In this document: positions 1 to 64,000 of the stretch, piece after piece
How the letters are laid out: each line of letters starts with the position of its first letter
Position numbering within the stretch: position 1 is the stretch's first letter
Source: Tautonia plasticadhaerens
GTDB lineage: Bacteria; Planctomycetota; Planctomycetia; Isosphaerales; Isosphaeraceae
NCBI RefSeq assembly: GCF_007752535.1
Contig: NZ_CP036426.1
Coordinates: forward strand, 6,324,001-6,388,000
Direction: 5' to 3'
DNA: 64,000 nt
Position numbers and translations under genes: made by a program
The notes under the pieces: model-generated
The model's database searches: none
Seen by the model: only the letters and a program-made list of their open reading frames with translations
Told to the model about the DNA's origin: nothing

Positions 1-1938
1 AGTCGTCGGCTGCCGAGCTACGAGGCCAGGTCCGAGCAGCTCGAGATGGCCGGGGCGGTCGCGAAGGCGATCGGCGAGGGGGGGCACCTCGTCGTCGAGG
101 CGGGGACGGGGGTGGGCAAGAGCTTCGCCTACCTCGTCCCGAGCATCCTGGCCGCGAGCGAGGCGGGCAAGAAGGTGGTCGTCTCGACCCACACGATCAG
201 CCTCCAGGAGCAGCTGCTCCAGAAGGACCTCCCCTTCCTCCGCGCGGTGATGCCCTGCGAATTCACCGCGACCCTGGTGAAGGGCCGGTCGAACTACGTG
301 AGCCTCCGCCGGCTCGAATCGGCCGGGGGGAGGGCCCTCGCGACCTTCCAGCACCCGGACGAGTTCGACCACTACAACGCCCTCCGGTCCTGGGCCGGGG
401 AGACTGACGACGGCAGCCGATCCGACCTCGATTTCCGGCCCGCCCCCGCCGTCTGGGATGCCGTCGCCAGCGAGAACGGCAACTGCCTGGGCAAGCGTTG
501 TCCCCGGTTCAACGACTGCTTCTACTTCAAGGCCCGACGCCGGATGCGGACGGCCAACATCCTGGTCGTCAACCACGCCCTCTTCTTCAGCGACCTGGCC
601 CTGAGGGCCGAGGGCTTCGGCCTGCTGCCCGATTATGACGTGGTCGTCTTCGACGAGGCCCACACGCTCGAGGGCATCGCGGGGGACCATCTCGGCCTCC
701 GGATCACCTCCGGGCAGGTCGATTACCTCCTGGCGCGGCTCTACAACGAGCGGACCCGCAAGGGGCTGCTCGCGCACTTCGACCTGGACGAGGCGATCGA
801 CGCCACCCGTCCGGTCCGCATCGCCGCCTCGGCCTTCTTCGCCGCCGTCTCCCGGTGGCGGGAGACCGACGGCCAGCCCAACGGCCGGCTCCGGCGCCCG
901 ATCGGCCTGGCGACCGAACTCCCCGAGGCCCTTCGCAAGTTGGGCCGGGCGATCACCGAAGGGGCGGAGGAGGTCCAGGACGAGGGGCAGCGCCTGGAGC
1001 TGGTCTCCTCCGGCGACCGCTGCGACCTGACGGCGATCATGCTTGACCGCTGGTTGGAGCAGTCGGAGCCCGACGGCGTCTACTGGGTCGACCTGGAGGG
1101 CGCCCCGCCGAGGCGTCGGGTCTCACTGTCCGCGGCACCGATCGAGGTGGGGCCGGTCCTCAACCGCCTCCTCTTCCAGGAGGTGCCGACCTGCGTCCTC
1201 ACCTCGGCGACCCTCTGCTCCGGCTCCCCTCCCGACTTCCGGTTCGTCCGCAATCGGCTCGGTCTCTCGAGGGGCCAGTCGCTCCGGCTCGGCAGCCCCT
1301 TCTCCTTCCGGGAGCAGGTCCGCCTGCACCTCGCCCGGAACATGCCCGACCCCTCGGACGACCCCGGCGGCTTCGAGGGGGCCTGCCTCCGGGCGATCCC
1401 CCATTTCGTCGAGATGACCGGGGGGCGGGCGTTCGTCCTGTTCACCTCCTACCGGTTCATGGAGGCCGCCGCCCGGCTGCTCCTGCCCTGGTTCGTCGAG
1501 CGGGACATCGCGCTCTACTCGCAGAGCGACGGCGTGCCCCGGTCCCGGATGGTCGAGTCGTTCCGCGCCGACGTCAGGAGCGTCCTGTTCGGCACCGACA
1601 GCTTCTGGCAAGGGGTCGACGTACCGGGGGAGTCCCTCTCGAACGTGATCATCACGAAGCTGCCGTTCGGCGTGCCGGATCGTCCCCTGCTCGAAGCCCG
1701 GCTGGAGGCGATCCGGCGCCGGGGGGGCAACCCGTTCGTCGAACACCAGGTGCCCGAGGCGGTCCTGAAGCTCAAGCAGGGCTTCGGCCGCCTGATCCGG
1801 TCGAAGCTGGACCGGGGGATCGTGGCGATCCTCGACCCGAGGGTCCTCACCAAGCCGTACGGCCGGACGTTCCTGGATGCGTTGCCCGACTGCCCCAGGT
1901 CGATCGACACGACGGACTTCGCCGCCCCGGGCCGTTGA
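1..1938 (+). CDS. dinG: DinG/XPD-family ATP-dependent helicase (5' end outside window)
   Basis: Superfamily 2 DNA helicase that unwinds DNA using ATP. The frame is open from base 1 and reads YEARSEQLEMA before the ATG at 46, which is the usual N-terminal Q-like motif, so the gene begins upstream and about 645 residues are visible. Walker A (EAGTGVGKS) is at bases 97-123 and the DEAH box at 652-663. The C-terminal helicase domain has TDSFWQGVDVPGE and a QGFGRLIRS motif VI. Three cysteines of the expected Fe-S cluster are present (CLGKRCPRFNDC, about 483-518). The first ligand, normally in KGRSNYxC, is Ser here (bases 301-303). A Cys lies ten residues or so earlier (MPCEF) and might substitute. 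Family assignment is firm; cluster integrity is uncertain. Confidence 0.9.
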   Translation, partial: SRRLPSYEARSEQLEMAGAVAKAIGEGGHLVVEAGTGVGKSFAYLVPSILAASEAGKKVVVSTHTISLQEQLLQKDLPFLRAVMPCEFTATLVKGRSNYVSLRRLESAGGRALATFQHPDEFDHYNALRSWAGETDDGSRSDLDFRPAPAVWDAVASENGNCLGKRCPRFNDCFYFKARRRMRTANILVVNHALFFSDLALRAEGFGLLPDYDVVVFDEAHTLEGIAGDHLGLRITSGQVDYLLARLYNERTRKGLLAHFDLDEAIDATRPVRIAASAFFAAVSRWRETDGQPNGRLRRPIGLATELPEALRKLGRAITEGAEEVQDEGQRLELVSSGDRCDLTAIMLDRWLEQSEPDGVYWVDLEGAPPRRRVSLSAAPIEVGPVLNRLLFQEVPTCVLTSATLCSGSPPDFRFVRNRLGLSRGQSLRLGSPFSFREQVRLHLARNMPDPSDDPGGFEGACLRAIPHFVEMTGGRAFVLFTSYRFMEAAARLLLPWFVERDIALYSQSDGVPRSRMVESFRADVRSVLFGTDSFWQGVDVPGESLSNVIITKLPFGVPDRPLLEARLEAIRRRGGNPFVEHQVPEAVLKLKQGFGRLIRSKLDRGIVAILDPRVLTKPYGRTFLDALPDCPRSIDTTDFAAPGR

Positions 1939-1999
1939 GCCGCGCCCCTGGCGGTCGCCCTCGGTCCCCTCGAATGCCCGACGAATCCACGGATTCTGT

Positions 2000-2028
2000 T
2001 TGGACCAGGCCCCGGAGGGTGGTACATT
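2000..2028 (+). promoter_or_regulatory. sigma70-like promoter upstream of the 115-aa gene
   Basis: TTGGAC at 2000-2005 and TACATT at 2023-2028 are separated by 17 bases. The distance to the ATG at 2137 is about 105 bases. It lies just after the helicase gene and would serve the small gene that follows. Assigned from consensus only. Confidence 0.45.
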
Positions 2029-2136
2029 CGCGCCGGTGTCATCGAGACACGCCTCTCGCCATCGTCGTGCAATTCCCCACATCGAACGTACCCACTCACC
2101 CCCGAATCGCCGGGGGGCCGGGGAGGAGGGTCCGTC

Positions 2137-2484
2137 ATGCAGCGTCATTTGGATCACTTCCGAGACGCCAAGCTCTACCGAGAGGGCGAACTGATCCTCG
2201 AGCAATTCGAGGGTTACATCGGCTGTCGGGAGAAGTCCGGCCACCGCAAGGAGTGGCACGGATATTTCCTCGTCAGCGCCCGGGAGCACCTCGACCCCGA
2301 GTCGAAATACACCCTGGAGCTGAGCGACGGCAGCAAGGCGACCATCCGGGGCTCCGACATCTCTTCGTGCGAGTCCGACGGGGGCGAGAAACACGCGGTC
2401 GAGTTCTACGTCGTCGGGGACATCCGGGGTGGATCGCGTCGCAGTATCGGCCTGGAGCACTCGGGGCGACGCCCCCTCGGCTGA
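2137..2484 (+). CDS. hypothetical protein, 115 aa
   Basis: I do not recognise a family. The start is supported by a good ribosome site (GGGAGGAGGG) 6 bases before the ATG. The product is soluble, with no signal peptide or membrane segment. The middle alternates charged and hydrophobic residues as in a small beta-rich domain: EQFEGYIGCREKSG, then YTLELSDGSKATIRGSDI. The last 20 residues are basic and probably disordered. It has its own candidate promoter and is followed by a strong hairpin, so it is probably a monocistronic gene between dinG and hisF. Confidence 0.7.
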   Translation: MQRHLDHFRDAKLYREGELILEQFEGYIGCREKSGHRKEWHGYFLVSAREHLDPESKYTLELSDGSKATIRGSDISSCESDGGEKHAVEFYVVGDIRGGSRRSIGLEHSGRRPLG

Positions 2485-2551
2485 TCGTCGCCCGGCTCGG
2501 GAGCCCGTCCCGGGGAAGCCGGTGAGTGTCCACCCCGGCCGTGTCGGCAGG

Positions 2552-2579
2552 GCCGGTCCCGAGTCCGTTCGGGACCGGC
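2552..2579. terminator. perfect hairpin without U-run, after the 115-aa gene
   Basis: GCCGGTCCCGA and TCGGGACCGGC form an 11-bp perfect stem with a 6-base loop. No T-run follows. It lies 68 bases after the stop of the upstream gene and before hisF, so it could terminate the first or attenuate the second. Confidence 0.5.
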
Positions 2580-2609
2580 TGTCCCCTAGGATTGCGCGGA
2601 TTCCGGGAG

Positions 2610-2615
2610 TACAAT
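2610..2615 (+). promoter_or_regulatory. possible -10 box for hisF
   Basis: TACAAT lies 88 bases before the hisF ATG in a locally AT-richer patch, directly after the hairpin. I see no convincing -35 box, so this is weak. Confidence 0.3.
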
Positions 2616-2703
2616 TCCCCGCAATGGGCCCTCCCGGCCGGCCGACCTCGGGGCCGAGCCTCGACCCGGGGGCCCCACCGAAGACCGTCCGGGTTGCCGG
2701 CCC

Positions 2704-3489
<786 letters not shown>

Positions 3490-3549
3490 GGTCGGCCCCA
3501 CCGCCCCGAACGACACCCGTCGACCGATCCGAGTCCCAGGAGCATCCCC

Positions 3550-4713
3550 ATGGCCACCGGCATCGAAGCGCAGACCCTCGAGCCCGTCTCCCCGAACGAG
3601 CCGGAAGCCAACAAGCTGTTCCGGATGGTCATGAAGCACAAGGGCTCGGACCTCCACCTGAAGGTCGGACTCCCCCCGGCCATGCGATTGACGGGCGTGA
3701 TCCGACAGATGGCCCTGCCGGCACTCTCGACCGCCGACATGGAGCGGCTGATGTTCCCGCTGCTCTCGACCCGGCAGCGGGCCATCCTGGAGGACGAGGG
3801 GGGCGTCGACTTCGCCCACATCGTCTTCGACCCGAACGGCCTGGAGACCCGGTTCCGCGTCAACCTGTTCCGCCAGCGCGGCCGACTCAGCCTCGTCGCC
3901 CGCCGCGTGAACAACACGGTGCCGGACTTCGAGGGCCTGGGCCTGCCCCCGGTCCTGGCCGAGATCGCCACCCACGACCAGGGGATCGTCATCCTGGCCG
4001 GGGTCACCGGCTCGGGCAAGTCGACGACGATCGCCTCGATGCTCGAGTACGTCAACCAGCGCGAACGCTGCAACATCGTCACCATCGAAGACCCCATCGA
4101 GTTCACCTTCGTCGACGACAAGTCGATCATCCACCAGCGCGAGGTGGGCATCGACGTCATCGACTGGGACACCGCCCTGAAGCACGCCGTCCGGCAGGAC
4201 CCGGACATCATCCTCGTGGGCGAGATGCGGGACCGCGACACGTTCAACGCCGCCATGCACGCCGCCGAGACCGGCCACCTCGTCTTCGGGACGATCCACG
4301 CCTCCAGCGCCCCGTCGACCATCGGCCGCATCCTCGACCTCTTCCCCCGGGACATGCACTCGGCCCTCCGGCAGTCCCTCGCCTTCAACCTCAAGGCGAT
4401 CATCGCCCAGAAGCTGCTGCCGACGGCCAAGGACTGGGCCGAGCGGACCGGCCAGACCCGGATCCCGACCTGCGAGGTCATGCGGACCAGCCCCACCGTC
4501 CGCAAGCTGATCCTCAACGAGGAGGACGGCAAGCTCGGCGACGCCATCCGGATCGGCAAGGACGACGGGATGCAGGACTTCACCGAGAGCCTCAAGATCC
4601 TCGTCCAGGCCGAGAAGGTCGAGCGGGCGACCGCCTTCGAGGTCGCCCCCAGCCCCGAGGCGTTGAAGATGGCGCTCAAGGGCATTACGATCGCCCAGCC
4701 CGGCATCCTCTGA
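3550..4713 (+). CDS. pilT: type IV pilus retraction ATPase PilT
   Basis: Hexameric cytoplasmic ATPase that powers pilus retraction or disassembly. The 387-aa product has the PilT N-terminal domain (DLHLKVGLPPAMRLTG) and Walker A GVTGSGKSTT near residues 151-160. The Asp box is ITIEDPIEF, Walker B is IILVGEMRD near residue 220, and the His box is AETGHLVFGTIHASS. The AIRNLIRE-type retraction motif is not obvious near the C-terminus, where the tail diverges. The start has AGGAG 8 bases upstream. It is followed 103 bases later by a PilB-like gene, with a hairpin between the two. Confidence 0.93.
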   Translation: MATGIEAQTLEPVSPNEPEANKLFRMVMKHKGSDLHLKVGLPPAMRLTGVIRQMALPALSTADMERLMFPLLSTRQRAILEDEGGVDFAHIVFDPNGLETRFRVNLFRQRGRLSLVARRVNNTVPDFEGLGLPPVLAEIATHDQGIVILAGVTGSGKSTTIASMLEYVNQRERCNIVTIEDPIEFTFVDDKSIIHQREVGIDVIDWDTALKHAVRQDPDIILVGEMRDRDTFNAAMHAAETGHLVFGTIHASSAPSTIGRILDLFPRDMHSALRQSLAFNLKAIIAQKLLPTAKDWAERTGQTRIPTCEVMRTSPTVRKLILNEEDGKLGDAIRIGKDDGMQDFTESLKILVQAEKVERATAFEVAPSPEALKMALKGITIAQPGIL

Positions 4714-4726
4714 GTCGGCCGGGCAC

Positions 4727-4750
4727 GCCCCCCGGCCCGAGCCGGGGGGC
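4727..4750. terminator. perfect hairpin between pilT and the pilB-like gene
   Basis: GCCCCCCGGC and GCCGGGGGGC form a 10-bp perfect stem closed by a CCGA tetraloop, 14 bases after the pilT stop. There is no T-run. It may terminate pilT or reduce readthrough into the next gene. Confidence 0.5.
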
Positions 4751-4816
4751 GGCGCCAGTCCCCCTTCGAATCGCGTCCCCGTCCCTCGTCGATCCGATCC
4801 GACCCGGAGTCCCACG

Positions 4817-6556
4817 ATGATCCGCCCGCGCCTGGTCCTGGCGACGATCGCCCTGGCCGTCTTCGGCGTCGCCGCCGGGGCCGAGGCCGCCGAACTGCCG
4901 GCGCTACTGCTCGCGCAGTCCGGGGCCATCAACGCCCTGCGCGGGCCCGGCCTCTACCTCAACCTGTTCAAGTTCGTCCCGGTCGTCCTGATCTACCTCG
5001 CCTGGGTCAAGACGGTCGACTGGGTCGACGACGACACGAGAGACCTGCAGAACATCCGCTTCGAGATGTGGAACTCGCTGGTCTTCTTCACCGGGGTCCT
5101 CGGCTTCTTGCTCGTCTGGCTGATCCCCGTCTACCCGATCGGCCTGCTCCTGCTGCTGATCGCCTACCTCGCCCCGTCGCTGACCTACGCCTACTCGCGA
5201 AACCAGACGGTGCCCGACGACCGGAAGGTGCTCACCGCCTATCACTTCGGCGAGATCCTCAACGGGGTCTTCCGCCGTCGGATCTTCAACGTCGAGAAGG
5301 GGACCGATTACCACGGCGGGCCGCCGATCATCTTCGTCGGCAAGACCTCGACCGGGAAGCAGGAGGACGACCGGGTCGCCAAGGCCGAGGGCTCCACCCA
5401 GTTCATCGCCGCCAAGGAGCTCGTCTTCGACGCCATCCTCCGCCGGGCGACCGACATCCACCTGGAGCCCTCCCCCGACCAGACCTCCGTCCGCTACCGG
5501 ATCGACGGCATCATGCACGCCGCGGAGCCGTTCGACCGCCCCACCGGCGACGCGGTCGTCAACATCTTCAAGGTCCTCTGCGCCCTGGACATCGCCGAGC
5601 GTCGCAAGCCCCAGGACGGCTCCTTCGGCGCCAAGTTCGAGGGCCGCGAGATCGACTTCCGCGTCGCCACCTCGGGCTCCAAGGCCGGCGAGAAGCTGGT
5701 CATGCGGATCCTCGACAACGCCGCCTCGGTCGGCCGCCTGGAAGAGGTCGGCATGAGGCCGAAGATGGTGGCCTCGATCCGGGAGATCGTCAACCAGCCC
5801 CACGGCATGTTCCTCTGCTGCGGCCCGACCGGGTCGGGCAAGAGCACCACGCTCTACGCCTGCCTCCGGGAGATCGACCGCTTCCAGAAGAACATCATCA
5901 CCGTCGAGGATCCGGTCGAGTACCACATCGACAACGTCACCCAGATCGAGATCAATACCAAGGCCGGCCAGTCCTTCGCCGGCCAGCTGCGGTCGATCCT
6001 CCGGCAGGACCCCGACGTCATCATGATCGGCGAGATCCGGGACCAGGAGACGGCCACCATTTCTTGCCAGGCCGCCACGACGGGCCACATGGTCTTCTCG
6101 ACCGTCCACGCCAACGACACGGTCACGGCCCTCTTCCGATTGCTCGACCTCGGGGTCGAGCCGTTCATGATCGCCAACTCCGTCTCGGCGATCCTCGGGC
6201 AGCGGCTCGTCCGCCTGCTCTGCGAGACCTGCAAGGAGCCGTACAAGCCCAAGGCCGAATTCCTCAAGAAGGCAAACCTGCCCCCCGAGAAGGTCGACGT
6301 CTTCTACCGGCCCCCGAAGGAACCCGAACAGGTCTGCCCCACCTGCGGCGGCACCGGCTACATGGGCCGCACCGGCATCTTCGAGTTGCTGGTCATCAGC
6401 GACGCCATGCGCGACCTGATCCGGGAGAACCCGTCCGTCAAGGCGATCAAGGACGAGGCCCGCAAGAACGGCATGATCTACCTGACCGAGGACGGCCTCC
6501 GCCAGGTGATCCAGGGCCGCACGTCGATCGAGGAGCTGATGCGGGTCGTCAAGTAA
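4817..6556 (+). CDS. pilB: GspE/PilB-type assembly ATPase with N-terminal membrane anchor
   Basis: Secretion and pilus assembly ATPase of the GspE/PilB family, 579 aa. Residues 1-25 look like a signal or anchor helix. Two or three strongly hydrophobic segments follow up to about residue 130 (LFKFVPVVLIYLAW; LVFFTGVLGFLLVWLI; GLLLLLIAYL), where PilB and GspE proteins usually carry soluble MshEN domains. The ATPase core has DIHLEP, Walker A GPTGSGKSTT near residue 336, VEDPVEY, Walker B IMIGEIRD near residue 402 and GHMVFSTVHAND. The zinc tetracysteine motif is LLCETC (about 468) and CPTCGG (about 506). GGAG precedes the ATG. It sits between pilT and a CvpA-like gene. The core is certain; calling it PilB rather than GspE is from context. 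Confidence 0.88.
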   Translation: MIRPRLVLATIALAVFGVAAGAEAAELPALLLAQSGAINALRGPGLYLNLFKFVPVVLIYLAWVKTVDWVDDDTRDLQNIRFEMWNSLVFFTGVLGFLLVWLIPVYPIGLLLLLIAYLAPSLTYAYSRNQTVPDDRKVLTAYHFGEILNGVFRRRIFNVEKGTDYHGGPPIIFVGKTSTGKQEDDRVAKAEGSTQFIAAKELVFDAILRRATDIHLEPSPDQTSVRYRIDGIMHAAEPFDRPTGDAVVNIFKVLCALDIAERRKPQDGSFGAKFEGREIDFRVATSGSKAGEKLVMRILDNAASVGRLEEVGMRPKMVASIREIVNQPHGMFLCCGPTGSGKSTTLYACLREIDRFQKNIITVEDPVEYHIDNVTQIEINTKAGQSFAGQLRSILRQDPDVIMIGEIRDQETATISCQAATTGHMVFSTVHANDTVTALFRLLDLGVEPFMIANSVSAILGQRLVRLLCETCKEPYKPKAEFLKKANLPPEKVDVFYRPPKEPEQVCPTCGGTGYMGRTGIFELLVISDAMRDLIRENPSVKAIKDEARKNGMIYLTEDGLRQVIQGRTSIEELMRVVK

Positions 6557-6635
6557 CCAACGTCCCCCCGCCCACCCGCCTCGTCTCCGCGCCTCGAACC
6601 GACTCGCCTCGCCTCGCTTCCCGGGAGCCACTCCG

Positions 6636-7394
6636 ATGGAGATCGTCGTCAACCTCGGCCTCGCGGTCGTGATCCTCGGCCTGACCTACATGATCATGAG
6701 CGAGGGCCTCTGGGGCGCCGCCTTGATCTTCTTCAACACGCTCTTCGCCAGCGTCATCGCCTTCAACTTCTACGAGCCGCTGGCGAAGCTCATCGCCGAC
6801 AACGCCGGCTCGTGGTCGTATGGGTATGCCGACCTGGCCTGCCTGCTCGTCCTCTTCCTGGTGACCCTCGTCATCCTGAAGATCACGACCGAGTCGATCG
6901 CGCCGACGATGGTCCGCTTCCCGATGCCCGTCTTCCACGCCGGGCGGGTCTTCTTCGGCCTGGCCGCCGCCCTGGTCGCGACCTCGTTCATGGTGATCTG
7001 CTTCCACACGGCCCCGGTGCACAAGAAACTCTTCAACGTCGTCGGCTACGACACCAGGCCGCCCTTCGGCATGGCGCTGGACCACCGGTTCCTGGCCTTC
7101 TTCCAGCACACCAGCGGCTACCCGTTCTCGACCTACGACGAGGCCGCCTTCGACCCCTTCAACGAGTTCCCCAACCGCCGCGTCTTCGATCCCGAGGGCC
7201 GCTGGCTGATCGACCACGAGGACGCCCGCCCCTTCGGCGAAGGGTGGCGAGAGTCCGCCTCGTCATCGGCCGGCGCCGGCTCGGCGACGGGCGGTTCCGA
7301 CCTCTACAACCGGACCGGCACCGGCCCCGGCGGCATCCCCGGGGGTACGACCGGTGCCGCCGCCGGGCTCGCGCCGCCTGGCGGCAACTTCTGA
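6636..7394 (+). CDS. CvpA-like polytopic membrane protein
   Basis: 252-aa inner-membrane protein with four predicted hydrophobic segments in residues 1-130 (VVNLGLAVVILGLTYMI; AALIFFNTLFASVIAF; LACLLVLFLVTLVIL; FFGLAAALVATSFMVICF). The layout and the E/P-rich interhelix loops resemble the CvpA family. The C-terminal 120 residues are soluble, rich in aromatic and acidic residues, and end in a Gly/Thr/Ala-rich low-complexity tail. The start has GGGAG upstream. It is 79 bases downstream of the pilB-like gene on the same strand and is probably co-transcribed. A role in pilus or envelope assembly is only inferred from position. Confidence 0.65.
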   Translation: MEIVVNLGLAVVILGLTYMIMSEGLWGAALIFFNTLFASVIAFNFYEPLAKLIADNAGSWSYGYADLACLLVLFLVTLVILKITTESIAPTMVRFPMPVFHAGRVFFGLAAALVATSFMVICFHTAPVHKKLFNVVGYDTRPPFGMALDHRFLAFFQHTSGYPFSTYDEAAFDPFNEFPNRRVFDPEGRWLIDHEDARPFGEGWRESASSSAGAGSATGGSDLYNRTGTGPGGIPGGTTGAAAGLAPPGGNF

Positions 7395-7421
7395 CCGCGG
7401 GGAGGCCCGGCCTCCATCCCC

Positions 7422-8687
7422 TCAGGGGCCGGATGACACCTCTCCCGCCGGCTCCGTGCGGCCCAGACCGGCCAGGGCGTCCTGGGCCTGCCGGTTGAAC
7501 GGATCGCGGGCGAGGGCCGCCTGATACCAGGCCCTCGCCTGGGCCTCGAAACCGATCGCCTCGCAGGTCCGGCCGATCTCGAGGTACTGCGAGGGTGCCG
7601 GATCTGCGTCCACCTTGACGAGGTTGTTCAGCAGGTTGTTCAACGCGGTGACCCGGTTCAACCGCTCGACGACCTCGTTCGCCTCCTCGCGGCGACCGGC
7701 CTGGTTCAGGGCCTGGGACAGGCCGGAGAGGGCGTCGCGGTCGTTGTTTCTCAGCTCGAGCACCGTCCGGTAGGCGTCGATCGCCTCCTCCGGCTCCCGC
7801 AGCCGTAGTGCCAGCTTTCCCCGGAGCAGGGCGAGTCCGGCGTGCTCGGACGGGGCGTCGGCCAGCAAGTCGCGGAGCGCGACCACGTCCCCTCGCTCGA
7901 ATGCGAGCCGACCCAGCGCCGCGCGGGAATCCGGATCCGAGGGGTCCAGCGGTTCGAGGAGCCTCCCCGCCTCGTCGAATCGGTTCAGTTCCATGAGCGC
8001 GTCTGCCAGCGCGATCCGAGACGTCCGATCACCGGGGTCCCGCTCGACCGCCGACGAGAGCCGCTCCACGATCTCCTCCGGGGTCCACTGCACCCCTCGG
8101 ATCAGCGACCAGAGGAACGCGTCCTTGGCGCTGACGGGCCCCGAGTCCGCCAGCCCGCGGAACTGCTCCTCGATGGCGTCGCTCTTGGACTGGTACCCGT
8201 AGATGAAGATCAGCTCTCGACGCACTTGCGAGAGCCCCGGATCCAGTTCCAGGGCCTCCCGGAATCGTTCCTCGGCCGCCCGGAGTCGGTCCCTCCGCAA
8301 CTCGAGCTGACCGGCCAGCATCTTCGCCTGGGCGGCCATCGGGTCGTCCTCGGGGAACTCCCGGAGGATCTCGAGCGCCTCATCGACCCGCTCCCGGGCG
8401 ATGGCGACCTGGGCCCGGAGCATCAGGTCGGTGGCGGTCGGCGCTCGGAGGGAAGCGAGCCGGTCCGACGCCCGCTCGGCCGCATCGAAGTCGCCCCGCT
8501 TCAACGCGGCCTGGGCCTCCCGCCAGACCTGTTCCGGGTCCGGGCCGGGCCAGGCCAGGATCGCGAGGGCGACCACCGCGAGGGACCCGACGGCGGCCAG
8601 GCCGAGCCTGCGCCAGGGACGCCCCCCCGTCCCGGGTCCGGGGGGAATGGTCGGGGCATCCTCGCCGGTCGTCTCGCTCGCGCTCAT
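7422..8687 (-). CDS. membrane-anchored TPR-repeat protein
   Basis: 421 aa. A short cytoplasmic Pro/Gly-rich head precedes one transmembrane helix (LAAVGSLAVVALAILAW, about residues 30-46). The rest is a chain of tetratricopeptide repeats from about residue 50 to the end, with typical A-x8-G-F/D spacing. Examples are EAQAALKRGDFDAAERAS, LAGQLELRRDRLRAAEERF and TCEAIGFEAQARAWYQAAL. Such proteins are scaffolds facing the periplasm or its equivalent; the partner is unknown. It ends 28 bases from the convergent CvpA-like gene. The ATG has only a weak ribosome site. Confidence 0.8.
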   Translation of the reverse strand: MSASETTGEDAPTIPPGPGTGGRPWRRLGLAAVGSLAVVALAILAWPGPDPEQVWREAQAALKRGDFDAAERASDRLASLRAPTATDLMLRAQVAIARERVDEALEILREFPEDDPMAAQAKMLAGQLELRRDRLRAAEERFREALELDPGLSQVRRELIFIYGYQSKSDAIEEQFRGLADSGPVSAKDAFLWSLIRGVQWTPEEIVERLSSAVERDPGDRTSRIALADALMELNRFDEAGRLLEPLDPSDPDSRAALGRLAFERGDVVALRDLLADAPSEHAGLALLRGKLALRLREPEEAIDAYRTVLELRNNDRDALSGLSQALNQAGRREEANEVVERLNRVTALNNLLNNLVKVDADPAPSQYLEIGRTCEAIGFEAQARAWYQAALARDPFNRQAQDALAGLGRTEPAGEVSSGP

Positions 8688-8858
8688 CGTCGGTGCTCGA
8701 TCGTCGGGGGGGCCCGGCCCGGCGGGTGCGGGCCATCGGTCCCCGGTTCGGGGCCGGTGCCGGGATCGTCTCTGCCGAAGGTCACGGACCCGGGAGGGGG
8801 ATCATTCCTACCACATTCTCCCGGCCTCCCGGACCGGCCGCAAGCCGAGGCGGCGCGT

Positions 8859-9377
8859 TCAGGGGAGCGGCTTCAGCTCGACCAGCTCGAACGTCGGCTG
8901 CTGCTCACCCCCCGCCCGCATCGGGCCGGGGCTGACTCGATAGGTCGCCACCTGTCGGGTCGTCGCCTCCACCACATAGAGCGGCGACCAGCCCCCAGCG
9001 GCGCTCAACCCGAGCTGCCCGACGGTCATCAGGAACCTCGGGGTCGTCCCCCGGGGAGGCCGGAAGTCGGCGACCAGGTCTCGGGACGCGAAGGCCCCCA
9101 GCACCCGAGTCCCCTCGACCGTCTGGCGGTAGTTCGGGACCGTCGCCAGCAACCGACCCGCCGAATAATCGAGGTAGTAGAGGGCGTCCGTCGTGGTGGG
9201 CTGCTTCGTCATCCGGTCGACCTCGACCGACACCGTGCCGGTCGCCAGGACCGATTCCCCCGATCGATCGCCCTGACCGGCCCTCGCCTGCGGGGTAGAA
9301 TACGGCGCGGTCAGCCTCCCCAGGCCGAGGCCCGCGAGCACGCAGATCACGCAAGGCCCGACGGATCGAATCGTCAT
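8859..9377 (-). CDS. exported or membrane-anchored protein of unknown function, 172 aa
   Basis: The N-terminus is a signal anchor (SVGPCVICVLAGLGLGRLTA). The rest looks like a periplasmic beta-rich domain. It contains ALYYLDYSAGRLLATVPNYR, LVADFRPPRG and a C-terminal TFELVELKPLP. I cannot name the family. The ATG at 9377 is well supported by a GGAGGGGGGG ribosome site 8 bases upstream. Its start codon overlaps the start codon of the divergent metallopeptidase gene by two bases (shared CATG), so the two genes have no conventional spacer between them. It may be co-transcribed with the TPR gene downstream. Confidence 0.7.
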   Translation of the reverse strand: MTIRSVGPCVICVLAGLGLGRLTAPYSTPQARAGQGDRSGESVLATGTVSVEVDRMTKQPTTTDALYYLDYSAGRLLATVPNYRQTVEGTRVLGAFASRDLVADFRPPRGTTPRFLMTVGQLGLSAAGGWSPLYVVEATTRQVATYRVSPGPMRAGGEQQPTFELVELKPLP

Positions 9378-11022
9378 GACACGGCCCCCCCTCCGACGGG
9401 TACGTCGAGTTCGCTTCGGTCGGCATTGTGCGACGATCGGCCGGGACGGTCCAGCCGGAATCGGGCTCGGGCTCGGGTCGTTCCTGCTTGCGGTCCTGGC
9501 GACGATCGCCCCGCCTTCGCCCGAGACGGCGGGGGGATCACCCCGGGATCCCGCCGATCGGAGTCGGTTGCTCCAGGAGCGTCGGGCGATCCGCGAGTCC
9601 GAGTCCTCGACCTTGAACCGGATTGCGGAGGATCTGGAATCGACCGGTCAGGCGGATCGGGCTGTCGTCGTCCGTTCCCTGGTCGAGCCGACTCCCCCCC
9701 CCGAAGGACCCCGACGGTTCGAACCACTCCCCGAGATCGTCCCGCCTCCCGAGGTCGACGGCAACGCCCCGGTGCCCCCGGAGGCGACCTCGGCCCGTGA
9801 GGAGGCCGCCCGGGCGTACGCCGACCTCGCCCGACGGTCCGGCGAAGCCGATCGCCTCGCCCTGGCCGACGCCTGCTTCCGGGAGGTCCTCAGACGTCTC
9901 CCCGACGAACCTGAGGCCCGGAGGGTGCTCGGCTACGTCCCCCACGAGGGGGGCTGGGCCACGCCCCATGCGGTCAACCGGCTGGAGAACGGCGACATCT
10001 TCCACCCGACTTACGGCTGGATCCCCTCCGAGTACCTCCCCGAACTCGAACGCGGCCTGTTGCCGGCCCCCTCCCTGGCGGGCCGGGCGCCGTCCCGTTG
10101 GATCCCCGCCGCCGATGCCGACCGGCTCCGGCAAGGAGACATCGCCTCCGGCTGGCAGATCACGACGCCCCATTTCAAGATCCAGGCCAGCGTCCCGCTC
10201 GACGAGGGGATCGAGTTCGCCCGCAAGCTGGAATCGTTCTTCGACCTCTTCACCTCGATCACCGCCGACGTGATCGGACCCGAGCGGCTCCAGTTCGCCC
10301 GGCTCGTGCGAGATCCCGACGCCACCGCCCCAGCGAAGGCGGCCCGCCAGCACCTGGTCTACTACTTCGGCTCGAAGCCGCAGTACGTCGACTACCTCAC
10401 CCGGCTGACCCGGAACCCGAAGATCAAGGACACGCTCGGCGTCTACCTGGACGACCGCAAGACCAGCTACTTCTTCAAGGACGAAGGGGGTGAGTTGACG
10501 GTCGAGGCGACCCTCTATCACGAGGTCTCCCACCAACTCCTCTTCGAGCTGGCCGGCCCCTCGGGCTATCAGCGAAACGCCGGGAATTTCTGGGTCTTCG
10601 AGGGGCTGGGGACCTACTTCGAGACGGTCTCATTCCAGCCCGACGGCTCGATCCGGTATGGCGGCCGGGTCGGCCCCCGGATCGCGGAGGCGAGACGGCG
10701 AATGGTCGAGGAAGATTCCCTCATCCCCATCGCCCGGTTCGTGACCTTCGACCGTGAGGAGTTCAACGACGCACTCCGAGGCGATCCGCACCTGAACTAC
10801 GCCGAATCCATCGCCCTGACTGTCCTGCTGATGGACGGCGACCGCCGCGCGTACCGGGACGGCTTCCTCGACTACGCCGCCGATGCCTACCGAGGCCGGC
10901 TCCGGGCCGGGTCGTCCCTTTCGCTCGCCTCACGGGTCGGGATGAGCTACGAGCAACTCGACCAGGAACTCCAGGAATTCCTCGCCCCTCCCCTCGGCAC
11001 CGAGGGGGTTGCCGAGCGGTGA
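9376..11022 (+). CDS. secreted DUF1570-like zinc metallopeptidase
   Basis: 548 aa. The N-terminal 15 residues are Arg-rich and are followed by a hydrophobic export helix (GLGLGSFLLAVLATIAP), so the protein is probably exported or anchored. A Pro/Glu-rich linker and a helical segment (residues about 60-200) precede the peptidase-like domain. That domain carries the gluzincin signature HEVSHQ (zinc histidines and catalytic Glu). The third ligand is probably in VFEGLGTYFE about 30 residues later. This matches DUF1570/peptidase_MA-like proteins that are frequent in planctomycetes. The only plausible ATG overlaps the start of the divergent gene, and its ribosome site is weak. Substrate unknown. 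Confidence 0.78.
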   Translation: MTRPPLRRVRRVRFGRHCATIGRDGPAGIGLGLGSFLLAVLATIAPPSPETAGGSPRDPADRSRLLQERRAIRESESSTLNRIAEDLESTGQADRAVVVRSLVEPTPPPEGPRRFEPLPEIVPPPEVDGNAPVPPEATSAREEAARAYADLARRSGEADRLALADACFREVLRRLPDEPEARRVLGYVPHEGGWATPHAVNRLENGDIFHPTYGWIPSEYLPELERGLLPAPSLAGRAPSRWIPAADADRLRQGDIASGWQITTPHFKIQASVPLDEGIEFARKLESFFDLFTSITADVIGPERLQFARLVRDPDATAPAKAARQHLVYYFGSKPQYVDYLTRLTRNPKIKDTLGVYLDDRKTSYFFKDEGGELTVEATLYHEVSHQLLFELAGPSGYQRNAGNFWVFEGLGTYFETVSFQPDGSIRYGGRVGPRIAEARRRMVEEDSLIPIARFVTFDREEFNDALRGDPHLNYAESIALTVLLMDGDRRAYRDGFLDYAADAYRGRLRAGSSLSLASRVGMSYEQLDQELQEFLAPPLGTEGVAER

Positions 11023-11051
11023 TCGCTCACGGCATCGGGGACAAATGAAGC

Positions 11052-11079
11052 GACGCCCTCGGGCCGACCCGGGGGCGTC
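11052..11079. terminator. bidirectional hairpin between convergent genes
   Basis: GACGCCCTCGGG pairs with CCCGGGGGCGTC over 12 bp with one T-G wobble and a CCGA tetraloop. It lies 30 bases after the metallopeptidase stop and 37 bases after the rpsR stop on the other strand, so it can serve both genes. Confidence 0.6.
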
Positions 11080-11115
11080 GTCTTCGGTGTGTTCGTCGAG
11101 CCTTCGTCGTGCGGA

Positions 11116-11358
11116 TCACTCGCCGACGTAGGGCAGCAAGGCCATGTATCGGGCCCGCTTGATCGCCTCGGCGGTGGCGCGCTGGAAGGCGGCGCAATTG
11201 CCGCTCCGCTTGCGGGAGAACATCTTGCTCTGATTGGTCAGCATCTTCTTCAGGAGGCCGAGGTCCTTGTAGTCGACATAAGCCGGCCGCGGGCATCCCT
11301 CGGGCGTGCAGAAGCGGCAGCGATTCTTGCGGCTTCGTCCGAACCGTTTGCGAGGCAT
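11116..11358 (-). CDS. rpsR: 30S ribosomal protein bS18
   Basis: 80-residue small-subunit protein that binds bS6 on the platform. I start it at the ATG at 11358, giving MPRKRFGRSRKNRCRFC, because a longer in-frame start at 11418 would add 20 non-conserved residues. The protein has C14, C17, C22 and C55 and is therefore of the cysteine-containing (zinc, C+) type. It keeps the core YVDYKDLGLLKKMLT and RKRSGNCAAFQR. The usual neighbours rpsF, ssb and rplI are absent; flanking genes are a metallopeptidase and unknown membrane proteins. Confidence 0.95.
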   Translation of the reverse strand: MPRKRFGRSRKNRCRFCTPEGCPRPAYVDYKDLGLLKKMLTNQSKMFSRKRSGNCAAFQRATAEAIKRARYMALLPYVGE

Positions 11359-11509
11359 TGAGGTTGCGTCCTGTGACGTCGGTACCAGTGAGGCGATCCA
11401 GGCCCTCTGCTCGGGCAAGCGATGAAACGAGTAATGTACCCTCCGGCACGCGATCCTTCAAGGTCAACGACGTGCCACAGCCCGATCCCGACCGACCGGG
11501 CTTCGCCGA

Positions 11510-12019
11510 TCAGAACAGCGTCTTGACGAGCAGGATCATCGCCCCCCAGGCGATCGGCCAGGTCATCATCAGGCCGATGGCCACCCGGTCGGTCCACGAT
11601 CGGGCCCTCAGCCCGGCCTCGGGGGACCTCGGGCCGATCCGCCGGAGCACCAGGGCCGCGACCACGGGCACGACCCCGAGCAGCGGGTGGACCGCCATCC
11701 GGGTCGGCACCACCAGGGCGGTCATCGCCAGCCAGTAGGAGCCGATCAGCAGCCAGGCGACCTGGGCCCAGCTCAGCTGCCGGGTCGCATCGTTGAGGCC
11801 CCGGCGATCGATCAGCAGCAGGACCGGGCCGGCCATCGCCAGCCCGAGCCAGAGGTGCAGGATTCCGGCGACGACCGCCACGCCGGGCGCCATCGAACGG
11901 CTCGACGGCCAGAGCGATCGCAGCAGCAGCGCCGAGGTCCCGAAGCCGACCACCAAGCCGATCAGGTCGATCAGCCGGGGCCCGGTCGGCCTCGGGGGAT
12001 GCGTCCGGTCTTCGGCCAC
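11510..12019 (-). CDS. integral membrane protein, paralogue of the next gene
   Basis: 169 aa with about five hydrophobic segments, and no family that I recognise. Notable stretches are LIDLIGLVVGFGTSALLL, GLAMAGPVLLLIDRR and the C-terminal SWTDRVAIGLMMTWPIAWG. These line up with equivalent stretches in the 189-aa protein encoded just upstream (12071-12640), so the two are tandem duplicates that have diverged. They lie on the same strand 51 bases apart and are probably one operon. Arg at helix ends and a conserved W-T-x-R-V near the last helix are the main shared features. Confidence 0.7.
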   Translation of the reverse strand: MAEDRTHPPRPTGPRLIDLIGLVVGFGTSALLLRSLWPSSRSMAPGVAVVAGILHLWLGLAMAGPVLLLIDRRGLNDATRQLSWAQVAWLLIGSYWLAMTALVVPTRMAVHPLLGVVPVVAALVLRRIGPRSPEAGLRARSWTDRVAIGLMMTWPIAWGAMILLVKTLF

Positions 12020-12070
12020 CGGGAGACTCCCTTCGGATTCGGTGCGGGAGGGTCGCGGCCCTCGGTTCGA

Positions 12071-12640
12071 TCAACCCGGTGAGCCCAGCACGATCATCCC
12101 CAGACCGCATTGCATCGGCCAGGCGACCGCCAGTCCCAGGCCGACCCGATGCGTCCAGCCGCTTGGCTCCGTCTCCGGATCCGCCCCCGGCGGCACCATC
12201 ACCCAGCGGGACCAGATGACCGCCAGGGTGACCAGGCTCGCCGCCCCCAGCCCGGCGACCAACGCGAGTTCGTAGAGCTGATCGGGCAGCCCCCCGCCCC
12301 GACGGCCCGATTCCCCCACGATCCTCGACAGGGCCGACACCACCCAGGGGGCCCCGAGCATCGCCCAGAGGTGATCGCCGAGCCGGGCCGGCGTCCTCGG
12401 TCGGCCCGAGAACCGGCGGATCAGCGTGAGGAACGGCCCGGAGGCCGTCAGGGCCACCCCGCAGAAGGTGAGCCAGATCAGCACCCATCCGGCGGGATTG
12501 AGCCCGCCCCCGGGGGTGGCCTGACGCAGGTGGACCGACGCGATGGCCGCCCCGGCCACCAGCGCGATGCCGTCGAGCAGGGTGAATCCCGACCCCGAGG
12601 TGCCGACCCTCCCGACCGTCGTCCCCGAATCGCTCGCCAT
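12071..12640 (-). CDS. integral membrane protein, first of a paralogous pair
   Basis: 189 aa, about five hydrophobic segments, family unknown to me. It aligns with the downstream 169-aa protein in three places. LLDGIALVAGAAIASVHL matches the first helix, GVALTASGPFLTLIRRF the second, and GWTHRVGLGLAVAWPMQ the last. The N-terminus is short and Gly/Ser/Thr-rich. It is transcribed away from der, from which it is separated by 202 bases containing the der promoter. Confidence 0.7.
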   Translation of the reverse strand: MASDSGTTVGRVGTSGSGFTLLDGIALVAGAAIASVHLRQATPGGGLNPAGWVLIWLTFCGVALTASGPFLTLIRRFSGRPRTPARLGDHLWAMLGAPWVVSALSRIVGESGRRGGGLPDQLYELALVAGLGAASLVTLAVIWSRWVMVPPGADPETEPSGWTHRVGLGLAVAWPMQCGLGMIVLGSPG

Positions 12641-12660
12641 CGGCTTCCGCGCCCCGCTCG

Positions 12661-12690
12661 TTGTCCGATCCGGGCCCCCGAGACTAAAAT
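12661..12690 (+). promoter_or_regulatory. sigma70-like promoter for der
   Basis: TTGTCC at 12661-12666 and TAAAAT at 12685-12690 are separated by 18 bases, in a patch that is AT-rich for this genome. The der ATG is 153 bases downstream. Confidence 0.5.
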
Positions 12691-12842
12691 AGGGCGTGAT
12701 CCCGGCGGGGCCAGCCCCCCGACCGCCGACTCGCCGAAGGATCGATCCCCCGCGACCCCCATTCTAGAGGATCGCCCCGAGGCCGGGGCCCCCCGCCGAC
12801 CCAGACCGGATCGGCCGCCCGGCCTCGGGGGACGCCATCGCC

Positions 12843-14324
12843 ATGCCCCTTCCCCGAGTCGTGATCGTCGGCCGACCGAACGTCGGCAAGTCGTCGCTGT
12901 TGAACTGGATCACCGGCCGCCGGATCGCCATCGTCGACGACGTCGCCGGCGTGACCAGGGACCGCGTCACCATCCTCGCCGAGATCCCCGACGGAAAGGA
13001 CACCCGGTTCGTCGAGCTGATCGACACCGGGGGCGTCGGGATCGTCGACCGCGACGACCTGAGCGAGCACGTCGAGCGCCAGATCGAGACCGCGCTGGGC
13101 GAGGCCGACGTGGTCATCTTCGTCGTCGACGTCCGGGAGGGGCTCATGCCCCTGGACGAGGAGGTCGCCCGCCGCCTCCGGTACGTCCAGGCCCCGGTCA
13201 TCCTCGCCATGAACAAGGCGGACGACCCGAAATTCGACGACCAAGGGCAGGAATTCTACAAGCTCGGCCGGGGCAAGCGCCTGCCGATCTCCACCCACCA
13301 GAATCGCGGCAAGCCCGAGCTGTTCGCCCTGATCCGGGACGAGCTGCCCCCGGAGGACGACGGCTCGAAGGTCGAGCAGGAGGCGATGAAGATCGCCGTC
13401 GTCGGCCGCCCGAACACCGGCAAATCGACCTTCATCAACATGCTCGCCCACGCCGAGCGGATGATCGTCTCCGAGGTCGCGGGCACAACCCGGGACTCGG
13501 TCGACGTCCGCTTCGAGCTGGACGGCCTGCCGTTCGTCGCCATCGACACCGCCGGGGTCCGACGGAAGGCCAAGATCCGCGACGACCTCGACTTCTATTC
13601 CCTCCACCGGGCCGAGCGCTCGATCCGACGCTCCGACCTCGTCCTCCTGTTCATCGACCCCACCCAGGGCATCACCCGGCTGGACAAGCAGCTCGCCGAT
13701 TACATCTCCAAGCAGTACAAGCCCTGCATCTTCGTCGTCAACAAGTGGGACCTGATCCTCACCGACCTCTCCGGCCCCGCCCGCGGCGAGACCGGCCGGT
13801 ATGCCACCCTGATGCAGCACGCCTTCAAGGGGATGGCCTACGCGCCGATCGCCTTCATCACGGCCAAGACCGGCAAGAACGTCAAGTCGCTGATCAACCA
13901 CGCCCAGGCCATGTACAAGCGGGCCAATCGCCGGATCGGCACCGCCACGCTCAACCGGGTCCTCCGCGAGGCCGTCTCCCGCAATTCCCCCCCGGTCCGG
14001 GAGAATCGCGTCCCCAAGATTTACTACGCCACCCAGGTCGGCGTCGCCCCGCCGACGATCGTCCTCTTCGTCAACCGCCCCGGCATCTTCGACCCGACCT
14101 ACCAGCGCTATCTCCTCAATGTCTTCCGGGAAGAACTCCCATTCCGGGACATCCCCATCAAGTTGTACCTCCGGGCCCGGACCCAGACCGACCCCTCCAA
14201 GCCGCGTCGGGACGACGACGACGACATGCCGGACATCACCGAGCGCGGCGCCGAGGAGCGTTTCCACGTCGACGAGCTGGACGAGGAGATCAACGACATG
14301 CTCGGCGAGTTCAACGACGAGTGA
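12843..14324 (+). CDS. der: ribosome biogenesis GTPase Der (EngA)
   Basis: Essential tandem GTPase that helps assemble the 50S subunit. 493 aa, a little long for the family. The first G domain has GRPNVGKSS (about residues 8-16), DTGG and MNKAD. The second has GRPNTGKST (about residues 189-197), DTAGVRRK and VNKWD. The KH-like C-terminal domain follows (FVNRPGIFDPTYQRYLLN). A highly acidic tail (DDDDD and DELDEEINDML) extends beyond the usual end. The start gives MPLPRVVIVGRPN, as expected. A DUF29 gene follows 28 bases later and is probably in the same transcript. Confidence 0.97.
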   Translation: MPLPRVVIVGRPNVGKSSLLNWITGRRIAIVDDVAGVTRDRVTILAEIPDGKDTRFVELIDTGGVGIVDRDDLSEHVERQIETALGEADVVIFVVDVREGLMPLDEEVARRLRYVQAPVILAMNKADDPKFDDQGQEFYKLGRGKRLPISTHQNRGKPELFALIRDELPPEDDGSKVEQEAMKIAVVGRPNTGKSTFINMLAHAERMIVSEVAGTTRDSVDVRFELDGLPFVAIDTAGVRRKAKIRDDLDFYSLHRAERSIRRSDLVLLFIDPTQGITRLDKQLADYISKQYKPCIFVVNKWDLILTDLSGPARGETGRYATLMQHAFKGMAYAPIAFITAKTGKNVKSLINHAQAMYKRANRRIGTATLNRVLREAVSRNSPPVRENRVPKIYYATQVGVAPPTIVLFVNRPGIFDPTYQRYLLNVFREELPFRDIPIKLYLRARTQTDPSKPRRDDDDDMPDITERGAEERFHVDELDEEINDMLGEFNDE

Positions 14325-14352
14325 CCCGGCCCCTCCGCGACCGAGGACCAGC

Positions 14353-14835
14353 ATGAGAATCAGGACCGATCAATACCAGCCCGGCCCCCCTCCCCGCCCG
14401 ATCGAGGATCTGGCCTCGTTGTATCGGGATGACGAAACGGCCTGGCTTGAGATCATGTCCAGCCTCGCCCGCCAGGGCCGCGTCGAGGAGTTCGACCTGC
14501 CCAGCCTGTCGGAGTACCTTGCGGACATGGCCTGGCGAGACCGCCGAGAGGTCGAAAGCAGGCTCGTGGTCCTCATGTCCCACCTTCTGAAGTGGGAGCA
14601 TCAGCCCGACCAACGTTCTCGAAGTTGGAAGGCGACGATCGTCGAGCAACGGCAGGAGTTGAATCGCCATGCCGGGCGCGGGGTACTCAAGAATCACGGG
14701 ATTGCCGTCGTCGAGACGATCTATCCAGAGGCGATCGACCGGGCCGCCGCGGAGACCGGCCTGTCGCGAGAATCGTTCCCCCCGTCTTGCCCGTTCACCT
14801 TCGATGGCCTCTTGATGGTCGAGGTCGACGATTGA
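14353..14835 (+). CDS. DUF29-family protein
   Basis: 160 aa. The start at 14353 has GAGGA just upstream and excludes an out-of-character upstream extension. The sequence has the DUF29 layout. It begins with YRDDETAWLEIMSSLARQG, then FDLPSLSEYLADMAWRDRREVES. A helical core SRLVVLMSHLLKWEHQP and a repeat-like basic helix RSWKATIVEQRQEL follow, and it ends with FPPSCPFTFDGLLMVEV. DUF29 proteins are helical, common in cyanobacteria and planctomycetes, and of unknown function. It is probably the last gene of the der transcript, since a strong hairpin follows. Confidence 0.88.
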   Translation: MRIRTDQYQPGPPPRPIEDLASLYRDDETAWLEIMSSLARQGRVEEFDLPSLSEYLADMAWRDRREVESRLVVLMSHLLKWEHQPDQRSRSWKATIVEQRQELNRHAGRGVLKNHGIAVVETIYPEAIDRAAAETGLSRESFPPSCPFTFDGLLMVEVDD

Positions 14836-14900
14836 CCGACTGGAGGCTCCAGCCCCGGCCTAGATCCTCGGCCGGTCAGGCGACACCGGGCGACCTTCGA

Positions 14901-14938
14901 GGAGTCCCCGATCCGTCACTCGGACGGATCGGGGCTCC
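14901..14938. terminator. bidirectional hairpin between DUF29 gene and sigma factor
   Basis: CCCCGATCCGTC (14906-14917) pairs perfectly with GACGGATCGGGG (14923-14934) around an ACTCG loop, and outer GGAG/CTCC extends the stem past a bulge. It lies in the 112 bases between two convergent genes, 10 bases from the sigma factor stop. Confidence 0.65.
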
Positions 14939-14947
14939 GATTCGAAC

Positions 14948-15601
14948 TCAGCAGGCGATCAGGAGGGCATCCTCCTCCGCCTCGTCGACATCCGGGGCGT
15001 CGGTCCACTCCTCCGGGTCGGCGGAGTCGGCCCGGAGCTGGGCCTTCAGCCGCTTGCGGGCGGTGTGGAGCCGACGCTTGACGGTGCCGATCGGGACCTC
15101 CAATTCCTCGGCGATCTCGATCAGCGACTGCCCCCGGATGTAGAAGGCCACGAGGGCCTCGCGGTCCAGGGGCTTGAGGGCGTTCATCGCGTCCCAGAGC
15201 CGTCGGGCGCGCTCCCGGGCGATGAGCTCGTCGATCGGCTCGTCCCGATGGGCGGCGGCCCCGTCGAGCACCTCGTCCTCGATGCTCGACGGCGGGACCC
15301 GGCGGGTGGCGCGATTGATCGCCATCCGCACGGTCACCTGCCGCAGCCAGCCGGCGAACCGCTCGGGCTCGCGGAGCTGGTCGAGGCGGCCCATGACGTG
15401 GAGGAACACCTCCTGGGTCAGCTCCATCGCCTCGCTCGGGTTCCCCAGGCGAGACAGGGCCACGGCGTAGACGGTACGCTGGAACTGCTCGACCAGCATC
15501 CCGAACGCGTCGCGGTCCCCCTCCCGGGCGCGGGCGACCAGGGCCGCGGTGCTCGACCAGCGGCTGGAGCAGATCTGCTCCTCCGAAACAGTGGCGATCA
15601 C
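14948..15601 (-). CDS. ECF-like sigma-70 family RNA polymerase sigma factor
   Basis: 217 aa. Region 2 is at residues about 20-90 (AREGDRDAFGMLVEQFQRTVYAVALSRLG, given here in part, then ELTQEVFLHVMGRLDQL and FAGWLRQVTVRMAINRATR). Region 4 is at about 135-190, with LDREALVAFYIRGQSL and the helix-turn-helix IAEELEVPIGTVKRRLHTARKRL. There is no region 1.1 or 3, so it is an extracytoplasmic-function type. An acidic tail (DEAEEDALLIAC) follows region 4. The start is a GTG. No anti-sigma factor is recognisable next to it; the upstream 480 bases do not look coding. Confidence 0.88.
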   Translation of the reverse strand: MIATVSEEQICSSRWSSTAALVARAREGDRDAFGMLVEQFQRTVYAVALSRLGNPSEAMELTQEVFLHVMGRLDQLREPERFAGWLRQVTVRMAINRATRRVPPSSIEDEVLDGAAAHRDEPIDELIARERARRLWDAMNALKPLDREALVAFYIRGQSLIEIAEELEVPIGTVKRRLHTARKRLKAQLRADSADPEEWTDAPDVDEAEEDALLIAC

Positions 15602-16088
15602 GATCGTGCGTCCCCATCCTCAGGGGTCCACACCCGTCCGCCCCGGCCTCGTGTGATCGGCTGGGCGCGAGGGCGAACGGGCGGCGTCGGTGGTCCACGG
15701 GTCCGGTTCGATGCCGGTCGGCCTCGGCGTCGTCGACAGGCGGGAAGAGAGCGCGTACGCCGCGGGGCGCGAGGCCACAGGACGCGACGGCGCGACCCTC
15801 CCGGGCGGCGACGCGGGCCGGGTCCCGGTCTGATCCGGACCCGACGGTTGACGGCTCGGGCACGCGGCTCGCTCGTCCTGGGCCGCCCCGATCGCGGATG
15901 CTCGCGATCGAGACGAGGCGACACGAACCCTCGCGCGGGCCGACCACCCGCTCGGCTCTCGGGGCGTCGGCGTCTCGAAACTCCCAGGGACCGGGTCAGG
16001 CCCCTCCCGGCGAACGAGGGGGGCCATCCGGCCCGACGGCGATTCGGGACGCGACGGATCCGTCAATAAGTGAGCTGGGGGTCGGCGT
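15602..16088. other. gene-free stretch upstream of the sigma factor gene
   Basis: 487 bases between the sigma factor start and the tentative small gene at 16089. Open frames exist on both strands, as expected at this GC content, but they are Arg/Pro/Gly-rich shadows with no initiation signal and no recognisable domain. I see no tRNA, long repeat or strong hairpin. Confidence 0.6.
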
Positions 16089-16586
16089 TCACCCCCCCGT
16101 GGCGAAGGGCCGTTTCGAGGCGGCCTTCACCGGGGCGGGGGCGTGGTCTTTCGCGGCGGTGGCCGCCTTGGGAGTCGCGGCGGCGAGTCGGGGAGGCGCA
16201 GGGACACCTGCGACGACGCCGACGGGGACGACTCGACATCCATAAACGTCGCGTCGTACGCCTTGCCTGACGACCCAGGGCGACATGCCGAGGGGAGACC
16301 ACGAACTCGGCCGTTGCGACGGACCAAAGGACGGCCAGTCGCCCGAACCGAGCGGCGAACCCGGGATTGCGTCGGGCCGATCGATCCGAATGCGTTCGGG
16401 ATCGATCGGCGCGGGGGAAATCCCGGCGGACAGATGGGGCCCGAGATGGAGGATGGAGACATGGCGGCTGCGCGTGGCGCGAACCTGCAGCATGTTGACA
16501 TCCACCACCGGGGCGAGCGACCGCGTGCCGTTGGTCAGCAGGGTCAGCGAGGCCGAGCGGGTCAGGCTGGTGAGATTGGTCAACAT
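16089..16586 (-). CDS. doubtful hypothetical protein, 165 aa
   Basis: Uncertain gene. From the ATG at 16586, with a GAGGG about 9 bases upstream, the first 50 codons have strong third-position GC and a coherent composition with repeated Leu-Thr pairs (LTNLTSLTRSASLTLLTNG). The last 30 codons are also well biased, giving an Ala/Lys/Pro tail (TPKAATAAKDHAPAPVKAAS). The middle is Arg/Pro/Ser-rich and looks non-coding. It may be a real lineage-specific gene, a decayed one, or chance. No family is recognised. It is the best candidate in a 1.3-kb interval between two certain genes. Confidence 0.25.
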   Translation of the reverse strand: MLTNLTSLTRSASLTLLTNGTRSLAPVVDVNMLQVRATRSRHVSILHLGPHLSAGISPAPIDPERIRIDRPDAIPGSPLGSGDWPSFGPSQRPSSWSPLGMSPWVVRQGVRRDVYGCRVVPVGVVAGVPAPPRLAAATPKAATAAKDHAPAPVKAASKRPFATGG

Positions 16587-16947
16587 CGCAGGGGCCCTCA
16601 CAACCGCCTCGACGAGGCGGGAAGGTGGTGAGGCGACATTCAGATCGGCGGCACGTCGGCCGCCGTCGGAGGACCGGCCCCGGTCTCGGGGTCCCGGCCG
16701 TCGCAGGGGGGAAGGTTCCTCGGACTGCTTCGGTCGTTGGGGGAATCGGATCCGTTCGGAGTCCGGGGCGGGTCGCCGCAAGGGCGTCCGGTCCCGATGG
16801 TTCCAGCAGGGACGCGCGGTGATCGCGGAGTGCGAATCCCGGCCACCGCACGCGACCCTAGACAGGCCTGCCCGCCCGGAGGTTCGCGCCGATTCCGGAA
16901 AGATTCCGGGAGGCGGGATCCGCATGCCACCGCATGTCCCATCGGAA
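16587..16947. other. gene-free stretch downstream of the radical SAM gene
   Basis: 361 bases without a convincing gene. The only structure I see is the octamer GATTCCGG repeated at 16891-16898 and 16902-16909, with its inverse CGGAATC at about 16943-16949 beside the radical SAM stop. These could form a weak hairpin at the end of that gene. Confidence 0.5.
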
Positions 16948-17871
16948 TCATAGCCGAGGAGGCGACACGTCGCCATCGGTGTTGTCGGCCGCCCCGATCG
17001 GGACCATCGCCCCCCCGCCGAGATGACGCCCCCCGAAGCCGTCCCTGCCGACCCCCACCCGGCCCGGCAGGTGCCGCTCGGCGACCTCGGCCATCCGGTC
17101 CCGGTAGCCCAGCCCCACCGAACCCGGCTCGACGGCAGCCATCGCCCCGGGCAGGCCGGTCCGGAGGGTCCGGCTGCCCGTCGCCGAGCCGTCACCGCCG
17201 ATGTAGTGGTCCAGGACGACGGCGTCGGCCGCCCCGGCGACCCGGGCGAAGAAGCGATCCGGGTCGGCGATCGGCAGGAGCGGTGCCACCGTGATCACCA
17301 CGAACACGCCGAGGTCCCGCAACGACCTCGACGCCTCGAACCGCCGGTCGACCGGGCTGGCATGCCCCGGGAGGCCGGGTAAGCGATCCCGGTCCGTCTC
17401 GATCGAGAGGTGCACCCGCAACGCGCATCGGCCCGAGAGCTCGATCAGCAGCGGGCCGAATTCCGAGACCCGGTGCGAGTGCGTCTGCACGATCAGGAGA
17501 TCCGGGGGTTCCGCCCGCATCGCCGAGAGGACCGCCCGGGAGATCCCCCAGCGCGCCTCCTGGGGTGGGAAGGGCTCCGTCGCACTTGAGAAGAAGACGC
17601 CGAACCGGCCCCGCGACCGCCGCGCCCAACGCCGTTCCCGATCGACCTGTGCGAGATACGCGTCGGCGGCGTTGGTCCGGGCCTCCAGGAACGAGCCCCA
17701 AGTCCGGCCCCGGGTTAGGTGGCGCGCGTGCTGCACATAGCAGCCGACGCCGCAGAGGGACGCCCCGAACGGACATCCCCGGTACGGCTGGAGCGAGTGC
17801 GAGGCGATGCCGTCCAGGTACCCGGAGGTCCGGGTGAGGATCGACCGGACGGTGGTGGGTTCGACCTGCAT
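16948..17871 (-). CDS. radical SAM protein, SplB/COG1533-like, with unusual cysteine spacing
   Basis: 307 aa. The N-terminal SHSLQPYRGCPFG is the PYxGC entry motif of spore-photolyase-like radical SAM proteins. The cysteines C33, C40 and C44 are spaced Cx6Cx3C instead of the canonical Cx3Cx2C, and the segment continues YVQH. Downstream, EPFPPQE, LLIVQTHSHRV and VHLSIETDRD match the beta strands of the (beta/alpha)6 barrel in this family. It probably uses SAM and an Fe-S cluster, but the substrate is unknown. It is divergent from gpsA across 129 bases. The ATG at 17871 has a weak ribosome site. Confidence 0.75.
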   Translation of the reverse strand: MQVEPTTVRSILTRTSGYLDGIASHSLQPYRGCPFGASLCGVGCYVQHARHLTRGRTWGSFLEARTNAADAYLAQVDRERRWARRSRGRFGVFFSSATEPFPPQEARWGISRAVLSAMRAEPPDLLIVQTHSHRVSEFGPLLIELSGRCALRVHLSIETDRDRLPGLPGHASPVDRRFEASRSLRDLGVFVVITVAPLLPIADPDRFFARVAGAADAVVLDHYIGGDGSATGSRTLRTGLPGAMAAVEPGSVGLGYRDRMAEVAERHLPGRVGVGRDGFGGRHLGGGAMVPIGAADNTDGDVSPPRL

Positions 17872-17921
17872 CCGTGGGCTCGCTCGACTGCGGGGATTCG
17901 CCCCGTCGGGGCGCCCGACAT

Positions 17922-17927
17922 TATACT
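17922..17927 (+). promoter_or_regulatory. possible -10 box for gpsA
   Basis: TATACT lies 73 bases before the gpsA ATG, immediately after a CGCCCC-GTC-GGGGCG hairpin at about 17899-17913. It overlaps a 13-base-period direct repeat. No good -35 box is seen. Confidence 0.35.
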
Positions 17928-17948
17928 GGGGCCGCGTACTGGGGCCGC
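17924..17948. repeat. tandem 12-base direct repeat upstream of gpsA
   Basis: TACTGGGGCCGC occurs twice, at 17924-17935 and 17937-17948, with one base between the copies. It overlaps the possible gpsA -10 box, so it could be a regulator site or a simple duplication. Confidence 0.6.
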
Positions 17949-18000
17949 CGGACGCTCCCCCCGGGGAGGTTCCGCTCGGCCGGGGCTCGGGGAGGGGGAG

Positions 18001-19002
18001 ATGACGCTCGACCAGATCGCCATCCTTGGTGCCGGGGGCATGGGGACCGCGATGGCGGTCCTGCTCGCCCGATCGGGCCTCGGCGTCCGGCTCTGGGCCA
18101 GGAGCCCGGGGTTCGTCGACGAGGTCCGCCGGACTCGGGAGAACGCGAGGTACCTCGCCGGGATCCCCCTGCCCGAGCCGATCGACCTCACCAGCGACGC
18201 GGGGCATGCCACCCGGGGGGCGGGGCTGATCCTCGTCGCCGTCCCCTCGGCCCACCTCCGCGCCACGCTCCGCGCCATCGCCCCTGAGGTGCCGCCCGGC
18301 ACCCCGGCCGTCAGCGTGGTCAAGGGGATCGAGCGGGAGACCTTCGCCCGGCCCAGCCGGATTATCCGCGACGAGCTGGGGCCGCGACCGGTCGCCATCC
18401 TCAGCGGCCCCAGTCATGCCGAGGAGATCGCGCGGGGCCTGCCGACCTCCGTCGTCGTCGCGGGGGAGGACGCGGGCCTCAACCTCCTCGTCCGGGACGC
18501 CCTGAACACCGACCGCTTCCGCGTCTACAGTAATCCGGACGCGATCGGCGTCGAGCTGGGGGGGGCCCTCAAGAACGTCATCGGGGTGGCGGCGGGCGTT
18601 TGCGACGGCCTCGGATTCGGCGATAATGCCAAGGCCGGGCTGGTCACCCGGGGTCTGGCCGAGATGAGCCGATTCGGTACGAGCCTCGGGGCCCGGCCGG
18701 CCACCTTCCTCGGCATGGCCGGGGTCGGCGACCTGATCACCACCTGCTTCAGCCCCTTCGGCCGCAATCGGGCGTTGGGGGAGCGGATCGGCCGGGGGGA
18801 GACGCTCGCCGAGATCGAGGCCTCGACCCCCAAGGTCGCCGAGGGGGTCCCGACCTGCCGGAGCGTCGAGGCGATGGCCCGGGATCTCGGCATCGAGATG
18901 CCGATCACCTCCGCCCTCCGCCGCATCCTCTTCGACGGGCAGCCTCCCCTGGAGGCCGTCTCCGACCTGATGGAACGAGAGACCAAGGACGAATGGCCGT
19001 GA
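18001..19002 (+). CDS. gpsA: glycerol-3-phosphate dehydrogenase [NAD(P)+]
   Basis: Reduces dihydroxyacetone phosphate to sn-glycerol-3-phosphate for phospholipid synthesis. 333 aa. The Rossmann fingerprint is ILGAGGMGTAMA near residues 8-19, followed by LSGPSHAEEIARG, the catalytic-lysine helix ELGGALKNVIGVAAG and FLGMAGVGDLITTC. The start is fixed by GGGGAGGGGGAG directly upstream. The gene overlaps the following DUF1802 gene by 10 bases, so the two are translationally coupled. Confidence 0.96.
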   Translation: MTLDQIAILGAGGMGTAMAVLLARSGLGVRLWARSPGFVDEVRRTRENARYLAGIPLPEPIDLTSDAGHATRGAGLILVAVPSAHLRATLRAIAPEVPPGTPAVSVVKGIERETFARPSRIIRDELGPRPVAILSGPSHAEEIARGLPTSVVVAGEDAGLNLLVRDALNTDRFRVYSNPDAIGVELGGALKNVIGVAAGVCDGLGFGDNAKAGLVTRGLAEMSRFGTSLGARPATFLGMAGVGDLITTCFSPFGRNRALGERIGRGETLAEIEASTPKVAEGVPTCRSVEAMARDLGIEMPITSALRRILFDGQPPLEAVSDLMERETKDEWP

Positions 19003-19580
19003 CCCCCGAGCCGATCCCCCCCTCCTGTGCCGTCGCCTTCAAGGAGTGGCTCGGCGTCTGTGCCGCCCTGGCCGACGGCCGCCAGTCGCTGATCCTCCGG
19101 AAGGGGGGCATCGACGAGGGCCCCGGCGGCTTCCGCCCCGAGCACTCCTGCTTCTGGCTCTTCCCCACGCACCTCCACGAGGCCCAGCAGGGGCTCCGGG
19201 ACGAGCAGATCCCGGCCGACCTCCCCCCCCCTCCCCCGGGTTCAATCGACCTGCCCGCGCTGGCCCTCGTCGAGTGCATCGCCTGGGTCGACCGCCCCGA
19301 CGCGCTCGGGCCCCTGGCCGACCTCCACGTCTGGACCGACGAGACGGTGCTCAAGCGGTTCCACTACAAGAGGCCGGGGCTCTGGGTGCTGGGGGTCCGG
19401 GTCCTCCGGGCCGACCCGCCCCCCCGGATCGAGGTGACCGCGGGACAGGCCGGTTGCAAGAGCTGGGTGCCGCTGGAGCGGTCGCTCTCGACCGCCGGCC
19501 TCGTGCCGACGCTCGACGAGCCGACCCTGGCCGATCGCCTCTCCCGGATCCGGGCGTGCTCGACCCCGGAGGCGTCCTGA
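18993..19580 (+). CDS. DUF1802-family protein
   Basis: 195 aa, soluble. It has the conserved DUF1802 elements: AFKEWLGVCAALADGRQSL, ILRKGGIDEG, FWLFPTHLHEAQQ, then HVWTDETVLKRFHYKRPGLW and a C-terminal LADRLSRIR. The fold is reminiscent of a small nucleic-acid or nucleotide enzyme, but the function is unknown. It overlaps gpsA by 10 bases and its stop shares TGATG with the rhomboid start, so the three genes form one tightly coupled operon. Confidence 0.85.
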   Translation: MAVTPEPIPPSCAVAFKEWLGVCAALADGRQSLILRKGGIDEGPGGFRPEHSCFWLFPTHLHEAQQGLRDEQIPADLPPPPPGSIDLPALALVECIAWVDRPDALGPLADLHVWTDETVLKRFHYKRPGLWVLGVRVLRADPPPRIEVTAGQAGCKSWVPLERSLSTAGLVPTLDEPTLADRLSRIRACSTPEAS

Positions 19581-20863
19581 TGGACCTCGAGGACGATGAC
19601 GAGCCGAAGGGCCCCGCCCTCCTCCGGGCCCCGGTGACCTCCCTCCTGGCCCTCTCCTGGGTGGCCCTCTTCGTCCTGCTGGCGATCACCCGGGCCCGGG
19701 CCGGGCCGATCAACGTCTGGGGAGCCCTCTACGGCGGCTTCATCGTCACGGACATCAGCGGGGTCTTCGGCGACGTGACCCCGATCGCCCTCTACGGTGG
19801 CCAGTCCTGGCGGGCCGTCACCGCGACCTTCGTGCACTTCAACGTCCTGCACCTGGCCCTCAACCTGGTCGCCTTCGTCCAGCTCGGGCGGGTCGTCGAG
19901 TCGTGGTACGGCCCCTGGCAGTTCCTGACGCTCTATGCCGTGCTCGGCGCGGGCGCGAATTTCGCCTCGAACCTGCTCCGGCCCTGGATCGACGGCGCCC
20001 CGGGGATGATCGTCCACAGCGGCGGGGGCTCGACGGTGGTGCTCGGCCTGATCGGCCTGGTGGCGGTCGTCGGCTGGCGGAATCCGGCGGAGTTCCCGAA
20101 ACGGGCGCCGTACTGGATGCTCGGCATCCTGGTCGCCAACGGCGTGCTCGGCGCGGTGGTGCCGAACATCGACAACCTCGGCCACGCATGCGGTGCCGTG
20201 GTCGGCGGGCTGTTGGGCCTGCTCGACCGCCGATTGCTCCGCCGGGCGAACTCGAGGCGGGCGAAGCTGGCGGGAGTGATCGCCCTGGGGGTGCTGGTCG
20301 GTTCGGCCTGGATGCAGGCGGGCCAGGCCCGGGCCGAACTCGACGCGGCGACCCGTGAGGGTCGCTGGGGGGCGGTCGTCCAGCGCCTCTCCCAGGTCAG
20401 CTTCTTCTATCGCCAGCTCGCGGCCCGCGGCATCTCCCCCGCCCTGCGGATCGCCCCGAGGCCGCCGAACCTCCTCGGGTTGCCCATCCTGGAGATCCCC
20501 GAGGATCCGAAGGTGATCCCCGCCCTGAGGCTGGCCCTGCTCGCCTCGATCCGCCAGCTCGACGCCCTGCCCCAGCCCTTCGACCGCCCGCCCTTCGTCG
20601 AGGCCTACCGGGAGGTCCGCCGCCTCGGGTCGAGGGCCCTGTTCAAGGCCCCGACCCGGGAGGAACTGCAGCGATTCGAGGGGGCCTTGCCCCGGCTCTC
20701 CCGGCCCGCCTGGGCCTCCTGGGCCCGGGCACGCCAGGATCGGTCCCGGATGAGACATCCGGAGCCCCGCTTCGGCGGGGAGCGGATCAGGCGATTGGTC
20801 CGCCGATCAGGACCGCCCCGGGCCGGTGCCGGGGCTTTCCCGAGCGCGACTTCAACGCCCTGA
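19580..20863 (+). CDS. rhomboid-family intramembrane protein
   Basis: 427 aa. A six-helix rhomboid core spans about residues 20-225. The oxyanion/structural motif HFNVLHLALN has H86, H91 and N95. The catalytic Ser is in SGGGSTVVLGLIG, with S151 aligning with the usual GxSG serine, although Thr replaces the following Gly. The catalytic His H202 is in NLGHACGAVVGG. An extra membrane helix and a 190-residue helical C-terminal domain with Arg/Pro-rich ends follow. It starts at the ATG overlapping the DUF1802 stop. Its last 77 bases overlap the convergent PHP gene. Protease activity is likely but not certain because of the altered motif. Confidence 0.82.
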   Translation: MDLEDDDEPKGPALLRAPVTSLLALSWVALFVLLAITRARAGPINVWGALYGGFIVTDISGVFGDVTPIALYGGQSWRAVTATFVHFNVLHLALNLVAFVQLGRVVESWYGPWQFLTLYAVLGAGANFASNLLRPWIDGAPGMIVHSGGGSTVVLGLIGLVAVVGWRNPAEFPKRAPYWMLGILVANGVLGAVVPNIDNLGHACGAVVGGLLGLLDRRLLRRANSRRAKLAGVIALGVLVGSAWMQAGQARAELDAATREGRWGAVVQRLSQVSFFYRQLAARGISPALRIAPRPPNLLGLPILEIPEDPKVIPALRLALLASIRQLDALPQPFDRPPFVEAYREVRRLGSRALFKAPTREELQRFEGALPRLSRPAWASWARARQDRSRMRHPEPRFGGERIRRLVRRSGPPRAGAGAFPSATSTP

Positions 20864-21428
20864 CGAACTCGGCCATCGTCCGGATCGGCCCCGAGAACTC
20901 GGTGAAATAGCAGCCGATGGTCATCGGGTCGTGGGCGTCGCTCGACCCGGTCGACCCCATCCCGGGGCAACGACGCAGCATCGCCTCGGTCTGGGCACGC
21001 ATCTCGGGCGTGACGTTGTTGCTGACGACCTCCAGGGCGTCGAAGACGGCGCCGTGCGTCTCGACGATCGCGTCGAAGTCCTGGCCCCAGCGGTACGGGT
21101 GGGCCGCGACGATCGCCGCCCCCTGGGCCTCGACGACTTCCAGGAGGGCCTTCAAACGCACCCCCGGGCGGCAGTCGTCCAGGTCGGTCAGGCCGTAGAC
21201 GAGGAAGTGCCCCTCCCGGGCCGAGACCTCGACGCCGGAGAGGACCGTCAGCCCCTCGGCCCGGGAGGCCAGGTCGGCCAGCTCGTCGGGGTCCCAGAGG
21301 GCGTCGTGCTCGGTGATCACCACGCCGTCGAGCCCCGCCTCCCTCGCCCGATCGATCAGGTCTTCGGGGTCGATGAAGCTGTCGGGCGAGTGCCTGGTGG
21401 TGTGAATATGGTGGTCGATCCGTGCCAT
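20787..21428 (-). CDS. PHP-domain metal-dependent phosphoesterase
   Basis: 213 aa. The metal-binding PHP motifs are in order. DHHIHTTRHSPDS is at the N-terminus, VITEHD at about residues 36-41 and LSGVEVSA at about 60. IVAAHPYRWG comes near residue 105 and STGSSDAHDP near 165. Such single-domain proteins hydrolyse phosphate esters or 3',5'-nucleotides; the actual substrate is unknown. I start at 21428, where GGAG lies upstream, rather than at longer non-conserved in-frame starts. The 3' end overlaps the convergent rhomboid gene by 77 bases. Confidence 0.87.
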   Translation of the reverse strand: MARIDHHIHTTRHSPDSFIDPEDLIDRAREAGLDGVVITEHDALWDPDELADLASRAEGLTVLSGVEVSAREGHFLVYGLTDLDDCRPGVRLKALLEVVEAQGAAIVAAHPYRWGQDFDAIVETHGAVFDALEVVSNNVTPEMRAQTEAMLRRCPGMGSTGSSDAHDPMTIGCYFTEFSGPIRTMAEFVRALKSRSGKPRHRPGAVLIGGPIA

Positions 21429-21579
21429 GATGCTCCGAGGGGTGGGAAGGCGAGAGTCGATCGCGGGGGAGCCGGCCGGGAGGCCGGCGCGTCGACTCCG
21501 GTGGGTCGGGTGTTGCCGTGCCGGTGTAGGGGTCGAGACCGGGGGAGGAGCGGCGTCGGCCCGGCCGGGCCGCGCCATT

Positions 21580-22311
21580 CTACGCCGATGGCACCGACAT
21601 CGTCGAAGCCAGGGGCCGATCGGCGACGAAACTCACCCCACGTTCATCAACTCGAACATAGCTCGTCCCGCCGATCCAATCTCCCAGGACGATCATCCGG
21701 CCGTCGCCGACCGGCTCGTCGAACACGTCATGGACGTGGCCGAGGAGCACCAAGTTCGCCCGACCGGACTCGATGACCTTACGGGCATGGTCCCGGTAGG
21801 TGACGAGGTGCCTCCGGTGCGTCTCGGCCAGCGATCGGTGATTCGACAGGATCAGCCGGTCGGCCAGCGACCGGGCCAGCGGCCCGGGCATCGCCCCGAA
21901 GCCGAGCAGGAAGGGCCTCCCCTCCATCGCCGCCTTCCACGGCTTCCTCGCCCCGAGCCGGTGGCCGTGCATCGCCGAGAGGCGGACGCCGTGGCTCGAC
22001 GCCTCCAGCGGCTCCTCGACCATCTCCGCCCCCAGCACCCTGCAGTACAACGGCCCGAGCCAGGCGTCGTGGTTCCCCGTCAGGATCGCCAGCCGGCCCC
22101 CCCGCCCCCGGAATTCGGCCAGTGCCCGCAATCCCCGGCAACGCATCGGGTCCTGCCCCCGCTCCCTGCTGGCGAACCAGAAGTCGCAGAGGTCCCCCAC
22201 GATCGTCAGCGCGTCGTCCGGCTCCAGCGACTCGACGAAGGAGGCGAAGCGCCCGGATCGTTCCCGGTCTTCGAGCTTCAGGTGGATGTCGCTGGCGAAG
22301 TAGTCGGCCAC
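21580..22311 (-). CDS. calcineurin-type metallophosphoesterase, LpxH-like
   Basis: 243 aa, GTG start. It has all binuclear-metal motifs of the UDP-2,3-diacylglucosamine hydrolase (LpxH) group: ASDIHL, VGDLCDFWFA, LTGNHDAWLG, AMHGHRL and LLGHVHD. LpxH cleaves UDP-diacylglucosamine to lipid X in lipid A synthesis. That role would fit the lpxA and lpxC-fabZ genes found 35 kb further on, but the family also includes other phosphoesterases, so the substrate is inferred. It is followed on the same strand upstream by the beta-lactamase-fold gene, 34 bases away. Confidence 0.8.
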   Translation of the reverse strand: MADYFASDIHLKLEDRERSGRFASFVESLEPDDALTIVGDLCDFWFASRERGQDPMRCRGLRALAEFRGRGGRLAILTGNHDAWLGPLYCRVLGAEMVEEPLEASSHGVRLSAMHGHRLGARKPWKAAMEGRPFLLGFGAMPGPLARSLADRLILSNHRSLAETHRRHLVTYRDHARKVIESGRANLVLLGHVHDVFDEPVGDGRMIVLGDWIGGTSYVRVDERGVSFVADRPLASTMSVPSA

Positions 22312-22345
22312 GGTCTCGGTTCGGTCCCGGTGGTGGAAGGGGCGG

Positions 22346-23221
22346 TCACGATTCCCAGGGGAAGCCGACCGGCACCGCCGCCCTCGGCCTCCGGGCGGGG
22401 CGGACCAGGAGCGGGTCGAGCGGCACCGCCTGGCTCGCCGCGAGCACGGTCGCCCGGCGGTCCGAGCGCATCAGGGCGTCCCGGGCGACCTCGACCGCCA
22501 GGGCCGGCCGGTTGCAGTCATCGCTCAGGTGCAGCAGGACGACGTGACGGAGCGTCCCCGGGGCCGATCGGTCGAGGACCGCCGAGAGCAGCCCCGCCCC
22601 CTGGGCGTTGGACAGGTGCCCCCGGTCGCCGAGGTTCCTCCAGATCAGGGCCGGGGACCGCCCCGAGCACCGCTGCATCTGCTCGTCGTGGTTGAACTCG
22701 ACCCCGAGCAGGTCGACGTCGGCCAGCGCGTCGGCCACGCGGTCGCACCAGCACCCGGTGTCGGTCAAATAGCCGATCCTCGACGGCCGGCCCTTGCGGC
22801 CCTCCCGCCCTTCGAGGCGGAAGCCGAAGGTCGGGCCGCTGTGCGTCAGCTCGAACGGCTCGGCCCAGAGCCCCGGGGCGACCAGGAAGGGCCGGTCGTC
22901 GAACGTCCGGATCAGCCCGGCCCCGGCCAACTCCCGGAAGCCGGGCCGATGCCCGGCCTCGTCGAGATGCCCGGGGTGGCAGTGCAGCGGGATGCCGTGG
23001 CGGGCCATCCAGCGCAGGGTCAGGTCGTTCGCGTGGTCGCCGTGGGTGTGGGTGAGGATGACCGCCCGCAGCGACCCGCACTCGGCCCCGACCGCTTCCA
23101 GCCGTCGGGACAGCGATCGGGGTCCCAGGCCCGAGTCGATCAGGATGCCCGCCCCGTCCACGCGGACCAGCGACGCATTCCCCTTCGAGCCGCTGGCCAG
23201 GACGGTGAACCCCAGCGCCAT
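22346..23221 (-). CDS. metallo-beta-lactamase-fold hydrolase, YycJ/WalJ-like
   Basis: 291 aa. It begins FTVLASGSKGNASLVRV and ILIDSGLGPRSLSRRL, typical of the YycJ/WalJ subgroup. The zinc motif is LTHTHGDHAND (HxHxDH), followed by FELTHSGPTFGF, GYLTDTGC and LLHLSDDCN. YycJ proteins are implicated in DNA-related or cell-wall coordination processes in Firmicutes; here the role is open. The ATG at 23221 has GGAGGT 7 bases upstream, which decides against longer in-frame starts. A sigma70-like promoter lies about 95 bases upstream, back to back with upp. Confidence 0.85.
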   Translation of the reverse strand: MALGFTVLASGSKGNASLVRVDGAGILIDSGLGPRSLSRRLEAVGAECGSLRAVILTHTHGDHANDLTLRWMARHGIPLHCHPGHLDEAGHRPGFRELAGAGLIRTFDDRPFLVAPGLWAEPFELTHSGPTFGFRLEGREGRKGRPSRIGYLTDTGCWCDRVADALADVDLLGVEFNHDEQMQRCSGRSPALIWRNLGDRGHLSNAQGAGLLSAVLDRSAPGTLRHVVLLHLSDDCNRPALAVEVARDALMRSDRRATVLAASQAVPLDPLLVRPARRPRAAVPVGFPWES

Positions 23222-23314
23222 GGACGACCTCCGCATCCTCCCTGACGCCGCGTCCCTCGCGGCGCGGCGGGCCCGCCGGGATCCCGAGTCGCCCGTTGCC
23301 TTCGGGTCCCCCAC

Positions 23315-23342
23315 ATTGTAACAGTGGTGCCGAACCTGTCCA
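23315..23342 (-). promoter_or_regulatory. promoter for the beta-lactamase-fold gene
   Basis: On the minus strand TGGACA (23342-23337) and TACAAT (23320-23315) are separated by 16 bases. The element lies in the divergent space before upp. Confidence 0.45.
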
Positions 23343-23390
23343 CCCGGCCAGGCGGACGGACCGGATCGATCGAGGGAAGGGGGACGCGTC

Positions 23391-24017
23391 GTGTCGCTGG
23401 TCTTCGAGTCCAATCACCCGCTGGTCAAGCAGAAGGTCGCCGCCTTGCGGGCGGCCGACACCCCGCCCCCGGCCTTCCGGCAGCTCGTCCGCACCCTGGC
23501 CCTGCTACTCGGCGCCGAGGCGACGGTCGACCTGCCGATCCGCCCGACGACCGTCCGGACCCCGCTGGGAGACGCCCCCGGCCTCGAACTCGACGGCCCG
23601 GTGGCGATCGTCCCCATCCTCCGGGCCGGGCTCGGCATGGCCGACGGCCTGCTCGACCTCATCCCCGAGGCCCAGGTCTGGCACATCGGCCTGTTCCGGG
23701 ACGAGGCCACGCTGAAGCCGACGGAGTATTACAACAAGCTCCCCGCCCATTGCCGGGCCCGCGTCGCGATGGTCGTCGACCCGATGCTCGCCACCGGCGG
23801 TTCGGCCGTCCGGGCCTGCGAGATCCTCCGGGACTCCGGCATCCGCTCGATCAAGTTCCTCTGCCTGATCGCCGCCCCCGAGGGGATCGCCCGGCTCTCC
23901 GAGGCCATGCCCGACGTGCCGATCCACGCCGGGGCCGTCGACGACCGGCTCACCGACATCGGCTTCATCTACCCCGGCCTCGGCGACGCCGGCGACCGCC
24001 AGTTCGCCACCGGCTGA
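23391..24017 (+). CDS. upp: uracil phosphoribosyltransferase
   Basis: Salvages uracil to UMP with PRPP. 208 aa, full length. It shows VPILRAGLGMADGLLDLIP, the PRPP loop MVVDPMLATGGSAVRACE and the uracil-binding end IGFIYPGLGDAGDRQFAT. The start is a GTG (giving MSLVFESNHPLVKQK) with GAGGGAAGGGGG just upstream. It is divergent from the beta-lactamase-fold gene and close to other nucleoside salvage genes at 25-29 kb. Confidence 0.97.
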   Translation: MSLVFESNHPLVKQKVAALRAADTPPPAFRQLVRTLALLLGAEATVDLPIRPTTVRTPLGDAPGLELDGPVAIVPILRAGLGMADGLLDLIPEAQVWHIGLFRDEATLKPTEYYNKLPAHCRARVAMVVDPMLATGGSAVRACEILRDSGIRSIKFLCLIAAPEGIARLSEAMPDVPIHAGAVDDRLTDIGFIYPGLGDAGDRQFATG

Positions 24018-24040
24018 GCCCCCCCCAGCCCTCCACCGGA

Positions 24041-24835
24041 TCAGGGACTGGCCCGTCGGGCGCCCCTCCTCGAGGCCGATCGGGCGATCAGCAGCCCCGC
24101 CGAGATCGCCATCGAACACAACGCCAGGCTCCCCGGCTCGGGGACGACCGCCAGGCGGATCGTCCCCAGGGTCACGTCGGCCGCCGCGCTCGTCGTGTTG
24201 TCGCCGAAGAACAGGAAGCTCCCCAGCGTGTACGGGGGGAAACCGGCCCCGGAGTAGTCCCGGAGCGATCCCGAGAGGATCTCCGTCCCGGACGCCGACA
24301 GCGCGTAGGAGTCCCCGAAGACCCGGAGGGCATACGACGCCATCCCCGCCGTCGCGTCGAACGCGACCCCTTCGCCCCGGGTGAACCCGGTCTCCTGCGC
24401 CCAAATCTCCCCCTCCCAGAAGCCCAGTTCGATCCCCAGTCCGTCCCCGGCCAGCGCGATCAGGCTGAAGCCGGCCCGGTCCGATCGGGTGTGCGATTCC
24501 GAGGTCACCAGGAGGTCGAACCCGACCTCGAACCCGGTCGAGCGATCGAGCGCCGGGAAGTCCGGATTCCTGGGGGCCGAGGTGATCGGGTTGACGTTGG
24601 AGTACCCGCCGGCGGCGGCCATGTTGCTCACCAGCCGGGTCCCCTCGCCGGGGACCGCCTCCTGGCTGATGCTCGTCCCGGGCAGGAAGGAATTGTCCGC
24701 ATAGAGCAGCCAGGGCTGGTCCCCCGGCCGGTCCCCCGTCGAGGCGTCGTACAGCACGATCGACCCCCGGGACTCGGCCCGGCCGACGAACCCGAGGAGC
24801 ACGCAGAGGACGAGCGGGATGAGGCCGGGGCGCAT
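24041..24835 (-). CDS. PEP-CTERM exported protein
   Basis: 264 aa. A signal peptide (GLIPLVLCVLLGFVGRAES) is followed by a beta-rich domain of about 200 residues like those of choice-of-anchor or lectin-like PEP-CTERM proteins (FEVGFDLLVTSES; IELGFWEGEIWAQETGF). It closes with the sorting signal VPEPGS, a membrane helix (LALCSMAISAGLLIA) and a basic RR tail. Such proteins are recognised by an exosortase and released to the surface or matrix. It sits between upp and the pyrimidine phosphorylase gene on the opposite strand, with no obvious functional link to either. Ligand unknown. Confidence 0.88.
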   Translation of the reverse strand: MRPGLIPLVLCVLLGFVGRAESRGSIVLYDASTGDRPGDQPWLLYADNSFLPGTSISQEAVPGEGTRLVSNMAAAGGYSNVNPITSAPRNPDFPALDRSTGFEVGFDLLVTSESHTRSDRAGFSLIALAGDGLGIELGFWEGEIWAQETGFTRGEGVAFDATAGMASYALRVFGDSYALSASGTEILSGSLRDYSGAGFPPYTLGSFLFFGDNTTSAAADVTLGTIRLAVVPEPGSLALCSMAISAGLLIARSASRRGARRASP

Positions 24836-25061
24836 GTCGGGGTGATCCTTGGGGGCAGGGCGTCAATCGTTCGGATGGCCGGGGTTGTCGGCTCGGATCG
24901 GTTCGGACGGCATGGTACCCGAACCGGCCAGGGGCCCGCGACCGCCTCTCCCCCCGATCCCCCGGGCCGACCGCAGGGATGTTGCCAACGGGCATCGCCG
25001 CGCGAGATCGTGTCAGTGTCACCCCCGATCGACCGCCGTCCGCCCCCGGAGCCGACGACCC

Positions 25062-26372
25062 ATGACCCCCCGCGCCGTCGACCTCATCCGCCGCAAGCGA
25101 CAGGGCGGCACCCTGGAACCGACCGAGATCCGGTGGCTGGTCGACGGCCTCTGCTCCGGCTCCGTCCCCGACTACCAGTGGGCCGCCCTGCTCATGGCCG
25201 TGATGTGGCGGGGGATGGACGCCGAGGAGACCGAGGCGCTGACCCATGCCATGATGCACTCCGGCACGATCGTCGACCTGTCGATGATCCCCGGCCGGAA
25301 GGTGGACAAGCACAGCACCGGGGGCGTCGGCGACAAGACCTCGCTCGTCCTCGCCCCGATCGTCGCCTCCTGCGGCCTCCCCGTGCCCATGGTCTCCGGC
25401 CGGGGGCTCGGCCACACCGGGGGGACGCTCGACAAGCTGGAGTCGATCCCCGGCTTCGACATCCACCTCGACCTCGACGGCTACAAGCGTGTCCTGGCCG
25501 ACTGCGGGCTCGTCCTCATCGGCCAGACCCCCGAGATCGCCCCGGCCGACAAGCGGATCTACGCCTTGCGCGACGCGACCGCCACCGTCGAGTCCATCCC
25601 GCTGCTCACCTCCTCGATCCTCTCCAAGAAGCTCGCCGAGGGGATCGACGGCCTCGTGCTCGACGTGAAAACCGGCGACGGCGCCTTCATGGAGTCGCTC
25701 GACGACTCCCGGGCCCTAGCCGAGTCGCTCTGCCGCATCGGTCGGGGGCTGGGAAAGGAGGTCGTCGCCCTGATCACCCGGATGGACCAGCCGCTCGGCA
25801 AGGCCGTCGGCAACGCCGTCGAGGTGGCCGAATGCGTCCGGGTCCTCCGGGGCGAGGGCCCCGAGGACCTCCGGGACCTCTCCATCGCCCTCGCCGCCGA
25901 GATGCTCGTGCTCGGCGGCGTGGCCGAATCGCTCGAAGACGGGACCGAGCTGTGCTTCCGATCGATCACCACGGGCGCCGCCCTCGACCACTTCCGGCGC
26001 GTCGTCGAGGCCCAGGGGGGAGACCCCCGGGCGGTCGACGACCTGACCCGGCTCCCCGTGCCGACCGTCCTCCGGGACGTGCCCTCCCCGAGCGCGGGGG
26101 TCGTCACCTCCTGCTGGGCCCGGCCGATCGGCCACGCGGCCATGCTCCTCGGCGCCGGGAGGGCCCGGGCCGAGGACGCCATCGACCCCGCCGTCGGCAT
26201 CCTCCTGCACAAGAAGCTCGGCGACCGGGTCGCCGAGGGGGAGCCCCTGTGCACCGTCCTCGCCAACGCCGAAGGCCCCGTGCTGGACCGGGCGCTCGCC
26301 GAGGTCGCCGCCGCGTTCGAGGTCGGCGACGGCCCCGTGACGGTTCCCGACCTGATCGTTGAGCGCCTCTGA
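25062..26372 (+). CDS. deoA: thymidine/pyrimidine-nucleoside phosphorylase
   Basis: Phosphorolyses pyrimidine nucleosides to base and (deoxy)ribose-1-phosphate. 436 aa. It shows the helical N-terminal domain (AVDLIRRKRQGG), the phosphate site DKHSTGGVGDKTS and the family signature SGRGLGHTGGTLDKLESIPG. It also has YALRDATATVESIPLL and the C-terminal GILLHKKLGDRVAEGEPL. The ATG at 25062 has GGAG upstream, and longer in-frame starts add only Arg/Pro-rich sequence. The family cannot be split by eye into thymidine-specific DeoA and broad Pdp. Confidence 0.94.
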   Translation: MTPRAVDLIRRKRQGGTLEPTEIRWLVDGLCSGSVPDYQWAALLMAVMWRGMDAEETEALTHAMMHSGTIVDLSMIPGRKVDKHSTGGVGDKTSLVLAPIVASCGLPVPMVSGRGLGHTGGTLDKLESIPGFDIHLDLDGYKRVLADCGLVLIGQTPEIAPADKRIYALRDATATVESIPLLTSSILSKKLAEGIDGLVLDVKTGDGAFMESLDDSRALAESLCRIGRGLGKEVVALITRMDQPLGKAVGNAVEVAECVRVLRGEGPEDLRDLSIALAAEMLVLGGVAESLEDGTELCFRSITTGAALDHFRRVVEAQGGDPRAVDDLTRLPVPTVLRDVPSPSAGVVTSCWARPIGHAAMLLGAGRARAEDAIDPAVGILLHKKLGDRVAEGEPLCTVLANAEGPVLDRALAEVAAAFEVGDGPVTVPDLIVERL

Positions 26373-26692
26373 GCCCTCGCCGACCCGGGAATCCCAGGCC
26401 CCCTCCGACTCCGGCCGGGCTCGGCATCCCCCCCGGCCTCGCGGCCCCCCTCGGAATCGATCCCCGCCCCGATCGGCGTCCCGGTCCGCATCACCGAAAT
26501 TCCGGGTGACTGCCGAGCCCCGATTCCCCGATGTTATCGTCGTCGTCCTCCCGATCCTCCCCCGCTCGCAACGGCATCACGGAATCACCCAAGCGATGAA
26601 TTTGCGCCCGCCGAACCTCGCCCCCGGCTCGTTCCCCTTGACGAAGCCGGTCCCGCCGGCATCCGCCCGATCCGATGCGGCCTGGTGCGCGG

Positions 26693-26724
26693 AACGAAGC
26701 CAATCGCCCGGCGGAGCGAACCCA
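26693..26724. repeat. 32-base interspersed repeat, copy 1
   Basis: The copy begins AACGAAGCCAATCGC and ends CGGAGCGAACCCA. The second copy is at 26930-26961 in the same orientation with two mismatches in the middle. Neither copy is palindromic. Confidence 0.7.
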
Positions 26725-26929
26725 AATCCGAATCCAGAATCCCCATCCCCATCACAACTTACGACGAAATCCCCCGGCCGCACCTGCGCGCACCGGTCCC
26801 GTGTCGCCCGGCGCACCGCCCCCCGTTCGCCCCTCGACCCGAGGCCAGAGACGGGCCCAGTCGCCGTTCGCCCCAGCCTCCCGACATTCGCCCTAAAAGG
26901 GCCGACCCGGGAGACCGCGGTTCGAACGA

Positions 26930-26961
26930 AACGAAGCCAATCGCGCGACGGAGCGAACCCA
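26930..26961. repeat. 32-base interspersed repeat, copy 2
   Basis: Same orientation as the copy at 26693-26724, 237 bases apart start to start, 30 of 32 bases identical. It is followed by a stretch of low GC leading to the nucleoside transporter gene. Confidence 0.7.
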
Positions 26962-27092
26962 TTTGATTTTCCCGAGACCATTATCCGATTGATAGTTACG
27001 CCGAAATGACCCCCGGGGCAGCAAGCGCACCGACCGCGTCCCGTCCCCGGATCGCCACGTCCATCCCGAATCCACCAGGGAGCCGACCGCCC

Positions 27093-28493
27093 ATGGTCCG
27101 ATCGCTGCGATTGCTTCCCCTGATCGTCGCGCTGCTTTCGGGCGGCGCCACGGCCCAGGAGGCCGGGGCCGGGGGGACGCAGGACCCGAACCCGTCTGGA
27201 ATCTCGGTCGACGCCGACGGGGAGGTGGCGGGGCCCGGCATCGGGTGGGGCAAGGCCCAGGGGGTTCTCGGGATCCTGGTCTTCCTGGGGATCGCGGCGG
27301 CATGCTCGGAGAATCGCCGGGCGATCTCGGCCCGGACGGTCCTCCCCGGGCTCGGGCTCCAGGTCGCGCTGGGGCTGCTGCTGATCCTGGTCCCGGCCGG
27401 GCGGCGGGCGATGCAGGCGGCCTCGGCGTTCGTGGTCCTGATCCTGGACTGCGCGGTCACCGGGGCGGAATTCGTGTTCGGCCCGCAGCTGGTCGACCCG
27501 GGGGGCCCGGCGGGGTTCGTCTTCGCGTTCAGGGTCCTGCCGACGGTCATCTTCGTGGCGGCCCTCTTCGCGGTGCTCTACCAGGTCGGCGTCATGCAGG
27601 TGGTCGTCCGGGGATTCGCCCGGGTGATGGCCCGGCTGCTCGGCTCCAGCGGGGCCGAGTCGCTGAACGTTGCGGCCTCCCTGTTTTTGGGTCAGACCGA
27701 GGCCCCGCTGACGATCCGGCCCTTCCTGGCGGGGCTGACGCGGTCGGAACTGATGGTGGTGATGGTCTCGGGCATGGCGTTGGTGTCCGGGGGTGTCCTC
27801 GGGGCCTACATCGAGGCCGGGGCCGAGCCCGGGGCATTGTTGACGGCGATCCTGATGAATGCCCCGGCCTCGATCGTCCTGGCCAAGATCGTCGTGCCCG
27901 AGACCGACCGGCCCGAGACGCTCGGCCGGGTCGATGCCGACGCCTCCCCGAAGGACGCCAACGTCATCGATGCCGCCGCGAGGGGGACCCGGGAGGGCCT
28001 GCAACTGGCCCTGAATATCGCCGCGATCCTGATAACCTTCATCGCCCTGATCACCCTGGTCGACGCCGGGCTGCTCGCCCTCGGGGACGCCCTGGCCGAT
28101 TGGTCGGGCGGGCGGTTGCCGACGGAGGGCCTGTCGCTGGGGGCGATCCTCGGCGTCCTGCTCGCCCCGGCGGCCTGGCTGATCGGCGTCCCCTGGTCGG
28201 ATTGCGTGGAGGTCGGCGGCCTGCTCGGATCCCGGCTGGTCCTGAACGAGCTGGTGGCCTATGGGCAGCTCGGCGAGGCGGCCTCGCAATTGCTGCCGAG
28301 ATCGGGGACAATCGCCACCTTCGCCCTCTGCGGGTTCGCCAACCTCAGCTCGATCGGCATCCAGGTCGGCGGGATCGGCGCCCTGGTCCCGGAACGGAGG
28401 CCGGACCTCTCCCGGCTGGGCCTTCGGGCCCTGCTCGCGGCGACGCTCGCCAACTTCCTGACCGCCAGCATCACGGGGATCCTGCTCTCGTGA
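27093..28493 (+). CDS. concentrative nucleoside transporter, NupC/CNT family
   Basis: 466-aa inner-membrane symporter that imports nucleosides with H+ or Na+. After a signal-like helix (SLRLLPLIVALLSGG) and a short polar segment come about nine membrane helices. CNT signatures are VLPTVIFVAALFAVLYQVGV, FLGQTEAPLTIRPFL, MALVSGGVLGAYI and, near the end, FALCGFANLSSIGIQVGG. It is followed after 8 bases by a purine nucleoside phosphorylase gene, so uptake and cleavage are coupled. I prefer the ATG at 27093, which opens the signal-like helix, over one at 27006. Confidence 0.92.
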   Translation: MVRSLRLLPLIVALLSGGATAQEAGAGGTQDPNPSGISVDADGEVAGPGIGWGKAQGVLGILVFLGIAAACSENRRAISARTVLPGLGLQVALGLLLILVPAGRRAMQAASAFVVLILDCAVTGAEFVFGPQLVDPGGPAGFVFAFRVLPTVIFVAALFAVLYQVGVMQVVVRGFARVMARLLGSSGAESLNVAASLFLGQTEAPLTIRPFLAGLTRSELMVVMVSGMALVSGGVLGAYIEAGAEPGALLTAILMNAPASIVLAKIVVPETDRPETLGRVDADASPKDANVIDAAARGTREGLQLALNIAAILITFIALITLVDAGLLALGDALADWSGGRLPTEGLSLGAILGVLLAPAAWLIGVPWSDCVEVGGLLGSRLVLNELVAYGQLGEAASQLLPRSGTIATFALCGFANLSSIGIQVGGIGALVPERRPDLSRLGLRALLAATLANFLTASITGILLS

Positions 28494-28501
28494 GGACGTC
28501 G

Positions 28502-29353
28502 ATGCTCTATTCAAAGGCCTCGGCGGCCGCCGAGGCCGTCGCCCGCCGGGCCCCGGGCCACATCGACGTCGGGGCCGTGCTCGGCTCCGGCCTGGGGGGG
28601 CTGGCCGACCGGCTGGCCGACCCGGTGGTGATCCCGTACGAGGAGATCCCCCACTTCCCCGCGCCGACGGTCCCCGGCCATGCCGGCCGCCTGCGGATCG
28701 GCTCGATCGGCGGGTCGAGGGTCGCCATGTTCCAGGGCCGCTTCCACCACTACGAGGGGCACGACCTGGACGCCGTGACCTTCCCCATCCGCGTCCTGCA
28801 GCGGCTCGGCGTCCCCCGGCTGGTCCTCACGGCGGCGACCGGGGGAATCCGCGACGACCTCGGCCCCGGCTCGATCGTCTGCCTCTCCGACCACCTGAAC
28901 CTCCTGGGCCGGTCTCCGCTCCGGGGGGCGAATGACGACCGCCTCGGGCCCCGGTTCCCGGACCTGACCGAGGTCTATGCGTCCCGGCTCCGGTCGATCG
29001 CCGTCGAGGAAGCCGCACGACTCGGCCTGCCCCTCCCGGAGGGCGTCTACGCCTGCCTCCCCGGGCCGACCTACGAGACCCCGGCGGAGATCCGGATGCT
29101 CCGCACGCTGGGGGCCGACGTCGTCGGCATGTCCACCGTCCCCGAGGCGATCGTCGCCCGACACGGCGGCCAGGAGGTGCTCGGCTTGGTGGTCGTCTCC
29201 AACTGGGCGGCCGGGATCAGCCCGGTCCCCCTCTCCCACGCCGAGGTCCTGGAGGCCAGCCACGCCGTCGGGGGCCGGCTCGCCGACCTCGTCGAGGCGG
29301 TCCTGCTCCGGCTCGCCTCCGACTCCCCACCACCCCGAACCGAAGCCCCCTGA
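28502..29353 (+). CDS. purine-nucleoside phosphorylase (class I, trimeric)
   Basis: Phosphorolyses purine nucleosides to base and pentose-1-phosphate. 283 aa. It shows VLGSGLGGLADRL, the phosphate-site GRFHHYEGH, LTAATGGI, LPGPTYETPAEIRML and VGMSTVPEAIVARHGG, then VVSNWAAGIS at the base-binding site. The ATG has GAGG 8 bases upstream; a GTG at 28490 that overlaps the transporter stop is also possible. It is the partner of the upstream nucleoside transporter. Confidence 0.94.
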   Translation: MLYSKASAAAEAVARRAPGHIDVGAVLGSGLGGLADRLADPVVIPYEEIPHFPAPTVPGHAGRLRIGSIGGSRVAMFQGRFHHYEGHDLDAVTFPIRVLQRLGVPRLVLTAATGGIRDDLGPGSIVCLSDHLNLLGRSPLRGANDDRLGPRFPDLTEVYASRLRSIAVEEAARLGLPLPEGVYACLPGPTYETPAEIRMLRTLGADVVGMSTVPEAIVARHGGQEVLGLVVVSNWAAGISPVPLSHAEVLEASHAVGGRLADLVEAVLLRLASDSPPPRTEAP

Positions 29354-29378
29354 CCCGGCCGCCCCCAGGAGGAGACCG

Positions 29379-29780
29379 ATGCCCCCCCTTCGCCGACTCG
29401 CCCCCCTGCTCGCCCCGCCGTTGTTCTGCCTTGCCGGGTGCGGGAACCCGGCCGTCCCGGGCGACGAGCCCGTCCCCGATCCCCCCCAGTATGGCGCCGA
29501 GGCCGAGTCCGACGCCGTCCCGGTCGCGGAGCCCGGACCCGACGACCCCGCACACGCCGACCCCGACCGGCCCCCCCTTGAGGAGGATGTCACCGACGGC
29601 GCCGGAGAGACCGTCGACATCGAAGACGAGCCCGACGCCTTCATCCTCAACCCGCCCAGTGACCTGGACGACCGGCCTCCCGCGGGGGAGTCGGCGTCTT
29701 CGGCCGGGGCACCGACCGACGAGGAACCGGCCCCGTCCGAACCCCCAACCGTCGACGAAGCCGGCGTCGAGCGACCATGA
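29379..29780 (+). CDS. small acidic lipoprotein
   Basis: 133 aa. The signal peptide ends in the lipobox CLAGC (Cys at residue 21), so it should be lipid-anchored. The rest is a low-complexity, strongly acidic Pro/Glu/Asp/Ala-rich chain with no recognisable domain, probably disordered. An excellent AGGAGGAG ribosome site precedes the ATG. It follows the purine phosphorylase gene by 25 bases and may be its co-transcript. Function unknown. Confidence 0.75.
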   Translation: MPPLRRLAPLLAPPLFCLAGCGNPAVPGDEPVPDPPQYGAEAESDAVPVAEPGPDDPAHADPDRPPLEEDVTDGAGETVDIEDEPDAFILNPPSDLDDRPPAGESASSAGAPTDEEPAPSEPPTVDEAGVERP

Positions 29781-29871
29781 CTCCTCCACCGCCGGGCCCG
29801 CCGTCGCCCGGGAAACCGAGCGGTGCGTGCCCCGGAGGTTGGGGGGCGGCCTCGGTCGGGGGCCTCCCGGC

Positions 29872-31242
29872 TCATCGCCCCTCGTAGGCCCGGTCGAGCA
29901 GGTCGATCGGGTGCTCCACCTCGATCCCGCTGCCGAATTCCTTCGCCTTGCGGGCGATCTGGAGGATGCAACCGACGTTGCCGGTGACGACCGCCTCGGC
30001 CCCGGTGGCGAGGATGTGATCCATCTTGCGTCGGCCGAGTCGCTCCGACATCTCCGGCTCGGTCAGGTTGTACGTCCCGGCGGCCCCGCAGCAGATCTCC
30101 GTCTCCTCCAGCGGCACCAGCTCCAGCCCCGGGATCATCTCGAGCAATTGCCTCGGCTGGGCGCGGACCTTCTGGGCATGGGCGAGGTGGCAGGCGTCGT
30201 GATAAGTCACTTTGCGGTACGGGACCGGGTGCTCCGGGGCGATCGGCCCGAGCTGCACCAGGTACTCGGAGACGTCCTTGACCTTGGCCGCGAACTTCGA
30301 GGCCCGCTCCCGATCGGCCTCCGGCAGCAGGTGACCGTAGTCCTTGAGCATCGCCCCGCAGCCGGCCGCATTGACGATGATCGCGTCGACCGAGTCCAGG
30401 TCGAAGGCGTCGAGGTTGGCCCGGGCCAGGTCGAAGGCCGGCCCCTCGATCCCCGAGTGGTAGTGGATCGCCCCGCAGCACGCCTGGGCCCGGGGCACGA
30501 CGACCTCGCAGCCGTTCCTCCGCAGGACCCGGGCCGTCGCGGCGTTCGTGTCCGGGAACATCGCGTCGGCGACGCAGCCCAGGAACAACGCCACCTTCGC
30601 CCGCTTCGGGCCGATCGGCGGCAGGACCTCGGGCAGCCTCGATCCGCCCCCGGAGAGCTTCGGCAGCATCGCCTGCAACCGTCGGAGCGTCGGCGGCAGC
30701 AGCTTCGTCAGGCCGATCCGCTCGGCGGCATCCAGCAGTCCGACCTTCTGCATCAGCCGGGCCGGGACCAGCGCCAGCCGGACCCGGTCGCCGTAGGGGA
30801 ACAGGTGCCGGAGGATCAGGGCCTGGAGCCAGCTCCGCTTGCCCGGCGGGGCCGACTGCTGCAACGCCACCTTGAACGGCTCGATGAGCTGCCCGTACTT
30901 CACGCCCGAGGGGCAGGCCGTCTCGCAGGCCCGGCAGTCGAGGCAGAGGTCCAGGTGGCGCCGGACCTCGTCGCTGGCCGAGAGGCGGCCATCGACGATT
31001 CCCCGCATCAGGTAGATCCGGCCCCGGGGGCCGTCATTCTCATTGCCGGTCTCGACGTAAGTGGGGCAGCTCGCGGTGCAGAGGCCGCAGTGGACGCATT
31101 CCTGGAAGCGTCGGTAGTCGATCTTCTCGGCCAGCCAGTCCAGGTCGACGCCGGCCTCGGTCGGCCGGGGGGCCTTGGAGGCCGCCGTCGGGTCGGCGCC
31201 GGGGGCGGATTCCGGCCGTTGGGAGGAGACGGCGGTGGTCAT
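29872..31242 (-). CDS. glcF: glycolate oxidase iron-sulfur subunit GlcF
   Basis: Electron-transfer subunit that passes electrons from glycolate (or lactate) oxidation to the membrane quinone pool. 456 aa from the chosen ATG. Two 4Fe-4S ferredoxin motifs are present, CVHCGLCTASCP and CLDCRACETACPSG. Two CCG-type motifs follow, QACCGAIHYHSG and EICCGAAGTYN. The conserved part begins at DLDWLAEKIDYRRFQ, so the ATG at 31242 and an in-frame one at 31326 (5 bases from the glcE end) are both possible; neither has a clear ribosome site. Last gene of the glc run. Confidence 0.93.
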   Translation of the reverse strand: MTTAVSSQRPESAPGADPTAASKAPRPTEAGVDLDWLAEKIDYRRFQECVHCGLCTASCPTYVETGNENDGPRGRIYLMRGIVDGRLSASDEVRRHLDLCLDCRACETACPSGVKYGQLIEPFKVALQQSAPPGKRSWLQALILRHLFPYGDRVRLALVPARLMQKVGLLDAAERIGLTKLLPPTLRRLQAMLPKLSGGGSRLPEVLPPIGPKRAKVALFLGCVADAMFPDTNAATARVLRRNGCEVVVPRAQACCGAIHYHSGIEGPAFDLARANLDAFDLDSVDAIIVNAAGCGAMLKDYGHLLPEADRERASKFAAKVKDVSEYLVQLGPIAPEHPVPYRKVTYHDACHLAHAQKVRAQPRQLLEMIPGLELVPLEETEICCGAAGTYNLTEPEMSERLGRRKMDHILATGAEAVVTGNVGCILQIARKAKEFGSGIEVEHPIDLLDRAYEGR

Positions 31243-31330
31243 GGATCGGCTCGCAATCGATCGGAGGGGGTCGGGCGTCGGATCCGGCGTGGGGGGCGGG
31301 GCGCCGGGCATCGTCGCGGGGCCCATTGTA

Positions 31331-32581
31331 TCAGAGGAAGCGGCCCGGATTCATCGCCCCGGCGGGGTCGAGGGCCCGCTTGATCCTCCGGGCCAGCTCC
31401 CAGTCCCCCCTCGGGGCGCCCCAGACGCCGAGGCCGGCCTTGCGGTCCGTCGGGCATCTCGGCAAGGTCAGGTTCCCCTCGGCGGCGATCGCCCGCTCCC
31501 GGAGCCTCCCCACGTCGGCGACCAGGTCATCCTCGGGCGCGTCGGGCCTTGACAGCCCCCAGGCGATCCCGTTCCCGGCGTGGCACTGCACCGCCCAGTA
31601 CTCCGGATCGATGGCGTGGACGAATGCCGGGAGTGCCGAGGGGACCAGGGTCGCCTTGAATGTAAACGTCGTCCCGGTCGCCGGATGCCCGACCAGCGCG
31701 GCCCAGAGGCGATCCGCCCCCTCGGCCCGCACCGCGACCCGGCCCGAATCTCCCACCAGTTCTCCCCCCAGGGCGTCCACCTGCCAGGAGACGACCTCGG
31801 CCGAACCCTCCAGCCCGATGGCCAGCACCGCACCGCCGGCCGGGAGGTCCAGGCCCGCCTCCCTCGCGATCGCCGCCGCCGCCGGCCGGTTGAGCAGCTC
31901 GACGGCCACGGGACGCGACCTCGAGGCGTTCAGGGCCCCGAGCACCGACTCGACCTTGGCCGCCCACGTCCAGCTCGACCAGACGATCGCCGAGGTCTCC
32001 GGCCGGGGTCGGGTCTTGAGGGTCAGCTCGGCGATCACCCCGAGGCTGCCCATCGACCCGGTCAGGAGCTTCGGGAAGTCGTACCCGGCGACGTTCTTCA
32101 CGACCCGTCCCCCGCCCCGGATCAGCTCCCCGGTCGATGAGGCGAAGGCGATGCCGAGGATCTGGTCCCGGGGCCTCCCCAGTCCGAACCGCCTCGGGCC
32201 GCTCGAATCGGTGGCGAAGACGCCGCCGATCGTGGCCCGTTCGGGGTGGGGGGCCTCCAGCGTGAGGCGTTGCCCCTCGGCGGCGAGGGCCTGACGGAGC
32301 CGGTCGAGGGTGACGCCCGACTCGACGGTGATCGTCATGTCGGCGGCCGGGTAGTCGACCACCCGGTCCAGGCCGGTGGTGTCCAGGATCGTGCCGGGCC
32401 GGTCGGGGACGCCGCCGCATTCGATCGCCGTCCTGCCCCCCTGGGGGTAGATCGCCGAGCCCTCGGCGGTCAGCCGGCCGAGGGCCTCGGCAAGGGAGTC
32501 TCGGCTGTCGGGCCGCTCGACGGCCGAGGCGTACCGGTGGTCACCGAGGGGCAGGTCGTTGGGGGCGTCGGGCCAGTTCAT
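31331..32581 (-). CDS. glcE: glycolate oxidase FAD-binding subunit GlcE
   Basis: FAD-linked subunit of the glycolate dehydrogenase complex, 416 aa. The PCMH-type FAD domain shows SAIYPQGGRTAIECGG, the pyrophosphate loop ATIGGVFATDSSGPRRFG and RVVKNVAGYDFPKLLTGSMG, followed by the substrate-side domain. It lies between the histidine kinase gene (62 bases upstream) and glcF. Confidence 0.93.
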   Translation of the reverse strand: MNWPDAPNDLPLGDHRYASAVERPDSRDSLAEALGRLTAEGSAIYPQGGRTAIECGGVPDRPGTILDTTGLDRVVDYPAADMTITVESGVTLDRLRQALAAEGQRLTLEAPHPERATIGGVFATDSSGPRRFGLGRPRDQILGIAFASSTGELIRGGGRVVKNVAGYDFPKLLTGSMGSLGVIAELTLKTRPRPETSAIVWSSWTWAAKVESVLGALNASRSRPVAVELLNRPAAAAIAREAGLDLPAGGAVLAIGLEGSAEVVSWQVDALGGELVGDSGRVAVRAEGADRLWAALVGHPATGTTFTFKATLVPSALPAFVHAIDPEYWAVQCHAGNGIAWGLSRPDAPEDDLVADVGRLRERAIAAEGNLTLPRCPTDRKAGLGVWGAPRGDWELARRIKRALDPAGAMNPGRFL

Positions 32582-32643
32582 CTCGCGCTCGTCGGGGATC
32601 GGGGGGAAATCGAGATCGGTGGAGAGCGGGGCGGCGGGGCGAC

Positions 32644-34611
32644 TCAGACGACTTCCTGGACGGCCCGATGGGGAGATCGGGCCGGGGGCCTCAGGGGGAG
32701 GCGGACGATGAAGCAGGACCCCTCGCCGGGGAGGGAGTCGACCTCGATCGTCCCGCCGTGGTCTAGGACGATGCCGTAGCTGATCGACAGGCCCAGACCC
32801 GTGCCGATGCCGACCGGCTTGGTGGTGAAGAAGGGGTCGAAGATCCGGTCCCTGATCTTGGCGTCGATGCCGCAGCCGTCGTCCCGCACCTCGACGCAGA
32901 CGCCCTCCTCCCCCGGGCAGCTCCTGGATCGGATGAGCACCCGCCCGTTGGTCTCGCAGGCGTCGATGCCGTTGACGATCAGGTTCATCAGCACCTGGTT
33001 GATCTTGGCCGCGTGGCAGGACACCGGGGGCAGCGTACCCAGCTCGCAGACGACCTCGACTTGCCGCTTCTTGGCATAGCCGAGGATGATGTTCACCGAG
33101 GATTCGATCCCGGAATTCAGGTCGACCTCGGCGAGGTCCCCTTCGTCGAGCCGGGCGAAGACGCGGAGATCCTTGACGATGTCGTGGATGCGACGCAGGC
33201 CATCCCGGGTGCGATCGAGCAGCCCTCGGAGGTTCTCCAGCGTGTAGTCGATGTCAATCTCGTCGCAGTAGTTCCGGACCTCCTCGGCCAGGTCCGGTTC
33301 GCTCTCGGCGAGGGAGGCGTCGCCCCGTCGGTAGAGGCGGATGAGGTTGTGCAGCTCGACCAGGTCGCGTTGGAGCACCGCGACGTTGTTGCCCACGAAG
33401 GCCAGCGGATTGTTGATCTCGTGGGCCACCCCGGCGACGAGCTGGCCCAGCCCGGCGAGCTTGGCGGACTCGACCATCCGGCTTTGCGCCTGCTCACGTT
33501 CCTCCAGCGCCCTGCGTTCGGACTTGGCCATGTCCTGGAGCAACTGGTTCTGGGCGCGGAGCAGTTCCTCGGCCATCTTGCGGTCGTGGATGTCGCTGAT
33601 CGATCCGGCCATACGGACGGGCTGGCCGCTCTCGTCCCAGACCGCCTGCCCCCGGGCGAGGAACCAGTGGAACTGCCCGGCCTTGTCCCGGAGCCGGTAC
33701 TCCACCACGTACGGCTCCTGGTCGTGCAGGTGGCGCTGGCCGACGGCCTCCACCCGAGGCCGGTCCTCGGGGTGCAGGTGGTCCATGAACGTCTCGATCC
33801 GCCCCGGGAACTCGTCCTCCCCGTAGCCGAGAAGCTCCTTGAACCGGGGGGAGTAGTACGTGTCGTTGGTCCGGACGTTCCAGTCCCAGAGGCCGTCGTT
33901 GGTGCCCCGGACGGCCAGGGCGAACCGCTCCTCGCTGGCGGCCAAGGCCTCCAGGGTGCGGTACTGCTCGGTCACGTCCCAGAAGATGCACTGGAGCCCC
34001 ACCACCCTGCCCGTCGGGTCGCGGAGGGGAGACTTCGTCACCTGGACGCGGCGGACCTCGCCGTCGTGATTGACGTGGGCCTCGACGTCCTCCAGCGCCT
34101 CGCCAGACTGCATGACCCGGAGGTCGTCCCGGCGGTATTTCTCGGCCAACGACTCCGGATAGAAGTCGTAATCGGTCCGGCCGAGGATCTCCTCAAGCGG
34201 CCGCTCCAGCGAGGTGCAGAATCGGCGATTGGCGAAGGTGAACCGCCCCTGGGCGTCCTTGCGGAAGATGTTCTGGGGCAGGTTCTCGACGAGCGAATGG
34301 TAAAAGGCCTCGGAGGCGAGCCAGGCGTCCTCCGCCTTGCCACGGCGGAGCGATTGGTTCCTCAGCTCTTCGTTGAGGCGATCGGTCCGGACCCAGAGCG
34401 CCCGGATCACCAGTAACGCCCCCCCCAGCAAGGCCAGCATCAGGACGACGCTCGCCAACGCCAGCGGGTTGTCGATCGGCAGGCCCACCTGGGCCGCCGG
34501 GATGATCAGCATGGGGATCGACGACCGAGGCGCAGCCGACCGCCCGGCCGGGGACCGGAGCTCCGGCGGCGGTTCAATGGCCGGGTAGTGGCGTCGGCGA
34601 GGATGGGTCAT
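32644..34611 (-). CDS. PAS-domain sensor histidine kinase
   Basis: 655 aa. One membrane helix lies near residues 50-72 (LALASVVLMLALLGGALLVI), with a short N-terminal segment outside. Two PAS domains follow, at about 100-225 and about 230-350, the second with a PAC motif. The HisKA dimerisation domain contains VAGVAHEINNPLAFVG with the phosphoacceptor H397. The HATPase domain has LMNLIVNG (N box), DDGCGID (G1), FDPFFTTKP (F box) and GTGLGLSISYGIV (G2). There is no receiver domain and no response regulator nearby. Its ATG overlaps the end of the upstream gene by 38 bases, so it belongs to the glc run and may sense a related metabolite or redox state. Confidence 0.93.
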   Translation of the reverse strand: MTHPRRRHYPAIEPPPELRSPAGRSAAPRSSIPMLIIPAAQVGLPIDNPLALASVVLMLALLGGALLVIRALWVRTDRLNEELRNQSLRRGKAEDAWLASEAFYHSLVENLPQNIFRKDAQGRFTFANRRFCTSLERPLEEILGRTDYDFYPESLAEKYRRDDLRVMQSGEALEDVEAHVNHDGEVRRVQVTKSPLRDPTGRVVGLQCIFWDVTEQYRTLEALAASEERFALAVRGTNDGLWDWNVRTNDTYYSPRFKELLGYGEDEFPGRIETFMDHLHPEDRPRVEAVGQRHLHDQEPYVVEYRLRDKAGQFHWFLARGQAVWDESGQPVRMAGSISDIHDRKMAEELLRAQNQLLQDMAKSERRALEEREQAQSRMVESAKLAGLGQLVAGVAHEINNPLAFVGNNVAVLQRDLVELHNLIRLYRRGDASLAESEPDLAEEVRNYCDEIDIDYTLENLRGLLDRTRDGLRRIHDIVKDLRVFARLDEGDLAEVDLNSGIESSVNIILGYAKKRQVEVVCELGTLPPVSCHAAKINQVLMNLIVNGIDACETNGRVLIRSRSCPGEEGVCVEVRDDGCGIDAKIRDRIFDPFFTTKPVGIGTGLGLSISYGIVLDHGGTIEVDSLPGEGSCFIVRLPLRPPARSPHRAVQEVV

Positions 34612-35368
34612 GGGCGGAATAATACCGGATGTCCTGGCCCGAGAGGACACGATCGACGGCCTCCTGCACGAGCCGGAGCACGTCGACCGTCGCCTCGTCG
34701 ACCGAGGCGCCGGCCCAGGCCTCGGAGGTGAGGATTTGCCCCTCGAAGGCCAGCTTGTGCAAGGCGTAGGCGAGCGTCCGATCGATCGTCGAGGCCCCGC
34801 GATGGCCGGCCTCCAGGTCGATCAGCGCCTGCATCAGCTCCCGGCCGACTTCGGGGCCGATCGGTCCACCCCTCCGGAGTGCGGGGAGGAATGCTTCGGG
34901 ATCTTGCCCCACCAGGCCGGCGTGCCGGAAGACGATCTCAACGGCGGGCCGTTCCACGAGCGTCTCCCCCGGCTCCGGGACGTCGGCCCCGGTGACCGGC
35001 CCGGCCCCCTGCCCCTCGACTTCCCCCCCGGGTCGGTCGAGCAGCGAGGCGGTCCATTCGGCCAGGTAGTCCGGGTCGTCGGCGATGGCGAGCAGGCCGT
35101 CGAGTCGCCCGCGACGCACCTCGACCTCCTCCCGGCGGTCCCTGGCATTCTCCTCCTCGATCGCCCGGAGCAGCAGGGCCTCGCAGTAGCGCTGGACGGT
35201 GTCGACCCCCGCCCGCATTGCCTGCTCCTCTGCGAGGTCGAGGGCGGGGGCCGGCAGGTAAATGCTGACCCGCTGCGCCTCGGCGGACGGGTCGGGGCCC
35301 TTCCGCTCATGGGAGCGGAAAGTGCCGGGCACGTGCCTTCTCCTGGGGATTCCGGGCCGCTTGCTCAC
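34574..35368 (-). CDS. protein with ribbon-helix-helix-like N-terminal region
   Basis: 264 aa from a GTG start supported by GGGGAGG about 5 bases upstream. Residues 1-25 are basic. A stretch at about 28-65 (QRVSIYLPAPALDLAEEQA... YCEALLLRAIEEEN) has the beta-helix-helix pattern of ribbon-helix-helix DNA-binding or antitoxin-like proteins. The rest is helical with no family I recognise; ASTIDRTLAYALHKLAFEGQ is a notable amphipathic segment. It sits 49 bases after glcD and overlaps the kinase start, so it is part of the glc transcript. A regulatory role is inferred. Confidence 0.65.
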   Translation of the reverse strand: MSKRPGIPRRRHVPGTFRSHERKGPDPSAEAQRVSIYLPAPALDLAEEQAMRAGVDTVQRYCEALLLRAIEEENARDRREEVEVRRGRLDGLLAIADDPDYLAEWTASLLDRPGGEVEGQGAGPVTGADVPEPGETLVERPAVEIVFRHAGLVGQDPEAFLPALRRGGPIGPEVGRELMQALIDLEAGHRGASTIDRTLAYALHKLAFEGQILTSEAWAGASVDEATVDVLRLVQEAVDRVLSGQDIRYYSAHDPSSPTPLPGH

Positions 35369-35417
35369 CTCGCCTCCCCGGACCCGAACCGACGACGAAG
35401 CCGAATGGTCCCGAATC

Positions 35418-36878
35418 TCAGGCCGAGGCCCTGCGGCCCGGGCTCTTGCGCTCGATGCAGCCGACGCCGACCGGGAGCATCTTCCCCGGGCTGCACCGCC
35501 CCTCGGGATTGAAGACCTCCCGGATGGCGACCATCGCCTGCAGGTCGGCCGCCGAGTACAGCTTGGGCATGAACTCCATCTTCTCGACCCCGATGCCGTG
35601 CTCCCCCGTGACGCTGCCGCCGCAGGCGATGCACTCTTCGAGGATCTCGTGGCTGGCGTCGAGCACCCGCCGGACCTGGGCCGGGTCCTGCTCGTCGAAC
35701 AGGAGGATGGGGTGGATGTTGCCGTCGCCGGCGTGGAAGACGTTGGCGATCCGGATGCCATACTTCGAGCCGATCTCGGTGATCCTCCTGAGGATGTGCG
35801 GCAGCTTGGTCCGGGGGACGACGCCGTCCTGGGTGCAGAAGGTCGGGCTCAGCCGGCCGATGGCGCCGAAGGCGGACTTCCGGGCCTTCCAGATGGCGAC
35901 GTACTCCGGCTCCTTGCGGGTGGTCCAGGCGATCGCGTTCTTGACGGACCCTCCGTTGGCCCGGACGACCTCGGCCACCGCCTCGGCCTCGCGTTCCAGC
36001 CCGGCTTCGAGCCCGTCAACTTCCATGATGAGCACCGCCCCGGCCTCGGTCGGGAAGCCGAAGCCGAAGGCTTCCTCGACGGCCCGGATCATGAGGTTGT
36101 CGAGCATCTCCAGGGCCGCCGGGACGATCCCGGCACCGATCAGGCCGCTGACCGCCTCGGTCGCCTGCTCGACGTCCTCGAAGACGCCGAGGAAGGTCCG
36201 GCCGGCCTCGGGGTCCCTCGTCAGGTTGACGATGACCTTGGTGACGACGCCGAAGGTCCCCTCGTTGCCGACTACCAAGCCGGTGAGATCCAGGCCGGGC
36301 ACGTCCTCGGTTTTGCCGCCGATCTGGGCGACCGTGCCGTCGGGCAGGACCAGCTCGACCCCCCGGACGTGATTGACCGTGACCCCGTATTTCAGGGTGT
36401 GCGGCCCGCCGGAGTTCGTCGCCACGTTGCCGCCGACGGTGCAGGCGGTCTGGCTGGACGGGTCGGGGGCGTAGTGGAAGCCGGACCCGCCCAGGGCCCG
36501 GGTGAGCCAGACGTTAACCACGCCGGGCTCGACCACGGCGTAGCGGTCCCGGGTGTTGATCTCCAGGATCTTCTTCATCCGGGTCAGGCAGATCATCACC
36601 CCGCCCCCGACGGCCAGGGTGCCGCCGGCCAGGCTCGTCCCCGCCCCCCGGGGGACGAACGGCACGTCGTACTGGTTGCAGAGCTTCACCACCGAGACGA
36701 CCTGCTCCGTCGAGGTCGGGAAGACGACCACGTCGGGCACGTTCTTCTCGATGACGTAGCCGTCACATTCGTAGACGACCAACTCGTCCCGGTGGTGCAG
36801 CAGGTTCTCCTCGCCGACGGCACGGGCCAGCTCGGCGCGGAGGGACGGGGAGATGTCGACAGACTGGGCGACGGCCAT
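35418..36878 (-). CDS. glcD: glycolate oxidase / FAD-linked dehydrogenase subunit GlcD
   Basis: Catalytic FAD subunit oxidising glycolate to glyoxylate (or D-lactate to pyruvate). 486 aa. The FAD-binding PCMH domain has VPFVPRGAGTSLAGGTLAV, CTVGGNVATNSGGPHTLKYG and GLVVGNEGTFGVVTKVIV. The C-terminal domain has IANVFHAGDGNIHPILL and GGSVTGEHGIGVEKMEF, whose histidines are metal or substrate ligands. It is the first gene of a five-gene run with glcE and glcF. A 26-base palindrome lies 30 bases upstream of the start. Confidence 0.95.
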   Translation of the reverse strand: MAVAQSVDISPSLRAELARAVGEENLLHHRDELVVYECDGYVIEKNVPDVVVFPTSTEQVVSVVKLCNQYDVPFVPRGAGTSLAGGTLAVGGGVMICLTRMKKILEINTRDRYAVVEPGVVNVWLTRALGGSGFHYAPDPSSQTACTVGGNVATNSGGPHTLKYGVTVNHVRGVELVLPDGTVAQIGGKTEDVPGLDLTGLVVGNEGTFGVVTKVIVNLTRDPEAGRTFLGVFEDVEQATEAVSGLIGAGIVPAALEMLDNLMIRAVEEAFGFGFPTEAGAVLIMEVDGLEAGLEREAEAVAEVVRANGGSVKNAIAWTTRKEPEYVAIWKARKSAFGAIGRLSPTFCTQDGVVPRTKLPHILRRITEIGSKYGIRIANVFHAGDGNIHPILLFDEQDPAQVRRVLDASHEILEECIACGGSVTGEHGIGVEKMEFMPKLYSAADLQAMVAIREVFNPEGRCSPGKMLPVGVGCIERKSPGRRASA

Positions 36879-36907
36879 GGCACAACTTCGAGATGGACTG
36901 CCTGTGT

Positions 36908-36933
36908 GTCGCCCCGCCCCGGGGCGGGGCGAC
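36908..36933. terminator. perfect 26-base palindrome between recQ and glcD
   Basis: GTCGCCCCGCCCC is followed directly by its exact complement GGGGCGGGGCGAC. It lies 30 bases upstream of the glcD ATG and 145 bases past the recQ stop. It may be a terminator for recQ or an operator for the glc run. Confidence 0.5.
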
Positions 36934-37077
36934 GACTAGGGGAGCGACCCGGGTGATCGGATCGCGGGCTCCGATTGTCGAGTCTAACATCGCCCGACCG
37001 CGCCGGGCCACACCGTACCCCCTCGATTCGAGGGGAGGCGTCGGCCGATCTCACCGGGGCGACCGCAAGGCCGCCGG

Positions 37078-38571
37078 TCAACCGGCCTCAGAGACCTGCG
37101 CCCGGTCGACGAGGCCCTCGCATCGGTCGCAGTGGCCGCAGGCCTGACCCGGCAGCTCCTCGTTGCCGAAGTAGTCCAGCAGGCCCGCCCATCGGCAGCT
37201 CCTGGACTCGGCGTATTCGACCATCTGATGCTGCTTGAGCTTGCCCCGCTCCTCCCGCTCCCGGAATCGGGAGGCGAGCCGGCGGGCCTCGCCCGGCATC
37301 AGTTCGGCCCGGACCGTCCGGTATCGCCTCCCCTTCTCCTCACGGACCAGGCCGAAGCGGATGAGCATGCTCAGGCAGACCCGGAGCCGGGTCTTCGGCA
37401 GGGGGCTGATCTTCATCAGGTCCGAGAGGTTCGGCGCCTCCGGTTCGTCGGCCAGTCGGGCGACGGTGTGGTGGGCGTTGATCAGGTCCTCGGCGTCAGG
37501 CAACTTGCCCCGGAAGAACGACTGGAGGGCGCGATCGGCCGGGTCGTAGATCAGGATCCCCCGGGCGGCCTCGCCGTCCCGGCCGGCGCGGCCGAACTCC
37601 TGATAGTAGGCCTCGATCGTGCCGGGGACGTGGTAGTGGACCACGAAGCGGATATCCGGCTTGTCGATGCCCAGCCCGAAGGCATTCGTGGCGATCATCG
37701 CCCGGACCTCGCCCCTCATGAAGCGGTCCTGGGACTCGGCCCTCCGCTTCTGTGACAGCCGGCCGTGGTAGCAGGTCACGGGCAGGCCGAGGCTTTCGAG
37801 GAAGGCCGTCAGCTCCTCCACCGCCTTGACCGTGGCGCAGTAGACGATGCCGGTGCCCTCGGCCCCGCTCAGCAGGTGCAGCAGTGCGTTCCGCTTCGCC
37901 TCCTCGCCATCGGCCCGCTGCACCGAGAGCGAGAGGTTCGGGCGATAGAAGCCCGTATGCACCAGCTCGGCGTCGGGGATGTGCAGCGACTCGACGATGT
38001 CGTCGATCACCTCCGGGGTCGCCGTCGCGGTCATCGCCAGGACGGGCGGCTTGCCGAGGTCGTCGATGGCATGGCCGAGGTCGAGGTAATCCGGGCGGAA
38101 GTCGTGCCCCCACTGGCTGATGCAGTGGGCCTCGTCGATCACGAACAGGTCGAGCTTGCGGCGCTTGAGGACTTCCCGGAACTCGGGGTCGGCCATCCGC
38201 TCCGGCGTGGTGAAGATGAACTCCGGCAATCCGACCTCGATCGCCTCCTCGGCCAGCTTCGACTGGCGGTCGTTGAGCGTGCTGTTGACCTCGGCGACCG
38301 GGAAACCGCGCCTGGCCAGGGCGTCGGCCTGGTCCTTCATCAGTGCCAGGAGGGGGCTGACGACGACCGTCGTCCCTTCCAGGGCCAGCCCGGGGAGCTG
38401 GTAGCAGAGGCTCTTGCCCGACCCGGTCGGCATCACCACGACTGTGTCCTTGCCCTGCATCGCGGAGGCGATCGCCTCCTCCTGGCCGAGCCGGAATCGC
38501 TTGAAGCCGAAGTGCTCGCGGAGCTTGCTCCGCAGGCTCAGCCGTTCCTGGGGGGAGACGATGATCGACAT
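37078..38571 (-). CDS. recQ: ATP-dependent DNA helicase RecQ (short form)
   Basis: 3'-5' helicase of DNA repair and recombination. 497 aa. It shows FRLGQEEAIASAMQGKDTVV (motif 0), MPTGSGKSLCYQLP (Walker A), IDEAHCISQWGHDFRP (DEAH), TNAFGLGIDKPDIRFVVH and QEFGRAGRDG (motif VI). The zinc-binding element CRW...CGHCDRC lies at the extreme C-terminus. The winged-helix part is reduced and no HRDC domain follows, so it resembles short RecQ/RecS proteins of about 500 residues rather than the 600-residue form. Confidence 0.95.
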   Translation of the reverse strand: MSIIVSPQERLSLRSKLREHFGFKRFRLGQEEAIASAMQGKDTVVVMPTGSGKSLCYQLPGLALEGTTVVVSPLLALMKDQADALARRGFPVAEVNSTLNDRQSKLAEEAIEVGLPEFIFTTPERMADPEFREVLKRRKLDLFVIDEAHCISQWGHDFRPDYLDLGHAIDDLGKPPVLAMTATATPEVIDDIVESLHIPDAELVHTGFYRPNLSLSVQRADGEEAKRNALLHLLSGAEGTGIVYCATVKAVEELTAFLESLGLPVTCYHGRLSQKRRAESQDRFMRGEVRAMIATNAFGLGIDKPDIRFVVHYHVPGTIEAYYQEFGRAGRDGEAARGILIYDPADRALQSFFRGKLPDAEDLINAHHTVARLADEPEAPNLSDLMKISPLPKTRLRVCLSMLIRFGLVREEKGRRYRTVRAELMPGEARRLASRFREREERGKLKQHQMVEYAESRSCRWAGLLDYFGNEELPGQACGHCDRCEGLVDRAQVSEAG

Positions 38572-38770
38572 GGGGGGGCTCGACCTGGACGGCGATCGGA
38601 CCTGCGGGGTCCACGAGGGCCCCGCGGCTCATGCCCGCTCCTTGATGCAAGTCACGGGCCGTGAGCGGAGACGGCCCCTTCGGGGGACGTAGGCTGAAAC
38701 CCCCATGGTCCCCCCGAGGGTATCGCGGATCAAGTCGGCTGCCCTCCCCCCGCCTCCCGGAGCCATCACG

Positions 38771-39976
38771 ATGTCCCTCGAACCGATCCCTCCCCGAGGC
38801 GGCCCGGCCGACGCCGTGGACCGCCGCACCTTCCTCAAGGCCGGCGCGGCCCTCGGCCTCGGCCCGATCGCCCAGGGTCGTTCGGGGGCCGAAGAGGTCG
38901 CGGGGCGACCGAGCTACCGGGGGCCGAACATCGTGATCGTCCGCTTCGGCGGCGGGGTGCGTCGGCAGGAGACGATCGCCTCGGACGAGACGTATAGCCC
39001 ATTCCTCAAGGGCGTCTTCGCCCCCCGGGGCGTCCTCTTCCCGAAGATGGAGATCGCGGACGCGCCGGAGGTCGAGACGAGCCACGGCCAGGGGACGCTC
39101 TACCTCCTCACCGGCCGCTACGACAAATACGAGGACGTGACCGGCCGTTTCCTCGGCGCCCGATTCGAGCCCCGGGTGCCCACCCTCTTCGAGGGGCTCC
39201 GGAAGCATTATGACGTGCCCGCCCACCGCGCCCTGATCGTCAACGGGGAGGACCGGACCGACGAGGAATTCTACACCTTCAGCAACCACCATCTCTTCGG
39301 CGTCGACTACCGGTCGACGGTACTGAGCCTGTACCGCTACAAGCTCCACGTCCTCCGCACCGACCTCGCCGCCGGGCGATACCGGGGGGAGGAGGAGGCG
39401 GAGAAGCGGCAGGAACTCGCCAAGCTCGAATCCGTGGACCACCGGGCGCGGGATGCCGAGCCCACCAGCCCCGAACTCGACGCCTTCTGGGACAAGTGGG
39501 CCGATTACTACGGCCGTTCCGGCCTGGTGAACCCGAGGGGCGACCGCCTGCTCGCCGAGTTGGCCGTCTGGGCGATGCGCGAGTTGCAGCCGAGCTTGAT
39601 GATGGTCAACTTCAACGACCCGGATTACGTCCACTGGGGGGTCGCCTCGCACTACACCCGGGGGGTCTCGATCGTCGACGAGGGGCTCCGGAGGCTCTGG
39701 GAGGAGGCCGAACGCCTGCCCTCCTATCGGGAGAACACCGTCTTCGTCGTCGTACCCGACTGCGGCCGGGACAGCAACCCGTTCGTCGCCGTCCCCTTCC
39801 AGCATCACTTCAACGCGCACCACATCTTCGCCGCCGTCGCCGGGCCGGGGATCGACCGGTCCAGGGTGGTCGACAAGGCGGTCGACCAGGCCGAGGTCGC
39901 CGCCACGGTGGCCGCGATCATGGGGTTCCCGATGCCCCTGGCCGAAGGCCGGGCCCTGGGGGAGGTCTTCGCATGA
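38771..39976 (+). CDS. Tat-exported alkaline-phosphatase-fold protein
   Basis: 401 aa. The N-terminus has the twin-arginine signal DRRTFLKAGAALGLG. The body resembles alkaline phosphatase/sulfatase-superfamily proteins. It contains NIVIVRFGGGVRRQETI, SHGQGTLYLLTGRY in the nucleophile region, MMVNFNDPDYVHWG, NTVFVVVPDCGRDSN and HHFNAHHIFAAVAGPG with metal-type His and Asp. The first Asp pair and the CxPSR sulfatase signature are not intact, so an unusual or degenerate active site is likely. The stop overlaps the ATG of the next membrane-protein gene (ATGA), showing coupling. GGAG precedes the ATG. Confidence 0.78.
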   Translation: MSLEPIPPRGGPADAVDRRTFLKAGAALGLGPIAQGRSGAEEVAGRPSYRGPNIVIVRFGGGVRRQETIASDETYSPFLKGVFAPRGVLFPKMEIADAPEVETSHGQGTLYLLTGRYDKYEDVTGRFLGARFEPRVPTLFEGLRKHYDVPAHRALIVNGEDRTDEEFYTFSNHHLFGVDYRSTVLSLYRYKLHVLRTDLAAGRYRGEEEAEKRQELAKLESVDHRARDAEPTSPELDAFWDKWADYYGRSGLVNPRGDRLLAELAVWAMRELQPSLMMVNFNDPDYVHWGVASHYTRGVSIVDEGLRRLWEEAERLPSYRENTVFVVVPDCGRDSNPFVAVPFQHHFNAHHIFAAVAGPGIDRSRVVDKAVDQAEVAATVAAIMGFPMPLAEGRALGEVFA

Positions 39977-41208
39977 ACATCCTGCTGGATCGGGTCGAAT
40001 ACGTGCCCATCGTTGAGGACGACCGCCGGGGCGTGTCCTCCCGCAAGAGGATCGCGTCGGCCCTCTCGGTGTCGATCAAAATCATGATCGGCGTCCTCCT
40101 GTGCGCAAGCCCCTGGACGGCGGTGCTCGTCGTCGGCTGGACCTTCCGACTGATGAGGAGGAGGATCGTCCGGGGCTGGTGGGACCGGAGCCCGTCGGGC
40201 GAGCGGGGCGACTTCGACTCGTGGTCTGCCTCGGCCGGCGTCACCGTACCACCCGACGCCCTCCCACGCTGGATCCTCGCCGAGCGGTTCTCGGCGCAAC
40301 TCGACCGGGCGACGTCCGACGGCGAGCGTCCCGGCCGGGTCCGCAAGGCCCTCCGAGTGCCTCCCGCGTTGGTCGGGTCGCTGGCCCTGAACCTGGGGGC
40401 GGGGCTCCGGGCGATCGGCTGCACGTACGTGCTCACGCTGCCGGCCTGCGGGCTCTGGCTCGGCTCTTGGTACGCGGGCTGGAATACCTCATTCACGAAG
40501 GGGTATGAGAACGCCTTCGTCGGCGCCCAGACCGGCGTCTTCGCCCACGTCATGTTCATCGTCGCCATGCTCTACGTACCGATGGCATGGGCCCACCTCG
40601 CGGCGTCGGGGCGGGCGTGGTCATTCTTCCATTTCGGGCTGGTCGGCCGCTTGATCTGGAGGAGCGGCGGCTCGATGGCCCTCTTCGCGGCGGTCTTCGC
40701 CCTGGCGTCGCTCCCCGTGCTCGCCCTACGGGCGGCCCCGTTCGCCTTCACGCTCTCCGATCCGGACGCCTGGGCCGACGCCACTCCCGCCGAGATCCTC
40801 CGCTTCGCCGAGCGTTATGAGATGGCCGCCGGCGTGTACCTGTTCCTGGCGTTCGTCGGCCTGCACCTGCTCATCGCCCGCATCTACCGCCGGGCGTTGC
40901 TGCGGGCCCTGCAACGGGATCCCCGACTCGCGGACCGCCTCCCCGAGCCGACCCGCCTCATCCTCGCCGAGCTTCGCCTGATCCCCGATGGCCCGATCCG
41001 CCGAGGCCCGATCGCGCAGGCGACCCGATGGGGCGCCCGGACCTCGCTGAATCTCGCCGCCGGGCTCGGCTCGGCGCTACTCTGGTTCGTCGTGATCGCC
41101 GAGATCTACCTCGGCCAGTTCCTCAACCACATCCCCTGGGCAGGCTGGTTGAACGTGCCGCTCATCCACCTCCCCGCACTCCAGACGACCCCGGCTGGCC
41201 TCGGCTGA
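39973..41208 (+). CDS. polytopic membrane protein coupled to the phosphatase-fold gene
   Basis: 411 aa with about seven to eight hydrophobic segments, family not recognised. The segments include SIKIMIGVLLCASPWTAVLV, CTYVLTLPACGLWLGSWY, GVFAHVMFIVAMLYVPMAWA, GGSMALFAAVFALASLPVL and LGSALLWFVVIAEIYL. A cytoplasmic region follows the first helix. The start overlaps the upstream stop by four bases, so it is made together with the Tat-exported protein. Conserved-looking His residues at FAHVMF, WAHLAA and FFHFG might bind a cofactor or metal (speculative). Confidence 0.72.
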   Translation: MNILLDRVEYVPIVEDDRRGVSSRKRIASALSVSIKIMIGVLLCASPWTAVLVVGWTFRLMRRRIVRGWWDRSPSGERGDFDSWSASAGVTVPPDALPRWILAERFSAQLDRATSDGERPGRVRKALRVPPALVGSLALNLGAGLRAIGCTYVLTLPACGLWLGSWYAGWNTSFTKGYENAFVGAQTGVFAHVMFIVAMLYVPMAWAHLAASGRAWSFFHFGLVGRLIWRSGGSMALFAAVFALASLPVLALRAAPFAFTLSDPDAWADATPAEILRFAERYEMAAGVYLFLAFVGLHLLIARIYRRALLRALQRDPRLADRLPEPTRLILAELRLIPDGPIRRGPIAQATRWGARTSLNLAAGLGSALLWFVVIAEIYLGQFLNHIPWAGWLNVPLIHLPALQTTPAGLG

Positions 41209-41337
41209 GGGCGGGGGGCCGCGTCGCCGCCGAGCCCCCTCGAATAATCCGGCCCACCCGCCGAATCAATGGGGTCGGACGGCCCTCGCGGCGAGGCCAC
41301 GAGTCCGACGCCCTGATCCCGCACGCGGACGCCCACG

Positions 41338-41667
41338 ATGAAACAGGTCGTCGATGAAATCCAGTCCCCGAGAGTCAGGACCTTGGATGCGTCCCATCTG
41401 ACGTGCCTCTCCCTCGGGGCCCTCGCCTCGGCGGCCCTCTTCCTGGCGATCGGGCTCGGTCGCGGTCCGGCCGATCGCCCGATCCGCTCCGGCATGATCT
41501 CCCAGATCGAGGAGCAGGTCGACGCGAGCACGCGGCACGGCACTTCCTACTCGCGAGAGGACGAGGTCCGGGGGAGTCTCTTTTCGAACCACCTGATCAT
41601 CGACCGCACGGGATCGGTCGAGGTCATCCCGTCGGACCGCGTGTACCGCGTGACCTTCCACGACTGA
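41338..41667 (+). CDS. small membrane protein, 109 aa
   Basis: One hydrophobic segment at about residues 26-43 (LSLGALASAALFLAIGLG), a short cytoplasmic head, and a polar C-terminal half ending IDRTGSVEVIPSDRVYRVTF, which looks like a small beta unit. No family recognised and no strong ribosome site. It lies 129 bases after the membrane-protein gene on the same strand and ends 18 bases from the convergent gluQ. Confidence 0.6.
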   Translation: MKQVVDEIQSPRVRTLDASHLTCLSLGALASAALFLAIGLGRGPADRPIRSGMISQIEEQVDASTRHGTSYSREDEVRGSLFSNHLIIDRTGSVEVIPSDRVYRVTFHD

Positions 41668-41685
41668 CCCGCCCGGCCGGGACCA

Positions 41686-42660
41686 TCACCACGCCGCCGG
41701 ATCGAGCACCGGCGCCCCGGCCGGGAGCGAGGCCGGGTCGAACAGGCCGACCCAGTCCGACGGCCGCGCGGGCTCCCCTTCCCCGAGGCCGATCGTCCTC
41801 CCGAGCGTCCCGATGAGCCGGGCCGGGTCGACTCCCAGCCCCCGGAGGGTCGACAGTTTGATCGCGTCGTCCCGCTTGGCGAGCCGTCGGCCATCCGGCC
41901 CGAGCACCAGCGGGACGTGCCCGAACTGGGGAGGCTCGAAGCCGAAGGCCCGATAGAGCAGGAGTTGCCTGGGCGTGCTGGAGACGAGGTCGTCGCCCCG
42001 GACGACCTGGTTCACCCCCATCCCGGCGTCGTCCACCACCACGGCGAGCTGATAGGACGGTGCCCCGTCCGACCGGCCGACGACGAAGTCGCCAGCGACC
42101 CGAGCCGGATCGCTCCGGATCGGCCCCTTGAACAGGTCATCCCAGCCGACCATTCCCGTCCCGACCCGGAATCGCCAGGCGAATCGGCGACCTCGCAGGC
42201 GAGACTCGTCCCGGGCCGAGCGGCCGGAGCAGGTCCCCGGGTAGATCGGCCCCTCCTCCCCCGCATGGGGGGCCGACGCCGCCCGCTGGATCTCGGCCCG
42301 GGTGCAGGTGCAGGGGTAGACGAGTTCCTGCCGCTTGAGGAGTCCCAGGGCGTCCTCGAAGCGATCGAGCCGGGCCGACTGGACATACGGGCCCGAAGGC
42401 CCCCCCACGTCCGGCCCCTCGTCCCAGTCCAGGCCGAGCCAGCGGAGGTCGAGCATCGCCAGCTCGGCCATCCCCGGACGGACCCGGGATGCGTCGATGT
42501 CCTCGACCCGGAGGATCACCCGGCCGCCGGCCCCCCTCGCCATCAACCAGGCGATGAGGAAGCTCCGCGCGTGCCCCAGGTGCAGGCCCCCCGTGGGCGA
42601 GGGGGCCAGTCGGCCCACGATTCCCGGTCCCGACTCGCTCGATCGCACCGTCACCCCCAT
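41686..42660 (-). CDS. gluQ: glutamyl-Q tRNA(Asp) synthetase
   Basis: GluRS-like enzyme that activates glutamate and attaches it to queuosine in tRNA-Asp. 324 aa, lacking the anticodon-binding domain of GluRS. It shows GRLAPSPTGGLHLGHARSF with the HxGH motif and RVEDIDASR. The zinc site is formed by CTCTRAEI and YPGTCSG, characteristic of GluQ. QVVRGDDLVSSTPRQLLL follows, and LAKRDDAIKL is the KMSKS-like loop. It is divergent from prfB across 144 bases. Confidence 0.92.
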   Translation of the reverse strand: MGVTVRSSESGPGIVGRLAPSPTGGLHLGHARSFLIAWLMARGAGGRVILRVEDIDASRVRPGMAELAMLDLRWLGLDWDEGPDVGGPSGPYVQSARLDRFEDALGLLKRQELVYPCTCTRAEIQRAASAPHAGEEGPIYPGTCSGRSARDESRLRGRRFAWRFRVGTGMVGWDDLFKGPIRSDPARVAGDFVVGRSDGAPSYQLAVVVDDAGMGVNQVVRGDDLVSSTPRQLLLYRAFGFEPPQFGHVPLVLGPDGRRLAKRDDAIKLSTLRGLGVDPARLIGTLGRTIGLGEGEPARPSDWVGLFDPASLPAGAPVLDPAAW

Positions 42661-42728
42661 CCCGACGTACGGAACCCAGGGTCGCGGCCATGGCCGGGTT
42701 CGGCTGGTCCGTCCCCCACCCGGCGCCG

Positions 42729-42734
42729 TACAAT
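42729..42734 (+). promoter_or_regulatory. possible -10 box for prfB
   Basis: TACAAT lies 70 bases before the prfB ATG in the divergent space with gluQ. No clear -35 box was found at the right distance. Confidence 0.3.
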
Positions 42735-42804
42735 CCTACCGTCGATCCGCCGAGGCGGCAGATCCGACGCCCCACCGACCGCCCTCGAAGGGAGCCCCTG
42801 CCCG

Positions 42805-43927
42805 ATGGACGCCGATCTGAAGCGCGAAGCCCGAAGCGTGATCGACCGGATCGTCAACCTGCGAGACTCTCTTTGACTTGGGCGACAAGCAAGCCCGTCG
42901 AGACGAACTCGAGGCGCAGATGGGCCGACCCGATTTCTGGAACGACCAGGAGAAGGCCCAGGTCGTCATCGGCGAGCTGAAGACGCTCAACGCCGTGATC
43001 AAGCCGTTCGAGGAGCTGATCGGCCAGGGGGATGACCTGGAGACCATGATCGAGTTGGCCGAGGAGACCGGGGACGACTCTTTCGACCAGGAGCTGCGCG
43101 ATTCCACCGCCAGGGCGGTGAAGGCCTTCGAGGCGTTCGAGCTGCGCTCGATGCTCTCCGGCCCCAACGACCACCGCAGCGCCTTCGTCACCATCAACGC
43201 CGGGGCCGGCGGCACCGAGGCCTGCGACTGGGCCGAGATGCTGCTCCGCCAGTACATGATGTGGGCCGAGGCCCACGGCTACAAGGTCGAGATCACCGAC
43301 CGAGAGGACGGCGGCTCGGCCGGCATCTCCAACGCCACGCTGCACATCTCCGGCAACCTCGCCTACGGCTACCTCAAGTGCGAGACCGGCGTGCACCGGC
43401 TGGTCCGGATCAGCCCGTTCGACTCCCAGTCCCGTCGCCAGACGTCGTTCGCCTCCGTGGACGTGCTCCCCGAGGTCGACGACTCGATCTCCATCGAAAT
43501 CCGCGACTGCGACCTCGAGCGCGAGGTCTTCCGCTGCGGAGGCCCCGGCGGCCAGCACCAGAACAAGACCGAGTCGGGCGTCCGGTACCGGCACGTCCCG
43601 ACCGGGGTCGTCGCCGAATCCCGCTCCGAGCGGTCGCAGTTCAAGAACGACGACAACGCCATGGCGCTGCTCAAGGCCAAGCTCATCAAGATGGAAGAGA
43701 TGAAGCGTGAGGCCGAGTATGCCAAGATGTACGACGAGAAGGGCGAGATCAGCTTCGGCAGCCAGATCCGCAACTATGTCCTCCAGCCCTACCAGCTGGT
43801 CAAGGACTTGCGGACCGGCTTCGAGGTCGGCAACCCCCGGTCCGTGCTCGACGGCGACCTCGACGGCTTCATCGAGGCCTACCTCCGCATGAAGCTCGAA
43901 CAGGGCGAGACCACCCCGGCGACCTGA
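42805..43927 (+). CDS. prfB: peptide chain release factor 2 with programmed +1 frameshift
   Basis: Reads UGA and UAA stop codons. The first 23 codons from the ATG at 42805 end at an in-frame TGA (42874-42876) in the classical CTT-TGA-C context. Shifting +1 continues as LDLGDKQARRDELEAQMG to the stop at 43925-43927, giving about 373 aa. The coding segments are 42805-42873 and 42875-43927. The RF2 discriminator SPF is in VRISPFDSQS (near residue 204) and the catalytic GGQ is in GGPGGQHQNKTES (near 247). The internal Shine-Dalgarno that usually boosts shifting is weak: only GCGAGA precedes the CTT. RF2 levels are thus probably autoregulated by UGA termination. Confidence 0.96.
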
Positions 43928-43964
43928 TCCTTGATCGCCCCGCCCCGTCCCGAGCCGATGCGAC

Positions 43965-43995
43965 CCCCGCCGGGCACCACCCCGGCCCGGCGGGG
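43965..43995. terminator. hairpin downstream of prfB
   Basis: CCCCGCCGGGC and GCCCGGCGGGG form an 11-bp perfect stem with a 9-base loop, 38 bases past the prfB stop. A run of C follows instead of T. Confidence 0.5.
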
Positions 43996-44031
43996 AATCC
44001 CCCCCCCTGATCCCGCCCCCTCGATCGATCG

Positions 44032-44634
44032 ATGCCCATCCTCGACGAATCCGACGGCCGATCCGCCATCCTCGCCTCCAACTGCCGGCTCGTATTCCTC
44101 TGGGCCGGGGACCGATGGAGACACGCCCTCGAAGTCGGAGCGGGCGACTCGTACCGGACCCTCGCCTCCTCGATGGAGGGGGAGGCCGACCCGACGCGGG
44201 TCGTCGGACCGGCGTATCAGCAGATGCATCTCCAGCACTTACCGGATCAGCCTGAGGCGATCCGGGCTTTCCTCGTCGGCCAGAGCGGGCCGCACCACTT
44301 CTCGGCCGTCTTCACAATTTCCGAGGACGAGGGGGTTGCCCGGATCGATGTCGAGGTGGCCGACCGCTGCCGGGCGGAAGTCGTCGCTCTGGCCAGCACG
44401 TACGTCGTCGACCTGCCGACGAGCGACCTCCGGGATGCCGGGCCGGCTGGCGTCTCGTGGGAGCTGTCACCTGGGCCGAGCGGCTCCCTCTCGATCGAGG
44501 CCGACACTCCCTCTCGCATCGACCTCCGAGAGGCAGGATGTCGCGGCGTCCAGGTCCAGGCCGCCGCCCGGGTCGAGCCGGGCCAGGCCACCGTCTCCTG
44601 GTCCTACTCCTGGAGGCTCCGGGTCGCCCCGTGA
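44032..44634 (+). CDS. hypothetical protein, 200 aa
   Basis: No family recognised. The composition and codon bias are coding. The sequence is rich in predicted beta strands: CRLVFLWAGDRWRHALEVG near the N-terminus, HHFSAVFTISEDEGVARIDVEV in the middle (quoted in part) and ATVSWSYSWRLRVAP at the end, so it may be a two-part beta sandwich. No signal peptide or membrane segment. The ATG at 44032 lacks a good ribosome site, so the exact start is open. It is a single gene between prfB and glyA. Confidence 0.65.
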   Translation: MPILDESDGRSAILASNCRLVFLWAGDRWRHALEVGAGDSYRTLASSMEGEADPTRVVGPAYQQMHLQHLPDQPEAIRAFLVGQSGPHHFSAVFTISEDEGVARIDVEVADRCRAEVVALASTYVVDLPTSDLRDAGPAGVSWELSPGPSGSLSIEADTPSRIDLREAGCRGVQVQAAARVEPGQATVSWSYSWRLRVAP

Positions 44635-44841
44635 ACGGCGGGTCGCGGGCCGGGAGGATCGATGGCCGGAATCGGCCCGATCCTCGACCGCCGACTCCGG
44701 GACCGATCCCGATCGACCGCCCCGATTGCCGTCGCCGAGCCGTGGCCTCGACGATCATAATGCGAACCCCCGAGATCGGGCGGCCCCGTCCGCCGAACCG
44801 GACCGCCACGATCCGAACCGTTTTGGCCGGAGAATACACGG

Positions 44842-46104
44842 ATGCTGAATGCACTGCCCGACCGCGACCCCGAGGTCTTCGAGGCGATCGTCGCCGAGGA
44901 ACGCCGACAGCGAGATGAGCTGGAGCTGATCGCCTCGGAGAATTACACGAGCAAGGCCGTGATGGAGGCCGTCGGCTCGGTCCTGACGAACAAGTACGCC
45001 GAGGGGCTCCCCGGCCGACGCTACTATGGCGGCTGCGAGCACGTCGACACGACCGAGCGGCTGGCCATCGACCGGGCCAAGCGGCTCTTCGGAGCCGAAC
45101 ATGCCAACGTCCAGCCCCACTCCGGCGCCTCGGCCAACATGGCGGTGTACTTCGCCAGCCTGGAGATCGGCGACACGGTCCTGGCGATGGACCTCGCCCA
45201 CGGCGGGCACCTCACCCACGGCATGCCCCTAAACTACTCCGGCCGCTGGTACAAGACCATCGGCTACGGGCTGGAGCGCCAGACCGAGCGGCTCGACTAC
45301 GACGGCATCGACCGGCTCGCACGGGAACACAAGCCCAAGCTGATCCTCGCCGGCGCCAGCGCCTACTCCCGGGTCATCGACTTCGACCGGATCGCCGAAG
45401 TCGCCCGGGAGGTCGGCGCCGTGTTCATGGTGGACATGGCCCACATCGCCGGCCTGGTCGCCGCCGGCCTGCACCCGAGCCCGGTGCCGGTGGCCGACTT
45501 CGTCACCTCGACCACGCACAAGACCCTCCGGGGGCCCCGGGGAGGCATCGTCCTCTGCAAATCCGCCTGGGCCAAGAAGCTCGATTCGGCCGTGTTCCCC
45601 GGCATCCAGGGCGGCCCGCTGGAGCACGTCATCGCCGGCAAGGCCGTCTGTTTCGGCGAGGCCCTCTCCGGCGACTTCAAGGGTTATTGCGCCCAGGTCA
45701 TCGCCAATGCCCGGACCCTAGGGGAGGAGCTGACTCGGGCCGGTTTCCGGATCATCTCCGGGGGGACTGACAATCACCTGATCCTCGTCGACGTCACCCC
45801 CAAGGGACTGACCGGCAAGATCGCCGAGTCCAGCCTCGGCCGGGCCGGGATCACGATCAACAAGAACCTGATCCCCTTCGACGCCCGAAAGCCGCTCGAC
45901 CCCAGCGGCATCCGCCTCGGCACCCCGGCGCTGACGACGCGAGGGCTGAAGGAGGACGCGATTCGCCAGGTCGCCTCCTGGATCGTCGCCGTCCTGAACG
46001 CCCCCGACGACGAGGCCCTCGCCTCCCGAGTCCGGGGCGAGATTGCCGACTTCGGCCGGGATTACCCCGTACCGGCCGACGCCGGTTCCCCGGCCGTCGC
46101 CTGA
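44842..46104 (+). CDS. glyA: serine hydroxymethyltransferase
   Basis: PLP enzyme interconverting serine and glycine with tetrahydrofolate, the main one-carbon source. 420 aa. It shows [51 protein letters not shown] and [15 protein letters not shown], whose Lys carries [20 protein letters not shown] and [12 protein letters not shown] follow. GGAG precedes the ATG. A strong hairpin follows the stop. Confidence 0.97.
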
Positions 46105-46111
46105 GCCGTCC

Positions 46112-46148
46112 GGCGATCGCCGGAGGGCCCCCGCCCTCGGCGATCGCC
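46112..46148. terminator. long hairpin downstream of glyA
   Basis: GGCGATCGCC (46112-46121) and GAGGGC (46123-46128) pair with GCCCTC (46133-46138) and GGCGATCGCC (46139-46148), around a CCCC loop and one bulged G. The 16-bp stem starts 8 bases after the glyA stop. Confidence 0.6.
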
Positions 46149-46290
46149 CAATGTTCACTTGAAGAGTAAACTTTAAACGGGCGGGCCATCATGGAGGCCC
46201 ACCCTCCTGACCCTGGCAAACCGAAGTCCTTCAATCATTTGGGGAAGGAGATCCTGAGCCCGAGCCGCCGGCTGCGACGCTCCCACGGTC

Positions 46291-46327
46291 GAACCCGTTC
46301 GATTGTTGACCATCGTCGGAATCATGG
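46291..46327 (+). promoter_or_regulatory. candidate sulfur-gene regulatory motif upstream of cysH
   Basis: GAACCC, then TTGTT 12 bases on and CAT at offset 20, closely matches the arrangement upstream of the sulfurylase gene at 47721-47754. An inverted repeat TTGACCAT (46306-46313) and ATGGTTAA (46324-46331), with one mismatch, overlaps the promoter. The Rrf2-type regulator encoded between the two genes is a natural candidate to bind here (inference). Confidence 0.35.
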
Positions 46328-46334
46328 TTAAGAT
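46306..46334 (+). promoter_or_regulatory. sigma70-like promoter for cysH
   Basis: TTGACC at 46306-46311 and TAAGAT at 46329-46334 have an ideal 17-base spacer. The cysH ATG is 43 bases downstream. The promoter lies inside an inverted repeat that could be an operator. Confidence 0.6.
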
Positions 46335-46376
46335 TGCGACGATTCGCAGCCAACCGCATCGGAAGGGGCCCGAGCC

Positions 46377-47108
46377 ATGCCCGTCGAAGCGTCACCGAGC
46401 CTGAACCTCGACCTGGGAGCGATCAGCCGGGAGCTGGACACCGCGTCTGCCTGGGACATCCTGCGCTGGTCGGTCGAGACCTTCGGGCCGAAGCTGACGA
46501 TGGCGACCGCGTTCGGCCCCGAGGGGTGTGCGATCCTGCACATGCTCTCGCACGTCGACCCCGACCGGAAAGTCCGGGTTTTCAATCTGGACACCGGCTA
46601 CCAGTTCCGCGAGACCCTGGAGCTGCGCGACCGTGTCGCCGAGCGGTACGGGATCGAGGTGGAGCTGGTCCGGGCCGATTCGACCGTCGAGCAGTTCGAG
46701 GCGGCCAACGGCGGCCCCGTCTACAGCACCGAGCCGGACCGCTGCTGCTTCGAGCGGAAGATCGTCCCGCTGCGCCAAGCGGTCGTCGGCTACGACGCCT
46801 GGATCTCTTCGATCCGGGCGGAGCAGTCCGAGCACCGGGCGAGGGCCGACGTGGTCGGCTGGGACAAGAAGTTCGACCTGGTGAAGGTCAACCCGCTGCT
46901 CCGCTGGTCCCGGCGGGACGTCTGGGCGTTCATCGTCTCGAACAAAGTGCCGTACAACCCCCTGCACGACCAGGGTTACCCCTCCATCGGCTGCTGGCCC
47001 TGCACGCGAGCCGTCGCCGAGGGCGAGACCGACGAACGGGCCGGCCGATGGGCCGGGCAGGCGAAGACGGAATGCGGCCTGCACTCGCTGGACAGCAGCC
47101 AACTCTGA
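46377..47108 (+). CDS. cysH: phosphoadenylyl/adenylyl-sulfate reductase, Fe-S type
   Basis: Reduces APS or PAPS to sulfite with thioredoxin in assimilatory sulfate reduction. 243 aa. The nucleotide part has MATAFGPEGCAIL and FNLDTGYQFRETLEL. The cysteine pairs CC (in EPDRCCFERK) and CxxC (in GCWPCTRAV) are the 4Fe-4S ligands found in APS reductases and absent from PAPS-only enzymes such as E. coli CysH. The catalytic cysteine is in TECGLHS at the C-terminus. WSRRDVWAFIVSNKVPYN is the typical conserved segment. It is followed by the Rrf2-type regulator and the sulfurylase fusion. Confidence 0.94.
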   Translation: MPVEASPSLNLDLGAISRELDTASAWDILRWSVETFGPKLTMATAFGPEGCAILHMLSHVDPDRKVRVFNLDTGYQFRETLELRDRVAERYGIEVELVRADSTVEQFEAANGGPVYSTEPDRCCFERKIVPLRQAVVGYDAWISSIRAEQSEHRARADVVGWDKKFDLVKVNPLLRWSRRDVWAFIVSNKVPYNPLHDQGYPSIGCWPCTRAVAEGETDERAGRWAGQAKTECGLHSLDSSQL

Positions 47109-47261
47109 TCCCCGGGGGAGACAACCGACGGTCGGCAGGGGCACCATGTGCGGGGTGAACGGGGAGGCGACGTCCCCGCGACCGGGAGCGTCGCCGACCG
47201 ACCCCGCGGCCGACGCGTTCATCCCGAATCGACGCCCCCACGCCCGACCGCCGACCCGCCC

Positions 47262-47672
47262 ATGAAGCTTTCCGCGAAGGCCGAATATGCCTGCCTGGCG
47301 ATGCTCGCACTGGCCCGTCACCGACCCGACGAGCCTCCGGTGCGGATCCGGGAGATCGCCGAGAGCCAGGGGATCCCTGAGCGATACCTCGTCCAGATCC
47401 TCCTGCACCTGAAGGGGGCCGGTCTGGTGACGAGCGTCCGGGGGGCTTCCGGGGGCTATCGGCTGACGAGGCTGCCCGAGCGGATCTCGATCGGCGAGGT
47501 GCTGCTGGCCATCGACGGCCCCGAGGACCCCCATCGCGAGGCCCGAGGGCCCGAGGCCCGTGCCCTCGCCTCGGTCTGGGACGAGGTCCGACTCGCCGAG
47601 CAGGAGGTCCTGGATCGGATCAGCCTCGCCGACGTGACCGAGCGGACCGCCCCTCGGGACTGGGTCATCTGA
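47262..47672 (+). CDS. Rrf2-family transcriptional regulator, CymR-like
   Basis: 136 aa. The winged-helix domain is typical: MKLSAKAEYACLAMLALARH, the HTH IREIAESQGIPERYLVQIL, and wing residues VTSVRGASGGYRLTR. SIGEVLLAIDGP follows. The cysteine cluster of Fe-S-sensing Rrf2 proteins (IscR, NsrR) is absent; the only Cys is residue 11. That points to the CymR/cysteine-metabolism type, and the position between cysH and the ATP sulfurylase gene agrees. It probably controls both flanking genes, which share an upstream motif. The start at 47262 is set by homology, since the ribosome site is poor. Confidence 0.88.
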   Translation: MKLSAKAEYACLAMLALARHRPDEPPVRIREIAESQGIPERYLVQILLHLKGAGLVTSVRGASGGYRLTRLPERISIGEVLLAIDGPEDPHREARGPEARALASVWDEVRLAEQEVLDRISLADVTERTAPRDWVI

Positions 47673-47720
47673 CCCGCTCGTGGCCACCCGGCAGCACCGC
47701 CGGGGCGCGACGACTCGTCG

Positions 47721-47754
47721 GAACCCATTTAGTTTGTTATCATTCGAACCCATG
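47721..47754 (+). promoter_or_regulatory. candidate sulfur-gene regulatory motif upstream of sat-cysC
   Basis: GAACCC (47721-47726), TTGTT (47734-47738) and CAT (47741-47743) repeat the motif found upstream of cysH. GAACCCAT itself occurs twice, at 47721-47728 and 47746-47753. The segment is AT-rich for this genome and lies 45-85 bases before the coding region. Confidence 0.35.
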
Positions 47755-47789
47755 TCCTTCCTCAGAGACACGACCCGAACCTCCCCATT

Positions 47790-47795
47790 AAGGAG
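47790..47795 (+). promoter_or_regulatory. strong ribosome binding site preceding a non-ATG start
   Basis: AAGGAG within TTAAGGAGACC is close to the ideal anti-rRNA sequence. The in-frame codons after it are CTG (47799), ACG (47802) and ATT (47805). No ATG, GTG or TTG lies in frame at a suitable distance. Confidence 0.6.
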
Positions 47796-47804
47796 ACCCT
47801 GACG

Positions 47805-49550
47805 ATTCCTGCCTCAACCCCCGCCGCCGGCCCGAATTCCCCCTATGGCGGCAGCCTGGTCGACCTGATCGTCGACGACGCCCGGGCCGCCGAGATGCGG
47901 GCGACCGCACAGGATTTCCCCAGCCTGACGCTCGACGAGCGCGGCCTCTGCGACCTGGAGCTGCTGGCCACGGGCGGCTTCTCCCCGCTGACCGGCTTCA
48001 TGGGCAAGGCCGACTACGAGCGCGTCGTGTCGGAGATGCGGCTGGCCGACGGCACCCTCTGGCCCCTGCCGGTGACCCTGCCCGTCGACGCCTCGCAGGG
48101 CATCGCCGAGGGGACCACCCTCGCGCTGCGGGACGTCTACGGCAACCTGCTCGCCTTCCTCCACGTCGAGGAGGTGTACGCCTACGACAAGGAGGCCGAG
48201 GCGAAGGGGGCCTTCGGCACCACCGACGCGAAGCATCCCTCGGTCGCCTACCTGAACAAGCAGCCGGGCCATTATGCCGCCGGCAAGCTGGAGGTCATCC
48301 GGGTCCCGCCGCACTACGATTTCGTCGAGCTGCGCAAGACCCCGGCCGAGGTCCGTGCCCTGTTCGCCGAGAAGGGCTGGCCGAAGGTGGTGGCCTTCCA
48401 GACCCGGAACCCGCTGCACCGGGCGCATGAGGAGCTGACCAAGCGGGCGGCCGAGCAGGTCGGCGGCGGCCTGCTCATCCACCCGGTCGTCGGCGTGACC
48501 AAGCCGGGAGACGTCGACCACTTCACCCGGGTCCGCTGCTACCGGGCCCTGGTCGACGACCACTACGACAACGACTCGGTCGTCCTGAGCCTGCTGCCCC
48601 TGGCGATGCGGATGGCCGGCCCCAGGGAGGCCCTCTTCCACGCGATCATCCGCCGCAACTTCGGTTGCACCCACCTGATCGTCGGCCGGGACCACGCCGG
48701 TCCCGGCAACGACTCCTCCGGCAAGCCCTTCTACGGGCCGTACGACGCCCAGCAGACGATGCAGCAGTACGGCGACGAGATCGGCATGGGCATGGTCGAC
48801 TTCAAGTTGATGGTCTACCTGCCGGACGAGGACCGATACTGTGCCGTCGACGAGGTGCCCGAGGGGACCAAGACGGCCAACATCTCGGGCACCCAGGTCC
48901 GGGACGACTACCTCGCCAAGGGCGTCCCGCTCCCCGAGTGGTTCAGCCGGCCCGCGGTGGCGGAGATCCTCCGGGACACCAACCCGCCGAAGTTCAACCA
49001 GGGCCTGACGATCTGGTTCACCGGCCTCTCGGGATCGGGCAAGAGCACGATCGCGCACGCCCTGACCGAGCGCCTGGCGGAGTATGGCCGGAACGCCTCG
49101 ATGCTCGACGGCGACGAGATCCGGACCCACCTGTCGAAGGGGCTGGGCTTCAGCAAGGAAGATCGGGATACGAACATTCGCCGGGTCGGCTACGTCGCCG
49201 GCCTGGTCGCCCAGCACGGCGGCACGATCCTCTGCTCCGTCATCAGCCCGTACCGGGAGACTCGGGACGAGGCCCGGAAGTCGTCCAAGGGGAACTTCGT
49301 CGAGGTCTTCTGCGACACGCCCCTCGACGTCTGCGAGGCGAGGGACGTGAAGGGCCTCTACGCCAAGGCCCGCAACGCCGTCGCCCAGGGCAAGCCGATG
49401 GGCTTCACCGGGGTAGACGACCCGTACGAGGCCCCGCTGAACCCCGAGGTCACGCTGGACACCAGCAAGCTCTCCGTCGCCGAGTGTGCCGACGCGATCA
49501 TCGAGAAATTGCTGGAGTTGGGCTACATCCTGCCGCACGGCCACCGTTGA
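47805..49550 (+). CDS. sat: bifunctional ATP sulfurylase - APS kinase
   Basis: Makes APS from sulfate and ATP and phosphorylates it to PAPS. About 581 aa. The sulfurylase part has LELLATGGFSPLTGFMG, FQTRNPLHRAHEELTKRA (near residue 199) and GRDHAGPG. The C-terminal APS kinase has the P-loop GLSGSGKST (near 406), LDGDEIRTHLSKGLGFS and EVFCDTPLDVCEARD. The first ATG, at 47895, would remove the conserved SPYGGSLVDLIVDDARAAE. Reading therefore most likely begins near 47799-47805 after a strong AAGGAG; ATT at 47805 has the best spacing, CTG or ACG are alternatives. Partner of cysH in sulfate assimilation. Confidence 0.93.
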   Translation: MPASTPAAGPNSPYGGSLVDLIVDDARAAEMRATAQDFPSLTLDERGLCDLELLATGGFSPLTGFMGKADYERVVSEMRLADGTLWPLPVTLPVDASQGIAEGTTLALRDVYGNLLAFLHVEEVYAYDKEAEAKGAFGTTDAKHPSVAYLNKQPGHYAAGKLEVIRVPPHYDFVELRKTPAEVRALFAEKGWPKVVAFQTRNPLHRAHEELTKRAAEQVGGGLLIHPVVGVTKPGDVDHFTRVRCYRALVDDHYDNDSVVLSLLPLAMRMAGPREALFHAIIRRNFGCTHLIVGRDHAGPGNDSSGKPFYGPYDAQQTMQQYGDEIGMGMVDFKLMVYLPDEDRYCAVDEVPEGTKTANISGTQVRDDYLAKGVPLPEWFSRPAVAEILRDTNPPKFNQGLTIWFTGLSGSGKSTIAHALTERLAEYGRNASMLDGDEIRTHLSKGLGFSKEDRDTNIRRVGYVAGLVAQHGGTILCSVISPYRETRDEARKSSKGNFVEVFCDTPLDVCEARDVKGLYAKARNAVAQGKPMGFTGVDDPYEAPLNPEVTLDTSKLSVAECADAIIEKLLELGYILPHGHR

Positions 49551-49605
49551 CCCGAAGGGATCGGGTCCTCGACAAACGGATCGCCGACCGGTAGATTCTG
49601 ATCAT

Positions 49606-49641
49606 GGCCCGATCGGCCGGCCCCGGCCGGCCGATCGGGCC
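49606..49641. terminator. 15-bp perfect hairpin downstream of sat-cysC
   Basis: GGCCCGATCGGCCGG (49606-49620) pairs exactly with CCGGCCGATCGGGCC (49627-49641) around a CCCCGG loop, 56 bases past the stop. No T-run follows. It is the longest perfect stem in the window. Confidence 0.6.
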
Positions 49642-49690
49642 CCCGCAACCAGGAAGGGACGCCGCCGCAGAGGACCACGGAGGGTCCGTC

Positions 49691-51382
49691 ATGTCTCATC
49701 TCCCGACCTCTCCCATTCGTCCCCGGGCTCGGGACGAGTCGGCCGGCCCGACGGCCGGGTCCGATCCTTCCCCCGGTCGGACCGCATCTCCGCCAGACCG
49801 GATCGACCGATGGGCCGATCGATTCTCCGTCCGCGTCCTGCCCGCGGCGACGGCGACCCTCTGCATCCTGATGCTGGCGACCTGGGTGCCGCACTACCTG
49901 GGCTGGCCCTGGTGGCCGGATCTCGACACCTTCGCCGCCTCGGCCATCTGCTGGGAGGGCGGACTCAGTCCCTATCGGGACCTCGCCGGATACTCCTTCC
50001 CCGGCCCGATCTACCTGTTCTACGGCATCCACGCCGCCGTCGGGGCCGGGACGACGTGGGCGATCTACGCGGTCGACGCCGCGATGGTCGTCGGGCTTGT
50101 CTTGATGCTGTCGGCCTGGTCCCGTCGCCGGTTCGATCGATGGTGGCCGGGGCTCGTCGGCGGGGCGGCGGTGCTGGCGATCTACACCGACCTGAATTTT
50201 TCCCTCGTTGCCCAGCGAGACTGGCAGGCGACCTGCCTGGTCGTCCTCGCCCTGCTCGGTCCGACGACCTGGCCAGGCCGCCCGGGTCGGGTCTTCTCCG
50301 CCCTGGCGATCGCCGGGGCGCTGACGTTCCGGCCCCATGTCGTCCTCTTCGGGCCCGCCCTGCTGATCGCGGTCGTCGAGGGGGAACGAAGTCGAGGGGC
50401 GGATGCCCGTCCCGGGGCCGGGGCGATCGAATGGGGAATCCTCACGATCCTGCTCTCCATCCTGTCCTTCGCCCCCCTGATCCTCCACGAGATCCTCGAT
50501 GACCTGGTCCGCAATCTGAAGCTCGCCACCTACGGCAGCCATTACAGCAGGGCGACCCCCGAGGGGATGATCGCCGAGGTCGTCCGACAGTTCGTCCAGC
50601 CGGGCTGGCTGGTCGTCCCGCTCTCTGTCGCGTTGCTGGCCGGGACGACCCGGGTGGCGATCCGCCGAGAGGCGATCATCTGGCTGACGACCGCCGCCTG
50701 CGTCCTGCTCTACAAGCCGCTCCACCCGAGGGCGCACGACTACCTCGACCTGCCGAGATGGATCGTCTGGTCGGTCCTGCTCGCGCTGCTCGCGGCGATC
50801 CTCGAGTCGATCCCCTGGCGATCGCCCCGGCACCGCCTGGTGGCCTCGATTGCGGTCCTGGCGACCGCGGTCCCCTCGAAGCCCGACTTCTGCAACCCGA
50901 GGGCGGCGTTCACCGCGATCGCCTCGGCATGGGGGAGCGAATCCGGGGGAGGCATCGACAGGGTTCCTCCGGGGTACGTCCACCACGACCCGCACTACGA
51001 GGTCGCACGTTACCCCTGGGCCGACTATCGCCGGGCCCTCGAGCACCTCAGGGACGAGGTAGGCCCCTCAACCTCGGTGGCCAACCTGCTCGGCTACCAA
51101 CTCGCGGCGGCCGGGGCGACGGGTCATCGGCCCGTCTTCCGCAACGAGTCTGGCCTGCTCTGGAAGAGCCAGGTCGGCTGGGAGGATGGAGCCTTCGTCG
51201 AGATGTTGGAGGCGGAGGCCAATTCAGTGGTCATCTGGGCGCCGGGACGCGAGGGGCCGGAGCCCGGCCTGATCTCCCCGGTCCTGGTCGACTGCGTCCG
51301 CCGGCTGTACGAGCCCGACCGACGTTTCGGCGTCATCGAGGTCTGGCGACGGGCGGGGGACGGGGGCCACCGGCCCCGTTGA
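49691..51382 (+). CDS. polytopic membrane protein, glycosyltransferase GT-C-like
   Basis: 563 aa. A Pro/Ser/Arg-rich cytoplasmic head (about 45 residues) precedes about ten membrane helices up to residue 400. A soluble C-terminal domain follows (YRRALEHLRDEVGPSTSVAN; VFRNESGLLWKS). The first periplasmic loop has WWPDLDTFAASAICWEGG and PYRDLAGYSFPGPIY, the acidic D-x-D-like arrangement of GT-C glycosyltransferases and DUF2029-type mannosyltransferases. The substrate is unknown. The start at 49691 has GGAGGG upstream. The last 50 bases overlap the convergent glycerophosphodiesterase gene. Confidence 0.75.
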   Translation: MSHLPTSPIRPRARDESAGPTAGSDPSPGRTASPPDRIDRWADRFSVRVLPAATATLCILMLATWVPHYLGWPWWPDLDTFAASAICWEGGLSPYRDLAGYSFPGPIYLFYGIHAAVGAGTTWAIYAVDAAMVVGLVLMLSAWSRRRFDRWWPGLVGGAAVLAIYTDLNFSLVAQRDWQATCLVVLALLGPTTWPGRPGRVFSALAIAGALTFRPHVVLFGPALLIAVVEGERSRGADARPGAGAIEWGILTILLSILSFAPLILHEILDDLVRNLKLATYGSHYSRATPEGMIAEVVRQFVQPGWLVVPLSVALLAGTTRVAIRREAIIWLTTAACVLLYKPLHPRAHDYLDLPRWIVWSVLLALLAAILESIPWRSPRHRLVASIAVLATAVPSKPDFCNPRAAFTAIASAWGSESGGGIDRVPPGYVHHDPHYEVARYPWADYRRALEHLRDEVGPSTSVANLLGYQLAAAGATGHRPVFRNESGLLWKSQVGWEDGAFVEMLEAEANSVVIWAPGREGPEPGLISPVLVDCVRRLYEPDRRFGVIEVWRRAGDGGHRPR

Positions 51383-53255
51383 ACGGGGACCAGGGGCGTT
51401 CGATCAGGGCCCGCCGATACCAGAACAGCAGGCGGTCGATGTCGTCCAGTCCCTTGAGTTCGGCTCGCCGGGCGACCATGGTCCTCGGGTCGGACGTGAG
51501 GACGTCGGCGATCCCCCGGTCGACGAGCGAAGCGAGACGGCCCGGGTCGTTGACGGTCCAGACGTGGACCGGCCAGCCCCGACGGCGAGCCCCGGCGATC
51601 AGGTCATCGGTCGCGACCGACTCCCGGACGCTCAGGAAGTCGAGGTCCAGGCGGGTCGGATCCCCCAGGGCTTTGAAAATGATGAACCCGATCGGCAGCC
51701 CCGGGGCCTGCCGACGGACCTCGGCGACCGCCTCGTAGGAAAGCGACGAGACGACGCAACGCCCTCTCGCCCGCTTCCGGTCCAGCGCGTCAAGCACAGC
51801 CGTGACCAGCGGAGTGGGGTCGGCTCGTTCCCTCGGCATCTTCAACTCGATGTTGAGCGTGATCCGATCGCCCGCCTCGTCGAGTACCTCGTCGAGGCTG
51901 GGGATCCGCTCCCCCAGGAAGTCCGGGCCGAACCACCGCCCGACGTCGATCCGGCGGAGTTCCTCGAAGTCGAGCTCGACGATCCGCCTCGGATCGCCCG
52001 CCACCCTCCGGAGATCCTCGTCATGGACGACGGCGACCACCCCATCGGCGCAGAGCTGGACGTCGATCTCGGCGGCGTCGGCGCCGGAGTCGATGGCGGC
52101 CCGGATGGCGGCCAGGGTGTTCTCGGGGGCCGAACTCGAATCCCCCCGGTGGGCCGTGATCGTCACCGTCGTCGGGTCGCCGATCGTGTCGAGGATCCCG
52201 AGGCAGGACAACGCCGACAGGATGACCACGGCCAACACCCCCGCCAGCACCGTCCGTCGGCTCCCGAGCCCTCCCGACGAGGCGGGGGCCTTTGTCGGGC
52301 CGACCCCGGCCGATTCGGGGTCGGCCGTGCCCGGTTCGAGGGCCTCCCGGTCGATCCGGAAGAGGATCAGCGCCAGGGCGATCCCGACCACGACGTCGAC
52401 ACCCACCAGCAGGAGGACGTGGACCGTCATCAAGGTGCCGATCAGGGGGATCGCCGTCGCCAGGGAGCCGGACGCCCGTGCCAGCATCGGCTCGCCGACC
52501 AATCGGATGAGACCCGTGGCGGACAGGCCGAGCAACCAGGCCCCGAGGAGCCAGGCCGCCAGGATCGTCACGTTCCTCCAAGGCCGCCCTCGGGTCCTGG
52601 ACGCGCTGACCCGCAGGGCATCCTGGGGACCTCGGCGCTCGATCAGCAGGACCGGCAGGCTGACGAGCCATCGCAGGAGGAGACGCACCGAAATGCCCCC
52701 GACGACCACGGAGGCGATCCCCGAGACGGCCACGCCGAACCAGAATGCCGGGGGACGGGAGGTCGTCAAGAAGTAAAGATCGTATCGAGACCAGAATGCC
52801 CAGTAGGCGAGCCAGACGACGGTCAGGCCCGGCAACAACACCAGCGAGAATCGGACGAAGAGGATCAGCCCGAGCCGGAGCAACTCGGGCGAACGCCGGA
52901 GGACCTCCACGAAGGCGTTGCTCGCCGATCGCGGCCGGCCTCGGCTCCGTCCCTCGGCGATGAGGATGACGCCTGAGAGTTGGAAGGCGGCCAGGAAGAA
53001 AGTTAGGACCGTTGCCACGGCCCCCGTCGCCACACCCATCGGCGAGAGGATGAAGTCGAGTAACTCCGTGTTGCCGACGGCATAGCGCCCCGTCCGGGCG
53101 ATCAGGGCTCGGAGGATCAGCGTGACGGCCGGCCCGAGGAACGCGAACGACGCCATCCGGAAGAGGAGTTCATAGCCGATCATCGCGCCCGCCGAGCGCC
53201 GGAAGTCGCGTAGTGCCCGGGAGAGGATCGCCCATGGGGGGCTCGGAGGCGACAT
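51333..53255 (-). CDS. glycerophosphodiester phosphodiesterase with N-terminal membrane domain
   Basis: 640 aa. Residues 1-370 contain about eight membrane helices, as in the GDPD-associated membrane domain, with a last helix at VLAGVLAVVILSALSCLGI. The catalytic GDPD domain follows: ITAHRGDSSSAPENTLAA (His-Arg and Glu), GADAAEIDVQLCADGVVAVVHDEDL (quoted in part) and LNIELKM. The domain hydrolyses glycerophosphodiesters to glycerol-3-phosphate and an alcohol. The active site should face outside. It begins with AGGGAA upstream of the ATG and overlaps the convergent membrane protein gene by 50 bases. Confidence 0.9.
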   Translation of the reverse strand: MSPPSPPWAILSRALRDFRRSAGAMIGYELLFRMASFAFLGPAVTLILRALIARTGRYAVGNTELLDFILSPMGVATGAVATVLTFFLAAFQLSGVILIAEGRSRGRPRSASNAFVEVLRRSPELLRLGLILFVRFSLVLLPGLTVVWLAYWAFWSRYDLYFLTTSRPPAFWFGVAVSGIASVVVGGISVRLLLRWLVSLPVLLIERRGPQDALRVSASRTRGRPWRNVTILAAWLLGAWLLGLSATGLIRLVGEPMLARASGSLATAIPLIGTLMTVHVLLLVGVDVVVGIALALILFRIDREALEPGTADPESAGVGPTKAPASSGGLGSRRTVLAGVLAVVILSALSCLGILDTIGDPTTVTITAHRGDSSSAPENTLAAIRAAIDSGADAAEIDVQLCADGVVAVVHDEDLRRVAGDPRRIVELDFEELRRIDVGRWFGPDFLGERIPSLDEVLDEAGDRITLNIELKMPRERADPTPLVTAVLDALDRKRARGRCVVSSLSYEAVAEVRRQAPGLPIGFIIFKALGDPTRLDLDFLSVRESVATDDLIAGARRRGWPVHVWTVNDPGRLASLVDRGIADVLTSDPRTMVARRAELKGLDDIDRLLFWYRRALIERPWSPFNGAGGPRPPPVARPR

Positions 53256-53308
53256 CAGGATTCCCTGATCTGTCGATTAATCGGGATGGCGAACCGTCGG
53301 CCCTCCAG

Positions 53309-54406
53309 TCAGGTCCCGATCAGGTCGGCGACCGCATCGGCCGTCACGGGTCGGATCACGCCGCGTTCGGTGATGATCGCGGTGATCATCCGGCTCGGCG
53401 TCACGTCGAAGGCGGGGTTGTAGACTTCCACGCCTTCGGGGGCGGTCTGTCGGCCGAAGCCGTGGGTGATCTCGCGGGGATCGCGCTGCTCGATGGGGAT
53501 CGAGGAGCCGTCAGGGAGGGAGAGGTCGAAGGTGCTCGACGGTGCCGCGACGTAGAAGGGGATGTCGTGCGCCTTCGCGGCCAGGGCGACGCCGTAGGTG
53601 CCGATCTTGTTGGCGGTGTCGCCGTTGGCGGCGATCCGATCGGCCCCGACCACGACCGCCTGGATTTTCCCCTCCTTCATGACCTGGGGGGCCATGTTGT
53701 CGCAAATCAGGGTGACGGGGATTCCTCGCCGTTGGAGCTCCCAGGCGGTCAGGCGGGCCCCTTGCAGTAACGGTCTCGTCTCGTCGGCATAGACGTGGAC
53801 GGCCTTGCCCTGTTCGACGGCCGAAAAGATAACCGCCAGGGCCGTGCCGTAGTCGGACGTGGCGAGGCCTCCGGCGTTGCAGTGGGTGAGGATCCCGTGA
53901 CCCGGTTCGAGTAGTTCCGCCCCGAATCGGCCGATGGCCCGGCACATGGCGCGATCCTCCTGCTCTATGGCCCTAGCCTCGTCGAGCAGGTGGTCAAGCA
54001 GCACCTCGGGGCCGGGGGCGGTCGTCGCCTCGGCCTCCGCGGTGCGTTGCATCCGGTCGAGGGCCCAGAACAGGTTGACCGCCGTCGGCCGGCTGGTGCG
54101 GAGATGCGCCGCCGCGGCTCGGAGGGAGGAGACGACCGCATCGACCGAGCCCAGCCCCTGTCCCCGGGCCCCGAGCACGGCGCCGTAGGCCGCGGCGATG
54201 CCGATGGCCGGGGCTCCCCGGACCCGGAGCATCTTGATCGCCTCCCAGACCGTCTCCACGTCCCGACAGTCGATCCGGGAGAACTCGACGGGCAGGAGTG
54301 TCTGGTCGATCAGGCGGACGGCACCGTCCCGAGCCGAGCCGACCCAGCCTACGGTCTCGATCGAAGGTCCGACGGCGGGGGCGGGCCCGGTGGGATGGTG
54401 GGTCAT
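53309..54406 (-). CDS. mtnA: S-methyl-5-thioribose-1-phosphate isomerase
   Basis: Methionine salvage enzyme converting methylthioribose-1-phosphate to methylthioribulose-1-phosphate. 365 aa, eIF2B-like fold. It shows IKMLRVRGAPAIGIAAAYG, the catalytic-cysteine segment LTHCNAGGLAT, VYADETRPLLQGARLTAWEL and VVGADRIAANGDTANKIGTY with the catalytic Asp. FYVAAPSSTFD follows. Its ATG overlaps the stop of the upstream 98-aa gene (ATGA). No other mtn gene is adjacent. Confidence 0.96.
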   Translation of the reverse strand: MTHHPTGPAPAVGPSIETVGWVGSARDGAVRLIDQTLLPVEFSRIDCRDVETVWEAIKMLRVRGAPAIGIAAAYGAVLGARGQGLGSVDAVVSSLRAAAAHLRTSRPTAVNLFWALDRMQRTAEAEATTAPGPEVLLDHLLDEARAIEQEDRAMCRAIGRFGAELLEPGHGILTHCNAGGLATSDYGTALAVIFSAVEQGKAVHVYADETRPLLQGARLTAWELQRRGIPVTLICDNMAPQVMKEGKIQAVVVGADRIAANGDTANKIGTYGVALAAKAHDIPFYVAAPSSTFDLSLPDGSSIPIEQRDPREITHGFGRQTAPEGVEVYNPAFDVTPSRMITAIITERGVIRPVTADAVADLIGT

Positions 54407-54699
54407 TCGTCGCCGTCCTCGTCGTCCTCCTCGATCTCCTCCGGGTCGATCCAGGAGTAGAATTCGGAGTAGAGCTTCCAGATGGTCCGCATCGCCTTCT
54501 CGGACTCGTCCCCCTTCATGGGACCGTGCTCACCGGAATAGCCGGCAACCCGGGCGGCGATTTCGAGCAACTCGAGGTTCTGCTGCCGCATCGACAGGAA
54601 AATCTGGGTGCGAGACTCGGCGCCAAGCTCTTGGAGCAGCTCAGTCGCGTCGACCTCCTCGTGCTCGTGTTCGTGGTCGTTTTCGTGTCCATTGTCCAT
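54403..54699 (-). CDS. small acidic, His-rich protein
   Basis: 98 aa, family not recognised. The N-terminus is a His/Glu/Asp cluster (HENDHEHEHEEVD) that could bind metal. A helical centre follows (ATELLQELGAESRTQIFLSM; QQNLELLEIAARVAGYSG), then an aromatic stretch and a very acidic tail (IEEDDEDGDE). GGAG precedes the ATG. Its stop overlaps the mtnA start by four bases, so it is translated together with mtnA. A metal-handling or chaperone role for the partner is speculation. Confidence 0.78.
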   Translation of the reverse strand: MDNGHENDHEHEHEEVDATELLQELGAESRTQIFLSMRQQNLELLEIAARVAGYSGEHGPMKGDESEKAMRTIWKLYSEFYSWIDPEEIEEDDEDGDE

Positions 54700-54748
54700 G
54701 ATCGGGCTCCGGGAAAGGGGTGTGGTTCGGATCCGGGGGATGACGTGT

Positions 54749-55861
54749 TCAGGAGGCGTCGGTCCAGGGGACGTAGGGGAGGCCGAACGTCTCGGCGACG
54801 GCGCGGTTGGTAACCCGGCCGGCGACGACGTTGATCCCCTGGGCGATTCCGGGCGATTGCTCGGCGACGGACCGCCAGCCCTGATTGGCCAGTTTCAATG
54901 CATAGGGGAGCGTCACGTTGCAGAGGGCATAAGTGCTGGTCCGGCCGACGGCGCCTGGCATGTTGGTGACGCAGTAGTGGACCACGTCGTCGACGACGTA
55001 AGTCGGATGACGGTGGGTGGTGGGCTTGCTCGTCTCGAAGCAGCCGCCCTGGTCGATCGCCACGTCGACGATCACCGATCCGGGCTTCATCCTCGTCAGG
55101 TCGTCCTTCGTCACCAGGCGGGGGGCCCGGGCGCCGGCGATCAGGATGGCGCCGATGACGAGGTCGGCCCGCCCGATCGACTCCCGGATGGTGTGGCGGT
55201 CGGAGTAGAGCGTGGTGACGTTGGGGGGCATGATGTCGTCGAGGTAGCGGAGGCGATCGAGATTGATGTCCAGGATCCGGACATTGGCCCCGAGCCCGGC
55301 GGCCACCTTCGCGGCGTTCGAGCCGACGATGCCGCCGCCGAGGACCGCGACCTCGGCCGGCGCCACCCCGGGGACACCCGCGAGCAGGATCCCCCGGCCT
55401 TCCTGGGGGCGTTCGAGGAATTTGGCCCCCTGCTGGATACTCATCCGGCCGGCGACCTCGCTCATCGGCGTCAATAGTGGGAGGTGGCCCTGGGTATCGG
55501 TGATCGTCTCGTAGGCGATGGCCGTGATCTGCCGGTCGATGACGGCCCGGGTCAGGGCCTCCTCGGCGGCGAAATGGAAGTAGGTGAAGACGACCTGGCC
55601 CGCTCGCATCATCGACCATTCGGCCGGCTGGGGCTCCTTGACCTTCACCACGAGGTCGGCCTTCGACCAGACTTCAACGGCATGATCGACCACGGTGGCA
55701 CCGACGGCCGAGTAATCCGCATCGAGGAGCCCGCTGCCCGAGCCGGCGCCCGACTCGATCAGGACGGTATGGCCGCCGGCGGTCAGTTCCTCGGCCCCGA
55801 CCGGTAGCAGACCGACGCGATATTCGTCTTCCTTGATCTCTCGGGGGACCCCGACGATCAT
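54749..55861 (-). CDS. ald: alanine dehydrogenase
   Basis: NAD-dependent enzyme interconverting L-alanine and pyruvate plus ammonia. 370 aa. It shows MIVGVPREIKEDEYRVGLLP, VVKVKEPQPAEW, a YFHFAAE segment, LLTPMSEVAGRMSIQQGA and the Rossmann fingerprint VAVLGGGIVGSNAAKVA. DVAIDQGGCFETSKPTTH and the C-terminal YALCNVTLPYALKLA follow. GGAG precedes the ATG. It lies 49 bases upstream of the 98-aa gene and may lead an ald - small protein - mtnA transcript. Confidence 0.96.
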   Translation of the reverse strand: MIVGVPREIKEDEYRVGLLPVGAEELTAGGHTVLIESGAGSGSGLLDADYSAVGATVVDHAVEVWSKADLVVKVKEPQPAEWSMMRAGQVVFTYFHFAAEEALTRAVIDRQITAIAYETITDTQGHLPLLTPMSEVAGRMSIQQGAKFLERPQEGRGILLAGVPGVAPAEVAVLGGGIVGSNAAKVAAGLGANVRILDINLDRLRYLDDIMPPNVTTLYSDRHTIRESIGRADLVIGAILIAGARAPRLVTKDDLTRMKPGSVIVDVAIDQGGCFETSKPTTHRHPTYVVDDVVHYCVTNMPGAVGRTSTYALCNVTLPYALKLANQGWRSVAEQSPGIAQGINVVAGRVTNRAVAETFGLPYVPWTDAS

Positions 55862-55943
55862 GATGCAGCTCCGATCCGGAGGCGAGGCGAACGAAAGCGG
55901 AGCGGTGATTCCCTATCTGACCAGAGCGCAGGAGGGGCCGCAA

Positions 55944-55973
55944 GCCGGGCCGACATCGATCGGTCGGCCCGGC
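55944..55973. terminator. perfect hairpin between the 79-aa gene and ald
   Basis: GCCGGGCCGAC and GTCGGCCCGGC form an 11-bp perfect stem with an 8-base palindromic loop (ATCGATCG). It lies 33 bases past the stop of the small gene and 83 bases before the ald start. Confidence 0.55.
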
Positions 55974-56006
55974 CGGTCGATCGCCTCTGGGAGGGCGATA
56001 GGGAGC

Positions 56007-56246
56007 TCAGGCCTCGGCCGCCTTCGGATTGCGTCGGAGCGCCTGGTCGTTGCGCCAATCGTCGAGCAACGCCTTGAGCTCCTCGAAGGTGACGCCGGCG
56101 TGGTCGTCCCCGGAATCCCAACGCTTCATCAGCTCCCGATGGCGCTCGCGGAGCGTCCCCTTGGGCAGGAACTTGCCGCGAAACTTCTTGAGGACCTTCA
56201 GCCGGGGATCAGGCGCGGGGCGGTCGGCGGTCTCTTGCGCGGCCAT
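56007..56246 (-). CDS. small basic protein, 79 aa
   Basis: No family that I can name. The sequence is highly charged and helical: PRLKVLKKFRGKFLPKGTL, RERHRELMKRWDSGDDHAGV and FEELKALLDDWRNDQALRRN. No signal peptide or cysteine. I start at the ATG at 56246 (MAAQETADRP), because a longer in-frame start at 56345 adds atypical sequence; the ribosome site is weak. It is flanked by hairpins and is probably a single gene. Confidence 0.65.
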   Translation of the reverse strand: MAAQETADRPAPDPRLKVLKKFRGKFLPKGTLRERHRELMKRWDSGDDHAGVTFEELKALLDDWRNDQALRRNPKAAEA

Positions 56247-56394
56247 GGGGATCGAGTCCGTTTCGGGGGGATAGACGAACAAGGCCGCGCCAAGGCACGA
56301 CCTGGGAAGCGATCGATCATACCGGTCCCGGGCCGGTCGGTTCAAGTCGAAGCGTCGAGCAGACGGATGCCACCCGCGGACCGACCTGGCGCCA

Positions 56395-57552
56395 TCAGCC
56401 GCGAGGGGATCGGGAGGTCGGGCCGCCGGCGGCGCCTCGGAGCTTCCAGAGTTTCGGGCCCTGTAGCGCCGGGCGGGGTTCCGAGCTTGCGGATGACGAC
56501 GTCCGGAGGTGAGGGGCGCCTGGGACTTCGGAGCCTGAATCGATGCGGTAGGAGCGGAGGCCGATGAGGATCTGCTCGGCGACCCTGAGTGCGTCCAGCG
56601 CCTCCGATCCTGGGACCCGGGGGGGCCGGCCGAGTCGGACGGCGTCGATGAAATCGCTCAATTCTGCGGTGAGCTGGTCCGCCGAGGAGGGCGGCTTGAG
56701 CTGATCCACGTTCAGCACCCGGCCGAAGAGGTGGTCCCTCACGGCGTCGGGGCGGGTGAGGTCGACGCCGGAGAGGTCGAGGTCGCCCCGGCGGAGGGAC
56801 TCGGATGGGCGGACAAGGGTCGCTTCCCGGGCGGCGAAGTCGATCGAGGCGTAGCCCTCCGCTCCCCAGAGCCTCATCCGTCGGGAAGGCTGGAAGCTCG
56901 CCCGGCTGGCGGCGATGTCGGCGATGCAGCCGTCCTCGAATTCGATCCGGGCCTGCGCCAGGTCCTCATGCCCGCCGAAGACCGGCGTGCCGAGGGCCGA
57001 GACGGCGACGACCGGCACGCCGACGAGCGAGAGGATCAGGTCGATGTCGTGGATCATCAGGTCAAGAACGGCCCCGATGTCGGTGGAGCGGAAGGTATAG
57101 GTGCCCAGCCGCTCGGCGTCGATGTATCGGGGCCGGGGGCAACGGTCTCGCGCGGCCTCCCAGATGGGGTTGAACCGCTCGATGTGCCCGACCGCCAGGA
57201 CGACGCCCGCTCGGTCGGCGAGTTCGACGAGTTCCCTCCCCTCGGCCACCGAGCCGGCCAGGGGTTTTTCGACCATCGCATGGACCCCCCGGGCGAGGAA
57301 GGCGCCGGCCACCTCCCGGTGCGCGGTCGTCGGAACGGCAACCGAGACGGCATCGACGAGGTCGAGCAACGCTCGATAGTCGTCGAACGCCCTTGAGCCG
57401 AGGGGCTCGGCGACCGCCCTCGCCTGCTCCGGTCGGGAATCGGCCACGCCGACGAGATCGACTCCGTCCAGGCCGGCGAGGATCCGGGCGTGATGCCGAC
57501 CGAGATGACCGACCCCGACCACGCCGACTCGTAACCGATGCTTGGTCGTCAC
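56395..57552 (-). CDS. Gfo/Idh/MocA-family oxidoreductase, GnnA-like
   Basis: 385 aa from a GTG with AAGGAG 7 bases upstream. The N-terminal Rossmann domain shows VGVVGVGHLGRHHARILAG and VEKPLAGSVAEGRELVEL with the conserved EKP. The C-terminal domain has GHIERFNPIWEAA and DLMIHDIDLILSLVG (H-D-I-D). Members next to lpxA commonly are GnnA, which oxidises UDP-GlcNAc at C3 for amide-linked lipid A. Position just downstream of lpxA and lpxC-fabZ supports this, but no GnnB aminotransferase gene is seen here. The last 40 residues are low-complexity. Confidence 0.82.
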   Translation of the reverse strand: MTTKHRLRVGVVGVGHLGRHHARILAGLDGVDLVGVADSRPEQARAVAEPLGSRAFDDYRALLDLVDAVSVAVPTTAHREVAGAFLARGVHAMVEKPLAGSVAEGRELVELADRAGVVLAVGHIERFNPIWEAARDRCPRPRYIDAERLGTYTFRSTDIGAVLDLMIHDIDLILSLVGVPVVAVSALGTPVFGGHEDLAQARIEFEDGCIADIAASRASFQPSRRMRLWGAEGYASIDFAAREATLVRPSESLRRGDLDLSGVDLTRPDAVRDHLFGRVLNVDQLKPPSSADQLTAELSDFIDAVRLGRPPRVPGSEALDALRVAEQILIGLRSYRIDSGSEVPGAPHLRTSSSASSEPRPALQGPKLWKLRGAAGGPTSRSPRG

Positions 57553-57778
57553 CGTACGCTCCTTGGAAGCTTCAATCCACCGCCGGGCGGGACGACCGGC
57601 CCCGGGGGCCGCCGTCATCCCTGGCGGGTGAGTCGTCCCGTCTTCCCTGACGAGGCCGGCCGTCTCGGTGCCGACGCTCGGCCGTTGGGCCGGCACGAGG
57701 CGAACCGGATCACCCAGCCCCGACCCCCGCTCAATCTGCCCAACCGATGTCTTCCGAATGTGCCCGATCCCGACCGGA

Positions 57779-58597
57779 TCAAGCGACCAGGCGATCCTCC
57801 TCGCCGTCCCGGAGTCGGGCGTCTCGGGCCCGGCCGTGGCGGCCTGAGCTCTGGGCGTGCAGCGATTCGAGGAGTCGGATGATCTCGGGGGTCATCATTC
57901 CGTGGTCGACGAGCCGGAGCGCCGCCTGGTTCGGGTCGAGTTTCGCCCGATAGAGCAAGCGGTGCGCCTCCCTGAGGGCTCGGATCGAGGCCCGAGTGAA
58001 GCCCCGACGCCGCAGGCCGATGAGGTTGATGCATCGGACCCGGGAGGGGGACCCGTCGACCAGCATGTATCGCGGGACGTCCCGGCAGATCCGAGCCGGC
58101 CCCCCGGCGAAGCCATGTTCGCCGATCGTCGCCGCCGGATGGACGTCGACCCCGGCCGTCACCAGGGCGAACGCCTCGACCCCGGCCATCGGCCCGAGCC
58201 GAACACCGGACCCGAGCGAGACCTCGTCGTCGATCCAGGCGTCCCGAGCGATGGCGACGTGCGGTCCCAGCCGATTTCGGGAGCCGATGCGGGTCACGCC
58301 CTCGGGCCCGGACCCGGCCTCGATCGACGAACCTTCCCGGATCGCGTTCTCGTCGCCGATCTCGACCCGGCCGCCGTGCGCGGCGTCTCCGTGCTCCGCG
58401 CCGATGACCGAGAAGGGCGCGAACACGTTGCGATCGCCCACCCGGGTCGGACCGAGCATGCAGACGTGGGCGATCAACCGAGTCCCCCGACCGATCCGCA
58501 CGCCGGGGCCGACGACGCAATACGGGCCGATCTCGACCTCGTCGGCCAACTCAGCCTTCGGATCCACGGTGGCGGTGTCGGCGACCTGCATCGCCAT
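57779..58597 (-). CDS. lpxA: UDP-N-acetylglucosamine acyltransferase LpxA
   Basis: First enzyme of lipid A synthesis, adding a 3-hydroxyacyl chain from ACP to UDP-GlcNAc. 272 aa. The left-handed beta-helix of hexapeptide repeats runs from about residue 5 to 190 (VDPKAELADEVEIGPYCVVG, then IGRGTRLIAH, IGDENAIREGSSIEAG). The helical C-terminal domain starts after GDGSPSRV-type residues, with NLIGLRRRGFTRASIRAL. The usual catalytic His in the H-x-A context is not certain by eye: RNRLGPHVAIARDAWI is the best candidate. It follows lpxC-fabZ by 61 bases. Confidence 0.9.
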   Translation of the reverse strand: MAMQVADTATVDPKAELADEVEIGPYCVVGPGVRIGRGTRLIAHVCMLGPTRVGDRNVFAPFSVIGAEHGDAAHGGRVEIGDENAIREGSSIEAGSGPEGVTRIGSRNRLGPHVAIARDAWIDDEVSLGSGVRLGPMAGVEAFALVTAGVDVHPAATIGEHGFAGGPARICRDVPRYMLVDGSPSRVRCINLIGLRRRGFTRASIRALREAHRLLYRAKLDPNQAALRLVDHGMMTPEIIRLLESLHAQSSGRHGRARDARLRDGEEDRLVA

Positions 58598-58658
58598 GGG
58601 CGTTCACTCCGCGGGGACTGACCCGATACGATCCATCAGACTCCGCCTGATCGAAGAC

Positions 58659-60014
58659 TCAGGCGGCGACCTGTTCCGTGGGCAACACGGCGAACCTCAG
58701 CCGGGCCTCGGCCGCGACCTGGTCGTCGACCCGGGCGACGCCCCGGGCCTCGGCCATCTTGGACCGGGCTCGAAAGCGGTCGATCTCCAGCAGGAGTTGG
58801 TCGCCGGGGACGACCTGCCGTCGCAACTTCACGTCGTCGATCGAGGCAATCATAGCGAGGTGACGGGCCGGGTCGAATCGATGGCTGATCAGGATCCCGG
58901 CGGCCTGGGCCATCGCCTCCAGGATCATCACCCCGGGCATCACCGGCCTGCCGGGCCAGTGCCCCTGGAAGAACGGCTCGTTGCAGGTCACGTTCTTCAG
59001 CGCCCGGAGTGACCGTCCATGGTCAATCGACAGGACTCGGTCGAGCAGCAGGAATGGATAGCGATGGGGCATCAACCGGAGGATGGAGTTGATGTCCATC
59101 GCCGGAGGGTCGCAGGTCGGGCCAATTACTGTCGACGGGCCGGCCGCGTCGTCCTGCGCCTCCGACTCCACCGAGAGGAGGGCCCGGGCTAGCTCGACGT
59201 TCAGGGCGTGGCCCGACCGGTGTGCGACGACGTGGCCGGCGAGGTCCATGCCGAGCAGGGCAAGGTCGCCGATCACGTCGAGCAGCTTGTGCCGTGCGCA
59301 CTCGTCGGGGAAGCGCAGGTCGTTGCCGATCGGTCCGTCGGGGCCGAAGATCAGCAGGTCCGCCTCGCTGGTGCGAGACCCGATGCCGGAGGCGCGGAGG
59401 GCCTCCGCCTCGGCGGCGAGGAGGAACGTGCGGGCGGGGGCGACCTCTTCGAGGTAACGGCCGGGGGACGGTTCGGCGAAATAACTCTGCGAGGGGATCG
59501 GCGAGCCGTCCCCGTAATCAAGCTGATAGGAGATGACCAGCCGGTCCGGCGCTCCCGGATACGCGGCGACGGTGGCCTTGCCATCGCGGACGCTGACGGG
59601 TCGATCGATGACGAGGACCATGCGGGGGCGGTCCTGTTCGACGACCCCTGCCCCGGCGATCGCCCGGGAGAAAGCGAGCGCGGAACCGTCCATCCCCGGA
59701 GTCTCAGGGGCGTCGAGTTCGACGATGCAGTTGTCGATGCGAAGGCCGGAGAGCGCCGAGAGGATGTGCTCGACCATCTCGACGACAGCCTCGCCGCGCC
59801 GGAGGGCGGTGCGGCGTTCTCTTGGCTCGACGAACCGGGCGAGGGCGGGGACCGAGGGACGCCCGGGCAGGTCGGAGCGGACGAATGTGATGCCCGAATC
59901 GGCCGGCGCCGGGCTGAAGCGGACGGTGACGTCCGAGCCGAGCAGGTAGCCGATGCCCCGGACCTCGGCCGCTCGGGCGAGGGTCCGCTGGGGTCGCGAT
60001 CCTCTCGTGGTCAT
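58659..60014 (-). CDS. lpxC: fused LpxC deacetylase - FabZ dehydratase
   Basis: 451 aa, two enzymes in one chain. Residues 1-300 are LpxC, the zinc deacetylase that commits UDP-3-acyl-GlcNAc to lipid A. It has EMVEHILSAL (H83), CARHKLLDVIGDLALLG (H242, D246) and HRSGHALN (H265, H269). Residues 306-451 are FabZ, the 3-hydroxyacyl-ACP dehydratase. It has LMPHRYPFLLLDRV and FFQGHWPGRPVMPGVMILEA with the catalytic His and Glu. Both active sites appear intact. The ATG at 60014 has AAGGAAG upstream. The fusion is known from other phyla and links lipid A with fatty acid elongation. Confidence 0.95.
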   Translation of the reverse strand: MTTRGSRPQRTLARAAEVRGIGYLLGSDVTVRFSPAPADSGITFVRSDLPGRPSVPALARFVEPRERRTALRRGEAVVEMVEHILSALSGLRIDNCIVELDAPETPGMDGSALAFSRAIAGAGVVEQDRPRMVLVIDRPVSVRDGKATVAAYPGAPDRLVISYQLDYGDGSPIPSQSYFAEPSPGRYLEEVAPARTFLLAAEAEALRASGIGSRTSEADLLIFGPDGPIGNDLRFPDECARHKLLDVIGDLALLGMDLAGHVVAHRSGHALNVELARALLSVESEAQDDAAGPSTVIGPTCDPPAMDINSILRLMPHRYPFLLLDRVLSIDHGRSLRALKNVTCNEPFFQGHWPGRPVMPGVMILEAMAQAAGILISHRFDPARHLAMIASIDDVKLRRQVVPGDQLLLEIDRFRARSKMAEARGVARVDDQVAAEARLRFAVLPTEQVAA

Positions 60015-60193
60015 GCCGTCGTGATCTTCCTTGATCTCGGGTGGGCCCGAGGGATCGGATCGGTCAGCCCCTCGGGGAAGACAGGGCGATCGGACGTGAT
60101 CCGTCCTGGTTGCGATCAAGCCTGCCGCATCGCCCGGGGATGACCCGAGGGCGGCATCGCCCGCGAATCATCCCCCGCCGATCCGGCCGTGCC

Positions 60194-60943
60194 TCAGTTG
60201 CCGCCGGCGGCGGGTGCCGGGGCGGAACCGGTCGCCGGGGCGGCGGGTGCCGGGGCGGAACCCTGCTGCGACTTGCGGCGGCCGTGGTAGGCGTTGAGGG
60301 TGGTGATGACCTCGTCGGTGATTTCGGCCGCGGGGTCGTGGTAGACGACGTTCCTCGCGACGGCAGCCATCACGTCGTTGGGATTCTCGCCAGTGATATT
60401 GTTGTTGGGCCCGACCTGGACGACGAACGTCACGCCCTTCTTCTTGGCGATGTAGTCGACGATGTAGCGGATGTCGTTGTAGATTTCCGCCACCGCGTTC
60501 GACTCTCGGATGGTGAAATCCTGCGAGATCTTGTTCTTCTGGGCCTCGAACTTGGCCTGGGCGTCGGCGAGTTGGTCGCTGAACTTCTGGTAGTCGGGCG
60601 TCCCGACGCCGAACTGATCCCGCTGCTCGGCCAACTGCTTAGCCTCGGCGAGCAAGACCTCCAGGTCCTTCTGCTTCTTCATGGCCTCGGATTTGAAGGT
60701 CTCGCTCGACTCCTTGTAGCGGTCATACTCGTTGATGACCCGCTCCATGTCGATCCCGGCGATGACCGCCGGGGCGAGGGTGGCGGCCGCGCCCCGGGCG
60801 GCCTGGCCGGCACCGGCGGTCCCGGCATTGGATCGCTGGACCTGGGGGTCGGCGTTCTGGGCGACGGTCGGGCGAGCGGCTAGGCCCAGCGTCCCCACCA
60901 GACCGAGGCCCATGATGGCGGCCGCTCGGATCGAGATCGGCAT
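60194..60943 (-). CDS. OmpH/Skp-family periplasmic chaperone
   Basis: 249 aa. A signal peptide (AAAIMGLGLVGTLGLAARPTVAQ) is followed by a linker. The OmpH core has VINEYDRYKESSETFKSEAM and a long coiled coil (KKQKDLEVLLAEAKQLAEQR), then KISQDFTIRESNAVAEIYND and a C-terminal strand. It ends with a low-complexity Ala/Pro tail containing SAPAPAA twice. Skp-type proteins escort outer-membrane proteins. It lies 179 bases upstream of lpxC-fabZ on the same strand, the usual skp-lpx order of envelope clusters. Confidence 0.88.
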   Translation of the reverse strand: MPISIRAAAIMGLGLVGTLGLAARPTVAQNADPQVQRSNAGTAGAGQAARGAAATLAPAVIAGIDMERVINEYDRYKESSETFKSEAMKKQKDLEVLLAEAKQLAEQRDQFGVGTPDYQKFSDQLADAQAKFEAQKNKISQDFTIRESNAVAEIYNDIRYIVDYIAKKKGVTFVVQVGPNNNITGENPNDVMAAVARNVVYHDPAAEITDEVITTLNAYHGRRKSQQGSAPAPAAPATGSAPAPAAGGN

Positions 60944-61165
60944 CGGTTCGGCTCCTTCCGTGTGGTCCCGGGCGGCCCCGAGCCTCGCGCCGCCGATTCA
61001 GGTCGGCGGGGATGCTCGCGGTGAGTACGCCCGGCTCCGCTGGCTGCGGTCCCCGCGCATCCGAACGCGGGAATACGTCCGAGGCCCTCGACCGAGGGCC
61101 ATCGGGGAGTGTCTCTCGGGCCGAGATTCTGACGGGGGAAGCCCGATCGGTCAAGGCGAAGCGGA

Positions 61166-61188
61166 CCGCCGGCGGAGAACGCCGGCGG
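61166..61188. terminator. hairpin downstream of the ArsR-type gene
   Basis: CCGCCGGCG and CGCCGGCGG form a 9-bp perfect stem with a GAGAA loop, 18 bases past the regulator stop on the minus strand. Confidence 0.5.
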
Positions 61189-61206
61189 GGGGAGAAGGAG
61201 GTCCGC

Positions 61207-61605
61207 TCAGTCGACGCTGAGCTGGAAGCGGTGGAACTTGATCTTCCGAGGGACCCGGCCGGAATTGGAGAAGAGCTGAGTCAGCAGTTCGCCGAACTGG
61301 TCGGCGCGGACGCTGTAGAAGTTGTGCTTGCCCTCGCGACGGGACTCGATCAGGCCGGAGACGCGGAGCAATGCCAGGTGGTGACTGACGGCCGGCTGGC
61401 TCTGGCCGAGTCGGTTGCAAAGGTCGGTGACGTGCAGCTCACCGTTCCTTGCCAGATAAAGCAAGATACGCAGCCGAGTCTCGTCACTCATCAGCTTGAA
61501 GACCTGCGCCAGCTCACGGACCGACTGGTCGGAGACGGGCGGCAGGATCTCGGCGACCGCGGTCCCGTTACTGCTCTCGGCGGACTTCGTGCTCTTTCGT
61601 GCCAT
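61207..61605 (-). CDS. ArsR-family transcriptional regulator
   Basis: 132 aa. The winged-helix domain is clear: VFKLMSDETRLRILLYLARNG, HVTDLCNRLGQSQPAVSHHL (recognition helix), ALLRVSGLIESRREGKHNFY (wing). The metal-binding ELCVCD motif of arsenic/cadmium sensors is not present; TDLCNRL holds the only nearby Cys. It may respond to another signal. I choose the ATG at 61605, although no ribosome site is visible, because upstream in-frame sequence is Arg/Pro-rich. An inverted repeat about 100 bases upstream may be its operator. Confidence 0.87.
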   Translation of the reverse strand: MARKSTKSAESSNGTAVAEILPPVSDQSVRELAQVFKLMSDETRLRILLYLARNGELHVTDLCNRLGQSQPAVSHHLALLRVSGLIESRREGKHNFYSVRADQFGELLTQLFSNSGRVPRKIKFHRFQLSVD

Positions 61606-61960
61606 CGTGGGAGGATCCGGTACAGGTAGAGGGAGAGGCCCGTTTCGTCGGCGGGCCGGCCTTCGTGCCGGGGTCGCCGGAGGTTCGGCGAGCGACATCG
61701 AGGAGACTTGCCGGCCAACACATCAGAACGCTCACAGGGTGAGCAAGTCTTGCGCCGACAATCGGGTGGGGAAGAGGGGGCGGACGGGTGGTCGCCCCGG
61801 GAGGGAGGCCAGGCGCCATTCGGGGATGGGCCGCGGTCCTTGGTGAGGACTCTTCACATCCTACACGGCTCATGCGATCCGGACAAGTGCCGCTGTGACA
61901 AAACGATGCATCGTGGCCACCGTCGGGGAGGGGCACGCTCGGCCGCGAATCCGGGCCGAG
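61606..61960. other. intergenic region upstream of the ArsR-type gene
   Basis: 355 bases between the regulator start and the dapA stop, both read on the minus strand. It contains nested inverted repeats at 61704-61750 and no gene that I can support. The part next to dapA (61850-61960) shows nothing notable. Confidence 0.5.
61704..61750. promoter_or_regulatory. nested inverted repeats, possible ArsR operator
   Basis: An outer pair AGACTTGC (61704-61711) and GCAAGTCT (61743-61750) encloses an inner pair GCTCAC (61730-61735) and GTGAGC (61739-61744), which overlaps the outer right arm by two bases. Located about 100-145 bases upstream of the regulator ATG. ArsR proteins bind 12-2-12-like palindromes, so an autoregulatory site is plausible. 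Confidence 0.35.
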
Positions 61961-62863
61961 TCAGTCGCCCAGCAGGCCGTGTCGACGCAGGGAGGAGCGG
62001 AGCGTCATGAGCCCAGCCTCGTCGGGGGGGCAGAGTGGCAGTCTCATGCGGCCGTCGATGCGGCCGAGTAGCCCCATGGCGGCCTTGACGGGGATGGGAT
62101 TGGCGGCGATTGAGAGCAGGTCGCGACAGAGGGGGAACAACTCCAGGTGGCGGCGACGGGCTCCCTCCAGATCTCCCTGCTCGAAGGCAGCGATCATCGC
62201 CATCACCTGCCGGGGGACGAGGTTCGCGGCCACCGAGACGACACCGCCGGCGCCGACGGCCAGCATCGGCAGCGTCAGGCTGTCATCACCGGAGAGGATC
62301 GTCAGATCTGTCCTCATGCGGATCTCGCTGACCTGGTCGAGCGAGCCGCTCGCCTCCTTGATGGCCACGATTCGGGCGACCCGGGAGAGCCGCTCGACCG
62401 TGGCCGGCTCGATGTTCCGGGCCGTCCGGCCCGGCACGTTGTAGAGGACCAGCGGCAGGTCGCTCGCCTCGGAGATCCGGGCATAGTGGGCGTACAGACC
62501 CTCCTGACTGGGCCGGTTATAATAAGGGGCGACGAGCAGGGCGCCGTCAGCACCGGCACGTTGGGCAAACTTTGTGAGGCGGACCGCCTCGCTCGTGGCG
62601 TTGGAACCGGTCCCGGCCATGACTCGGGCCCGACCGGCGGCACGCTGGACGACGGTCTCGATGACCCGCTCGTGCTCCTCGTGTGAGAGCGTCGGGGATT
62701 CGCCCGTGGTACCGACCGGGCTGATGGCGTGGGTCCCCTGCTCGACGTGCCAGTCGACCAGTCCGCCGAGGGCATCCAGGTCGACCTCGTCATCCCCCTT
62801 GAACGGCGTCACCAGCGCGACCGTGCAACCGTTGAACAGTTCACCCTGGGTTGGCATGGCCAT
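61961..62863 (-). CDS. dapA: 4-hydroxy-tetrahydrodipicolinate synthase
   Basis: Condenses pyruvate with aspartate semialdehyde for lysine and peptidoglycan precursor synthesis. 300 aa. It shows GTTGESPTLSHEEHERVIE (T52, T53), LVAPYYNRPSQEGLYAHY, LVLYNVPGRTARN (Y141) and VAIKEASGSLDQV with the Schiff-base lysine K169. GDDSLTLPMLAVGAGGVVSV follows. I choose the ATG at 62863, with GAGG upstream; a second ATG two codons later is possible. It follows pdxJ by 82 bases. Confidence 0.96.
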   Translation of the reverse strand: MAMPTQGELFNGCTVALVTPFKGDDEVDLDALGGLVDWHVEQGTHAISPVGTTGESPTLSHEEHERVIETVVQRAAGRARVMAGTGSNATSEAVRLTKFAQRAGADGALLVAPYYNRPSQEGLYAHYARISEASDLPLVLYNVPGRTARNIEPATVERLSRVARIVAIKEASGSLDQVSEIRMRTDLTILSGDDSLTLPMLAVGAGGVVSVAANLVPRQVMAMIAAFEQGDLEGARRRHLELFPLCRDLLSIAANPIPVKAAMGLLGRIDGRMRLPLCPPDEAGLMTLRSSLRRHGLLGD

Positions 62864-62945
62864 GGCCTCGGACGTCTTCGGAGGGAAGCGGGGAGGGTTG
62901 GACGAGAACCTCGGGAATGAAGTCCGTCCCGGAAACGCCCCAATC

Positions 62946-63722
62946 TTACTGATCCGGAGCGTGACCGGGTAGGCCCGAACCGACTTCAGCCGGCCGGCCG
63001 GAGACCGAGTCGAGGATCGCACGCTTCATCTCGGTTACGGCACGCTCGATTCCGAGGAATACGGCCCGGGAGATGATGCTGTGGCCGATATTCAGTTCGA
63101 GCATCCCCGGGATCCGGGCCACGTCCGGGACGTTCTGAAGGTTCAGGCCATGCCCGGCGTGCAGGGAGAGCCCGGCCTGGCGGACGAGGCGGCCCGCGTC
63201 GATAAGGGACTGGAGTTCTCGACGGCGATCGGGACCCTCGGGCGCGTCGGCATAGCGGCCGGTGTGCAGCTCGACGGCCAAGGCTCCGACCGCCGAGGCC
63301 AGCTCGATCTGGACCGGGTCGGGATCGAGGAACAGGCTGACCTCGATGCCGGCCCCCAGGCAACGGGAGACGGCTTCGGCCACCCGGTCCCGGTGGCCGA
63401 TCAGGTCGAGCCCCCCTTCTGTGGTCAATTCCATCCGGCGTTCGGGTACGAACGTGACCTGATCGGGTCGGGTATTCAGCGCAATCGAAACGAGTTCCGA
63501 GGTGGCCGCCGCCTCCAAATTCAGGCGGGTGCGGACGGTCTCCCGGAGGACCCGGAGATCCCGGTCCTGGATATGGCGGCGGTCCTCCCGGAGATGAACC
63601 GTGATGCCGTCCGCCCCGGCCAACTCGGCGAGGGCGGCGGCCCAGGCGGGGTCGGGCTCCCGGCCTCCCCGGGCCTGGCGGAGGGTGGCGACGTGGTCGA
63701 TGTTGACGCCGAGGCGGATCAT
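62946..63722 (-). CDS. pdxJ: pyridoxine 5'-phosphate synthase
   Basis: Joins 1-deoxyxylulose-5-phosphate and 3-amino-1-hydroxyacetone phosphate to make vitamin B6. 258 aa. It starts [19 protein letters not shown], with the phosphate/His motif, then [66 protein letters not shown] and [15 protein letters not shown]. The ATG at 63722 has GGAG upstream. It probably shares a transcript with dapA. A pdxA gene is not visible here. Confidence 0.96.
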
Positions 63723-63880
63723 GGCGGTTCGACTCCGGGGGCGGATCGGGCGTCCCCGCCTCGGCGGGTCGACCCGGAGGCAGGGGAACACCCCTCGATC
63801 GGCCCGACCCCGGAATCCGTTCCTCGGTTCGCCCGGGGACACCAGGGCCGTGATCGCTGCATATTGTAGCCGATCGGTCC

Positions 63881-64000
63881 TCAGGCTCCCTTCACCGGCC
63901 TCAGGGGGGCCTTCGAGAGCACGAAGGTACGTTCCCCCCCGACGGCGAAGGCCACGCGTCCCTTGCGGTTCGGGCCAGCACCGTCGATCGCGGTGATCTT
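63881..64000 (-). CDS. C-terminal fragment, probably UvrD/PcrA-type helicase
   Basis: Only the last 39 codons are inside the window; the gene continues beyond base 64000. The peptide [20 protein letters not shown], then [16 protein letters not shown], resembles the C-terminal Tudor-like domain of UvrD/PcrA helicases. In that family GxGxV..I.G.G is followed by a basic strand and a closing PLxPV. The fragment is too short to be sure. pdxJ starts 158 bases further along the same strand. Confidence 0.5.

Follow-up and report, generated by a model that had tools for sequence, protein, structure and literature searches.

Among the closest described counterparts of the locus analysed here is the glycolate oxidase operon of Escherichia coli, glcDEFGB, with GlcC. 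In Tautonia plasticadhaerens, within a 64-kb window (the whole stretch of DNA that was analysed), genes for three subunits with the expected domains likewise occupy a single strand, but glcD is separated from glcE by two genes, which encode a protein denoted X and a histidine kinase. X is comparable to ribbon-helix-helix (RHH) regulators with an extra C-terminal domain (NikR, AtaR-/TacA-type antitoxins, MatP): its N-terminal half, as predicted, superposes on these proteins and is followed by a second domain. However, this second domain showed no clear likeness to theirs in the structure comparison and, in contrast to AtaR-/TacA-type antitoxins and NikR, X has no adjoining toxin gene or nickel genes. 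The kinase shares the PAS, HisKA and HATPase_c domains with AtoS-like orphan kinases (AtoS is among its best named NCBIfam relatives, all of which score below the cut-off), but its gene lies within a cluster of metabolic genes, where it immediately follows X. Judging by titles and the opening parts of abstracts, none of the listed papers on glycolate oxidase genes, their regulators and planctomycete kinases describes this arrangement.

PMC7716859 describes T. plasticadhaerens ElP as having a chromosome and five plasmids, and places Tautonia in the Isosphaeraceae; the genome comprises 9,395,224 bp in 6 contigs. As read from the open reading frames, the minus strand carries, from 36878 to 29872, glcD, X, the two-PAS histidine kinase, glcE and glcF, in this order (Table 1). 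The ORF coordinates thus confirm the first-pass annotation, which had placed these five genes on one strand with a 38-nt overlap between X and the kinase. The remaining spacings are 49 nt between glcD and X, 62 nt between the kinase and glcE, and 88 nt between glcE and glcF, the last of these with the glcF start at 31242, which was taken as the nearest to the conserved region (the longest ORF runs from 31326). X starts with a GTG codon, as it does in most of the relatives compared. The gene order is identical in all four Tautonia genomes, so the arrangement is not due to chance. A nucleoside-salvage cluster at 24849-29353 on the plus strand, encoding a pyrimidine-nucleoside phosphorylase, a nucleoside transporter and a purine-nucleoside phosphorylase-like protein, converges on glcF; pnp and nupC also adjoin glcF or glcE in several relatives.

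Table 1. Features of the glc locus, with positions in the window.
Feature	Position	Strand	Basis
glcD-like FAD oxidase subunit, 486 aa	35418..36878	-	Pfam PF02913, PF01565; NCBIfam glcD 475 bits (cut-off 568)
X, predicted ribbon-helix-helix protein with helical C-terminal domain, 264 aa	34574..35368	-	fold prediction; conserved in family
PAS-PAS histidine kinase, orphan, 655 aa	32644..34611	-	PAS_4, PAS_3, HisKA, HATPase_c (Pfam)
glcE-like FAD-binding subunit, 416 aa	31331..32581	-	PF01565; NCBIfam GlcE 168 bits (cut-off 284)
glcF-like iron-sulfur subunit	29872..31242	-	PF02754, Fer4 families; NCBIfam GlcF 314 bits (cut-off 333)
perfect 26-bp palindrome, candidate operator at most	36908..36933	.	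29 nt upstream of glcD

All three oxidase subunits have the domain make-up of GlcDEF in Pfam, with FAD_binding_4 and FAD-oxidase_C across glcD and glcE, and CCG and Fer4 in glcF. GlcD, GlcE and GlcF are also the best-scoring NCBIfam families for the three proteins, although none reaches the cut-off of the respective curated equivalog. The substrate is therefore uncertain, and the safe designation is a GlcDEF-like 2-hydroxyacid oxidase, for which glycolate is a plausible substrate.

The first-pass annotation called X RHH-like, and fold prediction supports this call. In the AlphaFold2 model (mean pLDDT 77.6), an extended stretch is followed by high-confidence helices at residues 40-53 and 58-96 and by a helical domain at 141-243, and the N-terminal 113 residues modelled alone adopt the same fold. 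The N-terminal half (residues about 30-96) is thus predicted to be an RHH domain, with the strand-helix-helix order of such proteins. Comparison of this half with PDB structures (122 chains aligned) yielded predominantly RHH proteins, identified as such in part by their entry titles. Among these, E. coli NikR superposes at 0.9-1.2 A over 45-48 residues and PutA at 1.1 A over 44 residues; CopG, Arc, AmrZ, AtaR and MatP were matched as well. Each single match is weak (best Z 7.7, none reaching 8; best Foldseek E 0.21), so the RHH assignment relies on the many concordant RHH entries together with the strand pattern R33-V-S-I-Y37-L, in which R33 is nearly invariant. The strand residues R33 and Y37 are suggestive of DNA binding by the paired strands of a dimer, and only suggestive.

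Sequence-based searches did not recover this relationship. The X protein of the window has no match to a Pfam or NCBIfam family. When curated RHH models were run on 32 members of the X family, the best results were Pfam RHH_7 at E 0.07 and the NCBIfam BrnA antitoxin at E 0.0041, each in one of the 32 proteins and neither in the X of the window. Sequence profiles compared with the PDB retrieved no RHH protein (best E 0.83 for whole X and 0.067 for the N-terminal half, the latter to a designed protein), and Foldseek with the whole X model gave no match at E 0.001 or better. A known fold for the C-terminal half was sought, but no telling match was obtained: the matches were varied helical proteins with Z of 8.3 or lower, below the level at which the tool is telling for helical bundles. 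The C-terminal domain does resemble a planctomycete domain found in L145, L147 and L148, which is followed by HEAT repeats in the L147 protein and itself has no Pfam family in the two proteins scanned (L145 and L147). Comparison of the two profiles gave 94% probability and E 1.1e-7, in one pairwise comparison against a set that had been chosen with the same profile; the RHH half of X had no such match.

The distribution of X was surveyed in 45 Isosphaeraceae genomes from 21 genera. X was found in 42 of these (25 of the 26 good-quality ones) as one gene per genome, additional matches being due to contig breaks (G014, G016) or weak and partial (G009, G031); for G012, the match covered only the C-terminal part of X. 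In the three genomes of the survey where X was not matched (G013, G024, G025), a gap of about 90-120 nt separates glcD from glcE. A profile of X matched 46 of 397 genomes of the class, of which 42 are Isosphaeraceae and the other four gave weak, partial matches. With at most six candidates scored per genome, this search might miss distant relatives, and X appears to be family-specific as far as tested. A scan of named genomes for X gave 24 loci. The records of three X-bearing contigs (L142, L143, L144) are titled Candidatus Kuenenia stuttgartiensis; the titles look wrong, the genomes (G036, G034 and G037, all of genus g19) being placed in the Isosphaeraceae.

In 38 of the 42 X-bearing genomes, the next gene downstream of X is glcE, or else the kinase followed by glcE. 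This count includes 36 genomes with X placed upstream on the same strand plus G014 and G016, in which the contig ends within X beside glcE (glcE at most 50 nt from the X match). Of the 29 kinase-free loci that were measured, with start codons picked by rule, 20 show a 4-nt overlap between X and glcE; in the other nine, 8 to 231 nt lie between the two genes, which leaves too little room for a kinase. The slot of X ahead of glcE is kept in most of the family genomes surveyed; a kinase lies between X and glcE in only seven of the 38. In the G006 genome, an opposite-strand prepilin-like gene, by our reading of its N-terminal sequence (GFTLIELLVVIAIIGVLIALL), lies between glcD and X (L040, 1788-2843, minus strand).

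From its position and overlap, X seems to be produced together with the oxidase; its fold suggests DNA binding, and in combination these features point to a local regulator. Our preferred reading, put forward tentatively and at somewhat below an even chance, is that X regulates the operon of the GlcDEF-like oxidase and that the kinase, as an orphan sensor, relies on an unlinked response regulator for its output. X would be a family-specific RHH transcription regulator encoded with the oxidase genes and overlapping them in most relatives. Its dimer would most likely bind operator DNA via the N-terminal half and tune its own operon, and the helical C-terminal half may be the part that binds an effector or a partner. 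If so, X would represent a new family of RHH regulators with an uncharacterised effector domain, and would offer a direct handle on the control of glycolate or lactate oxidation in these planctomycetes, a subject on which the listed papers offered nothing pertinent.

X is not strictly linked to the oxidase genes, nor do they require it, given that X is unlinked in four genomes and that glcD and glcE occur without it in three. X lies apart from the glc genes in the four g19 genomes: in three, it immediately follows a gene that, by our reading, resembles the nucleoside phosphorylase gene of the window, and in G035, that gene is about 3.7 kb away. Since the nupC/pnp neighbourhood is found near glc in many relatives too, X might be no more than a passenger in a conserved neighbourhood, a regulator whose targets may lie outside the glc genes. 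We consider this rather unlikely because 38 of the 42 X-bearing genomes have it ahead of glcE, often with the 4-nt overlap, and because it stays with glcE even where glcD has moved elsewhere (G012, G017, G018, G019, G020). The same tight coupling to glcE would fit X being a partner of the oxidase or a factor for its assembly, with the RHH fold serving as a dimerisation module and not in a DNA-binding regulator. The C-terminal domain points in this direction as well, being related to one that occurs beside HEAT repeats, an architecture that often serves protein contacts. However, the oxidase genes persist without X in three genomes and with X elsewhere in four, and the RHH strand retains an arginine that presumably faces outward, all of which makes a partner role improbable.

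Rough dN/dS estimates (NG86, with dS saturated) between G040 and G041 were about 0.23 for X, 0.03 for the kinase (over a 625-aa part), 0.13 for glcE and 0.02 for glcD. For the window compared with G042, they were about 0.31 for X, 0.26 for the kinase and 0.12 for glcD. Thus, all four genes are under constraint, and X is the fastest-changing; the constraint on X fits the preferred reading.

The kinase of the window combines PAS_4, PAS_3, HisKA and HATPase_c (Pfam), the domains of a sensor histidine kinase, and contains the H box VAHEINNPL and the motif GTGLGLSISY. It is not restricted to this strain, a possibility that the first-pass annotation had named as one that would speak against its proposal: a kinase lies in the same slot between X and glcE in seven genomes of four genera, namely the four Tautonia genomes, G027 (g17), G006 (g5) and G004 (g3). 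With starts as chosen, the kinase overlaps X by 4 nt in G042, G006 and G004, and 21 nt separate the two genes in G027; the kinase start is uncertain in G040 and G041. The sensor parts vary. Two PAS domains are present in the Tautonia proteins scanned (the window and G042); a phosphonate-binding-protein-like domain accompanies PAS_4 and PAS_3 in G027; and one PAS region follows a long N-terminal part, partly hydrophobic as judged by eye, in G006 and G004.

In a first tree of kinases (27 rows), the seven operon rows require three changes and form one group in 0% of 200 bootstrap trees. After removal of L161, in which 31% of the columns are filled, and L169, which has a very long branch, the operon rows form one group in the tree of 25 rows, with support of 53/83, which is not significant. 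In the tree of glcD-glcE-glcF, constructed from 38 of the 45 genomes (without G014, G016, G019, G021, G025, G036 and G037), the kinase-bearing genera are scattered, so that several gains, losses or transfers are needed to account for the kinase. The kinase is an optional extra, and the lasting intruder in the glc cluster is X.

No receiver domain (PF00072) was detected in the 64-kb window, and hence no response regulator beside the kinase, which bears out what the first-pass annotation had noticed. The genome encodes 109 receiver domains above the cut-off, the nearest of them 24 kb and 252 kb outside the window, so an unlinked response regulator is the plain expectation. The first-pass annotation instead proposed that X could be an unconventional output of the kinase, both belonging to one pathway made in a fixed ratio with the oxidase. 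The lack of a receiver domain in the window is in keeping with this proposal, as is the position of the kinase directly behind X in all seven kinase-bearing genomes, with overlaps of 38 nt in the window and 4 nt in three others. However, 31 of the 38 genomes with X before glcE have no kinase in between, which makes it unlikely that X is there to serve as the output of the kinase. In addition, Pfam and NCBIfam searches identified no receiver domain in X, and the sensor parts of the kinases differ. We regard a single pathway of this kind as very doubtful; judged by gene order, a fixed proportion of kinase to oxidase could apply to four of the 21 genera. Under the preferred reading, with X as the local regulator, the kinase, where present between X and glcE, would probably be co-transcribed with them, sense through its PAS domains and signal to a response regulator encoded elsewhere, not via X. 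The kinase-bearing genera would then exemplify how an optional sensor is added to a gene cluster with a regulator of its own.

Upstream of glcD, the arms of the palindrome (Table 1) are 13 nt long, compared to a mean of 6.5 in shuffled sequences, and none of 60 shuffles produced arms as long. It is the sole copy in the genome within three mismatches, and the regions ahead of glcD in the other three Tautonia genomes showed no such palindrome; it is possibly an operator or a hairpin. Among 31 regions upstream of glcD (five loci lacking a true glcD and one region that was too short were excluded), no conserved operator was found. Inverted repeats with p of 0.03 or lower (60 shuffles each) occur in five of the 31, with differing sequences and places, and two of the five (L040, L086) begin at least 200 nt upstream. 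The promoter scan returned no sigma-70-like sites against 0.3 expected, and the terminator scan one terminator-like site against 2.0 expected, counts that carry no information either way. Scanning the window with Rfam (at the gathering threshold) and for tRNAs gave no match.

glcD and glcE were searched for in 128 genomes of the class, and 65 genomes outside the family have matches to both above our thresholds. The two genes are within 350 nt of each other in 32 of these 65, 0.5-2.5 kb apart in seven, and unlinked or on another contig or strand in 26, where a break between contigs may look like unlinking and the best-matching glcD is not necessarily the partner of glcE. The premise that glycolate oxidase subunits are normally contiguous thus holds for about half of these genomes. 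In three genomes of genus g23, family f3 (G046, G070, G091), the gap between glcD and glcE is filled by a same-strand FHA-GAF-HD gene (L171, 3323-4954; L172, 3049-4683; L173, 3614-5311) with Pfam HD_5 and HD matches; by our reading of a GYP motif, the HD part appears to be an HD-GYP domain. Taken together with X across the Isosphaeraceae and with PAS kinases of varied sensors in four genera, this gene in another family raises the prospect that the glcD-glcE junction of planctomycete 2-hydroxyacid oxidase operons has served repeatedly as a docking site where signalling genes insert, coupling this oxidase to a regulatory output time after time. X would then be a novel kind of RHH regulator that senses the state of the oxidase. 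We consider this broader view unlikely to be correct. A seeming remnant of the FHA-GAF-HD gene was also observed in G064 (L175).
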